Positions 1-64,000 of a stretch of 64,000 nt of DNA are shown piece by piece. How positions within the stretch are numbered: position 1 is the first letter of the stretch; the number at the start of each line of letters is the position of its first letter. The stretch lies in NCBI GenBank assembly GCA_021904315.1, contig CM038923.1, positions 14,824,038-14,888,037 on the forward strand, read 5' to 3'. The notes beneath the pieces were generated by a model, which saw nothing but the letters and a program-made list of their open reading frames with translations, was not told where the DNA came from and ran no database searches. This stretch comes from Sphagnum magellanicum (lineage: Eukaryota; Streptophyta; Sphagnopsida; Sphagnales; Sphagnaceae). The translations under genes and the position numbers were made by a program.

Positions 1-3000
1 GAGTCATGTTTAGTTAACATTTTCCCCCAAGGACATGTAAACATTGTATTATCCATAATCTATAATTTCGTAGTTGACAAGCATTCAACTATAAGGTTTT
101 GCTCCATTTTCTTTCTAACCCTACAATTTAAAAATTGCATACATTTATGAAGGATATGTAGATACAACTTGCACACTTTAGAACTTATATAATTTGTCAT
201 TGTTATTGTTCAAAATGCAATTGAGTTGATTCCTAGTTGATACCTCAAAGCAAATATTCAATATTCCACATCATGATTTTAATGTCAGACAACTTGTTGA
301 TGATGAAAATGAAGTTTGCCCATTTATTTCCATTTCAGATTTTGGTTATGCTAATGATTGCCAATTTTTTAAATAAATATTGTGGATTATTGCCACAAGT
401 AATCTAATGAAAACCCACAAGCTTTTTGACCTTTAAATCCATCAATATACACTTGTTTAGATGTTGCTAAAATAGGAATGGAAAGAACCCTTTATAAAGT
501 GGTGTCAATTTTATTAATTATCTTCAAATGGCAAAGAATTTTTACTTTGATAAAATTTTAAGATAAATTAATGTAAACATAATATTTACTTGGAGATGTT
601 AATCTAGAAAAGGCTAATTCAATGTTTTTTAATTTTAAAAACACCATAACTTCATAATTGGCTTTCAAGTTTTCAGCACAAATAAATTTTCTAATAAAAA
701 ATTTAAAGGATTTTTTTAATTTATTGATAAATGTATCATCAAAATTATATATATATATATATGCAACGTAAATTCCTTTTCCTAGATATTTTTGACATTT
801 TTTCAATAATTGTATTACTATGAAAAATTCCAATTAAAGGAAATTGGTTCACAATATTTCCGATTGTCTAACAAATTGAAATGAAACATCAATTTTTAAT
901 AACTCTAAACTCTCATCCTACAAAGCAAGATATTTTCTGATTAATTTTTTTTTGAAAATGGCAGAAAATTTAATGTTCAAGAAATAAATTCAGTAATAAA
1001 TGAAATAATTTTTGAAAATCTAATTTTTTTACAAAGTTCTAGATCCTTCAATTTAAATTTTATGATTCAAAAAATTTCATATATCCTTTAATTTTATAAA
1101 AAAAATCTCAATGGAAACATTGTGATGGCAAGACTTTAATTTCTTGGAAATTATTGGAAATTAAATAATTTGTTGATTTTGAATACTTTGAATGAATTAT
1201 TCAAATTATTTCCATTAGAAGCCCCTTTTGTATATATCAAATGGCAATAGGTCAATCGGGTCCAAACTACTATTTTTGATTTTGACAAATTTTTACATCC
1301 CAGTGATAAAACAAAAGTGAAAGCAACTCATACCAAGGTTTTTTTGGGGGTAAAAAAAGCCCAAAGCCACCACAATATGAGAGTTCAAACCAATTGAAAT
1401 CACCATATTTAAACAAGGGGTTTTAACATGTCATTGAAATATGACAAAATTACCCAACTTTTGACCAAATTTGGACACGTCCTCTTGTGGACAATTGCCA
1501 TGCCGCCTACCTTGCAAAATTGCAAAAGAAAAACATTGGTTTAAACTCTAAACACATTCAAAGAAGCCGGCAAGATTACTTTATTAAATGATCATACATC
1601 TTTTTACCCAAAATAACCTTTCATTAAAAAAAATTTGAGTGAAAATTTCTAGGACATGTTATTTAACATGCTTATAATTTCCATGATATATCACACGTGT
1701 TTTAATCATTGTTGATGAAATATGAATTTTTAAAAGTGTACAAATTATACAAGTTTCTGTTTTTCACGTGAAAATTGATCATAATTTTAAATCATATTAA
1801 AATATGTTCATTCCTTTAAATGTGCACTTTTTTTTACTATGCCCCATATACATGTGATAAAGGAATCTTGAAATTTTGATATTTAAAACATATTTTGAAA
1901 TTTCTAAAAAAATCATTTTACATTAAAAAATTTTTAGTGTTCTTTTGAGTGTGGCTAATAGCTTCTTATGATCTAAATGTTTTTATCATCAAAAGATTAA
2001 TTATGGCACCCAAAAAAAAAAAAGTCTTTTTGCAAAATTGTCCTTATCTAATGCATTTGTTGTTCACTTTCAAAAGTCCTTAATTTTAAAAAAAACCTAA
2101 AGTTGGATTAAATGCATTTTTAATTTGAATATCCTAACATTGATTTTAGTCATTTAACTTGATATGATTACCATGGTTTTCAAATGAAAAAAACATAAAT
2201 AAATTTATGATCATTTGTAATTTTCACTCTAATGGATGCTTTTTTTGACTCCTTTAAATGTGTTTTCACCCAAGTTCATCCAAATGGATGAAATAAAAAT
2301 AATCAATATATCCTTGTGTGCTCATCTAGTGTACTTGTGAAGAAGCCTTTGCTATTAGTTGTTTAAATGTTGTCCAAATTCTTGTCCACATCTTCACTTC
2401 AATGTGTGTATAAAATTTAAAGGTTACAAGATTCTTTATTTTGTTCACATTTTATTTTAATTAGGGTTTGAAAGTTGGGGTTTGATCAAGGTGAAGATTT
2501 TTTAAAACTAGCCTTATAATGTATAATAAGAAGTAGTAATAGTTGAAGTAAAAGGTGTTAGCTTCTTTTTCTATAAAATTCACTCTTCTCTTGAATTGAA
2601 TTCCAATTTAAAATAAGAAATCAAACTATGGCATGAAGTGATCTCTTGGTGAAAAATCAAATTATTGAAGTGTATGTTGGCACAAACTATTCATTCTCAA
2701 AGATTATGATCTACATTTAATCTAAGATAATTCTAAAAACAATTTGTGGAATAGTTGAATTTAACAGGTGTTGAAAATTCAAATTGGATACAAAAGCATT
2801 AGACTGGTGTTTGTGTTGATTGCAATTCCATGTCATATTGTTGGAATCTCTAGAAATCATTGAGGATACAACTTACATTGTTGAAAATGTTGCAACATTT
2901 GATTTGTTTTTCCCTCCCACTAGGGGTTAGTCCTACCCCAAGGTGGTCCCCCTCACACCATTGAGGTCTCCTCTTTTCCCAATAACTCAACCCCATCAAG

Positions 3001-3835
3001 ATCTTATCCTACCCAAATCATGGGAATCCACTCCAATCCTCATGGAGGTGCACTTTCCCAAAGGGTCATTCCCCCATTAAGGTTCATAATCTCCTTGTTA
3101 AGGGAAGGGGGGAAATAATTTAGTGGAAGGTTAGTTGAAAACTCTATCTAATTTCCCCTACCCATGTAAGGTCTTTTCCAAAAACAATTAATGTTGGGTG
3201 GGTTTCATTTTTTAGATGTTGATTAGTCTCAATTTCTTTCAAGCAATTACAAGGATTATAATGGTTCTATATTTTTTAAGGATTTAAATATTTAACCACA
3301 TTATGATTTTTTTTTAAAAATTCATTTCCAGCCTTGCTAGCATTCACCTTTCTAATATGAATTAACACATTAAAGCTAAATTAAGAGAAAAAATGAATTA
3401 AAACATTAAAGTTGAATTTTGAAATATTATTTGATATTTACTAGAGTGTAGAATTTTCTTGGGTACAAATTAGAATAAACACAAGTTATAACCCACTCAT
3501 GTCTACCCTTCCAATATTTCTTGAGCTAGGTTACACATTTAATTGCAAACAAGATTAAACAAATTTTATAAAAACATATTTGAGGTGTGTACAAGCGTTG
3601 TTACATAATGGTCCATACCTTTCAAAAAATATGGACCTAAAACAAGTTCATTGAAAACCTTCTTCTAAACACATAATTTCACAACTTATAATAAATTTGA
3701 AGGCTATAGTCATAGCATTTAAATTTGCAAATTCATCTTTCACATATGTAAGTTTTTTCTTCAAACCATACTAGTCCAATTATTGTGTCAAATTTTTTTG
3801 AAATTTTTCTATTGCCTCAAATGGTCTAATAGTTA
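1..3835. other. AT-rich gene-poor stretch
   Basis: No reading frame here resembles a known protein. The sequence is very AT-rich, with many homopolymer runs and a short (AT)n tract near 748-762. A less AT-rich patch with several short C-rich and G-rich runs lies at about 2905-3190. I see no terminal repeats, RNA gene or coding signal. Confidence 0.6.
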
Positions 3836-4687
3836 TGTAACCAAAAAGAGAGGGTCCTGAAAACACAGCGCACTGATTGCCTTCAACGAAACCAAGCGTC
3901 CATCTTCTCCTGAGTCACTCACATACAACTCAGACCTCCAAAAACACAGCACACAACCTACCTACTGACTCTTTCAGACAAGCATCACGAAATCACAAAC
4001 CTGCAAGCATTTTCTTCCTACACAGCAGCGGAACAGGATTTCAATGGATCTATTTCCTGCCTTACACATTCCCACAGATGCTGGCAAGGGAAACTCTCTT
4101 GTTTCATTACAAACCCTGTACATTCCCCGAAAGCACAAGCTTGCTTTCCGTCTGAGATGTTCACAAAAACATCAGATTCCTAGCACTCTCTGAGCTCTCT
4201 CTCTAATTCTCATGCAGTAACTTGACTGATTTCTCAGGCGCAGCGGAAGTTTCTAACCTTCAACCAAGCTACCCACACACTAAACTTTCTCTCCCTTTTC
4301 ACAAGGATTGCTCCTCCTCTACCTCCTCCTTCTCTGTCTATGTTCTCTAATCACCAAAAATCTGCCTCTCTCTCCTTCACCGAGCTCCTTCTTCTCTCCA
4401 GAACTCTGTCACACCCAAGCGTCCTCCTGCTCTGTTCTACACCAAGCTTCCCCATCAAGCTTTTCCTCCTTTTCCACCTTTCGGCGCATCAATGCAACTC
4501 CACTCCTCTTCATCATTCGCGCCGCCTTCACTCCTGCACACCCACTCACATAAACGTCCCATGCACAACCATGCAGCCGTCATGGAGAAAAACATCCGCC
4601 GCCAATATCAGGACGACTTAATTATACCAAAGCACACCCTCAATGCCTGGGTGTTCACACTGGGTTGAAACCCACTTTCGGGTTACA
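3836..4687. mobile_element. 852-bp TG...CA insertion, probable solo LTR
   Basis: This block is clearly richer in G+C and in pyrimidine runs than its AT-rich surroundings. It begins TGTAACC and ends GGGTTACA, so the ends are inverted and have the TG...CA form of LTRs. The 4-bp GTTA stands immediately on both sides (3832-3835 and 4688-4691) as a candidate target-site duplication. No reading frame inside looks like a protein. A solo LTR left by recombination fits best. A terminal-inverted-repeat element with short ends is the alternative, since a 4-bp duplication is short for an LTR element. Orientation is unknown. Confidence 0.55.
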
Positions 4688-4691
4688 GTTA

Positions 4692-7600
4692 TATGTTTAA
4701 GTTGCTAATCAACACCTAAGAAATTGATGACATTTGAAGAAAAACATCATGATCACCCAACTTCAATATCCAATAATGAAAGTTGGCAATAATAGATGAA
4801 CGCATTGCAAAATTGGAAGAACATAAATTTATTTCTTTTCTTTACTAAGTTATGTAACACATCTTCAAAACATTGTTTACACAAACGAAAAATCACATAA
4901 GAAATAATTGCATTGCCAAAAGGTTCAATCATACATTCTCCACAAGTTGATTAAGTAGATGTTTTTTCACAACAAAAAGGTTAAAACCTTTTGAAAATTA
5001 TTTTTGCTACACAACATCCTTTTTAATAGAACATACCACACCCAAAAACTTAGAGATTGCACTTGAAAATACATTTGGCCATTTTTTACAAGTTGTTTTT
5101 CCAATATATTAATGGGTTGTTATTTTTTTTCAATTTCTTTGCAATTATCACATGCTTTGCATATACATGTTGTTTCAAATTTAAATCCCATTTGTTTTGA
5201 AGTATGATATTAATATTTTTCTTGGTTTTTAAAAATATTAAATGCGTATAATTTTTATCATTTGTAACTAATTATACAACACAAGATTTGTGCATTTGCA
5301 ACATCTACTTCATAATCATCATTACACACAAAGATATGAATTTATGTTAGGAGGTCTCAAAAAATTTCTTGGAACATTTAACTTTTTAAGGATTTTTTTC
5401 AACTCTTTCTCATTTCAATTGGTCTATTATTTTGTATTTGCAAATTAAAGAATACTTCATAAAATATTTCCTACTTGTTTTTTTCATCTATTGCATTTTT
5501 CAACTTTCATTTATATTTATAACACTTTTATTTTCCTTTTCATCAAATTATTCCATTTTTCACGTATTATTACCAAAATTAGAAAAAAAAGAAAAAAAGA
5601 AAAAGTTATGCTAGGGTTTTTTTTTGCCTAAGAGAATGATTTACAAAATGCCTTCCCAATTGATTATTTAATTTTTTAAAATATATGTTTATTTTGGAAT
5701 ATACTTGGAAACTAACTGCAAATTCTCAATCAAAGAAGCATTTACAAGCATTTACAAATCCAAAATCAAATTGCAAATAAACCATTCATTTCTTTCTCTC
5801 TTTTTCATAAGGTAATATGCAATAATGAAAGTGCAAAATAAATAGCAAAAATTAAAATAGTTGGAATGTGGCCACATAAATTTATATAAATTGCACAAAA
5901 CAAACAAATATGGTATAAGTCCAAATTGAAAACAACATATGACCAAAAAAACAAACAAAAGCAAAACCTAAGCTACAAACAAAAATACCATACTACAAGA
6001 ACTAAACATGTAAGATAAAATAGAATGAAAACAAAACACAAACATAAACAAACAAAACCAAATCATTAAAAAAAATTATAAAATTAATAAAATAATAGAC
6101 ATAACATAACAACAAACATCTAAACACTTAAACAATAAACATGGAACACTTGAACAAAATAACATGTAACATTTGAAATAAAAGAAAAATAAAGTGAAAT
6201 GAAAACTTACAAGAGGTGGAGTTGTCATCTAAAAGCTTGACAAATTTTGAAAAACACCTTCAACCCTTACCATAGGCAAAAGAAGGAAAGAGTGAAGTAC
6301 CAACACAAAAAACAAACTATGAAAAACAAAAGCACAAAGGAGCAAGAGTAAGAATGTGAAGGGGCAAGAACAAGAGCTCAAAGGAGCAAAAATAAGAGCA
6401 CCAAGGAACAAAAGAACATAGGAGCATGAGTGGGAGCACCAAGGAACAACACAATTGTTCCATACCTAAAAACAAAACAAACAAATAAATGAATAAGGCT
6501 ATGAATTACAAAAATCAAAACAAAAGAGCAAATGAGGAAATAAAAATACCGTACACAAGTATAAAAATGTGGTGAGTATCATTTCACCTAATTTTCATGG
6601 TGCCAATTTTCATCCACAAGATAACTATTGAAAAATATATCAAGGTGCGTATCTTTAAATGTGAGACATGTTGGTTTTCTTAGTGAGAACCAACATGAAA
6701 CCCTTGCTAGTTCCCACTTGAATTTTGACATACGTCCAACATTGGTCTTTTTTAGTGTTGGTATTTAATCTCAAGTATACTATACGATAATCTACTGTGT
6801 GATATATGAATGCTTGCACAAATTAAACATTAAAAGAAATTGGTACCAAAAAACCAGCAAAAAATTTATACCAATTTATATAAATAACCTATGCATTATG
6901 CATTGGTGATGCACTATTATCAATACTACACATGTATGTTTAATGCTAAACCAACATGTGTACATAATGAATGTTGATATTGAAATGATAGCAAAAGGGT
7001 CACCATAGCTCATGATTTCATACCAAAGGAATGATAAGGGTAACTTCCTAATATCAAGTATGAAGACTAATATGTAAACCTTAAATATACCATATTGGTA
7101 TTTAAAAAAAAATCTTCTAAACTTAGTAGGGGTGTAATAAATTAAATATTTTTGAGCAAGAAACCATGCTACTCTAGTCTTTGATACCTTGGTTGATACC
7201 AAGTGTTGACCCATATATATTAAAAACCAACATTGGTCTTTTTTAAAAATCCCGAATGGGATTTTCTTTTACCCCTATCCCACCTCAAAACTAAATGACC
7301 TCTCTTTAAAGCTTCAAAATGAGTTGGGCATTTTTTAACAACCTTATATATGAAAACTCATGAATTATTCATCAAAACTTATTTTTATCTTTGTATGGTT
7401 GGACATGAACATCTTATATCAATTTACTTTTACATGCTTAATATTCATGCATGCACATAAGTTTGGACTAGAAAATATCTTAATTGCATTTGAAATATTC
7501 ATTGCATGGGATATTCACCTTGGTATATGTGAAAGCAACATTGATAGTAACAATTGGCACCTCTTTACATTGCTCTCTTTTACCATGTTTAGTAGTAAGG

Positions 7601-8474
7601 TAAAGCTTGAATGTGAATCATGAAGTTTGTAACAAATTTTATGATTGTAAAAGGCCAAGTAACACATAGTGTGGTGGCAAGTGTTGCCCTAACTTTATTT
7701 GGTGATAGGTGACGTGGCATTTTGTTTTGTTTGTGATACCTACCATCATCACCTTAAGATACCTTTGTGCAAAAGTTGTAGGCTATCCAAACCAACACAA
7801 CTTTGGGTAACTACAATCACATCATAATCAACAAATTTCAATGCATGTTCACACCTATAAGAAAAATCTTTTTCTTTCCCCTCCCATTTTTTCTTCATTG
7901 TTTACCTAATGTTTGTTGTTTGGGAGGAGTGCGAAGAAGGAAAGCCAATAGGTGGCCAAGTGGGAGATTAAGATGATGAACTACAAATAATGTAATCCAC
8001 CATCATAGAGGACAATTATGTTTTCTTTCTTGCACACTTTAAGATCTTAAGATTTTCCAATAGCCATTGAGGCTTGCACCCATCCCTCTTTTGCTTGCTT
8101 GATTTTATTGGGATTTAATCAATGAAACAAACACAAAGTAAGGTCTTTGTTTTTAGTTTTTCTAGTTAATGTTTATATTTTAAAAGGAATTTTGTTTGAA
8201 ATCATTTGATGTACTTTTGTTGCTTATTATAAAATTTCATTTTCTTTCCTTATTGCATGTCTGACTTTTTCTGTGCACAATTACTTTAGTCATAGCTCAA
8301 GAGAATTTTGAAAGGAAGTCAAAATTTCCCCCTCTTGCTTGGAGGATTTTTCTAGCAAGTTGGTGTTGTTACTCATTATTTTGTAGGTAATTGATGTCCT
8401 TTTTTCTTGCTTAGGCACATGTTTCAAGAAGATTGTAATGTTTATTTTTGAAGATTTTTATTTATTTTTGGGTT
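4692..8474. other. AT-rich gene-poor stretch
   Basis: No protein-like frame is visible. It contains an A-rich, C-containing tract at about 5930-6200, a purine-rich degenerate repeat built on 'gagca(a/c)' words at about 6270-6450, and a perfect 10-bp inverted repeat at 6667-6697. A 17-bp direct repeat (ccaacattggtcttttt) recurs near 6740 and 7227. None of this defines a gene. Confidence 0.55.
6667..6697. repeat. Perfect 10-bp inverted repeat (hairpin)
   Basis: CATGTTGGTT at 6667-6676 is followed after 11 bases by its exact complement AACCAACATG at 6688-6697. It could fold as a hairpin in RNA or single-stranded DNA. No adjacent gene gives it a role. Confidence 0.6.
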
Positions 8475-9688
8475 ATTTTTTCATCTTGTAGAGGATGTGC
8501 TTTCTTTTGTTTACAAAGGATGGGAATTGTGAGCATTCTATCCATGGTCATCACATCATGTTGTGATCACTCAAGAGATGGACACGAGTGATGTCAAGGT
8601 TGTAACAAATATGGATTTTGCAATGACGAAAGAAAGATGGATGAGAGATAGGGAACATTAACACCTTGAACATTGAGTTATTTGCTCCTATTTGAAGTCC
8701 TTCCATAACATTATTACAAAATCTTCAAATCTACATTTTTTGAAGACTTGAATGTTAATTAATAACGTGATTTAACATCAAGTTAATCATTTTGTCACGT
8801 CACTTGCCACTGATTAATTATAATGTTTGTAGTATCACGTGTGGATTGATGCTTATTTTTAACATCCTAATTGCACTAACATCACTATTAACACAAGTGT
8901 TGGCTATAAATCTTGGTTTTGTTATCCTCCTTCTCTTTTCCAACTTGTAATAAATTTTCTTCTTGTTATCTTTATTCTATTTTTAAAAAGGTGAATACCT
9001 TACCTTATTTTGGTACTTTTTCCTTCAATATTAAAAAATGTTGGGTGAATAAAGTCTTAGATATTACCAAAGACCTTTAGGGCTAGTTAAAAAAACCCAC
9101 ATATATTCACAAAATGTGTGTACATATAGGATTTCCAATTTAGGGTTTTTGAAATGATCCTACCTTTTAGCCTCCCCTCAATGCATGCATGTTTCAATTC
9201 ACACCTCCAATGAATTGATCTCCTTTGAATAAGGATTGGATGGACCTTTCACCCCCCACCCTTCTACCTTTCCATCCTCCACCAAAATCCATCATCACAT
9301 TTCTTTGTGTCATCGTGGTTTTTTGGGGGTCAAAATCATCCTCATTTGGATCATATTCTCCATCAAGGTGATCTCATGGGCACAATTTTCACCATCATTA
9401 GCATTGTGACATTCATCATTTTGCTTCTAAGGATTGGTGTTGACAAATTACACAAAGAACTATTCATGAAATTTTGCTCACAAATGAAACCCCACAACAT
9501 GAAGAGTAACAATGAAAAACTCCATGAGAAAAATCCATAAATTTAGGAGTTAAACAAAAACCATATTGAAATTGGGTTCAAGCAAGCAACAAAATCCCTA
9601 CTCCCAAATTCCAAAGGAATCAAAAGAAAAGTTTAATTGAAAATCCATTTCAAACAAAAGCAACACTATGTTTCAATCCCTTGAAATC

Positions 9689-9694
9689 TTTATT
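9689..9694 (-). terminator. Polyadenylation signal of GDSL copy 1
   Basis: AATAAA on the minus strand about 85 bases past the stop codon of the GDSL gene. The same hexamer sits at the matching place in copy 2. Confidence 0.5.
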
Positions 9695-9779
9695 TGTCTT
9701 AATTCTTTAGACAATACAGAAGAAAGGAAATAATAATTTCAGTTAGAACCTCATAAGTAGCTTGTATATATAACAACAT

Positions 9780-12590
9780 CTAGAATTGAGAAAAATCAAG
9801 ATTGCATAGGTGTTTGAAATTGAATCCAAGTGGTGATATGAAAAATTGGCCTGAAAGGAAGAAGGACGCAATGACTTTATAAGCAGCTTGAGTAAAATGG
9901 ACCCCATCCCACTCAATGTGTTCCTTTGGGTTAGGTGCAGTACTGATATTCACAAATTGTGTGCCTCCCGTAGACAAGGATACATTGCCACTATCCCCGC
10001 AAGTCACATTTAGATTGTAGTTGTATGTTCCTCCAAACCCACAACATACTTCCAATTTAGTATTAGGATTGAAACCTGTTGTACCCGCCAAATTCCCACA
10101 ATGGAAAAACCAACCAAAACACCCATTTGTCATCATCACTCTAGCTAGGGTTGAAATTTGTATTATGTTTCTAGATCATGTTGGAAAATTTCAAAGATTA
10201 AATCATAAATTGATGACCAAGAATGTGAAGCAAAATATACATGTAGAATAGAAAAATACCATATTGGGTTGGATTGGTAAACAATTCAATGAAGGCATTG
10301 TAAAAGTCGAATTGGATAATCAACGTGCCATCTGTTTTGTAGCTTTCTTGAAGGTTGGTGAGTGCTTGTTTGAGTTTTGTGTTGAACACCCTGTTCACAT
10401 TGTTGTATTCATCCAAGCATCCGATGGTGTCATATGGTCCAGTCCCCAGCAAGGGGGTCAAAATTGAAGGACTACAACCTTGAGGTTGTTGGTTTCCAAC
10501 TATGATTGTTCTTGCTCCACTTGCATGAAGTTGCTGCACATTATTTTGATGTTATAAGTTAGTTTTTCCCTCTCATGGGAACCTGCCCATCCACCCACCA
10601 CCCAAGTATCAAAACTGGAGCTCTTTTTCATCAGAGCCTTGCAGAAAAAAATAGTAATATGGTTTTTAACAAGGTGCTTACAATAGGTTTTTTCCCAATT
10701 GCAAACCCAAACAATGTTTGTAAAGGTTTCTCACTCTTGTTGTTATGTACGTAGCTGAATATACAGTTTATTGTTCATGACAACAACAACAACTTCAACC
10801 CATAATTCATATAAATTCAATAAGTATTGCACAATACACTTGTCAAATACATATTTCAATACTTTAATTCAACCTGAATTTGCAACTAGATCAATTGATT
10901 TCTATTCCAGTTGGGTTAGATGAAGTGGTTGTTGATGAGTTTCTTTTACCTCCACAGCAGAGACCACAAGATTCAATGACTTGGGTAAAATCTCATCTAT
11001 AGCAGTTTGTGGTGAGACTCCTTCAGAATATGCGTAGTAGAAGTCATTTATTCCTATCTCCGGTATCAAATATGCTGCGGTTGGTAGGAAGCTCAGTGGT
11101 GTAGATGGCTCTGAAAAAGTGTGGAGAGAATACATGAACAAATAGTATTCATATTGTATGTTAATTTCCTCCCAACAAAATCCCAAACCAAAGGAGAAGT
11201 AATTTTTGAGGACAAGAAAAGTGGATTGTCTACCACCCAACCCAAAAACTAGTGACCAACAGATCAATGACATGTCCTCCATATGCTCACACACACACCA
11301 AAGTGGAGTTGGACAATGGACCTTACAACAATTGAGTTATCTTGTAAAGTTTGTGGTGATGAAAAAAATCACCACATTGTAGGTTACGAGAGGTGCAAAT
11401 TTAAAGAAGTGTAAGTAATAAGAGTAGTGTTGTTTCTTTTACTTACGTGGGGAGTTGAAAAGTGCTTTCTTGTAGACAAAGAATTGATCAAGCTCAAGTT
11501 GAAGGTAGATGGGATTTTTGGTACTGTTAGGTAGAACAGTTGCTCCTGAATATGCAAAGTTGACTCCATGAGTGTAATCAGTTTGGAATCCTTTGTCCAA
11601 CTCTAGCAAAATGGGTTCAAAAAATGGGAAACAAAAGGCTTGAGCTGCAACCAACAAACCAACAACAGTAACAAATATTTTAGTTTGCACACTAAAAATC
11701 AGATTTTCTTCTTTTTTGACACATGTTCAAAAGTCGAGATAAGACACCAACCAGCCCAAAATTATTATGTGAGTAATTAAACATATTGCAATTGGGTTGC
11801 AGTTATCTTTTAACTTTAAAGAAAAAAAAATCAACTATTATGTATCAACTTGGCAGGGGAATGGGTTGGTTTGAAAATTAACAATGTAAATTCTTTTCTA
11901 ACTAATAGAGGATCTTGTATATTTCATTCCACATTTTGTTGATAATTTGGGTGAATCCACTGCAATGGAAATAATCAACCACATGGTGAACAAGGATTGG
12001 TTTGTTCAAACATGAGTTATTTGAAACATGGCAATGAATTCATGATATTTACCTATGAAGTCAACAATGAGTCGGCCATCAGAGTAGCGGTTGTGTCCTG
12101 GCTCATTAGTGAAAGTATAGGATTCACCATATGGATAGCTGAGAGTGGTAGCAGCAAGCCCAGGAGCTAAGAGTTGTATGTTGCCTGTATCTGTAAGTGA
12201 ATCCCCGAATATGAAAAACGCTTGTGGACATGTAAAAGAATCGGATAGCAATGATCGAGTAGCACTTGCAGGCAAGTCTAAAGTGATCATATTACTTGAA
12301 GAGTTGGTGATATAAGACTCCTCATCACCATCTGTATCATTTACCATTTGCAAATGGGGACCTGACATAGTAGTAGGAGCAACACTGAAACTTTTATGTC
12401 TAGTACTGCTAACATTGTGATGGATGCCGACATTGTCGTGATTGTGACTTGCTTGTGCAGCAATTTTGCGAGCTAATTGTGCATGACTTGCTGAGAACAA
12501 CAACAATGATACCTGCAACAACAACAATGTGGCAATGTCGATAGACATTGCCATTCTGCACTGGTAGATTATTATGAAGTGCAGTAGCAT
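9780..12590 (-). CDS. GDSL esterase/lipase (SGNH hydrolase), copy 1, five exons
   Basis: A probable secreted ester hydrolase of the plant GDSL family acting in the apoplast; the substrate is unknown. Exons on the minus strand: 12590-12053, 11644-11447, 11110-10950, 10533-10260, 10075-9780. They join in frame to 488 residues with GT-AG introns. A hydrophobic signal peptide follows a second in-frame Met (12554, MAMSID), which may be the true start and would give 476 residues. Motifs, numbered from 12590: block I FIFGDSLTDTGN with nucleophile Ser131, block II HGVNFAYSGAT with Gly206, block III GIND with Asn267, and block V WDGVHFT with Asp447 and His450. The last exon must begin GFNP..KLEVCCGFGG, which restores the family's usual YGF...CCG context. 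About 80 polar residues between signal peptide and block I are longer than usual for the family. No lesions are seen. Confidence 0.9.
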
Positions 12591-14766
12591 GGTTCCAAAG
12601 CATTTGAACCTGCTGCAAATTAGGCTAGATTAAAACAATCATGTTCCAGACTAATTCATGCTAGTTTCGCAGCACAAAATCAAATCTAGAAATTAATTTC
12701 AAAATCATTTGTAGGAATTAGGCTCTCTTACTAGAAAATTGGGTGCAAAGAAAATTGACAGAATTAGCAATACAAGCCAAAGAATACACAAGTAATACAA
12801 GAATAGGTGGCAAAAGTCTAGAGGAGGTGAATTGGGTGAGTGATCAGTGTGGCACTCACATGTATGAATCTGTCAAGCTTTTGCTGCAACAGATGTGGAT
12901 GTACAAGCTGAGAAGTGATCTGCTGATCAGATGCTCCAGGAAACAAAGCACTCCTCTGCAATTTTGTGTGTGCTGCTGGCTTTCATGGGCTTGATACTTC
13001 AAGTGCCTACTATGATGCTGAAATCAACACCCATGCATTGTTTTGCATTCCAAATGTTTTGTCCCTTTGTCTTGCAAACATTTGCAGCTGCACATGGCAA
13101 ATGATAGTAAAACTTATCAACTGGAAAATCCCATCTGCAACCCAATAAACCCAACACGTACAAACAACATGAAATTGTTCCTTATTTGCTGCTTACCTCT
13201 CTTTCTTGTTTTTCATTGACCATGATTATTGGTACCAAAATTGTGAGAGACGAGACAAGTAAATTGAGTTCAGCTGTTGCAAGAACATATATTTGAATTC
13301 TGAGAAGACACGAAATAAATAAAATTTGCTTGAGAATATAATTTGAGCACCCCAAGAAAAGCTAGCTGGAAATTCACAATATTTTCATACAGCCCACCAT
13401 CTTCCGCAAAAAATCCACAAGACCTTGGCATTGAATAGAGAATATTAACCAAGTGGAAAATGGGAAATCGAAGGTGATCCTGAATATTGATGCAGATATC
13501 AATTAGGCATTTCCAAAATATGTGCTCAGCTGCAAAAAAAAACCTGCTCCACCAATAAGAAAAACAACCCGCATAATAATAACACCTTGTCTAACACTGG
13601 AACATGAGTTTAAACTTTACAACTTCCCTTCTCCTCAATAGAAGAAGAAAAAATGTGAAAACAAAATTGACTTGAAATTTGTGAATTTGTGATGAAGAAG
13701 AAGAAGCAGAAGCAGAGACAGAGAGAGGACTAAAAACATTTGTGTAGACTCCTGTTGAGAGATACACACCTTATAACCCCATCTCAGGAACCTGCACTCT
13801 TTTTGTTTTGTGCACCGGCAGTACATATAACAGCTGACTTGGTGGATGTGCATTTCCTTGCAGGTGCACATGAAATCCATGAATTGAAAGCTGTTCTTAC
13901 ATTCCTTTTTTCTTTTTTCCCATCACAATTCCTGAATGGCACTCAACTGACCAATGCCACGCCACACAAAAACTTGACTGTTGTTTGTTATTACAGTCTG
14001 TTTGCTGACATGATCCATGCATTGTCAGCAAAAAAGACGACAAAGAAATAGTTTTTTAAACAAAAACAACATATCGTGCAAAGTTGTGCTGTTACAAAAT
14101 GACATGGGTCTTCCTTTTGTCAGCCTTATAAACCTTTGGAGGATGGATGACGCCAGATACTTGCAACAAATCCTGCAACAAAAGTATTATTGAGAAGTGA
14201 TAGAGAGTTTGTTTGTTTGTTTGTTTGTTTTTTTTTGGGGTCTTTTTGAGTACAATAGGTATGGTTGAAAGATTGATAGCAAATCCATGATTCAAAACTT
14301 GGTAACCAAATTATCAAGGATAATATCATTCATTCATTCTCGCTTCTTTTATAAAGTAGAGAGAACGTTGTGACTATGTGACAAGGATCTTGTTTTTTCT
14401 GTTTCTCGTCATCAAAGAGGTGAGATCTTTGGGACTAGGTGCCAAGAAGTGCCTTCAATGTAAGTCAACAATAGTTATTTTTTTCAAAGATTTTAGAGTT
14501 GAGTTTTTTTCAGCACCCTTGTCTTTTAATATTTATTTTTATTAATTAAAATTTTAAAAAATTATGTTGGGGGGGGGGGGGGGGGGGGGAAGGTGGGGAG
14601 GAAGGGATTTTTGCATTCTGGCTTTAAAAGTGTAAATTTGCCAAAAAAATTGCTAAAATTTTGGAAAACATGGCCAAACTTTAGAAGCCAACAACAAGAT
14701 TGAAAAAATAAATCCCTGGTTGGGTTATTTGTGATTATTACTTTTTTAATTACAATATTTTGCCAA
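12591..14766. other. Upstream region of GDSL copy 1
   Basis: This non-coding stretch lies upstream of the minus-strand GDSL gene and is conserved with 27767-29770 of copy 2, including scattered small indels. It presumably contains the promoter and 5' leader, but no element can be assigned with confidence. A run of 21 G residues at 14569-14589 is present here and missing in copy 2. Short frames in it are not conserved between the two copies and are not genes. Confidence 0.6.
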
Positions 14767-14910
14767 TAAAATAATGTCTTCACTCCTTCTTGAGTATACA
14801 TAGACACCTAGTTGCGTGGGCAGTGCTTACCTGAAAAGCTACAGCAAGCAACCAAAGAGGGATTTAGCAATAAATGACGGCAACACTAAAGCAATAAATG
14901 ACATCATGTA

Positions 14911-15376
14911 GTCCTGAAGCAAGCCAGACTATAACAAGATTTGTTTGACAAATTCTAACAACGTGTTTGTTACGGTTATTCATTTGTTAGAAATTGCAGA
15001 CTATAATAACATTTTTGTTTGCAGACTATAACAAGATTTGTTTGACAAATTTTAACATTGTGTTTGTTACGATCATTTATGTGTTAGAATTTGCAAACTA
15101 TTACAAGATGAGTTTGACAAATTCTAACAACGTGTTTGTTACGGTCATTTATTTGTTAGAAATTGCTGACTATAATAACATTTTTGTTTGCAGACTATAA
15201 CAAGATTTGTTTGACAAATTGTAACATTGTGTTTGTTACGGTCATTTATGTGTTAGAATTTGCAAACTATTACAAGATTTGTTTGACAAATTCTAACAAC
15301 GTGTTTGTTACGGTCATTTATTTATTTGTTAGAATTTGTGAAACGAATCTTGTTATAGTCTGTCTTGCTTGAGGAC
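14911..15376. mobile_element. Foldback/MITE-like element with tandem internal repeats
   Basis: The first 50 bases (starting gtcctgaagcaag) and the reverse complement of the last 50 (starting gtcctcaagcaag) match at about 46 positions, so the unit has long terminal inverted repeats. Between them the motif cagactataacaagattt recurs in direct orientation near 14927, 15022 and 15191, with a variant near 15095 and 15265. The repeats alternate at about 95 and 73 bp, giving a higher-order period near 169 bp. Copy 2 of the duplication lacks the element together with some flanking DNA. I could not identify a target-site duplication. Confidence 0.65.
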
Positions 15377-15870
15377 TTTGTTATCTGCAGTACAGAATTG
15401 CAGTTGCTTTGTACTTCATCCCCAGATTGATGACTGCATTGCTTCTTTGCTTTAGGAATTGTAGGTAGTTCTCTGCAGTTGATTTCTTTTTCTGGACACC
15501 CACGTCAAGAAATTTCAACACTCAGGAGTAGTTTCAGGCCTCCAGATTTCTTCAGGCAGCAGCAGCAGCAGCATGATTTTTGTTTTTCCCTACAATGTGC
15601 TGCCCTATATTTTCACCTTTTCAGTTTATATACATGGGAATTGAACTTTGGGCAAACCATATGGGATCATAAAATCCAGGTGCTATTGGGAACATCTTCA
15701 GGAATGCATTTGGGAACTTAATGGGAACATGTTAAGAACACATTGGGTATGAGGGAAAATGAAAAAAAACCATCTCTTCCCAATATTATTTGTCACTATT
15801 TTTGTCCTATGCTAACGGCAGGGCCAGAATTTTGGGGACATAGTGTGTGTGTGTGATGCACCTACTATAT

Positions 15871-16838
15871 CAAAGTATTTGAACCCCGTGCCTAATGCAC
15901 AGGTGTGTGTGTATTTGATGGTACATATTACAAAATTACAATTCCAAAACCTCTTTATATACGACATTTCGCATGTATCCATCAGGACCCTGGCCGCTGA
16001 AAATCTTGATGTTTGCACTGCTTGTGACCCGTGAGATAGCAACAGACAGCTGACCATGGGAATAGACCAGAGACGGCAAATATACCCCAACGTTGTTCAA
16101 CTTGTAAGTAAGTAGTAAGTTACTTATTTAGTAGGTAGCAATCTGTTGAAAATTATTTCTTTGTTTTTGTATGTTGATAAGTTCCAGTATCCAGACCCCC
16201 TCCCTGTTCATAATGGTTAGGGTTTCTGGTGCAGCCAATTTTCACATGCATCATAATAATACCTTTGGCATCCAGCATATTATTATTATTGACAAAATTA
16301 TCTTTTTGCGCAATCTGATCATTGCAATTACCAATATATCTATTAAGTTTGTGTGCTAAAATGGCAACTGACATCCATGGCCATTATTATTATGGCAAAT
16401 GCAAGCCTTGAAATTGCCAATATCTAATAAAAGTGTGTTTAACGGCTGCTCGCTCTGGCATCCATTGAACTATAATAAAAAATTATGGCAATGTAAAAAG
16501 CATTGAAAATTTCCAATATTCTAAATAAAATTTCAAAAAAAAAAAAAGAAAAAAAAAAAGCCCAACCCAACTCTTTCAGTTGTTGAGAAAGAGACAGGTT
16601 TCAATTGTTGAGAAAGAGACATGATGAGTGTAGTACCTAAGTCCAAAAACCTCAAAATAAAAAATAAAAATTTACAACACTAATATATATTATTCTCCGT
16701 CACGCCACATCTGTATTCCACTCTTTCTCCACCCCGTCAGAGTAAACAGACCATGACGGGATGGATGAATGACCGGACAAATGGATGGATGGATGGATGA
16801 CAGAATAAATGGATGAAATGATGCTTCACAACGTCCTT
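15871..16838 (-). mobile_element. 968-bp insertion with Helitron 3' end and helicase remnant
   Basis: The block interrupts sequence that is continuous in copy 2 and is flanked by the 8-bp direct repeat TACTATAT (15863-15870 and 16839-16846). On the minus strand it carries the tail of a Helitron helicase frame. After that comes a hairpin (plus-strand ccccgtgcctaatgcacagg, 15884-15903) like the one just inside the 3' end of the Helitron at 23.5 kb. A clean CTRR terminus and a 5' TC are not visible. It may therefore be a truncated or rearranged Helitron, or a Helitron fragment carried by another element that makes 8-bp duplications. Confidence 0.6.
15936..16103 (-). pseudogene. C-terminal fragment of Helitron Rep/helicase
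   Basis: One minus-strand frame reads KLNNVGVYLPSLVYSHGQLS and continues VAISRVTS, ending at a TAA at 15936-15938. This matches the last helicase motif (HGQLYVALSRVTS type, Pif1-like SF1 helicase) and the usual C-terminal tail with VVYKEV just before the stop. In an intact Helitron the protein nicks and unwinds DNA for rolling-circle transposition. Only about 55 codons remain and no start or Rep domain is nearby, so it is a dead fragment. It lies just upstream of the Helitron 3' hairpin, as expected for these elements. Confidence 0.8.
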
Positions 16839-17016
16839 TACTATATGTAATGCCAAAGGCATTTTGAAGTGGGAAATAATGCAGCAAATCTAATCTAACC
16901 GCATGGGAGCCTGCTTTAAGGCAGTTTAGCAAAGCAATCCTCGAGCAACACCTTGGGCAGGTATCAACCCATGTTGAATGGTTCTTAGGATTGGGGACTG
17001 ACACCCCTTGGTCATC

Positions 17017-20000
17017 ACTATGAGTTTATATAGACCCACTTACCCATCTGTTCTCATTGAATTTACCCATTGGTTCTCAAAAATTAAGAACAGGTTTGGC
17101 ATGTATAACTGTGATTCTCCAAAAAAAAATGAAAAAAGTCAAAGAACAAGTCAAAGAATTAATTGGTTCTTTTTGGTCGGTTCTTTCACGAAAATTGCCA
17201 GTTCTTTAAGGATTTTAAAATACCGGTTCTTTCATTTTGAAATATTTAAAGAATTGGAATCAGTTTTTCTTTAAAAGATTCAAAGAACCGCCCAACACGA
17301 ATATCAACTTTTGAATACTATCTCAGGTCCTTAGTTCCTACAAAGCAGGTACTTGGATGAGAGGCTACCTCATGGTATGGAATACTTTTTGCTCATTTCA
17401 TGGTGTCAAATTTACTTATCTAAGTTTTTAGAATTTCATCGTAGTAATTTTCATGGTTACAAATTTCATAGTATGTTTTCTCAAGGTTACATGTGTAAGT
17501 TTTGAATTTTTTAAATGGTTACATGGATAATTTTTCCAGATCACATGTGTCATTTTTCATGGTTACAAATTCCAATTTTCATGATAGCAAGTGTATTATT
17601 TCATGGTGACATGTTATCACAAAATGTGCAACCCACAAGTCAAAAGGGGGAATACCATTTGCACAAATATGACATAAATAGTTGTATGCCCACCATTGAC
17701 ATCATTTTCTACAAACAAAAAATAAAAAATCCTAAATAACTTCAGTGACTTTCATTGTCAAGGAAAGGTGGTTGCTAGTCATAACAATCTTTTAAAGGAC
17801 ACACGTGGATGAACCAAATGATCTTTTAGTTCTGGTAACATACATGTCCTTTGGATATATTGTTTTCACCATTTGAGTAAATTAGTTTTTTGCAATGCCA
17901 CACAAATGTTATGTTTTGATCATTTATGGTAATATTATACATGACATATATCTCTTAAATGTTTTTGGTTAAATTCAAACGTAGTTTTTATCCATACATT
18001 TATTATACATGTGTGTGATAAATGGATATTATTCAAGTAAAAAAACAAAAGTTTTGCATATAAGTTATTGTAATAAGTTTGATGGCGGTTCCTTGTTAGT
18101 TCAACCACCTTTATATAAAAGTCCTTAATTTAACATGTCTAATGCACAACTATGGCTCTTAACAAAAATCATTTATTATGTGTTCATACAATACTAAACT
18201 TCATCAAGTTAAACTTAATGTGTTGTTTGTTGCATCAAGCCATTAGTTGTGCATAACAACGTGGCCTCATATTTTTAGCAGTTCCAATCATTGAAACACC
18301 AGATTCATGGTTATTTCGTTTAACCAAAATCTTCCTTTTAGAATACATTATAAAAAACTCCAAAAACAAAATCATAATTCATTTCATCATATGTTATTGT
18401 TATAAACAATTCACACAACAATATGAACATAACATTTATTGTAAAAGTCTATGCATATCTATGTTACTATAAAATCTGAATCAAAATACATCAAATCCCA
18501 AGTTTTGTTGAAAAAAATCCCAAAACAACAATTAAAATATGTAGTTTATCTAGACATAATTTGTGGTTTTCTATTAACAAGGACCTACACGTCCTCCTAA
18601 TTGTCCTCAAAATTCTTTGTTTAAGAAGCTCCTTTGTTTTCTAGAACACCTTCCTTTTGAACAATCCCAAGTCACATCACCATGATCAAAACAACAAGAA
18701 TTCAAAATTCAAACTAACAAAGTTCCCTTGATTAGTCCCTATCCTACATGCTTTGTTCATCCAAAATCATATACTCATCCTACCCCCTTAACATGGATGC
18801 CTATTGGATCTTTGATTCCAAAACCAATGTTCATAGAAGGAATTGAAGAGATAATGAAAACTATGATATCAAAGACCTTGTTTCAAGATTGTGCAATTGC
18901 TAATCATGCATTACTTGAAGGTTTTTGGATTCCCATGGCATCACTTCAAGTTTGACTTCAATCAAGAAATTTTATTGCACATATTAATTGCCATTTTTTT
19001 ATATCATATTTCATTAGTTGAAATCTTTACATTGAAAATGTCATATTAATTTAAATTGTTGCAACAAAATCAAGACTTAATTCAATCAAACATCGGAAAA
19101 CAAATTGTTTTAGAGATTATTGATATCACTCCATCCATGGTGACACCGATATATGGTGCTGAAAATGGTGTTGAAACATAACAATTCCTAATGGTGTCAC
19201 ACTTTGAAGGCATGAACAAAGCTCTAGAGGTACAATTTTTATTTGCACTTTAATCTTATTTAATTATAGTTATTATTTTAATTTGATGTTGATGATAATG
19301 TTAGGATAGATCATGGTAATCCAATCACTATGAAGTCAAGTTCAAGTAAATGCAAACTATAGTGGTTCGTTTTTTGTGTCCCATTGCAATTTTCTATAAG
19401 GTGTAGTGGGTAAAAACACATTAGGGTGGACCAAAAACATCAGTTTAAAGTCCATTTTCAAAGTCCAAATCCAATGTATTTTCACATAAAACATTTAAAT
19501 AATGTTGAAGTTAACATTTTTTTTCCATATCCAAGTTTGTGTGCTTATAATTTAAACCTTTTAAAAACATATCTATAAATACGACTTTTGGAAAAATCAA
19601 TTTTGATATATAAATGGACATTATGAGTTTCAGGTCTTCATTTTGACTTTTTTTTTAAAATGAGAGAACTTTTTCTACTTGATTTTTTCATCTTAAGTTT
19701 TATGAGCCTATAATGTAGGGGCTTCCAAAATTTTGAACATGTCTTCCAAATCCATTAGGAGAAAAAAGTTCATAACCATTTTTAAAAAAATTGTGATATT
19801 AGTTGTGGCCAACATTGTAAAGTCCATTTTTCACCAAGTATTGAACTTTTTGGAGTATTTTTTTCAAATTTAGGAGGACTAAAGTAGATGTCTCAAATTT
19901 TAAACTTATATTTTAAAGATTTCTTTAATGCATTTGAGTTATAAAAGCCAAGACTTGACAAAACCAAAAGAACTTCCATTGTGACTTCCATAAAAATACA

Positions 20001-22996
20001 TTGTAGTGTGTTTTTACCCTAGTGAATTAACATGCCATAAAACCGTGTATATGCACAATTGGGACTTGGTTTAAGATTGTCAACTTCAAAAAAAAATTAT
20101 CTATATAATTTGGGTACAATAAATGTGCACCCATTATATAGTAATGGACTTTGGAAGTGAAAACATGTGGATTGTTTTGACCATTTGCACTTCCCATATA
20201 CATGAAATTTTCGATATCATTTTTTGAAACTTATAAGGATTTAATAATTGATAGATGAAAGAAAAACAAACATAGATAAGACTTCATTACAAAAGCTTTA
20301 ACCAAAATATAGATATGGATTTTTGAATGACCAAAATTTGGACCTTATTTTCAAAAGTCTTTACATGGGGTTTTTTTTTTGTTGGATTGGTGATTTTTTT
20401 CTTTGTAAAATGTATGTCAAAAATATGTCTAATTGGGTCTATTTTCATATGAATTTAATTAGCTTATTAACCAACCCATAGTCCCCCATTTATGTTAATT
20501 CAACACAAAAATGGACTTTTAGGGATTTTTTATCTACTAAAAATGAGCCATTTAACCTTGCATTTACCCATTCTTGAATATCAAGTTCATTATTTCTTTA
20601 TAATCTATCTTAATGATTGTACAAAGTTATTACATATGTTGAAAGTTTTTAATTTTTGTCATTCTATATTAGAAAAATACTCATTGGTATGACATGAACA
20701 ATTCATTAATAGAAATAGGCCAAAATGCAACCACTTCATCTATGATTTCATGTGATTAATTGTCGCTTGCAATTAATTGTGGTAACATTTACAACCATAA
20801 TTCAAATTACCATTTTTTTGGGTCATGCTTGGGACTATGTTACAACTATTGGCTTATTCATGCTTTTAATGGGATGATTTTTACCAATACTTTCATCCTA
20901 GAAGGCCTTTTATGGCCCATTAGTCGCAAATGCAACCAAAATTAATTGTAACCTTATGGTATATAAAGGTGTATTGAATGCATTTAAATTAAAATTTATT
21001 GGGGTATACTAGAATGTACAAGTGTATAATGGTGTTATGTACAATGGGTGTATTAAAGTCATATGTAGTTTATATTTAAAACATATTAAAAAATATCAAT
21101 CATACATAAAATTACATATGTATATTACAAATATCTTGAATTTGTATTAAAAAAATTTATATACCAAATATGTAATGTCCATATTACATGTGTATCCAAG
21201 GTTTATATTATTAAGGTTAAATGATTTTGATATTATGGTTCCAATAAATGTATATTAAGGGTATGCAAAGTTGTAATGGGGATACATGCTTTAATATGTA
21301 CTGTATTAATAGGCAATAACTAATAATAGTTACAAGTTAATTAATTAAAAAATAGTAGTGATTAGTTAATTCATTAATTATTTGATAATTAATAATTAAT
21401 TAATCATAAATAATAACCAAAGTATTTTTCTAACTACAAACTAGTTAATAATAATATTTTAAAAAATTCAATACCTTATTAGCTACTTGATAATTATTAG
21501 TTTAAAATGATTAACTATTTTATTAATTTTTTCTGAACTATTAATTCATACCTTAAATTTAATTAGTTGGTTAGTTTAATATTATTTTAATTAATAATTA
21601 TTTAATTAGTTGATATTTAAATAATTTATTAATTATTTTTTAGGTAATTAAAATAGTTAATGATCATATATATAGTATTATTATAAAAATTATTAATGAA
21701 TTATTATTATGAACTAATTCATTAGTTCATAGCAATTATTAAATAATAGTTATTGTTATTACTATAAGTTTTTATAAATAGTGGAATAATAAGTAGTAGG
21801 TACGTTGATAAGTGGGTAGGTGGGTAGTTAATTAATTAGTTTGGTAGTTAACTAGTTAGTTAATTAGTTAATCACTTACTTATTTATTATTTATTTACTT
21901 GCAACCTCAAGTTTTATTTTATATTATTTGTCTTATATTTCCATCTTGAACATTATATAAAAAAGGTGCTTTGTATTGCAATTTCATATTGAAACAATGA
22001 AGCATTTGGGATGAACCAATAAAAAAGGCTTAACCCAAAGGAAAAATTCAAAATAAAATCCAAAATGTACTTTTATCCCTCATTTGTATACTTCCCTATT
22101 GTATTGAACTACCTACCTATTACCTACCTACCTACATACTTAGGTAGGTAGATGTGCTTTGCTTCCAAAATACCAAAAACAAGGCCTTGCCTTGTTGTTA
22201 AAGACCCAAGATTTGTTTTCAAAAGGGAGTTTGTCAAATACCCAAATAAAAACATGTGAATTTTATTTAGGTTTTTTTTTGTTAAAGAACTAGGTCGTGT
22301 ACTTAGTTAATCACATACCTAAACCCTTGCACCTACCTCATAACCACCCATCACTAGGTTTTTTAAAACTCAGACTGAATAGTCTTCTAAAATTTTAAAA
22401 GTTCAAATGACCGAACCCATGAAGTTCTTTAAATATATATATAACCCATATCCAACTATTATATATATTTAAAAATACGTACCCCACACTAATTACTATT
22501 ACAAGTAGGAAAATCATCCTATGTACTAAAATTTCTGCCCAACTTTTCCTTTGCACAAGTAGAAGGGACATTTTGAAGGTAAAAACATAACTACTTTCTT
22601 TCATGCAGCCATTCATGGTCATAAATTAAAAGAATAATAATGTAATTTGTGAAATAACCAAGAATTAAAAGGCATTTTTGCTTTTATCTTCTCATTTCAT
22701 TATGGAAACAATATATCCCAATGACTTTTGGATGGAGTCAATTTTTAAACATAGATCAAAGTCTCTCTTCTTGAAAACATTATGAATGTTGAAAAGAAAA
22801 CCTAAATAAATTCCATGCAAATAATATTAAAAAAACAAGGCAAAATAGACTTGCAAGAAATGATCGATTGACCAAATAAAGCACCTAGAGAACAATCTCA
22901 CAATTATGGCAACTAATATGTGAAACTAGTGTTTTGCAAACATGTCCCCCAAAAAAATAAAATCAAGTTTTGAGCAATTATTGTTTTTTTTTGTTC
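17017..22996. other. Gene-poor spacer between the duplicated segments
   Basis: No protein-like frame stands out. 17380-17600 holds loosely repeated 'tttcatggttac' words. 20750-21030 resembles the subterminal region of the CACTA element at 59.0 kb (listed separately). 21300-21900 is an extreme A/T tract built on taattaat and ttagttaat words. 22100-22150 has short tacc/aggt repeats. The 75-codon frame at 18728-18955 has no recognisable features. Confidence 0.5.
20750..21030. repeat. Relict CACTA-type subterminal sequence
   Basis: Order and wording match 59090-59330, the left subterminal part of the CACTA element. Shared features are a 'ttacaactatt' word, a 'ggat..ttt.cat/ttcatcct' block, an 'agaag(g/a)cc' block, 'ccattagt(c/t)gcaaat', 'tgtaacc(t/c)t.tgggta', and 'gtgtattgaatg'. 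No CACTA terminus or coding part is visible, so this is probably a decayed end of a related element. Confidence 0.45.
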
Positions 22997-23535
22997 TTTT
23001 TTCATTTTGTATGGATATGCTTTCTTTTGTTTACAAAGGATGGGAATTGTGAGGATTTCATTCATTGTCATCACACCATGTTTTGATCACTCAAAAAATG
23101 GAACTGCAAGAGGGATGAGAAAGAAAGAACATTGAGTTATTTGCTCCTTTTTGAATACCTTACATAACATTATTGCAAAATCTTCAAATATTTATTTTTT
23201 GAAGATCTGATGTTTGTTAGTAGTTGATTTAACACCAAGTCAACCGTTTTACCATGTCACTTGCAATATTAACCTTGATTTTTTGATAACATCACATATG
23301 TGGACTAATGCCCATTTTTAACATCCTACTTGCACTAACATCACCACTAACACCAATTGTTGGTTATAAACCTTGTAGTAAAATTTGATTTTGTTGTCTT
23401 TCTTCTATTTTCTAACACATAAGAAATTTTGTTCTTGTTATCGTTATTATCTTTTTTAAAAGGTGAATACCCTCACTTATTTTGGTATGTTTTCTCTTAC
23501 TATTAAAGAATGTTAGGTGAGTAAAGTCTTATATA

Positions 23536-24148
23536 CTAGTGTAAACCCTATGCATAATGCACAGGTGTGTTATTTCAACAATGTTTGATCCCCCCCCCCC
23601 TTCACCTCGACAGTTCTTTATATTTTTTCAATTGCTGCTAAACACCGGTTTCATGTGGGATCAAAGGGGTTGTTCAAAAAAATTATATTTCAAAATCTTA
23701 AATGGACCCATAATTGTGTGGCTATTGTTGCAAATATTTGGAGTTATTATAATGTTTTGGCTACCAGTCCTCCTTCAAATTCCCGGTGTTTCCCTACACT
23801 TAAATGACCTTGGGGTCACTGAGTTCATAGGGTCAGGGAAAAGGTACCCCAACCGCCTGACTCCGTCCACCAACTGGTTTATATACCTAAAGTGAACAGA
23901 CAGCAGAAACTGAGGAGCCGGAGAAGCGTCCTAATGACGCCCCGTTCACACGGAAGTAGTTTTCCTACTTCTGTCCAGTCAGCCGCGCGTGCCTGCCCGG
24001 CCCCCCACCCCCGGCAGCACTCACGTATTGCTGATCCAAAACGGGCTGCCCGCCCGGGCGTCGAGAACGCGGCGCGACCGCGCCGGCTAAGGTAGAACAC
24101 AAAACCGTCACAGACCGACGGACGGACTAAGTGAATTAATATATAAGA
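23536..24148 (-). mobile_element. Non-autonomous Helitron, 613 bp, both ends intact
   Basis: On the minus strand it begins TCTTATATATTAATTCACTT and ends with a hairpin (CCTGTGCATTATGCATAGGG, plus 23546-23565) followed after six bases by CTAG. The flanks are A and T with no target duplication, as Helitrons leave. Copy 1 gives the empty site: removing the element restores ggtaa|tatataagac, which aligns with ggtaatatctaagac near 9050-9065. The element's 5' half (plus 23930-24115) is strongly GC-rich, unlike anything around it. No helicase frame remains, so it must have moved in trans. Confidence 0.88.
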
Positions 24149-24778
24149 TTACCAAAGACCTTTAGGGTTGATAAAAAAATCCACATATAATCACAAAATG
24201 TGTGTGTACATCTAAAATTTACAATTTTAGGTTTTTGAAATGATCTTCCCCTTTAGCCTCCCCTCAATGCATGCATGTTTCAATTCACACCTACAATGAA
24301 TTGATCTCCTTTGAATAAGTATTGGATGGACCCCTCACCCCCACCACCCTCCCACCATCCCCCAAAATCCATATCACATTTCATTGTGTCTATGTGGTTT
24401 TTTTGGGTTGAGATCATCAAAAGGGCCTTATCAAGAATCATCATTTGGATCATATTCCCTTGTCAAGGTGATCTCTACGGGCACAATTTTCACCATCATT
24501 AGCATCATGACATTCATCATTCTACTTATGAGGATTGGTGTTGACAATTACACAAAGAACTAATCATGAAATTTTGCTCACAAATGAAACCCCACAACAC
24601 TGAGAATAACAATTGACAAACTCTAGAGGAAAAATCTATAAATTTAGAAGCAATTATTTACAAAAAAAATTAATTTGAAATTAAGTTCAAACAAGAAAAA
24701 AATTCCTATTCCCAAATCCCAAAGAAATCAAAATAGAACCTTATTCAAAATCCAAACAAAAGTCAATCCCTTGAATTC

Positions 24779-24784
24779 TTTATT
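24779..24784 (-). terminator. Polyadenylation signal of GDSL copy 2
   Basis: AATAAA on the minus strand about 85 bases past the stop of GDSL copy 2, conserved in position with copy 1. Confidence 0.5.
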
Positions 24785-24867
24785 TGTCTTAACTCTTTAG
24801 ACAATGCAAAAGAAAGAACAAAATAATTTCAGTGAAACGTTCATAAGTTGGATCTATAAAAAAACAT

Positions 24868-27506
24868 CTAGAATTGAGAAAAATCAAGATTGCATAGTTG
24901 TTTGAAACTAAATCCAGGTGGTGATATGACAAATTGGCCTGAGAGGAAGAAGGACGTAACGGCTTTGTAAACAGCTTCAGTAAAATGGACCCCATCCCAC
25001 TCAATGTATTCTTTTGGGTTAAGTGCAGTATTGATATTCACAAATTGTGTGCCTCCCGTAGACAAGGATACATTGCCACTATCACCACAACTCACATTTA
25101 GATTGTAGTTGTATGCTCCTCCAAACCCACAACATACTTCCAATTTAGTACTGGGATTGAAACCTGTTTCACCCGCCAAATCCCCACAATAGAAAAACCA
25201 ACCAAAACACCCCATTTGTTATCATAACTCTCGCTAGGGTTGAGAAATTTGTATCATGTTTCTAGATCATGTTGGAAAAATTTCAAAGATTAAGTCATAA
25301 ATTGATGACCAAGAATGTGAAGCAAAATATACATTATAGAATAGAAAAATACCATATTGGGTTGGATTCGTAAACAATTCAATGACGGCATTGTAAAAGT
25401 CGAATTGGATAACCAATGTGCCATCTGCTTTGTAGTTTTCTTGAAGGCTTGTGAGTGCCCGTTCGAGTCCTATGTTGAACACTTGAGACACTTTGTTGTA
25501 CTCATCCAAGCAACCAATGCTGTCATATGGTCCACTCCCCGAAAAGGCTGTCAAAATCGAAGGACTACAACCTAGAGTTGGTTGGTTTCCAACTATGATT
25601 GTTCTTGCTCCACTTTCATGAAGTTGCTGCAAATTAATTTTTGTTATAAGTTAGTTTTTTTCAATTGAATGGGCACCTTTTTTCAATTGAATGGGCACCC
25701 CCCATTCATCCACCCACCACCCAAGTATCAAAACCCAAGCTCTTTTCGTTGAGAGCCATGTAGAAAAAAAATAGTAATATGGTTATTGACAAAGTGCTTA
25801 CAAAAGGGTGTTTCCCTAGTTGCAAACCCCAAACAATGTTTGCAAAGGTTTCTCACTCTTGTTGTTATGTACTTAACTGAATATATGGTTTATTGTTCAT
25901 GACAACAGTTCAATGAAAATACTACAAAACTTCAATCCATAATTCATATAAATTCGATAAGTATTGCACAATACACTTTTCAAATACATATCTCAATACT
26001 TTATTTCAACTTGAATTTGCAATTTGATCAATTTATTTCTATTCCATTTGGGTATAAATAAAGTGGTTGTTGACAAGTTTCTTTTACCTCAACAGCAGAG
26101 ACCAAAAGATTCAATGAGTGGGGTACAATCTCATCTATAACAGTTTGTGGTGAGGCTCCTCTAAAATACGCATAAATGAAGTCATTTCCTCCCATCTCCG
26201 GTATCAAGTATGCTGCGGTTGGCAAGAAGCTCAATGGTGTAGATGGCTCTGAAAGAGTGGGGAATACATAAAGAAATAGTATTCATACCATATGTTAATT
26301 TCCTCCCAAAAAAATCCAGAACCAAAAGGGAAGCAATTTTTTAGGACAAGAAAAATGGATCGTCTACCACCCAATCCAAGAATTGGTGACCACATGGTCA
26401 ATGACATGTCCTCCATATGCTTTTGCTCACACACCAAAGTGGAGTTGCACAATGAACCTTACACCAATTTAGTTCTTTTATGTAGTTTGTGGTGATGAAA
26501 AAAATCACCATATTGTAGGTTACAACAGATGAAAGTTTAAAGAAGTTTAAGTAGCAAGAGTAGTGTGGTTCTTTTACTTACGTGGGGAGCTGAAAAGTGC
26601 TTCCTTGTAAACAAAGAATTGGTCAAGCTCAAGTTGAAGGTAGATGGGATTTTTGGTAATGTCAGGTTGAATAGTTGCTCCTGAATATGCAAAGTTGACT
26701 CCATGAGTGTAATCAGTTTGGAATCCATTGTCCAACTCTAGTAAAATGGGTTCAAAAAATGGGAAACCAAAGGCTTGAGCTGCAACCCACCAAAAACAAC
26801 CAACAACGGTATATTTTAGTTTGCGCACTGAAAATCAGATCTACCTCTTTTTTGATACATGTTCAAAAGTTGACAAAAAACACCAACCAGCCAAAAATTA
26901 TTATGCAAGTAATTAAACATATTGCAATTGGGTTGTAATTATCTTTTAACATTAAAGAAAAAAAATCCATCAACTATTATGTATCGATTTGCCAGGGGAG
27001 GGTTTGTTCGAAAATTAACAATGTACATTCTTTTCTAAGTAATATAGGATCTGGTATATTTCATTGTGCATTTCATTGATATTTGGGTAATTTCACTACA
27101 ATGGAAATGACCAGCCACATGGTGAACATGGACTGGTTTGTACATACATTGATCATTTATTTGAAACATGGTAGTGAATTCATGATGTTTACCTATGAAA
27201 TCAACAATGAGTCGGCCATCAGAGTAGCGGTTGTGTCCCGGCTCATTAGTGAAACTATAGGATTCGCCATATGGATAGTTGAGAGTGGTAGCACCGAGCC
27301 CAGGAGCTAAGAGTTGTATGTTGCCTGTATCTGTAAGTGAATCCCCGAATATGAAAAATGCCTGTGGACATGTAAAGGAATTGGATAGCAATAATCGAGT
27401 AGCATTTGCAGGTAAGTCTGCAATGATCATACTACTGGAAGAGTTCGTGATATAAGACTCCTCATCACCATCTGTATCCTTCACCATTTCCAAATGGGGA
27501 CTTGAC

Positions 27507-27549
<43 letters not shown>

Positions 27550-27766
27550 GAGCAACACTGAAGCTTTTATGTCCAATGCTGCTAACATCGTGATGGATGC
27601 TGACATTGTCATGATTGTGACTTCCTTGTGCAGCAATTTTGCGAGCTAATTGTGCATGACTTGCTGAGAACAACAACAATGATACCTGCAACAACAACAA
27701 CAATGTGGCAATGTCGATAGACATTGCCATTCTGCACTGGTAGATTATTATGAAGCACAGTAGCAT
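24868..27766 (-). CDS. GDSL esterase/lipase (SGNH hydrolase), copy 2, five exons
   Basis: Paralogue of the 9.8-12.6 kb gene with identical exon phases. Exons: 27766-27193, 26779-26582, 26248-26088, 25626-25353, 25163-24868, joining in frame to 500 residues. A Met at 27730 (MAMSID) would give 488, and one at 27823 would give 519. The signal peptide is the same. Block I Ser143, block II Gly218, block III GGND with Asn279, and block V Asp459 and His462 are all present, so the enzyme should be active; it is probably secreted, with unknown substrate. Block III is the more common GGND, whereas copy 1 has GIND. The variable region before block I contains 14 consecutive threonines from a trinucleotide repeat (27508-27549); copy 1 has two. 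A one-base insertion relative to copy 1 near 25212 falls in intron 4 and is harmless with the exon 5 acceptor chosen here. Confidence 0.9.
27508..27549 (-). repeat. (TAG)14 microsatellite coding for poly-threonine
   Basis: Fourteen uninterrupted TAG units (CTA on the coding strand, read ACT) lie within exon 1 of GDSL copy 2 and encode a threonine run between the signal peptide and the catalytic domain. Copy 1 has only three TAG units at the same point. Confidence 0.9.
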
Positions 27767-27823
27767 GGTTCCAAAGCATTTGAACCCGCTCCAAATTAGG
27801 CTAGATAAAAAAATCATCTTCAA

Positions 27824-29770
27824 GATTAATTCACACTAGCCTAGCAGCACAAAATCAAATCTAGAAATTAATTTCAAAATCATTTGTAGTGATTAGGCTC
27901 TCTTACTAAAAAATTTGGTGCAAAGAAAATGGACATAATTAGCAATACAAGCCAAAGAATACACAAGTAATACAAGAATAGGTGGCAAAAGTCTAGAGGA
28001 GGTGAATTGGATGAGTGATCAGTGTGGGACTCACATGTAAGAATCTGTCAAGCTTTTGCTCCAACAGATGTGATATACAAGCCAAGAAGTGATCTGCTGA
28101 TCAGATGCTCCAGGAAACAAAGCACTCCTCTGCAATTTTGTGCATGCTGCTGGCTTTCATGGGTTTGATGCTTCAAGTGCCTACTATGATGTTGAAATCA
28201 ACACGCACCCATTCCAAATGTTTTGTCCCTTTGTCGTGCAAACATTTGCAGCTGCACATGGCAAATGATAATAAAACTTATCAACTGGAAAATCCCATCT
28301 GCAAACCAATAAACCCAACAAGTACAAATGACAGGAAATTGTTCCTTATTTGCTGCTTACCTCTCTTTCTTGTTTTTCATTGACCATGATTATCGATAGC
28401 AAAATTGCGAGAGACAAGTAAATTGAGTTCAGCTGTGCAAGAACACATATTTGTTCTTGCATGTGTGTTCTCAGTTTCAAGTAGATCTACATCTGATTTT
28501 TCAAGCTGTCAAGATGGACTTGAATTTGAGAAGACACTAAATAAATAAAATTTGCTTGAGAATATAATTTGAGCTCCCCAAGAAAAGCTAGCTTGAAAAT
28601 CACAATATTTTCATACATCTTCATAAAAAATCCAGAAGACCTTGGCATTGAATAGAGAATATTAACCAAGCGGAAAATGGGAAATCAAAGGTGATCCTGA
28701 ACATTGATGCAGATATCGACTGGGCATTTCCAAAACATATGCTCAGCTGCAAAAAAATAACCTGCTCCACCAATAAGAAAAACAACCCGCATAATAATAA
28801 CACCTTGTCTAACACTCCAAGATTAGTTTAAACTTTACAACTTCCCAGCTCTTCAATAGAAAAAGAAGAAGAAATGTAAAAACAAAACTGACTTGAAATT
28901 TGTGATTTGTGATGAAGAAGAAGAGACAGAGAGAGACTAAAAACATTTGTCTAGACTCCTGTTGAGAGATACACACCTTATAACCCCATCTCAGCAACCT
29001 GCACTCTTTTTGTTTTGTGCGCCTGAAGCACATAAAACAGCTAAAGTGCTGGATATGTTTCCTTGCAAATCCACATGAGATCCATGAATTGAAGGCTGTT
29101 CTTACATTTCCTTTTTGTCTTCCTTCTTTTTTCTCCCATCTTCATTAATGGCACTCAACTACCCAATGCCACCCCCACAAAAAAACTTGATTGTTGTTTG
29201 TTTTTATAGTCTGGTTGCTGACATGACCCAGTTGTTCTCCCCCATTTTTGTAAGCAAAAAAACAACCAAAATAAAATAAATAAATAAATATGATAATAAT
29301 TTTGGGATGATTGAAGATTGACAGCAAATCCATGATTGAAAACTTGGTAACCAAATTGCCAAGGATATCATTCATTCATTCATTCTCTCTCTCTCTTCTT
29401 TTATGAAGTAGAGAGAAGGTTGTGAACTATGTGATAAGAATCTTGTTTTTTTTTTTTTCCCTTTTTTTCCATAAAGATGAGAACTTTGGGACTAGGCAAG
29501 AGGCACCTTGAGTGTAAGTCAATAATAGTTTATTTGATCAATAGATTCAAGAGTTTAGTTTTTTTCAGCACCTCTTTTTCATTTTTTTCTTTTTTCTAAT
29601 ATAAATTTTGTGGGCGAATTTTTGCATTGTGGCTTTGAAAGTGTAAACTTGCAAAAAAATTGCTAAAATTTTGGAAAATATAGCAAAACTTTTGAAGCCA
29701 ACAAGATTGAAAAAAAGAAAAACTCTGGTTGGGTTATTTATGATTTTTTTTTTAATTACAATATTTTTCC
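27824..29770. other. Upstream region of GDSL copy 2
   Basis: Counterpart of 12591-14766, upstream of the minus-strand gene and conserved with it outside microsatellites and indels. It presumably contains the promoter. No motif can be assigned, and no frame in it is conserved as a protein. Confidence 0.55.
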
Positions 29771-29941
29771 ATCATCCCCATTTATTGTATTGCTTTGCTT
29801 TAGGAGTTGTACTTCTCTGCAGTAGTTGAATTTTTTTTCCCCAGACACCCATGTGAAGAAATTTCAACACTGAGCTTCAATCAAGCCTCCAGATTTCTTC
29901 AGGCAGCATAATTTTTCTTTTTCAGGGAGGTGGGTGTTGTT

Positions 29942-29950
<9 letters not shown>

Positions 29951-29978
<28 letters not shown>

Positions 29979-29979
29979 T
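29951..29979. repeat. (GT)n microsatellite
   Basis: A GT dinucleotide run of about 14 units at the right edge of copy 2. Copy 1 has a much shorter run at 15844-15855. Confidence 0.8.
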
Positions 29980-30170
29980 TGATGCACCTACCTTATTCAA
30001 TATGCCAAACGCATTTTGAAGTGAGAAATAATAATGCAGCAAATCTAATCTGACAGCCTAATTTAAGGCAGTTGAGCAAAGGAATCATCGAGCAAAGCAT
30101 TAGGCGGATATCAACTCGTGTTGAGCGGTTCTTAGGATCAGGGGACTGATACCCTTTGGTCATCAACTTT

Positions 30171-31336
30171 AGGCTAGTATTTCCTCAACTCACCCCAGTC
30201 TAGTCTTGTTGGTTCTTTGATACCAGGACCAGTGTCAGTCATGTAGCAGGTTCCAGCCTGCTATGAACCAGTGTCGTCCAAATCTTGATTTCTAAAGGTA
30301 CCTTTGGTCCCAGTTTTTTTATAAATAAAATATTTTAAAATTAATTTAATAAATAAATAATTTAGGGGCTGTGAATGGTCCAGTTTTAAGACCTGTTCTT
30401 TGGATTTTTTATTTTTTATTTTTTTGGTTTCAATCATTTTCACAAAGAATTTATGCTCGATCCAGGTCTAGTTTCATCTCCATTACACACAATTATTTTT
30501 TATAATTATTTTTAGGTTGATAGTATTAGTTTGTTCAACAAGTGTACATGGTTTAGTATAAAAATTATGTAATATTAATTATGTAAAACCAATCAAATGG
30601 AATAACTTGTCTGAAGTGTGAGGCCAAGCTTATATTTTAAAATATAAAGTTATACTTAGCTAACTAAAGAACCTAAACCTACTTTAAAAGGGACAACACT
30701 TGCAATTTAACGTCTAATTCAATTTTGAAAAGAGGCTAGTTACCTTGTAAAGCTCCAATGACGATTAAAAAATCTCAAAACCTCCTCCAGTTCAAAGACC
30801 CTAAAACTTGACCTATAACCTAAACCTACTAAATCCAAAAACCTCCCAACAACACTAGTATGAACAAATGAACCATGTTAAAAAAACTTTTTTTCATATT
30901 TCAATCCTTCCCAAACTTACCCCTTCAAAAGATATTTAAACTATTTTGCCAATCAATCATAGCTTTGAGCTTAACAATGTCCCCATGAATTTCATCATGC
31001 CCACCCCTTTCTTTAAAGAGGTGGACATCATGCAAATTCCATGAGACCTTATGACTAATTCTTGGGTTACAATAGTTATAATATTGACAATGTGCAATTT
31101 GTTCACAACGGTGGAGAATTCGAGGTTCTAGAGGCTCTAGGTGTTGATGAAGCACATATCACCAAAGTGCATTCAAAGAATTTGCAAAAACAAAGGTTTC
31201 TTTGAAAGTTGCATTATCATAATCCACTTACACAAACATTTTTTTAAAGGTGAATGATAATCAACATGTGGATCTTTCTCAAAATTAGATTATGAAATGT
31301 ATTATTTGACACGATGATTCAACCTCACCTTATATC
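30171..31336. other. AT-rich gene-poor stretch
   Basis: No convincing protein-coding frame. The part nearest 31.3 kb may be a decayed upstream portion of the hAT element that follows, but I see no terminal repeats. Confidence 0.45.
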
Positions 31337-32601
31337 TTGGCTAAACACATGAGATGTAAGAAAGGTCTCATTGCATACTATAAGTCTAATGGCATAACAA
31401 GCATGAAAAAATATGTTGATTCTACTCACGATGCCTTATTAAAGAGATTATTAATAGATGCAAACATTACCCAAGATCCACTTGATCATGAGGCCATTAA
31501 AAAGAAGGCACATGTATTTCCATGTGTATTATTTAGTTTTTTCTCTACTACAAGTAAGTTTTTTAAAATGGGTAAAGGGTTTTTACTTCTAAAGACTACT
31601 GAATCCATTTTGCTCCAAAGGTTAGCATGCAAGTTGTGTTGATGGGTTGTTTTCTCATCTATGAATGTTTTTGTTGAAGTTAATTTGCTAAGTTTTGTTG
31701 AAAAAATCATGACGACATATGTGTAGCCTACACATGATGTCTTTGCCATTATTATTAATTTTATCTCGAATGATTGGGAGGTAAAATATCTCACAAGTAG
31801 TGCAACTATGGACCTAAATTGTAGCAATTGTTGGATAAGTTTTCCTTGATTTAAAAAAATGTTGCTTTATGTCAAGCATGAAGGGTTTAACTTGCAAACA
31901 TGTGCATTTGCCCTAAGTTCTATTATATCATGTAGTAATTTGGCTATTTTGGAGCCATTTGATGGCTTGTGTTTGGGGCATGCACTTTCAAAGGTGTGCC
32001 AATATGTTATTTCCAATGACAAAATGTGTATTGGTCTACCCTACACATCTATAAATGTTGTTCAAGGTGCCATCCGGAAATCTATTACATGGCCCAAATT
32101 TTTCGGAAAAGGAAAGCAAGCATGGGGCAAAGTTTACATTAATTAAAAATTGAGGCCTAAAAAACGAAATATATTCGTGAAGACAAGGTAAGTCTTTTTT
32201 TAAATTATTTTTTGATTGTTTTGTGGTTTTTATTACTTTAAAAAAAATTTGTGGTTATGATTTATTTTTTATTGTTTATGTGGTTCATGGGTGTCATTTA
32301 ATTTGTCTTTGTTGTTGGTAACAAATTTGCAAGTTAGGTATTTTTGTTACAAGATGCCTTAACTTTTTGGAACATCACTATATTATGTTACAACCAACAA
32401 TTTGTGGCATTACAAAGTTGTGTACCATCTCTAAGAATTTGGGTTGTATGTGAAGTTATGGCAAAAGTTCTATCCTCTTTAGTCATTGGTTGTGTGTTTG
32501 ATCCACGATCATGGACATTGGTTGCTTGGATATGTTCTGCATTTTATAAAATCGACTTGTCGGGACATTCAAGAAGAGCTAGAATCCCAAATTGTTCCTA
32601 A
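31337..32601 (+). pseudogene. Decayed hAT-family transposase
   Basis: Successive plus-strand fragments read as one hAT-type transposase in order. 31337-31642 has KGLIAYYKSNGITSMKKYVD, then SFFSTTSKF, then ESILLQRLACKLC. 31650-31800 has FVEKIMTTYV, a stop, then THDVFAIIINFISNDW. 31859-32146 has VKHEGFNLQTCAFALSS and GHALSKVCQY. 32344-32601 has ALQS.VPS.RIWVVCEVMA. Such enzymes cut and paste elements with 8-bp target duplications. The frame is broken by stops (for example at 31642 and near 31724), by a deletion between TYV and THDVFA, and by frame changes. I see no intact RNase H-like triad and no C-terminal dimerisation region. Confidence 0.7.
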
Positions 32602-35600
32602 CAACCATGTCAAAGAAGATTTTTTATCATGAATCAAAGGAGTTCATGATTTGCATGAATTCACAGATTCTAAAAGTTTTTCTACCCTTCGTTTCCTTTT
32701 TGCATGAATTTGATAAAAAATGAGGTTGACTTTGACATTTGATCTTTGGTTTAAGTTGATGTAACTAGGTACAACATATTTAGATCGTGAAAATGTTGTT
32801 GTTGAATATAATGAAAAGATGTTGAATTTATTAAAGGAGGCAAACAAGGTGTTGATGCCTATTAACATCAAAGCAACATCAAATGTCTTATAATTCAATT
32901 ATGTGTGGGCAAGTCTACAATTCATGCATACAATGCTTAGTGTGTGTCTTTATATTTTGAGGTAGAAAATCTTTAAGCTTGCAACATGATTTTGAAAGGT
33001 TAAAATGTGTGTTTTGTTGTCATTTATTTACAATTTGAAGGAAGAATGGAAGTTTATAATATTTGGTTACATGGAGGTGAAGCAACATTTGAATTGAACT
33101 TTTGCTCCAAATTTTGAATTTATAGAACTAAAATCATTTGTTGGACCAACTAGAACTAGAAACTTGCAAGCTCAAAGCTTTTCCAAAATTATGTAACATT
33201 TTTTTTGTTTGATATTTGTGACTAGAGTATCAAGGTGCATGTGAAAGGACATAGAACTATTACAAATCTCGAAAACTTTTTGGTTGCATAGAAGGAAGGT
33301 ATTATAATGTAATTTGCAAAAGGAGGAGCAAAGCCATTAGTGTATAGGTAGTCAACATTGTCCTTGAGTACCATGTAGGTTCCTCAACCTAAAACTCATT
33401 TTCCTTTCCAATTGGATCCAAATGTGTCCATATAAAGCCTAACGAAACCCATTTGGAGAACATATTTGGACATCATTGATTGAGGGGGATGCAAACCAAA
33501 ATTTTACTATAGTTTTCATTCAAAGTCAAATATGTTGATTAGTTAGAAAGTAGCAAATATCAATCATCAAATATTTCAAAGTTATGTTTTGATTTGAATG
33601 TAACAAAATCAAGGTGATTGACTTTAGATAAATGTAATGTAATTTTTTTCAAACAATATTGTAATTAATTGTTTTGATAGTCAATATTTCTTATTGGTTT
33701 CCTATTGTATTCAAACAACATATGAACAAATCATGTTGAATTTTGTCAATTGAATTTTAGTTAATATATGGGTTTTCATTTATTGTCTTAGTTTTTTGTA
33801 TTGTAATTTGCAAAAGAGAATACATGTGTGAATATAAATATATGTTTTTATGATGTAATATATTAGTGATTTGTTGTTTCTACTAGAAGATGCTATAAAT
33901 TTTAAATTGTGATTACATTTTAGCCTTCAAAATGGGTTTTTGAGTTGTAATGACCCCTTGCAACTTCATTGCAACTCAATGTATTTCTATGGTATGAGTG
34001 TTATTAAACAAGTTGCATGAATTGTATTAAACACAATTCATCATATATGGAATTGATACATATGCAAACATGTAAGAACAACTATTATGCAACCAATGTG
34101 CATCTATTTTGTAATGACATGTTGACATTGCTTTTTAAGGTCCATAATGTCAATGGATTTGCATTATTTGACCATTCGTAAGTTTTTTAATGTGTAATAA
34201 TCCAATTTCAATGTTAAAATGGGTTTCATTGATTAAGGGTTGAAGGAAACCATACTTGTATAATGATTTCAATGCATCAATATTTGTCTTATAACATGTT
34301 GGATTACATACACATTGATTACATATTTTCATTAATTTTGAAATGTCATTTTGGAATTTTTAAAAAATGTTTTGTCTTCAATATTAGGGGGCCTTTGTGG
34401 TCCATGGATGTATTTGATCATGCTCCATCATTAATGCAATTTGTTACTATTGATGATTTATATCGATTGATGTCTTGTATAACATTTAAATAAGTAACCA
34501 TATTCTTTTTTAAAAAATTATCATTGCATAATGATTATACGAATGTGTTGAGATTTGAAGAATCATTAAGCCATAATAATGTATTGATATGTAAGTTGTT
34601 ATTTTTTGTAATTCATAACACCCACAATGAGTTATTATTTGATTAAGCATGCCAACATTGTTGTTAGATAATTTTTTTCTATTTCTCACCTTTATTCAAT
34701 AAAACCCATGTATTTGAAAATAACATCAATAATAATGTGTACAAATGTAACAAACTTTTGGATTTATTCTTACATTTTTGCATCCTTCATTTTTTGTCAA
34801 CATGTTTATGACATAGAATAAGTCGATATTTATGTTTTATTAACTTAGAATTGCTAACAAAGGACAAAGATTGAATGCATAATTGAAAATGTAACAAACT
34901 TGGTGTTCCCATGAAGTTTATTAGATTGAAAATCCTTTATCTTTGTATTACACGACTACTTTTAGAAGCCATGACATATTTATCATAAACTTTTAAATGT
35001 TGTAATAAACTACATTTTTCTTTTACAACACATGGTTTGTGGGTTGATAATGATGTCATTGAAATCTATACTTTGTATTTTATCAAGGATTTTTTTTTCA
35101 TTGATGTTTGACAATCTTGATACTGCTAATTTAATTCCAAGGCGTATATGTCTATGTTGTATCATGTTAAATACAAAAATAGAAATAAATGATGTTTTGA
35201 AAATTAATAATGAATTTTGTCTAAATTCATCAAATGTTACACATGGCTTGGGGTTGATCAAATACGTGTGATCTCTTATTCTATAGTTCATTCTAGAAAC
35301 TTATGGGTTATTCTACTTTGCTTTAACATTGATTTTTGTGCATTCCCAACTTTGACGCATGATCTCTCAATCATTTAAGCAGCATCCTTGGTAAGTAATA
35401 ATTATTTTCATCCTGATGGGTTTATGTTCTATTGTGGTTCGCCAACATTTGAACATGGATGTACTAGTTGGTTGTTATGAATTTTGCATTATTTTTGCAG
35501 GTCACATTGTGAATGGAATTTTGACAATTGCAGTCAAAAAAGAGTTGCAAAATTGGAATTACCATAAATTTGGGGTTGGTGGTCAACTTTTGCAAAAATG

Positions 35601-38413
35601 TTTATGATAGAAATTAATTTCAATGTAATTACTTCTAGTTGATGTGAAAATCTAAATGACCTTTCTTGCATTGAAATGGTTAAAATCCTTGCATTCTTAA
35701 CTTACACTCTTATGAGTTTGGAACTTCATAATTATTAATAAATTTAACAAAATCAAACACCCAAATACTTCATTTTGTAAGTTTTTTGTAAAACTTTCCA
35801 TTGCATTATCAAGTTCAATTGAACATCATTTTCCTTTTTAAATTGAACTTTAAATGGGAAGATGTTTTAAAAAACTTTTGTCCATGCTTTTGAAACCATC
35901 ATAACTTTTAAAAAGAAATTTGTTTTGAGTATGCAATTTTGCTATTTTATATATAATTCTCCTTGATAAGTACGTTTCTAACAATCAAATGATCTTTTCT
36001 GTTTGATTTTTAAAACTTTATTTTGAGCATCCTAGACCATTGAAGAGTTCAAGTTTCAAAGTGAAAATTCATGTTGAAAGTTCTAAAAATGCCTCCATTC
36101 AATTTTCAAACATTTTCACTTTTTTTGGGTGAACATTGCATTCTCCTTGACCAACATCATGTCTTTAACTTACATTTGACTCAAGTCCATATTAAGTTTT
36201 TAGTTTAATTTCATCATGGCAATCAAAAATGAGCTTGAGTTAAGGTTATGACAACCATAATGCACTATAATAGTTGAGGACCTTTTGTTTTGTATGCAAT
36301 AATGGAAATCACTCACAAAAAATCTTCTATTATATATTTATTGCAAATAATAATGAACAATTCTTAAAGATCTTAGCTTTGAATACTACATTGAGTACAA
36401 CATAGACTAATTGTCTAAAATGCATCCATGTGTTATATTCCAACATATGATCTCAACAACACACAAGTAACTTTGAAATGATACATTTATACATTAAACC
36501 ATATAAATTTGTACACACATCAACATAAACAAATTATTTGTCCCCAAATCAAAAACCTTTAACATTTCATAATTAATAATCATATCACAAATTGTGCATT
36601 GGAAAATATTTGAAACAAACAAAATGCATGTTACATATAACATAAGCTTAGTGCATTCATCCAACAACATAACACATTTTTACCATGAATAGACTTACAA
36701 ACACATTCCAACATAAATGAAGGATGCACAAAATCAATTATAATAAATTTGAATGTCATAAGTATTTTTGTGTCAAACTAATTTCATTTGAATTTCAATA
36801 TTTCATTTTTCATCTTGCTGAGTTCTACCTCCAACTTCCTAGTTCTCTCAATTCTTCTTTTTTTATTTGCCAAGGTCTTCAACAATAGATTAAAAGGACC
36901 TATCATTGCAGTTCCCCTATTATCACACACATGTTTTCCTATTGCCATACATCGTTGTTTGCTATCCTTGCACATAAAAACCTTATTGTCATCCACTATT
37001 GTTACCTATCCTTCTACAAGGACACTTGAGTTCTCTTGAATTTTCATTTGGGAAATTGTCAATTCCAGTAAAAAAGATTTTCAAAGAATCGATATACAAG
37101 TAATTTTTTGGAATCTATCATATGGTTTTCCTTGGACAATTTTAAAGACATTTCCTATTGGATGGTCATCCTAGGACATTTCCAAAGACAATTTCCCTAC
37201 AACTACATGGATATGAAAGGACAAATTAACATGTGTTTTTTCATGTCCATGATATTTATATTAGTTCAAAATAAACTTGACACTGATTTAAATAATGATG
37301 AATTATTGGAAACCATATGAAAACAAAAGGACAAAAAAATTTAATCATCATTGGTAATGCATAGCAATTCAGAGTCCAAATTGGGTATAAAGTGTGCAAT
37401 GAGAAATTGAGTTGATAAAGTTTTTATGTGCAACCAAGTGTGCAATCGTGGGGTGAATGGAGAATGGTGAATTCAAATTATAGCCATTAATCCTAGGTCA
37501 CAGACTTTCACATGTTTATATATTTGCACATTCTAAAACTTGGGTTTTGTGACTATGCATTCACTATATACCAAATTTTAACAAGAATGTTTTGAATTCA
37601 AAAAAATAAATCCAAAATGTGGTTTTAGAATATGCAATAATAAGTTAGCTACCCTAATTGATTAAAAAAATATTAACACCACCATTTGCATTTAATGAAT
37701 GCCAAACCAACATGCAAACACATATAGAACCAAATAAAACACAATTTAATTTTGCACTTTTAAGAACCTATTGTGATGCACCCACACACACACACACACA
37801 CAAAACACCACCACATTTTTTCCCTAGTATATTTTGGTCCCTCACTAGACTCAAAAAATATGTTTGTTGAAATCACAATGATGTTGCAAAACAAATAACT
37901 TACACAATTTAAAAAGTACTCTCCAACATGTTAGAGTAACTGGGTGAAAGTTACTCACCGACCTATCCCTCCTCAGTGTCTCTATAGCGTGTCCTTTTAC
38001 ATTGTCATTATCATGACGATGTGTTATGTACAAAAAAAGGTTTGCAAATAACCCCTTCTCATATACATATAACATAGCTAAGGTTGAAAATACAACTTGT
38101 ATTTCTGAAAGCTTCCAAAGAACTTGAACACCTCACTATTAACAAATGTGAAAATGAACGAGTCATATTCAATTTTGTCCATTGATTAGGTATATACACG
38201 ATTCACATTAGGTATATACACTAATTGAAATATGACTTGTTCACTAACTCGACCCAAGAAACTAGTGCATGAACTAACTACAAACCGGTTCACATTGAAT
38301 CAAATATCACACCAAAACATACGTAGTCAATTTCTCCTCAAAAATGTGGACGCAAAAAGAACACACACATCAGAGTAAAATTACTAACTAACTACTGCCG
38401 TACCGGTCACAGT
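32602..38413. other. AT-rich gene-poor stretch
   Basis: Mostly AT-rich DNA with short spurious frames. The first 700 bases may continue the dead hAT element. The 70-codon minus-strand frame at 36784-36996 has a Lys/Arg-rich, coiled-coil-like end but no recognised domain. A short CA run lies at about 37784-37801, and attaggtatatacac is repeated near 38186 and 38208. Confidence 0.45.
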
Positions 38414-38499
38414 GTGAACAGGGATTTTCCAAATGCCAGCAATTGTGGAGAACGTGGGAAAAACAATTGGGAACTGCACGACGTCGGTAACGTATCACC

Positions 38500-38541
38500 C
38501 GCAAAATGTGCAACTGAGAACGCAAAATGTGGAACTGAGAA
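38500..38541. repeat. 21-bp tandem duplication upstream of VPS29
   Basis: cgcaaaatgtgcaactgagaa at 38500-38520 is followed directly by a copy with one difference at 38521-38541. It lies in the GC-richer region before the VPS29 start, probably promoter or 5' leader. A regulatory role is possible but not shown. Confidence 0.7.
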
Positions 38542-38686
38542 CGTTTGTTCTTCTGGTGCTCGAACGCGCGCGCCTGCGTGCGTGAGTGCGTTTATGTTTT
38601 TGGTGCGTTTCGGCGTTTTGGTGTTTTTGGGTGAGGGAGGACAGTCTTGCGCGACGGGGAAGAAGAAGAAGAAGAAGAATTAGAAG

Positions 38687-40344
38687 ATGGTGCTGGTGTT
38701 GGCGTTGGGCGATCTGCACATACCGCACAGGGCGGCCGATCTGCCTGCCAAGTTCAAGTCCATGCTGGTACCCGGCAAGATCCAACACATTCTCAGCCCT
38801 GGTAACTTATGTATCAAGGTGCATGTCTGCCTGCCTCTCCTCTCCTCTCCTCTTCTTTCCCGCTTTTGTCAGACCTCCTGCTTTTTGCGATGTTTACGAT
38901 TCTCTGCCTCCACATACGCTCCTATTTCAATGGTATTTCCTCACAGATCGACCTTCATTTTCCGTGTTGAGTTCAACTGTGTTTGCCTGGCAAGCTTGAC
39001 TGTAATTCTGAAGTTCTGCAGAATGATGGTTAGTGTGTTCCCGAGGGTTTCTTCATGTTCTCGTGTTTCGCATAGCCATGATTTTTCTTGTCAGCTTTCC
39101 CTCTCTGGATTTATCTGTGTCTAGCTGCTTCATCTCGCACTCCATCGCTCGCTCGTGCCTAATCTCATTCACTGCCGTCTCTAGTTAGCTGTTTCTTTCC
39201 AGGTTTTTTGCCTGCTTTCCTTTTCTATGTTAGGGACCAGTGTCTTCTCTCATCAATTTCACCGTTTTCACCCCTCCCTTTGCTAGGGCAACTCCATGTC
39301 ATGTGGAACAAAGGCTGAGGAAAGAATTTGACCCTGGAAACAACGGTGGGGGACAATGGCAGGAAGTACATGACTATTTGAAGTCATTGTGTGGGGATGT
39401 GCACATCACACGAGGAGAGTATGATGATGATTCTCGATACCCTGAGACAAAGCAGCTGACTATTGGTGCATTTAAGCTTGGTATCTGCCATGGCCATCAG
39501 GTATGTCACTATATCAGTTTGCTGGATCCTGTTACTTCTCCATCTTGCAGATGCTTGATGAACAATGGAATGATCAAGCCCCTGCCCATTCTGTTGGGTA
39601 AGGCACCGGGTGAGCTAGGTGACACCCAACATAACTCACCTGGCATCTAACCCACCATAATGGGCAAGGGTGAGACCATTCCATGACATTAAGGTCTGGA
39701 TGGCAGATTCAATGATTTACAAAAACATTATGTTCAACAAACACATCTAGTCACTGTTACTAGTGTATATGATCATGACTGGAAGATTATTTCATATAAT
39801 GTGTTCAAGAAAATGACAATATCTGCCACCCCCAGGCCTTCGTGTTAGTGGGTGAATCAATTGATTTCACAGAATTTTAGTTACCTCTGTACCTAAATGC
39901 CAATGTGTTGAAAGTGATCCTCTGAGAGAACCAGGGATTGTATGTATACAAAATCATCATGTTGTCTCCCTCTAAATACTTAGCAGTCATCAGACTTAAC
40001 ATGTCCTTGCACTCATCTGTTTAACTCTGTTGGCATGTGAGAAGGTGATTCCTTGGGGAGATTTGGATTCACTAGCAATGCTGCAGCGGCAGCTGGATGT
40101 AGACATTTTGATCACAGGCCACACACACCAATTCAAGGCATACAAGCATGAAGGAGGGGTGATAATCAACCCTGGCTCAGCCACTGGGGCTTACAGCAGC
40201 ATAACTTATGATATCAACCCAAGTTTTGTTCTCATGGACATTGATGGCTTACGGGTTGTTGTATATGTGTATGAGCTCATTGATGGTGAGGCGAAAGTTG
40301 ACAAGATTGATTTCATCTTAGATTTCCTCCAGCTGATTTTTTGA
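38687..40344 (+). CDS. VPS29: VPS29, retromer subunit, three exons
   Basis: Exons 38687-38818, 39363-39500 and 40045-40344 join in frame to 189 residues, the normal length for plant VPS29. The protein has a metallophosphoesterase fold but works as a scaffold that binds VPS35 in the retromer coat, which recycles vacuolar sorting receptors from endosomes. Visible motifs: [15 protein letters not shown] at the N-terminus (Asp9, His11), GN at 39-40, CHGHQ at 86-90 across the exon 2/3 junction, GHTH at 115-118, and the conserved [15 protein letters not shown] block. Introns are GT-AG and phase 0. The last residues (ILDFLQLIF) differ from the lysine-rich tail usual in the family, so the extreme C-terminus may use another splice. 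The 5' region is GC-rich with a GAA-repeat leader just before the ATG. The gene converges on the O-methyltransferase, 479 bp away. Confidence 0.95.
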
Positions 40345-40823
40345 ACATGTACAAAGTTATAAGGTCAGTGTGCTTTCCCACATGTGCTAGGTCTCAAATG
40401 TCATCATCAACCTGCAGCGAACATCTGCAGTAACACACGTTGCTCTCATCATGAAGAGATGTCTTCACCCTTTCTCAACTTGGCTGACCCTTGCACCCTG
40501 CACAACCGTCCATGCTTAGTGCTTGAATATGAGAAGCCTTTCAACGTATCCAGTAGGGTGCAACTACACAACCAGAGAAAGAAGTCTGCCCCTTCTTGTT
40601 GTCTATTTGTTCCAGGATTCTTCTCAATGTACGTTTTCACAATGAGCTGTTGTGTTCACAGCAGTATGAACTCACAAAACTTTGGCTGGAACCTTAGTTA
40701 TTATCTGTGGCTGTAATAGAAGGGAACATCTCTGGAACCTTACTCCTCTGCCACTGAGACGAGTTAGTAATGGCAAATTGATTCCTTGAAAAGAATCATT
40801 GTGCACTCAGAAATTCTCGTGTA

Positions 40824-43415
40824 TCATCGCTTCCTGCATAGTGTCATGCCATCACCAATAGGCACCTGTTGCATGTGCAATGACAACAACCCATCACCAG
40901 GCACAACTCTTAATGACTGAAGGAGGAAGCACCTGGAATATCTCAAACATCCTCTCATCACACTATTTGTTGAGGAACATCACAGAAGAATTGAAGACTG
41001 TTGCTCACCATGCTTATGCAAACACGCTCATCTGACAGAAGAAACTGATTGAAATCCTGAAGAGACTGTGTCCTCTTGTCTGCCACCTAATTCAGCAATA
41101 GGTCATAGTTAGGCCTCCATAGAAAATAGGTCTAATGCTATTTGTTTCAGTGGAAGACCAAAAATAAAAACCTGAAATGAAACATCATGCATTGAGGGCC
41201 ATACCAAGGGGTTTGCTGTTCTCCCATACCACAAGATGTTGTCCACAACTACCAATCCGTTGCATCTGACCTGCCATCAATTCTTGGTCAATTTGCGATT
41301 GAAGACATTCATGTACCAGATGAAGCAACTTGGACAACAATTCACACATTAATGTGGTAATATAAAGGACATCCACCTTAATCACATGAGACACTTAATG
41401 GAAATATGCCACAAGGGACATGACAGCATGTTCTTTTCAGGATCTGAAATCTTTCCTCTATCAGTCTTATCGTCCCACACACATGTGACTGGCCAGATCT
41501 ACATACCAATTGAAGAAGCATCTCATAGTACTGGTGGTACATCCTCTTATCGGCATCTAAAAAGGCAAAGTCATAACTGTACATTAAGCAAACATCTGTA
41601 AGTCGATCACACATTTAGAAAGACAACTGTATTGGATTGTCAAGTTACATGGAGAAAAGACAAGACTTTTGCTCGCCTCCTTTTCATCCAACATACAAAT
41701 TCCCCTCTAATTAGAAAGAAACAAGTGCTTGTAAACCTATAAGGTGGCGGCAGTACCTGCCACCTTCACCATTGTCAAGCAAATACTGCAAAGAGTCCAT
41801 TGCAAGTCCATGCCTCACATCCACCTACTCCCACCCAGACAAGAGAATATTATAACCAACCTGTGCTCCACTTGTACACATTCACCACCTGATTGTTCTA
41901 GTTCACTGCTCACCATACACACATAGCAGCGCAACTAGAGTTTGCAACCCACAGATGATAAAACAAACGCACCTTGTGAGTCACACCTGCACGTTCATAA
42001 TACTTCCTTGCTACATCAAGACATCTCTCATCCCTCTCACAAGCCACCAGTCGACCCCATTCTGGCAGCACCAAAGCAACAGCTAGTGACAAATAGCCCT
42101 GCACCCAATCCCCCCAATCTCTTTCAAAATATTTCTCCACATAAGAATCTTGTAGCAAAATTTATAGAGCTCACACATTGTACATGACAGTTCTGTGGTT
42201 AAGCATGTTTACAAAGTCTGCTTACTGACATTGTTGATCCTTGCTCTACACTCTTGAGTAGGCGAAAGTGATGCAAAGGAAGGAAACAGATTCCAGGGAG
42301 AAGAGGAGAGTCTGCTCCTAGAGAGCAGACTCTAACCTAGATTTTGGCCTCCTATGCAAGCAAGCATTGGGAAGGAAAAAATAAGGGAAGACAGACTGAA
42401 TCCAGAAACTTCATGTTTGCTTACATGAAACACTCCAACTTCAATGCAGCGCTCTGCTCCCATAATTTGCACCAGCATTGCCAAGAACTGAGCCTGATCT
42501 GGAGAAACCTGTTCCATGTCAAAGTGATGCCAATCAGCACCTCCTTCTTCCTGAGCTACAGAGATGGAAAATCAGAGAACAGACCTCTCAGGATTGTGTT
42601 GAAGAAGAAAGCAGGCATCCATCCTGAGAATATTGCAGCAATGTACAATAAAGTACAAATGAGCAAGGTTTAGGGTTTAAGAGTTGTAGAGCAGATTGTA
42701 ACAGGTACAGCTGTCACTTGCCTGCATCTGACTGCCAGGCAATGTGGCAGTCTCCTCTCTCAGTTGTTGTAGAATCTGGGACTCTCAAATTCCAGAAATC
42801 AGCTGGGCTTCATCATTACACGAGGCAATTTGTGAAAGAATATCGAAAAAGAAAGGGTTTGAGACAGATTGACAATTGTTTCCAGACAACATAAAACTGG
42901 TTGAAGAACCACAGAAGCGTTTGCCATTGCCGTCGATTCAAACCCTAATTCTCCGACTTCCCACTCTTAAGACAATTCTTCTGGAGCGAAGCAATACTTT
43001 GGAAGCGCTCAATCTGTGAACGGGAACACATCAGAATGAAAAGACCACATACCTGTGGTTCCCGCGTATGTTGCAAGATGTATTGGTACAGTTGGTCGGT
43101 GACGTGAGCAGGGTGCTTCCCAATCTGTTCATTGTTTATGGAAGAGACGAGTCCTGCTGCAAGAGTGTTGTCTGAAGAAGAAGCTCTGATGCTGCTGCTG
43201 GTCCTCCTGCTTCCTACGCTAGAAACGACCAGCACGTTCTTCTTCTCATTGCAGCACCCGCCGCGGAAAGCAGCGACGGGATATACGGCGGCAGGCTGCT
43301 TCCTGAAGACCGGCGAGGCAGTGAGGCCAGTGGCCAGGAGCGCAGGCATGGCAGCTGCTGCTACTGCTCCCGCAAAACTCCCGTGGCAAGATGCCCATCG
43401 CTGCAGCAGTTGCAT
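40824..43415 (-). CDS. Plastid-type caffeoyl-CoA O-methyltransferase-like enzyme, nine exons
   Basis: A class I SAM-dependent O-methyltransferase, expected to methylate catechol-type acceptors with a divalent metal. Exons: 43415-43053, 42775-42722, 42508-42425, 42098-41973, 41824-41757, 41576-41507, 41270-41205, 41086-41009, 40865-40824. They join in frame to 316 residues. The first ~90 residues are Ala/Ser-rich with few acidic residues, as in a plastid transit peptide; a second Met lies 22 codons in. Motifs: VSPDQAQFLAMLVQI (140-154), SAM motif EVGVFHGYLS (162-171), VACERD (185-190), HGLAMDSLQ (214-222), YDFAFLDADKRMY (233-245), VVVDNILWYG (262-271) with metal ligands at Asp239 and Asp265/Asn266, and VPIGDGMTLCRKR at the end. 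The closest group is the CCoAOMT-like branch with N-terminal extensions. Intron 2 appears to use a GC donor (atgcag|gcaagt). The SAM loop has F-H where Y-T is usual. Confidence 0.9.
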
Positions 43416-44692
43416 CACAAAAGACTTCAAAACCTTCAACCTGCTCCCGCATCACCAGATTTTTGCGGGAAAGCTTTTTCCCGACGTTGATGCACTTGAG
43501 GGTTGAAAGGGCTAAGGTTTAGCGAAAAACGTGCGAGCTTTTTTCTTTCGCGAATTTGAACTTCTCGTACACTGAAAAGCAACCGATTCTTTCAACACAA
43601 TTCCTCCCCATTGTTGATTCTTCAACAGCTCATACATGCCTGTTCAGAATGACTGATTGAGATATTCAAAGGTTTCAGCCATTATGATGTCAAGCCGCTC
43701 AGCTCTATGGCAGCCTCTGTTTGCTAAGAGATTGTGAAGTATATGAGCGTCAGATCCGAAATACCACCGAAGTGCCAGCAGATTCCCCATGTTTTGGTAC
43801 ATGTTCATCATGATTGCAGATACACCAGAATCAGGGTCTAAGTAAAGCTTGGAGTGTCAGTGAAGCCCACCATGGCACCTGAGGCTGCAGAACTTGTTGC
43901 ACTGAATTTTGCGACAAACTGCTCTGTTGATGGAGATAAAAAAGCTTCCAACCCATGTGCATTCAATAGATGGTTGCAGATCTAGAGCATCAGCCCAACA
44001 TGCCACCCATGACAAATGCACTGAATCCAGCAACAAACTGCACTCTATTGATGGAGATCAAAAAGCTTCCAACCCATGTGCATTCAACAGATGGTTGCTG
44101 ATCTAGAGCATCAGCTCAACATGCCACCCAAGACAAATTCACTGAATCCAGAGACAACTGCACTCCATTGATAGAGATCAAAAAGATTCCAACCCATGTG
44201 CATTCAACAGGTGGTTGCAGATCTAGAGCGTCAGCCCAACATGCCACCCAAGACTAGCAGCACATTTTGCTGATATACTACTGCCACTAGAGAGACATTG
44301 ACATGATTGTCAATATAAAAACCAGAGTAAAAGACATGCAAAAAACATCCCGCAAAAATCTCTGTTGGAATTATCCCCACAGGAGAGTTTTGTAATCACT
44401 GCTAAATTCCCTGAATGCTTGCTTACCTGATAATGCAGTTAGATGTGCTGGAAATCAGGTATATTTTGACACAACACCCTTCACTTGTGATTATCATTTT
44501 CCACAGAAGGGTGATGCACATAAAGATGAAGGGTGATGCAAACCTTCTGTGGAAAGAAGGGATGCACAACCCATCGTCTTCAAACTATAGTCTGTTTACG
44601 GAGAAGAAGAGAAACAACTGTCTCAGAGAGTATATCTATGAGAAATTGCAAGGGACAGACACTCCACAGCAATACTGTGTCTCAGGATTGTA
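43416..44692. other. Intergenic region between OMT and AK6
   Basis: This is upstream of the OMT gene and downstream of AK6, both on the minus strand. It includes the OMT promoter, a three-copy tandem repeat (listed separately), and an inverted pair 'ttcacttgtg...tttccacagaagggtgatgca / tgatgcaaaccttctgtggaaa' near 44478-44552. No protein-like frame is supported. Confidence 0.5.
43912..44256. repeat. Three-copy ~120-bp tandem repeat
   Basis: Three head-to-tail copies share 'ttgat(g/a)gagat(a/c)aaaaag(c/a)ttcc', 'cccatgtgcattcaa', 'gatctagagc(a/g)tcagc' and 'caacatgccaccca'. They start near 43927, 44048 and 44168 (periods 121 and 120). Copies differ by a few substitutions. The array is intergenic, between OMT and AK6. 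Confidence 0.85.
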
Positions 44693-46424
<1,732 letters not shown>

Positions 46425-46478
46425 TCCTCTTCTTTCAAACAAAATGCCTTTTTCTCTCCCTTCTCGTTCAAACACTAA

Positions 46479-48774
46479 CCCTTTTTGCAGCAGCCAGTCA
46501 CACAGAATCCTGTTCTACCTACAAAAGCATTGCAATAATATTTGTAACACGAAGTGACCAACTCTCCCGAAAACACTCGTCTCTGGCTGTTGCTGTCTAT
46601 GCCCCCCTTCTCAGGCATTAGGGTTTGGAGCTTTCATCGCCAAGTAGGCACACACACGCGGAAAAACTCCGCAGACTTTGCAATTTCAGCTATGCATTCA
46701 ATCATTCCCTCTTCCATCATCATCATCTGATCCACTGCAGTGAAAGTTTTGAGAGGGTTTAGAAAAACCTGGCATGATTCTGAACTACACTTCAGTGCTG
46801 AAGCATTTGAATTCTCATGCTGTTGCAGCCGATCAGGGTGGTTCTTTTGTGTGAAGAAGCTCAATGTCTCTCATCATTAGCCAGGATCATTTCGTGATGT
46901 GTTTGTCCATGGTTGCAGCAGCAGGTCCATGGCATTTGGTACCAATGATTGCCTCCAGTTGCAATTCCAGTTCCAATCTGGAAATGCAACTGAGCAAACA
47001 GAGCATGCAATATGATGTGTATGGAGTTCCTTCCCCCCATGTGTTGCTGATGGAAACCAAAAGGTAACAGGACTAGAGAAGATTTGTGGTTCCTAACAGA
47101 AACAGTGCTGGGACTGAAGTCAAGATACAAATGCAAGCCAGGGTCGTACATACTCCAAAAGTTTTTCTTTTTGGGTAGACTGAAAGTGATCATAGATCAA
47201 CATGAAGATGGTGTTTGAACAGGACTAATTCTTACTCTGGGACTGCAGATCTGTTTGCAAGCTACAACAACAACATTCACATCCTCAATGAAAACAGAAA
47301 CTTTTATGCCCAAGATCATCTATGGATCATCATCTGCTCGCAGCAAGGAGACTTGCCATTCTAGCCAGGTTTGGCTCCCTACCAATTCTTTCTGAGCAGA
47401 ATGGTGATGTGACAGGGTGCACTAGAACAGATCTACAGAGCCAGACAGACCCAATGGTGTCTAGTGTTTACAGATGTGTCAAATGCAGAAAATATATATA
47501 GAGAGAGAGAGCAACCAAATTGAAGAATTTTTTTTCACCATGTCACATCTGAATGTTTGTTTTTCAGCTAGTATTCGAAGCAGGTTTCCAAGGGTCAATG
47601 TCATAGCCTTGCAAAAAAGACATGACTACAGATGACCTGAGTTTTAGGCACGCATCTGCCCACTCTCTAACATCTCTTGTGCACAGTCTGTGCATTCCTC
47701 CAACTCCTGGAAGACACAACCTGGTCCATCCCTCTCTCCTGCAGCTGCTCCTCCACCTTCATGCTCTCCTCCTCCTCCTCCAAGATCACCCCTGCCCCTG
47801 CCCTCCTCTCCTGCACAATCCCTGCATTTGCCTCTGCTTCCACCTCTGCCTCCCCCACAACCACTGCCTCCACAACCCCATCATGGATCGGAGGATTACC
47901 TCCTCATTCTCTTTTTATGGCAATGAAGGGCATGGGTAACACTGAAAACCAGAGGATGTCAAAATTGAAGCTGTTGTACAGGGCAAGATCATGGGCTTGA
48001 GAGATGGATGGTCAAGACAGCAATGGGATGGAGTAAAGATGGATTATCAAGAGCTTGAATCCTTCTTTGGCCTTTCCAGAGACCACTTCTAAGAACACAC
48101 ACTTTACCCAAGGTTGAACTCAACAACACACATCCCCACACCACAAGTGACAATTCGGCAAAGAGGCTTAGCCTTGGCCACTCTTTGCCCTTATGAGTTA
48201 CATTATTCCTATTTCTTTCATGAAAGACTTGACATTATTCCTATTTCTTTCACATGTGAAGATGATATTGTTGGGTTCCAAATTCAAGCATGAATGTTGG
48301 GAGTGGAAATATCTGATCAACTTTTTCTTCTTCTGCAATCTACAATATGGTGCAACATTTGAACATGTATGTTTAGCTGATAATGCTCATTGATCTCTAG
48401 ACCCAATGCATGACTTTCTCCTCTCCTCTCTCTCCCATGGAAGGGTGATGAACAGCTTTCCCTTGCTAAAAGTGTAATATCTGAAGTCGAATGGATCTCA
48501 TTTGCTTGGATATGTGCCTATGCATGATTGTGGAAGGCACTCTTTGTGTTTTTCTCATACCGTGTGAAGAAATAACCTTTTTCAGGTCCTTCTGCACATT
48601 ACTTGCATGGGTAGCACTCAAATATTTACAATATTTGAAACATTTCATGCATATTTTAAATGATCCAATATTTTCCTTGTTTTTTTTCCCTTTTGGAAAA
48701 TGTTGTTGTGCTCGGTACCTATTTCATGCAACACAATATAATAAGTCCTAATGGCTATGACGAGTGTTAAGAAG
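46479..48774. other. Region upstream of AK6, no supported gene
   Basis: Less AT-rich than the outer parts of the window, with many short frames on both strands, none resembling a known protein. A strongly pyrimidine-rich block at about 47690-47900 gives Pro/Ser-rich frames on plus and Glu-rich frames on minus; these are typical of low-complexity DNA. It could contain an unrecognised exon or a non-coding transcript, which the sequence alone does not show. Confidence 0.45.
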
Positions 48775-48956
48775 TTATAATTCAGAGGACTCTTTAAAAT
48801 TGGTATGAATTGGGATGTTAATTGTTCCAACTTTCATGGGGAGGTTTGTTATCTTTCATGTGTGTTTATAATTCAGAGGACTCTTTAAAATTGGTATGAA
48901 TTGGGATGTTAATTGTTCCAACTTTCATGGGGAGGTTTGTTATCTTTCATGTGTGT
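48775..48956. repeat. 91-bp tandem duplication
   Basis: 48775-48865 and 48866-48956 are the same 91-bp unit (beginning ttataattcagaggactc, ending ttcatgtgtg) back to back with essentially no differences, so the duplication is recent. Confidence 0.9.
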
Positions 48957-51631
48957 TCTACATATTCAATAATTTCGAGTCTCTTGCACACTCTGCCTTT
49001 TTACAAGAGTATCTTTAGACATGGTTTGAACTTTCAACTGCTTGAAGAATTGGATTCCCCATGTGCATGACTATTTCACAATGCGGAAAACTGTGAATAG
49101 TGAAGGGGTAGATCCAATTTGGACAACTGTAGCTGGAGTACACATGACATGTGCCTATCTGACTTATGAAAGATAGCATTTTCTACCTTTTGCAAAAATG
49201 GAATCTGTCCTTGTGTTTTTCTCTCAAATTTTGTCACATTATGATAGATAAACTTCAAACATACACTCCAACTTGAAGTTTGAAATTCTATCATTGTTGA
49301 TTGTGCACATACATGCTTTTTTAGAGGAGTTGCAAACAAGAATTCATCCTCTAAAGATCCAATTGATGGACACTAGTTCATTCACAAACGACTTCTCATC
49401 AATCCAAGATGGTGTGTGGTTAATGATGAGAATCCAATGAAATAAGATTTTTTGTGATTAAGTCATGATCCCACTAAGAATTGATTCATTCTTGAAGGTG
49501 GGTTCAACTCCACAGAGGCAAGGTTTTTTCTTTTCAATTTAGTGATTTCCAAAAATTGGTGACATTCTCCAAAAAATTAGCAAAATTAGTTGAATTTTCA
49601 TGCTAGATAAACAAAAATTTCCAAAAGTTTCTCAAATTTTTGGTCAAAGAAAGGACAACATCTGTTAGGGGAAAAACATTGGAGGCAAGGGTCTCAAACC
49701 TAATCACTTTCTCCTAACAAGTGTCAGCAAATGATCTAAGCATTTGTTGAGAAGTGACACATGGTGTTGCAAGACAAAATTCAATGACATGAATTCAAAC
49801 ATCTTTATCCAAATAGTCTTTTGAAATTTTCTTCAACAACACATTGACAAAATGATCTTTTGGGAGAACTTTCACAAGCGCCCATTAAGGATGAAATGTG
49901 AGAATTTTTCATTCATATGGATAAAAATTGTTATTAGGTATTTTCCAAAGTATGGGCAGATTATGAATGGGAAATTTTCAAGATGTCGTCATCATCATCA
50001 TTATGGATGAAATATTAGAGGTGACCTCTTAAGGCATGTATGCCTTTTGAAAATGGACATTAATGTCATTCATGACATCACCTCCCTTTTAACAAAAAGT
50101 TCCACGAGAAACAACCAAAGGTTTGTCCAAATATTGAACATGTGAAATACATTAACCTTTTTTAGGGCATTTTGTGAAATGTTGCATTAGATCCCATCGT
50201 TAATTCCAAACATCATAACCTCCCCCAATAAACAAGAAAGGTACAAAAGTATGTAAGTTTTGACTAGCAAATCTACGTTGTAATTGGATAATTGCTTTTT
50301 TTTTCATTCATGCTTGTTGGCAAATAAAAGTGTTGCACAAATATTACCTAGTACCATAGTACCTTTTTAGGTTTGGCACATGAGCATTGAATAATTTATT
50401 TATTCTAAAAATCCACTTTTATGGTTTTTAAAAAAAAGAAATATTGAGCCTAAATATAGGCAATTTCTTCGGCAAGTTCTCTTGATTTTGAGCTTTGAAC
50501 ATCTAACAAAAGGGGACATTTTACAACATTTTTTACAATATCCTTTTGCGAAAATGGGGAAAGATAACATTCCACCAAATTATTGGATGCTTGTTCTACA
50601 ATGGTGGATTGATTTGAAGCATGAAACTCCTAGGTTTTGAGGTCAATATTTGTATTTTGTATTTTCTTGAAGTTTTTGTGCATGCACGTCATTGTTGTTC
50701 CTTTTTTAGTTAATGTGACACTAATTTGACACATAATTGTAACTAGTTCAAGCAAAACATAGTTGTATTTTTAAGACTATATAATTGACTATTAAAAAAA
50801 AAAATTGTAAACACTTGGTAGTTTAGAAATAATTATAGATAGGTTTTCACATTAGCTTTTGTTATTTTAAATATTTTAAAAATCATATAAATTTTTATAA
50901 TTAAAATTTTTAAATTATTATTTCAGAAATAATATTTTATTTGGGATGGTTGTTTTGACTAATGTGTGTCTACAATAGCTTTATAAATAGTCTTAAGTTA
51001 TCATTTTTTATCATTTTTTGGTTGTAGATCTTTTGTTTTGCAATAATTGGTATTGTGTCTTTGAGACTAAATTTTGTCTACAAGTATGATGTCGTGTAGT
51101 TATATCTCATAGTTTAAAAAACTAGTTTTAGTTGGAAAGTTTGGTCCACATGAATTAACCATCCATAAATTGGATTCTACATAGTTTTAAGGATAGGTCT
51201 TCCAATGGTTATAAAGGCACATTGCTTTTGTCCAAATACTCATATAATCATCATCAATATGGTACTAGATATTTTACATATATGCACATAAAGTGTTATC
51301 ACACTTAATACACTTTGCAAATGCTTACAAATAAAGCATGACTAATATAACAAATTTGTGCCAATGCAATGCATACATAAAGAAAAGGAAGTACATGCAT
51401 ATGGGCATACATATGGTTTCACCCTTTGGATATATTTTGCAATAGTGGGATATGGATCAAACAAATAACATTCTATCACGTGTTCAGTTGTAATTGGGAA
51501 ATACCAACACCTTAGGAATCCAAAATATTCCCACAATCCACTATCTATTAAACCCAACCCAAAGTATTGAAAAATTCAAACAAGCTTCATATTTCCCTTC
51601 CTCCACATAACAAGGGAACCTTCTACATCCT
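48957..51631. other. AT-rich gene-poor stretch
   Basis: No gene is supported. It probably contains decayed transposon DNA belonging to the CACTA relic that follows, but no terminal repeats or clear coding fragments were found. Confidence 0.45.
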
Positions 51632-54433
51632 TCACTCGTACTTAAAGTGGATTTTCATTATGGTTTGGATGCTGCAACTTAACTCTTCCTTGGAAATTGA
51701 ACTTAACATGATTATATAACATCCTTTAGGTATCAAATCCCCATGGAACTTGCCTCTTGGACCTCCGAAAATAATTCCAAAAGCCACACTCCCCAAAGCA
51801 TTATCTAGAATGTGAACTGTCAAACCCTTCTTAATCTGACAATAACAAAACATTTTATTAGATCAAAATGCAACTCTAGAAATCCCCTAAAAGGCTTCAA
51901 GTTATTTATTCTTCATAGCATAAATAAATTTTCATTAGGGGCACAATGAAAATCAATGTTAGATTTTTCATCTCTTTCTGTACTTTGGCCTTCTTGTTAG
52001 GAGATGTTGCTTCCACTTCTTTTTTTTGTTCAATGTCTCCAATCTTTTTTTTAATGGCACCCCAAGTTTTCTTAACTAGTCTTCCACTGTTGGCATGCAT
52101 TTGAAGGGACTCTACACATTGGACATTTATTTCCATTACATCTTTTTTTCCTTTACACCCTTTCTCCTCCCTTTTGTTTAACATCTTCGCTTCTTCGGCA
52201 ACAGATAACAATCCTTTAGCTACAACTGTTGTTGGTGTAGGACTCCCAACCTACAACATGTATAAATCAATGATCTTGTATGAGATGTCACATGAATCAA
52301 TCTAGGTGCAAGCATCAACTTAATTCAATTAAACTGAAGGGTACTTACTTCAACATCATTAATAAGGTTGTCATGGGGTTGGGGGCAGTTGACTATCCTT
52401 TGGAAGTGGCAACTGAATTGGTTGAAGAATCCATGTCTCATCTCGATTCTATGTAATTGCATTAGGTTTAGGGCTACTTACACACTTGAATTGTTTTGCT
52501 TCATTTGACATACGTTCACCTCCTTTGCTAGATTCTCTCGTGGTTTTGGTATATTTTTGCAAACCAAATTGTGTGTTGATACCAAGTATGAGGGTTTTTA
52601 GTCCAAAGACAAAATTCTCAATATGATCAATTCTTTGATTCATATGGAATTTGACCTAGGCTCAGAAGATTATGCTTTCTCTAAAACCACATTAAATGCA
52701 CCATCATACGCATTTTCCCTTGATTAAGCTTCTTGCACATTGGAAAATTTATGTCATCAACTTATGAAAGGCATTAGATTTTATAAGAAATCAAAATTAT
52801 AAAAAACTTACCACAACATTGGAGACAACAAAACCTCCAACCACCTTTTGTTTCTCTTGATGCCTTCCACATCATTTTTCTGCCTAGACAATTCATTGTT
52901 AAGCTTTGTAGGCATGGGTGTCCTACCAAGATCCTCTACCTAATCACACAAATATTCATATTAGTTTAGAGTGATGATTTTTTTCTAAGGACATAATCAC
53001 CCCTAAGCAAGAAAAAAATCTTACAAGTTGTATTCAAATTTCATCCTCAACACACCTTGAATGAGATGGGTTTTGTTGACACCTTCTAACTACCTTCAAT
53101 TGAGCTACCTTGTCCACTTTATAAGGGTCGTGGATCATCGCCTTCATGTTTTCCCAATGTGTAGGGGGTGCTAGTTTTTGGGTGTTCTTTACCAGATTCA
53201 ATCCAAACCTTCAAATTGTGTCTTTTGTTCTTCAAGCTTGTCTTCAAATAAATCTTGAATGCTTTGTTTAACAAGGGGTAATCCACATATTCCCAAGATT
53301 TTGCCAGTTTGTCCCAAATTGCAATGACAGTTATGGATGGTCATCTACTTTTATGATGTTTGGATCCAATCCTTGGGAGTACCTTCTAAGAACTGACCTT
53401 GGGCACATATATCTCCTTGAACCAATAGGTTTGCCATTTGCATTGCATCAAATGCAATAAGGTTTTTTCCCATTCATCTTGCGTATAGGAGCTTCATCTT
53501 TTGCTACAAACTCAATCCTTCTTCTACGAGCCCGTAACCTTGTTGCTTGAGTGACAACATATTCACTTGGTAATCGACCCAAATATTCTTCTTCATCTTC
53601 CATAGTAGGAGGTACCATAGATGGGGTCATAGTAATTGTTGCATTAGTTCTAGCAATGGTTTGGGTCGGTAAGTTTTGTAGGGCAATTAGGTTCTAAAGG
53701 GTCCCAAGCTAATTTCCCATTTGACTTTGAAGACCTATTTGACCACCCAACCCACCTAATCCCATTTGCCCCAAAGCCCATGATCCTCTTACCTACCCCA
53801 AGCCCAATGATTATTGGCTAAATGTTTACTACCCTAATGCAAACAACATAGCATCCACAAAGTTAGCCTATGCCATGTTAAATCCAAAAGTCCCAACAAT
53901 AGGATGCATAAGGTTAGGTCATAAGATAGTAGATGCAATCACATTTGTTCATTGCCCATCATCAAAGTCATCATCAAATGTAACCCAAATGTCGTCATCT
54001 TCTTAAGGCACTACATCATCATCAGTAATGGGGGTCCAAAGCCTTCTTCATAGTTCATTTTGTGGTTTTAAGGGTGGTTGAAGTCCTTCCACTCTTCACC
54101 CACTTTTTCATAGTACGAAACTACATAATCCACACTTACATTAAACTCTGCTTTGTTAGACATTAGATGTTACACAAGGAATAAACATGACTAAATTTAA
54201 CTTGCAATATGGATTTGAGAAATTGAAACCTGAAGCTTGGATTGCTTCTTTGTTAGTTGTATATCTTGTGATGTAGCTTCACTTGATTCAAAACTGGATT
54301 CATTGACTTCACTTGCAACAAAATCTTTGTCTTTTGATTTGTTGTCAGTTGATGTGGATCCACTTGTATCACCACACTTCAAGTTACTTGTAGGTGTGTT
54401 TAGATGTTTGCTCCTCCTAGGTGGTGCCAACAA
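51632..54433 (-). pseudogene. Decayed CACTA (En/Spm) accessory/transposase-like gene
   Basis: Minus-strand fragments appear in a consistent N- to C-terminal order. 54433-54197 is Ser/Thr-rich. 53630-53448 has an acidic stretch followed by an Arg-rich run. At about 53320-53050 one frame reads WDKLAKSWEYVDYPLLNKAF and the next HWENMKAMIHDPYKV, a pattern like the plant En/Spm (Ptta) transposase-family domain. 52643-52449 and 52211-51906 are Lys-rich. 51853-51632 has GSVAFGIIFGGPRGKFHG and LIPKGCY, resembling the conserved C-terminal 'hG..i..gcyrV.v' block of these ORFs. Frames change and stops intervene, so it is dead. The family assignment rests on weak motif resemblance. Confidence 0.4.
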
Positions 54434-55602
54434 ACCTTTCGATTGAGGCAGATTCCCTTGACTTTCAAAGACATCTACAAGATTGTTTAATGCTTTAATT
54501 TGGTCAAATTAAGTTGGGTGATGGAAGGAAACCTACTCAAAGCCAAAAAAAAAAGATGTTGGTAAGAGTTTGGTTTATTGGCTAAAACCTTCAACAAAGC
54601 CTAATTATCTACCTCCAAAATTGAATTTGTAATAAACATTCAAGAACATTTAAAAGATAAGAATATGTTGTAATTTCCTGCAAACACATAATTGTATCAA
54701 CCCTATAGTGCTCATCTTCACCTTCTCCATGACGAACTTAACACCATTTCAATGCCAAACAAAAAACATAAAAAATATATGATTTAGAAGTTGTGGTGGT
54801 CTCAAAATTAACGCTCTAGTTAAGGTTAGAGATGTAGTGCCTTCTAAAATGTAGGTTTGCTTCTAAATTCTAAATCAATGTATGTGATTAGGTGTGCTAC
54901 AAACCTTAAGTATATGATAATGCCTTAAACTTAAACTTTGTAATAAGACAAAAATAGTTTTCACCCCACATTTCCCACCAATCAAATTTCCAGTTTCTAC
55001 TTGAGCTAGGTCCTAACTTCTTCATTTTCTCAATTGAAATTCGTAGTGCTATGACTTCCCACCAAATGACCAATTTTCAAGTTTTTACTTGAAGTTATGT
55101 CTTAACTTCTTCACTTTTAGTCAAAAAAATTCCTAACATCATAACAAAAATATAATGAGAAGGAAATGACAGTTACATATTAAGGTAGAAGAGGTGCCAA
55201 GTTCAAGTTGCGCAATTTGGCATTATTACACTTTATGTTCTTGTTCCTTAGTTTTTCATACTTAGTGACACTTTCTTTTGCCAAATGAACACAGGTTAGA
55301 TGTAACGTACACCATTCAAAAGAAAAGATCTTGCGCAAGTGAGCTTTGACTTTTATTCCCACATCCTATATACAAGATCACAACCTCTTACTCCTTATCA
55401 AGTTTTTCGTTACGTGCATCATGGTTTATTTGTTTGACACTTGTGTCTATCGAGCAAGTACTTGTCAGATCTATTGTTTTCATACTATGTATATCACAAA
55501 GTGTGAATAAGACAATGACTTTTAAACCATACATAGTCTATAAGTTTTTGAAAATGTTTTATATCTTGAATTTTTTTACTAATTTATGTTTTGTTTGTCA
55601 AA

Positions 55603-55858
55603 GATGGAGTTGGATGTTGAAGACAATCTAGCAAAACAAGTTTCACAATTTGTCAACCATGATCAATTGTGGGAACACGAAGAAGTACAAGTAGATAAAT
55701 TGGGTCTTACAAAATACCAATGTCCTTGTAATAATTGCCATGGGTCCAAAGTTCTACTTTGGTCAACAATTAGACAACACTTACAAAAATTTGGCCGTGA
55801 TGACTTCTTCACTCAATCTATATTGATGAGCATTAACGGTTCTCTATTTTGCATTTGA
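55603..55858 (+). pseudogene. Fragment of En/Spm transposase-associated domain
   Basis: The plus-strand frame from ATG 55603 contains KYQCPCNNCHGSKVLLWSTI followed by RQHLQKFG. This matches the N-terminal transposase-associated zinc-binding domain of plant CACTA transposases (CPC..C......V..HL...GF). The frame stops soon after, and the Copia LTR begins at about 56111, so the rest of the transposase is missing or interrupted. With the minus-strand relic at 51.6-54.4 kb it would make a divergently transcribed CACTA gene pair. Confidence 0.55.
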
Positions 55859-56110
55859 TTTCATTATAATGTTAGTAAGAATATTGATAAGGTGATTCAT
55901 TACATTGTTGTTGCTATTGTAAGCTAAATGACGCCCATATGTGGAATTTGCAATGAATTCATCCCTAAAGGATTTTGTTGTTGGTTTCCCAACTACCATG
56001 TGTTCTCCCCCATCCATTCCTAAGGTCATAGTAGATTTGGCAAGTTATGGACATGGAAAACAAATTGGCCAATGGCTTACCTTGCTAATTCCCTGATTAA
56101 CCCCATTCAC

Positions 56111-56424
56111 TATTGAGAATTCAAGCTCAACTAGTTAAGTTTCATTAGTTACTGGAGTAGGAAAGTAACTAGGTTACTTTCACAAGGTTGAATTACTTTT
56201 TTTTACTTATTTTAGTTTGGTTATTTGGGGTTTGGTCTTGTAGTTAAATACCTTGGTGTTGATGGTTTGTTTCTCTTTTCTTCATTACACAAGTTTGTGT
56301 ATTTCTTGTGACAAGAACCTTGGAGAGTTCTTGATGTTGTGTTTTGTGTTGTGAGCATTATGTTGTAGTTTCCTTTCAATAAAGATTTATGTTTGCACTT
56401 GAGTAGATCTCCTATTTGTTAACA
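56111..56424 (+). repeat. 5' LTR of Copia retrotransposon
   Basis: The right edge is fixed by the primer-binding site starting at 56425, and the LTR ends AACA. The left edge is less sure: TATTGAGAATTC at 56111 may be a mutated TG start, or the LTR starts at TGAGAATTC (56114). A CAATAAAG polyadenylation signal lies near 56379. The 3' LTR is not in the window. Confidence 0.65.
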
Positions 56425-56436
56425 TGGTATCAGAGC
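56425..56436 (+). other. Primer-binding site, initiator tRNA-Met
   Basis: TGGTATCAGAGC, complementary to the 3' end of plant initiator tRNA-Met, directly after the LTR. This is the standard Copia minus-strand priming site. Confidence 0.92.
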
Positions 56437-57637
56437 TTAGGTTGTTTGATGAGGAAGTTGAAAGAGATCTAGAGCTAGAAAGTCTCTAGTAATATCACAG
56501 GAGTTTGTCAAGTGCAAAAGAGAAACGAGGAAAGGAAAGAATGTGAAGAGAAAGAAAAGAAAAGAAAAGAGGTGAGAGGAAATCAACATATCAAAGTTGT
56601 GGAAGTCAGATCTTTAAACCTAGATCTAGATCTACTGTGAAAAGATCTTGAAGTGAAACTTAGAGGGATTGTAGAAGACTATAAGACGCTTCTATTCTCA
56701 AATTTTCAAAAGAAAAGGATACGTTTTGTGAGAGTTATGAGCTTTTGAAGATTTTGTGTCAGATCTGGTTTTTTTGGTCATATCTCCTTTGTTTAAGCTT
56801 TTCTGGATCTGCAGCTTTCGGATCTTATAGATCATATAGGAATACATGTGTGAGAGAAATTTCATGTCATTTGGATTTATATTGAGAGAGATTCAAGCAT
56901 CTAAAGTTTCAGTTTCAATTTTGAAATCAGTTTCTTTTGAAAGTGATATCTCTTTGTGGTCATCATTAATAGAGCTGAAATTTTGAGCAAATATAGAAGA
57001 TATATATCTTATGTGTCTCCCAAAATCTCAAGGATTTTGGAGTTGCTGAGAGCAAGTTGTAAGTCATTTTGTGTTCAGGTCCTAGTTTGAGGTGACTTCA
57101 AAGAAGTAGCAAGATCTTTCATTTTATGAAGTTAAATGAGCTGAAATTTTGAAAGAAGTTAGTAGACATAGTTGTTCATGTTTCAACAGAATTTTAGAAC
57201 GATTGAAGGTCATATGTGTGTGGAGTAGCTTTGCAAAGTTGCTGTGACAAAAGTTGTTTTGAGAAGACATCAAAGCAAAGTTTTGAAGTGGAGCAAATAC
57301 ATCTTGGGAGAACTTGAAGGAAGGAGTTTGGAGGTTGGGAAGCGCAAATACATTATCGAGACCTTCGTACAAAAGTGTGGTATGTAATCATGTACTTAAT
57401 ACCATACGAAATATTATACGAGATACGTACCTATACATAAAACCTATGTATAGTATAAAATTTCGTATAATACTCAAGACATACATACATATGCAAGGTC
57501 CATATGGTTCAGCCCTAACCCTAACCCTAATCCTAGAAACCTAAGGAAGGAAAACCCTAACCCTAACCCTAGAAACCCAAGGAAGGAATTAAAATCATTG
57601 TGAAACCTCAAGAAGACATTGAGTGGTGCCTTGAGAG
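56437..57637 (+). other. Copia leader with telomere-like repeats
   Basis: An unusually long untranslated region of about 1.2 kb between primer site and gag. The first part is purine-rich (gaaa/gaga runs near 56520-56580). Near the gag start, at 57511-57573, two clusters of CCCTAA repeats appear, separated by 'tcctagaaacctaaggaagg'. No frame is supported. Confidence 0.6.
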
Positions 57638-58591
57638 ATGGCGGATGGCCTTTCTCAAATTGCAATTGAGAAACTAGACAAGAACAATTTCCAAGTGTGG
57701 AAATTTAGGATTATGAATTTCTTGATGGGGAAAGGCTACTGGGAATTCATAACTGGTGATGAGATAGAACCTCCTCTCCCAGAAAACCCCACACAACAGC
57801 AAATTCAAGCCAATAAAACTTGGCATGAAAAAGAAAGGAAAGTCTTGTATTGGCTTTCTGTGAGTGTGTCCGATTCCATGATTGTGCATATTCAAGATGC
57901 AAAATCACCCAAGCAAGCTTGGGATACATTGGTGAAGATGTATAGCACCAATACACAAGCCCGCAAAATGCAACTCAAACAAGAGTTGCATAATTTACAG
58001 AAAAACAAAATGAACATCAATGACTATTCTACAAAGGTGAAAAACCTTGCAGATGTTCTTGCATCTATAGGAGCCCCTGTAGATGATGAAAATTTAGTGG
58101 CCGTGACCTTAAATGGACTTAGAAAAGACTATAGCCAGTTCCGTACTTCAATTGCAGTTCGAGAAACATTTCCCAACTTCCAAGATTTAATAACACTACT
58201 TATAAGTGAAGAGATGAGAATTGTTGGTACTTCATCCAATGGAGGATCACAAGAAAGTGCTTTCTACTCAAATACCAATAGAGGTAAAGGCAGAGGTGGT
58301 AAAACCTCATTTCGAGGTCGACCTGGAAGCTCGCATGGTGGACATCATCAACATGAAGGTCAAGCTCATGGAGGTGGACGAGGAAACTTTAGAGGAAGAG
58401 GAAGTCGAGGAAGTCATGGAGGTTGTGGTGGAAGCCATCGAGGTCAACAACCAAATAGCGATTCAAATTGCTACTACTGCGGGAAACCTGGGCACATGGC
58501 CAAGAACTGTTATCAAAGGGAGCATGATGCACGAAGTGGAAAGTTACAACAAGGGAATTATGCATCAACTAGCAATCAAGGTGATGAGTAA
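57638..58591 (+). pseudogene. Copia gag (UBN2-type) with CCHC zinc knuckle
   Basis: A 317-residue capsid/nucleocapsid region of a Copia retrotransposon. It has the typical start (IEKLDKNNFQVWKFRI, then GYWEF), a UBN2-like gag core with WDTLVKMY and KMQLKQELHNL, a Gly/Arg/His-rich tail, and a CCHC knuckle CYYCGKPGHMAKNC at 278-291. The start at 57638 (MADGLSQ) is the first ATG of the frame. An in-frame TAA (58589-58591) cuts gag from the protease frame, which continues in the same register with no frameshift; Copia elements normally read through as one polyprotein. I take it as a disabling stop. Confidence 0.88.
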
Positions 58592-59008
58592 CTGTTTGTG
58601 ATGCAGCACATGGCAAATTCAATGATAGGAGGTGTATCAGACAACAATGTCTGGTATGCGGATTCTGGAGCTTCAAACCACATGACTAGCCATGGAGAAT
58701 GGTTTAGAGACGCAAAGGATTTGAAGACACCAGGGTTTGTGGAAACTGGTGATGACACTACACATCCCATCACACAGATTGGCAAGGTGCCATTGTCCAT
58801 GCAAGATGGGCAAACAAAGTACCTAAAAGATGTACTTCATGTTCCAACCATAACAAAAAATTTGGTCTCCGTAGGCCAGATGGTGGAACAAGGTTTACAG
58901 GTGACATTTAACCCAAATGGATGTTTTGTGGAAGACATGAAGAACCAAGGAAAATTGATTGCAAAAGGAGAAAGGAATGGACGAATGTTCACCTTGGATG
59001 TGAACATG
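58592..59008 (+). pseudogene. Copia protease, truncated by CACTA insertion
   Basis: Continues in the gag frame past the TAA. It contains YADSGASNHMT, the aspartic protease active site of Copia elements, then VLHVPTITKNLVSVGQM and the pre-integrase segment. The frame is intact until ...MFTLDVNM, where CACTAG begins at 59009. No integrase, reverse transcriptase or RNase H follows in the window. Confidence 0.88.
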
Positions 59009-59403
59009 CACTAGAAGAAAACTGGGTTTTTGTAACCAACCAATTTGCGACTAGTTGCGACTATTTGACATTTACGACTATTGTTGGTCATATTTACAAC
59101 TACTTTTTGCATTTGGTCTTGCTTGCAACTACTCTATGACCAACTTGCGACTAATGGATTTTTTCATCCTTTCATTTGGATAGCTTTCAACACAATTTCC
59201 ATCCAAGAAGACCCTTCTACCTACCATTAGTTACAAATCACCAAATGAGTCGTAACCCTGTGGGTATTTCAAATGTATTATACACATTTTAGGCATAAGG
59301 GGTCCACAATTGTGTATTGAATGTATTCTACTCATTATTATATGGGTACATACTAAGATGTACCCATATATTACTCAAGGTCTTAGCAAGTTTCTGTTTG
59401 AAG

Positions 59404-62085
59404 ATGAACTTCTTTGGTGGCGTTTCAGTTCCTGATCTGAGTGGCATCGAGGCGATGGCCTCGGGGGAGATATCGGCAGTGTTGCCAGAAGGTGGCGGTG
59501 CAAGTGGCGGCACCGCAATACCTTGGATAGGAGGTGGATCGGTAAGGGGCAGTACAAGAGGAGGAAGCGGTGTTTCTTTAGGTGGTCTTGTGTCAAGGAG
59601 TTTGAGGGAGTTCAGTGGGAGTTTGCGGGGGATTTGGGAGTTGTTAGGCGGACAGGACAATCCGCTAGCGAGATCGTCAGTGTTGCGGCGAGAGGATGCA
59701 CAAGATGACGAGGAAGCGCTCAAGTGGGCGGCCTTGGAAAGTCTCCCTACTTACGATCGCTTGCGTACTTCCGTCTTCTTCAACTCCGCCACAGGAAACA
59801 CAGACCCCGTGGACGTGAGACTGATGACTGCCGCTGATCGCCGCCAGTTTCTTGATAGTTTGCTGAAATCTAGCGAAGATGAAAACCAGTAGATCCTAGT
59901 CAGGATGTGCAATCGCCTACAAAAGTACGTATGAAAGATTGACTTTGTGCTCCTTCTTCTGCTTCTTCTTGTCACATTTTTCAAATTTGTTAGAGAAGTT
60001 TTTTTCTTGTTCTTGTGTTATCTGGCCTCTCTCCTCCTCCCTGTTGTTTTTTTTCTAGAAATGCATTCTGATGTATGGCTGGTGGTGGTGATTAAATCGG
60101 GGATCTGTTATAGATTCACATTGCTGCTTGGTCCACCAAGTTCTAGGAAGACAACTTTGCTGCTGGCACTTGCTGGAAAGCTCGACAAGGATTTAAGGGT
60201 GAGAGCCATTGGGAGGACACTTACTGACTTGGTAGAAGCTGGTTTTCTTTGTCTAAATGGAGTCTGTGACCAAAGCTAAAAATGAGCCCTAAAGGTTTAG
60301 GGGTTTTCTGGGATTCTATATAACTCTGTGCTAAAGATTTAGGGTTTTTCAGGCTTTTGTATAATTTTGTGCTTTCTGAGAATTAATTTCATGCATTAAT
60401 TAAATGGTTACTTACGTTTATGAAATTTGCAGGTGAAGGGGAAGATCATGTATAATGGACATACGCATGATGAATTTGTGCCTAAGAAAACAGCAGCTTA
60501 TATTAGCCAGAATGATCTTCATGTTGGTGAAATGACAGTTCGTGAAACACTTGATTTCTCTGCTCAATGTCAAGGCATTGGTACCCGATATGGTCAGTTC
60601 AAAGTCCTTCCTTACAAAAATCTTTGTTACTACTATCCTACCAAAGTGTGAGATGATGGGTGCTAACTCCAAGACATCTGTTTTGTTTCTACCCCCACAA
60701 GAAGAGATTGAGAAGTCCAACTGATGGTTTTATGCACATGATTTTAGCACTTCCTTTGATGCTCCAAAGATTGCAAAAAGTCTGGATTTATTTTATATTG
60801 TGATTTTTGATTTCTGTGTGAGAGAGGTGTTGAATCTGTTTTGGTCACTTAGGGAGTCTGAGCCACTGATGTGTGATATTATTTTGTTCATACAAAATTG
60901 ATGGAAGTCAGCAGACAAGGGAAGTAGGCTGGCATTCAACCTGAGGCGGATGTGGACACCTTCATGAAAGTGAGTTGTGAAACTTTCTACACTTTTTGAA
61001 ATTGTTGCAAAAAAGAATATAGATAAAAAAAATGGTGTAGATTTTTATCCACCAGGGATGAAAGCAAAGTCCCAACAATGGGGATAGTAATGGAATCTGA
61101 GATTTAATTTGTGTCTTTGTGTGATGATTTTTTCTGCTGGTTGCAAGCAACATCTTTGGAAGGAGTTTCAAGCAGTATTGCTACAGACTACATTCTAAAG
61201 GTTAGTTGTAAAACAATACCCTAAACCCTGAAAAATGGTCATTTTAGCTCCCCTCAAAAATGGTAAAATTATTTTTTTAACTTAAGTCTAAATAAAATTT
61301 GTTTCTGTTTGCAATTCTAATTATGGCTTAATAATTCTTCCCATGTGAGACAATTCATGGACTGGAGGTGCCATTTTTACCTTTCAATTGTTATTGCAGG
61401 TATTAGGTCTTGATGTGTGTGCGAATACTATGGTTGGTGATGACCTACATCGAGGGATTTCTGGTGGACAGAGAAAACGAGTCACTACAGGTATGAATGT
61501 GATAATATCCAACTTTTTACACCAAGTTTGAGCTTCATTGTAAGATGTAGTAGTCAATTGAATCTGCTGCAGGGCTTTCTAAGAGCTTCCACGATTGCTT
61601 TCAAGCTTTACTGGGTACCAAGTAGTCATCCAATTCAAAGCTCATAGCAAGGTGATTGATGTTGAAGATACATCATCACCCATCACATGGGTTTTTTTGC
61701 AGTATTTGTACTTTAACATATGATTGGCCATTGTAACTTGGGAGCTATACACACATAACATACGATCTTTTTTTGTTTCTTTGGTGTGTGTGTTTTCTTG
61801 GACAGGTGAGATGATAGTGGGGCCAACTCGAGCATTGTTCATGGATGAGATTTCCACCGGCTTGGACAGCTCAACTACTTTCTCCATCATAAATAGTTTG
61901 CGCCAGGTTGCAAAAATACTGGATTCACAATTCTGGTGTCACTACTGCAGCCTGCTCCCGAGACTTTTAACCTGTTTGATGACATCATTCTGCTCTCTGA
62001 GGGGCATGTTGTGTATCATGGACCTCGTGATTGTGTGCTTGAGTTTTTTGAGTCTTGTGGGTGTAAGTGCCCTGATCGCATTGAG
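59404..62085 (+). pseudogene. PDR-type ABCG transporter fragment (N-terminus and first nucleotide-binding domain)
   Basis: Homologous pieces in order: N-terminal segment with DDEEALKWAALESLPTYDRL (from 59404); Walker [21 protein letters not shown] (about 60121-60180); 60433-60592 with [11 protein letters not shown] and [17 protein letters not shown]; ~60897-60969 with GIQPEADVDTFMK; 61147-61200; 61401-61490 with signature [12 protein letters not shown]; 61806-62085 with Walker [13 protein letters not shown] and [14 protein letters not shown]. Intact relatives are full-length membrane exporters; here no membrane domain follows. Lesions: TAG at 59890-59892, loss of the exons between the N-terminus and Walker A, Gly-to-Arg at 60145-60147, TAG at 60925-60927, and a one-base frameshift at about 61925. 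Introns are retained, so the copy came from genomic DNA, not mRNA. Confidence 0.88.
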
Positions 62086-62459
62086 GTGAGCATTGTATCT
62101 CTTATGCTAGGTATTCCATGTAGTTTTGAAGTGTTATTCCAGCTAGCTTGTAAGGCAAGGGCAAACTGGGAACAACTTCACTTGCCATAGTAGTGCATTA
62201 ATGATGCATTTATGGGATCTCCACTGGTTTACATGATACAATGTGCTTGTACTTTCTGTTATAAGTTAGTGGAGGTAGACGAATGTGAATCTCAAGAAAG
62301 TCACATTGTTTATCATGGCAAGGACAGGGTTTGAGGGTTCTGGTTGTTGATGACTCCTTAGTTTAAATTAATTAGTTCTATTTTTCTAGGTCAGTTTTGT
62401 ACGGGCTTGTCAAGAGTGGATCTTATGACATTATTTTATGAGCTACATTTTTTGGAGCT

Positions 62460-63071
62460 GTGCAATCTGTAGGAACATCTGAAAATTCTACAAGAAATGC
62501 CAATGGAACAACAAAGTCAGGGAGTCTAGTGGCAAGACAAGGTGCAAATCAAGCTGGTGCGTCACTTCAAAAAGAGGAGGCCATGCCAGCTAGAATGCAG
62601 CAAGGACTTGATATGGGGATGAATAGCAACAAAGGGGCTATAAAGGGAGGACAGTATGAGGAATTAGATTGCTTGCATCTTGGAGGCATAGCAAAAGTGA
62701 CCAGTGGGAGCTCTATGGCTCAGAAGGGACCAGGCCTGGCTTCAACAATTGCAGTTCCTATTTCTCGCAATCCTGCTAAGTCTAAGGTGAATGGGCATCT
62801 GACAGGAGTTATGGGTTCAAAGGGGAAGGTCAAGGGAGCTAGTTCACCAGGAGGTGCAACTAATGGCTCAAATGGTCTTGCTGTGTTATCAAATATTCCA
62901 ACAACCTATGTTTTGAATTCTACAGGCCAAGGCTTACTAACAGCTAGAAATTTGGGCAGCCATCATGCTCCTTCAAAGTTGGCATTGGATGGGTTAAGGT
63001 CTCTGAGAATTAGTTTGTTAGAGGCAGCCACATGTATGCTTGTTGGCACATGTATAATTGATGTGCTCTAA
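62460..63071 (+). CDS. Unrecognised Gly/Ser/Ala/Asn-rich reading frame in CACTA element
   Basis: A 203-codon open frame, long for this AT-rich region. The product is hydrophilic and rich in Gly, Ser, Ala, Asn and Lys (for example GSKGKVKGASSPGGATNGSN), with no recognised domain, signal peptide or membrane segment. It resembles a disordered part of a nuclear or regulatory protein. It may be a second captured gene fragment, with its true start upstream by splicing. The last ~20 codons (from LRISLLEAATCMLV) look less like the rest and may be intron read-through. Function unknown. Confidence 0.4.
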   Translation: MQSVGTSENSTRNANGTTKSGSLVARQGANQAGASLQKEEAMPARMQQGLDMGMNSNKGAIKGGQYEELDCLHLGGIAKVTSGSSMAQKGPGLASTIAVPISRNPAKSKVNGHLTGVMGSKGKVKGASSPGGATNGSNGLAVLSNIPTTYVLNSTGQGLLTARNLGSHHAPSKLALDGLRSLRISLLEAATCMLVGTCIIDVL

Positions 63072-64000
63072 ACTGACAAACTATGGACATTTGAATCCAT
63101 TTTATGCAGACACTTGCAAAGTGAAGGTTACACCAGGATACACCTACTTGGTCCACATTGTGAGTTGATGCATGAATTTTGGGCTCTATTTTGCACTTGC
63201 AGACCACTCACTTGTACTGGTGTTAGTAGATTTTTGAGCTCAATGGAAAGCATTTTCCATGTCCATTTTGTGTGTGATTAGTGAACCATTGTAACCCTAA
63301 CCCTAGAACATTGTTAATTAAACCCTAAAATGTTAACCTCAATTCATAATGTTAAACTTGGGTCCATTATTCCTTTTCAATAAAAATGTATTTTACAAAT
63401 TATTTAACATTGCCATGTGGCATGTTTCTATTCCTTGATCTTTAGAATATGTGGTAGATTTGAAATGTCCATTCAAATAATAATGTGACACGTGTCAAGA
63501 TCCTCATTCTTGACATCTGATGAATGGGATATATCCTGGGTTTTTAATATATATTTAAATGCCACGATGTTCATAATGAAACACATGGCACATTTCGATT
63601 AGCCAAACACAAAAGACGTGGCCATTTCTTGGCCATAAGATTAAAAAAATTCTAGATCATCTAATTTCATGATCTGGGAAAATCAAACCCTCTAATCAAA
63701 TGCCACATGTTTCCACATGGTTGGAATTTGGATCCACCAAAATAGTTGCAATTTATAGTCGCAAAATGATGCCTTGTATACATTATGTATATACTGGCCC
63801 CATCGGATGAAATAATATATACTAAATGTAGGCTTCATCTACCATTTGATGACGTCATCCTTATGTAATGTTTTGCGACTATTTGTCTTCTGCGACTTGT
63901 CTTAGGCGACTATTAGACAATTAGTTGTAAAATGTCTCTTTCAACTAAAAAATAGTCGTAGACACTAGTTGTAAATAAAGGTTTTTCTTCTAGTGAGTGT

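What the first reader, a model, noticed from the sequence alone, without database searches (positions are those of the whole stretch)
59009..63995. Gene-capturing CACTA element inserted in a Copia retrotransposon
The Copia protease frame runs intact to the codon before CACTAG. The inserted ~5 kb has matching inverted CACTA ends and subterminal word arrays, no visible transposase, and intron-containing ABC transporter sequence plus a second unknown frame. This is the structure of a Pack-CACTA, which can shuffle exons and give rise to small RNAs against the donor gene.
Basis: partly seen in the sequence, partly recalled or inferred. Interest (0 to 1): 0.8.

Follow-up and report, generated by a model that had tools for sequence, protein, structure and literature searches.

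The report
Gene-carrying CACTA transposon inside a retrotransposon
This is a jumping DNA element in what looks like a peat moss genome; it carries decayed pieces of several host genes, including a transporter gene, and it landed inside another jumping element, which makes it a well-documented new case of a known kind.

Summary
Confirmed. 59009-63995 is one 4,987-bp non-autonomous CACTA element (Pack-CACTA). Its 13-bp inverted ends match exactly, and a 98%-identical sister on contig C10 has the same ends and a clean AAA/AAA target duplication, so the two ends belong to one element. The family is large: 73 sites fit a left-end pattern and 35 a right-end pattern, none in reversed controls. Of 23 other complete copies checked, 18 have 3-bp duplications (2 after moving a border by eye).

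Donors were found. The ABC (PDR-type) sequence comes from a native gene on C14 at about 95%, introns included, minus 1.39 kb. The 'unknown frame' matches a locus on C15 at 95%. Remnants of a kelch-like and a multicopper-oxidase-like sequence are also present. The ABC copy is decayed (stop codon, frameshift).

The host is a young Copia (3 differences in 314-bp LTRs, TTCAC on both sides). One correction: this is not a clean insertion. 371 bp of Copia are missing at the site and there is no CACTA target duplication (ATG/AGT).

Two same-ended relatives contain transposase sequence; nesting was not excluded. Relatives show serial, interior capture. The kind is known from soybean, Arabidopsis and maize; three searches showed no moss report.

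The parts
56106..56110 (+). TTCAC, left target duplication of the host Copia (same TTCAC after its right LTR, beyond the window)
56111..56424 (+). left LTR (314 bp) of the host Copia; the right LTR lies about 2.5 kb beyond the CACTA element, 3 of 314 differences
57638..59008 (+). Copia gag and zinc knuckle, in-frame stop at 58589-58591, then protease-side pol (Pol_BBD), cut at the CACTA border
   Evidence: 39 other copies of 58600-59008 scored (of 478 candidates) at 98-99%
59009..59021 (+). left terminal inverted repeat CACTAGAAGAAAA
59009..59375 (+). conserved left end of the CACTA family with RCRACTA subterminal words
59375..59447 (+). 73-bp remnant of the earlier, kelch-like cargo (bases 3589-3661 of the 4,038-bp block in L042, also in L043 and L046)
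59447..60012 (+). captured first exon (with ATG) and start of the following intron of a PDR-type ABC gene, from C14:13267063-13266498; premature TAG
60013..62080 (+). captured nucleotide-binding-domain exons and introns of the same gene, from C14:13265110-13263056, 94.7%; 1-bp frameshift; 1,387 donor bases missing between the two parts
62082..62363 (+). 282-bp remnant of the kelch-like cargo (bases 3757-4038 of that block)
63032..63222 (+). remnant of a multicopper-oxidase-like cargo that is longer in relative L052 (and L053)
63222..63995 (+). conserved right end of the CACTA family with inverted subterminal words
63983..63995 (-). right terminal inverted repeat
63996..64000 (+). Copia resumes (integrase), after a gap of 371 bp relative to two uninterrupted Copia copies

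Best explanation
A Pack-CACTA: a non-autonomous DNA transposon that keeps the ends recognised by a tnp2-type transposase supplied in trans by relatives, and whose interior is assembled from pieces of host genes. SHOWN: one unit with matching ends and a full-length sister; a large family; a native donor gene for the ABC piece and matching loci for two more pieces; decayed ABC cargo; insertion in a young Copia with 371 bp of Copia missing. SHOWN BY COMPARISON OF RELATIVES: cargo was added in steps inside existing elements. The C15-type piece is contiguous in L047 and L052. In L042, L043 and L046 a 4,038-bp kelch-like block sits between two adjacent bases of it. In the window element and its sister a C14 ABC piece stands where 92-95 bp of that block are in those three. 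INFERRED: deletions at a 4-bp and a 5-bp repeated word trimmed the cargo; pieces were taken up as repair patches copied or ligated into breaks within an element; the transposase acts in trans; the copy then inserted in the Copia, and an aberrant end reaction or later event removed the adjacent 371 bp and the target duplication.
For: Ends and family: 73 sites, 0 control; 35 sites, 0 control; 30 left-right pairs; 11 of 13 with 3-bp TSD, read by eye; 5 of 10 by script, 7 of 10 after moving two borders to CTAGTG by eye. Sister: (96 substitutions, 75 of them transitions). Donors: C14 (ABC2_membrane in the part that was not captured, E 4.5e-38), C15, kelch-like C11 at 85%. Serial capture and junctions. 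Decay: the exon-1 TAG is shared by 4 of 4 ABC copies; the 1-bp deletion is in both copies read in full; exon divergence 3.1% against intron 3.7%. Trans factor: same-ended elements with TSD and a PF02992 match without stops inside, C2:8082001-8062816 and C2:13725337-13750836. Host Copia.
Against: The window copy itself has no target duplication, so its own insertion step is not textbook. The right ends of the four elements with tnp2 at 10.4 kb from the left end were not reached. That the tnp2 genes inside the two paired elements are not nested insertions was not tested. The kelch-like locus on C11 is only 85% identical, although its capture should be later than that of the 95%-identical C15 piece, so C11 is probably a paralogue of the true donor. 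The C15 locus was read over 3.0 kb only and the match reaches the edge of that stretch, so that it is a native gene rests on the open frame going on beyond the shared part. Of 23 other copies 5 lack a clean 3-bp duplication.
Confidence: 0.88

Rival explanations
1. The site is the product of two CACTA copies inserted in the same Copia (one after ATG, one before AGT) that recombined, leaving one element with mismatched flanks and losing the 371 bp between.
For: Left flank ends in ATG and right flank begins with AGT, and exactly the Copia segment between those two points is missing. Either trinucleotide could have been a TSD.
Against: Differences from the sister copy are spread along the element (6-18 per 500 bp), with no clear sign of a mosaic; a single insertion followed by an end-adjacent deletion needs fewer steps. 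Recombination between two near-identical copies would leave no mosaic, so this is weak.
Confidence: 0.2
2. Capture followed the tandem-array model proposed for Arabidopsis: two neighbouring elements flanking the donor gene lost complementary ends and moved as one hybrid.
For: This is the mechanism described for Pack-CACTA in the review PMC13317346 (passages), and a related one (neighbouring elements moving as one) for Pack-TYPE elements in PMC8903248 (passages).
Against: The breakpoints on the two sides of the ABC piece lie 92-95 bp apart in an 8.4-kb acceptor, and those of the kelch-like block lie between two adjacent bases. Two independent truncations would rarely coincide so closely, and this would have to happen twice.
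Confidence: 0.2
3. Cargo is exapted: the ABC and C15 pieces make a functional chimeric protein or a regulatory RNA that acts on the C14 gene.
For: Four copies carry the ABC piece, and exons and introns are retained at about 95%, which is enough identity for small RNAs to match the donor. The frame of the C15 piece is still open in this copy and free of stops in 12 of the 26 matching places listed, partial places and the C15 locus counted.
Against: Stop codon, frameshift, and a Walker A change in this copy; exon and intron divergence nearly equal (3.1% and 3.7%); C-to-T or G-to-A in 24 of 28 changes specific to this copy and 17 of 24 specific to the sister, as expected of a methylated repeat. 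No RNA data were available.
Confidence: 0.1
4. A native ABC gene interrupted by repeats, with CACTA-like ends by chance.
For: Only the intron-containing ABC sequence itself.
Against: Right flank is Copia; the native gene is on C14 with its membrane-domain exon; the ends are shared by dozens of elements.
Confidence: 0.01

Closest known systems
Tgm-Express1 of soybean (wp allele; PMC1947982, abstract seen)
   Different: It sits in an intron of a gene and is spliced into its transcripts; here the host is a Copia retrotransposon, donor and acceptor relatives can be traced, and nothing is known of transcription
Pack-CACTA of Arabidopsis and the Pack-TYPE survey (PMC8903248, passages seen; the original Arabidopsis paper was not held)
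   Same: CACTA ends, target duplication, captured host coding DNA, cargo from more than one locus
   Different: A moss-like genome with captures nested inside earlier cargo; the survey's main text has 0 hits for moss, bryophyte or Physcomitr
Tpn1 family of morning glory (PMC5105172, listing and start of abstract only)
   Same: gene-carrying CACTA family with non-autonomous members (recalled)
   Different: host lineage; ends not compared by sequence here

Membership tests
Pack-CACTA (CACTA superfamily) | terminal inverted repeats starting CACTA | tested here: met
   13 of 13 bases, 0 in shuffles; shared by the family
Pack-CACTA (CACTA superfamily) | 3-bp target site duplication, family level | tested here: met
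   18 of 23 other complete copies (16 of 23 without moving two borders by eye)
Pack-CACTA (CACTA superfamily) | 3-bp target site duplication, this copy | tested here: not met
   ATG/AGT, in line with 371 bp of missing target; the sister copy has AAA/AAA
Pack-CACTA (CACTA superfamily) | subterminal repeat words | tested here: met
   13 of 16 RCRACTA words in the terminal 500 bp; 10-13 such words in the terminal 500 bp of each of the 14 elements read
Pack-CACTA (CACTA superfamily) | no transposase of its own | tested here: met
   no tblastn match (E up to 1) of one tnp2 protein in 14 of 14 elements; no transposase family among 10 ORFs of the window element scanned with Pfam (8, 2)
Pack-CACTA (CACTA superfamily) | captured host coding DNA with native donor elsewhere | tested here: met
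   C14 gene; C15 locus, native status inferred
Pack-CACTA (CACTA superfamily) | autonomous relative with compatible ends | tested here: inconclusive
   two paired same-ended elements with TSD contain PF02992 matches, but nesting was not excluded and binding cannot be tested here
Ty1/Copia (host element) | LTRs, 5-bp duplication, gag-pol in Copia order | tested here: met
   LTRs and TTCAC; Copia-type gag and Pol_BBD; integrase and reverse transcriptase were recognised by eye in the translation, not scanned

The most novel reading that the evidence does not exclude
In this family gene capture is an interior repair process: host gene DNA is patched into breaks within an already loaded element, one capture on top of another and with almost no loss at the junction, rather than by fusion of neighbouring elements. 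A peat moss genome would then hold a readable step-by-step record of it (C15 piece, then kelch-like block, then ABC piece).
Probability: 0.45. Interest if true: 0.55.

Novelty: new member of a known kind. Interest (0 to 1): 0.4.

Why it matters
How DNA transposons pick up genes is still argued. Here a donor gene, relatives that look like the acceptor before capture, and products after capture are all present in one assembly, so junctions can be read base by base and the tandem-array and repair-patch models can be compared. It also shows gene capture by CACTA elements in what appears to be a moss, where CACTA is the most abundant classified repeat (6.8% of the genome; PMC9946827, passages), and it warns that gene models in such genomes may be transposon cargo.

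Tried and rejected
Native ABC gene at this locus: rejected. Two different elements supplying the two ends: rejected for the element as a unit by the full-length sister. Simple insertion with a mutated duplication: rejected by the missing 371 bp. C14:46094-46405 as donor of the second frame: a 312-bp, 91% piece only; replaced by C15. Autonomous right ends for the 10.4-kb tnp2 class: 5.1-5.2 kb from tnp2 outward on C11 and C1 and then 7.0 kb more on C1 gave no family end, and the last part of that stretch read N. Pfam scans of 30 of the 412 ORFs of at least 60 aa found in relatives gave matches for 6: Cu-oxidase, AP2, M18 peptidase, E1-E2 ATPase, and sub-cut-off kelch and OSTMP1; 24 of 30 had none. 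Of the 8 element ORFs two had matches, ABC2_membrane_7 (over its cut-off) and DUF2817 (E 0.048, under its cut-off, ignored); the ABC exons were named mainly from DNA identity to the C14 gene. Walker A and B, PDR exon order and the exon borders used are recalled or set by eye. Four of the 73 sites need care: two pairs stand head to head about 0.1 kb apart (C4:6681329/6681479, C7:1945116/1945246), so the pattern also catches short relatives.
Full report
What was checked. The window is C17:14824038-14888037 of a 439-Mb assembly in 31 contigs. The size and a small C20 (4.72 Mb) fit Sphagnum divinum (439 Mb, 20 chromosomes, chromosome 20 of 5.4 Mb, CACTA the most abundant classified repeat at 6.8%; PMC9946827, passages). 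The species is an inference, and the C20 size is not identical.

Ends. CACTAGAAGAAAA at 59009 and its reverse complement ending at 63995 are the only two copies in the window, with none in 100 shuffles. Matches to 59000-59300 elsewhere in the genome begin at CACTAG or within a few bases (40 scored of 202 candidates). Matches to 63700-64000 end at CTAGTG or within a few bases (40 scored of 623). A degenerate left-end pattern has 73 sites and a right-end pattern 35; the reversed controls have 0. The 73 include two head-to-head pairs about 0.1 kb apart, so not every site is a full left end of this family. Pairing 80 left and 50 right positions gave 30 left-right pairs 4.2-33.7 kb apart, the largest possibly mispaired. 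RCRACTA words concentrate in the terminal 500 bp of all 14 elements read (10-13 words each).

One element, not two. C10:7656590-7661574 is a full-length sister: 100 differing columns of 4,988, made up of 96 substitutions (75 transitions) and 4 gap columns, spread along the length, with AAA on both sides. Eleven of 13 fully read relatives have a perfect 3-bp duplication (read by eye). Of 10 more pairs, 5 are perfect by script and 2 more when the computed border is moved to CTAGTG. Misses were L042, L046, C19:4244657, C6:9495342 and C5:20938707. The window copy also misses: ATG against AGT. Six of the 30 pairs were not examined.

The host and the missing bases. The Copia has 314-bp LTRs with 3 differences and TTCAC at both ends; 39 other copies of its protease stretch are 98-99% identical (of 478 candidates, 40 scored). 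It is not an intact element: there is an in-frame stop between gag and protease and there are stops in the right flank. In two uninterrupted copies the left flank ends at base 50 and the right flank resumes at base 422, the latter at 96-97% identity, so 371 bp between them are absent here. Because the Copia has matching LTRs and one duplication, this is one Copia, not two fragments. A CACTA insertion with a one-sided deletion starting at the element border fits, on either side (TSD ATG or AGT). Two insertions that recombined is the main rival.

Cargo. Bases 439-1004 and 1005-3072 of the element match C14:13267063-13266498 and 13265110-13263056 at 95-96% and 94.7%, introns included. The native gene goes on with a membrane-domain exon (PF01061, E 4.5e-38) that the element lacks. 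The capture starts 8 bp before the ATG. 1,387 donor bases are missing between the two parts at a shared TTGT. Two paralogues, on C13 and C3, keep 1.0-1.3 kb more there than the element, so the loss is in the element. Four elements carry ABC cargo (window, C10, C4, C6); in the C4 and C6 copies the match stops at window position 61543 and the rest was not read. All four have the exon-1 TAG; both copies read in full have a 1-bp deletion in the Walker B exon. The window copy also has GPPSSRKTT where the donor has GPPSSGKTT, and two splice acceptors (as I place them) read AA instead of AG. Exon and intron divergence from the donor are alike (38 of 1,209 and 52 of 1,397). The cargo is decaying, not conserved.

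Second frame. 62364-63031 matches C15:10435508-10436177 at 95.2%; there an open frame of 289 codons continues past the shared part. It has no Pfam match. No CACTA end lies in the 3.0 kb read there, but the match with relatives L042, L043, L047 and L053 reaches the first base of that stretch (L046 and L052 start within 6 bases), so its left limit is unknown. About 20 places in the genome hold this piece; those that were read in full are family elements. The next 190 bp match relatives; in L052 the same stretch runs into a multicopper-oxidase ORF (PF00394, E 2.8e-8). In the window only the beginning is left, and the oxidase match itself overlaps it by a few codons only.

Order of events. In L047 and L052 the C15 piece is contiguous over at least 1,770 bp. 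In L042, L043 and L046 a 4,038-bp block sits between C15 bases 1108 and 1109 with no loss. That block is colinear with C11:4084157-4088344 at 85%, in two stretches, and in L043 holds a kelch-like ORF below Pfam's cut-off. In the window element only 73 and 282 bp of the block remain, on either side of the ABC piece; 92-95 bp of the acceptor are replaced, with 0-1 shared base at one junction and one extra base at the other. Compared with L052, 1.86 kb are absent at a 5-bp word that L052 has on both sides (element bases 4210-4214); I read this as a loss because the oxidase ORF is unbroken in L052. So captures were added inside loaded elements. Two independent truncations of neighbouring elements, as in the tandem-array model (PMC13317346, passages), would seldom meet within 95 bp, and then at adjacent bases; a repair patch is the simpler reading. 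This is inference. One thing does not fit: the kelch-like block should be younger than the C15 piece, yet its best native match is more divergent (85% against 95%). The true donor may be lost or a paralogue.

Movement. PF02992 (tnp2) matches 152 places (150 of 657 candidates scored, list cut). At four loci tnp2 lies 10,414 or 10,425 bp inward of a family left end (differences taken); two of these are 99.3% identical over 5.15 kb; an ORF of at least 616 aa at one of them carries PF02992 at E 1.7e-68. Their right ends were not found. Two paired elements with perfect TSD, C2:8062816-8082001 and C2:13725337-13750836, contain PF02992 matches without stops. None of the 14 fully read elements matches the tnp2 protein from C11. 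Supply in trans is the likely route and is not shown.

Breadth. Among 30 ORFs of relatives scanned, some carry AP2, M18 aminopeptidase, E1-E2 ATPase and multicopper oxidase, so the family as a whole carries several genes.

Known or new. Gene-carrying CACTA elements are known: Tgm-Express1 with five gene fragments (PMC1947982, abstract), Pack-CACTA of Arabidopsis and maize (PMC8903248, passages). Searches for Sphagnum with CACTA (18 papers, only the genome paper relevant by title), Sphagnum with transposable element and gene capture (none) and CACTA with moss and gene fragments (12 listed, none on this by title) gave no earlier report; only open-licence papers were searched. New member of a known kind.

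Noticed in passing
window 55661-55810 and C17:14892421-14893017 (beyond the window): CACTA tnp2-like sequence on both sides of the Copia (39% over 51 aa on the left; PF02992 194 bits with 2 stops on the right), so the Copia itself may sit in an older CACTA element: a nest of three.
   Followed up: no
window 57517-57588: Two 36-bp units holding telomere-like AACCCTAACCCTAACCCTAG inside the Copia, between LTR and gag.
   Followed up: no
L055 (C14 donor, upstream of its ATG): CACTAGAAGAGAA, one base from the family's 13-bp end sequence, upstream of the captured gene; chance or a hint at how capture began.
   Followed up: no
C11:4084157-4088344 against C15:10435508-10436177: Divergences from the native loci run against the order of capture (85% for the later block, 95% for the earlier one).
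   Followed up: partly
window 59336-59373: Near-perfect palindrome TATTATATGGGTACAT/ATGTACCCATATATTA just where the window element and relatives such as L042 part company.
   Followed up: partly
window 48775-48957: A 91-bp unit repeated twice with 100% match.
   Followed up: no
L044, L050, L052 (other family members): Relatives carry AP2, M18 aminopeptidase, P-type ATPase and multicopper oxidase pieces.
   Followed up: partly
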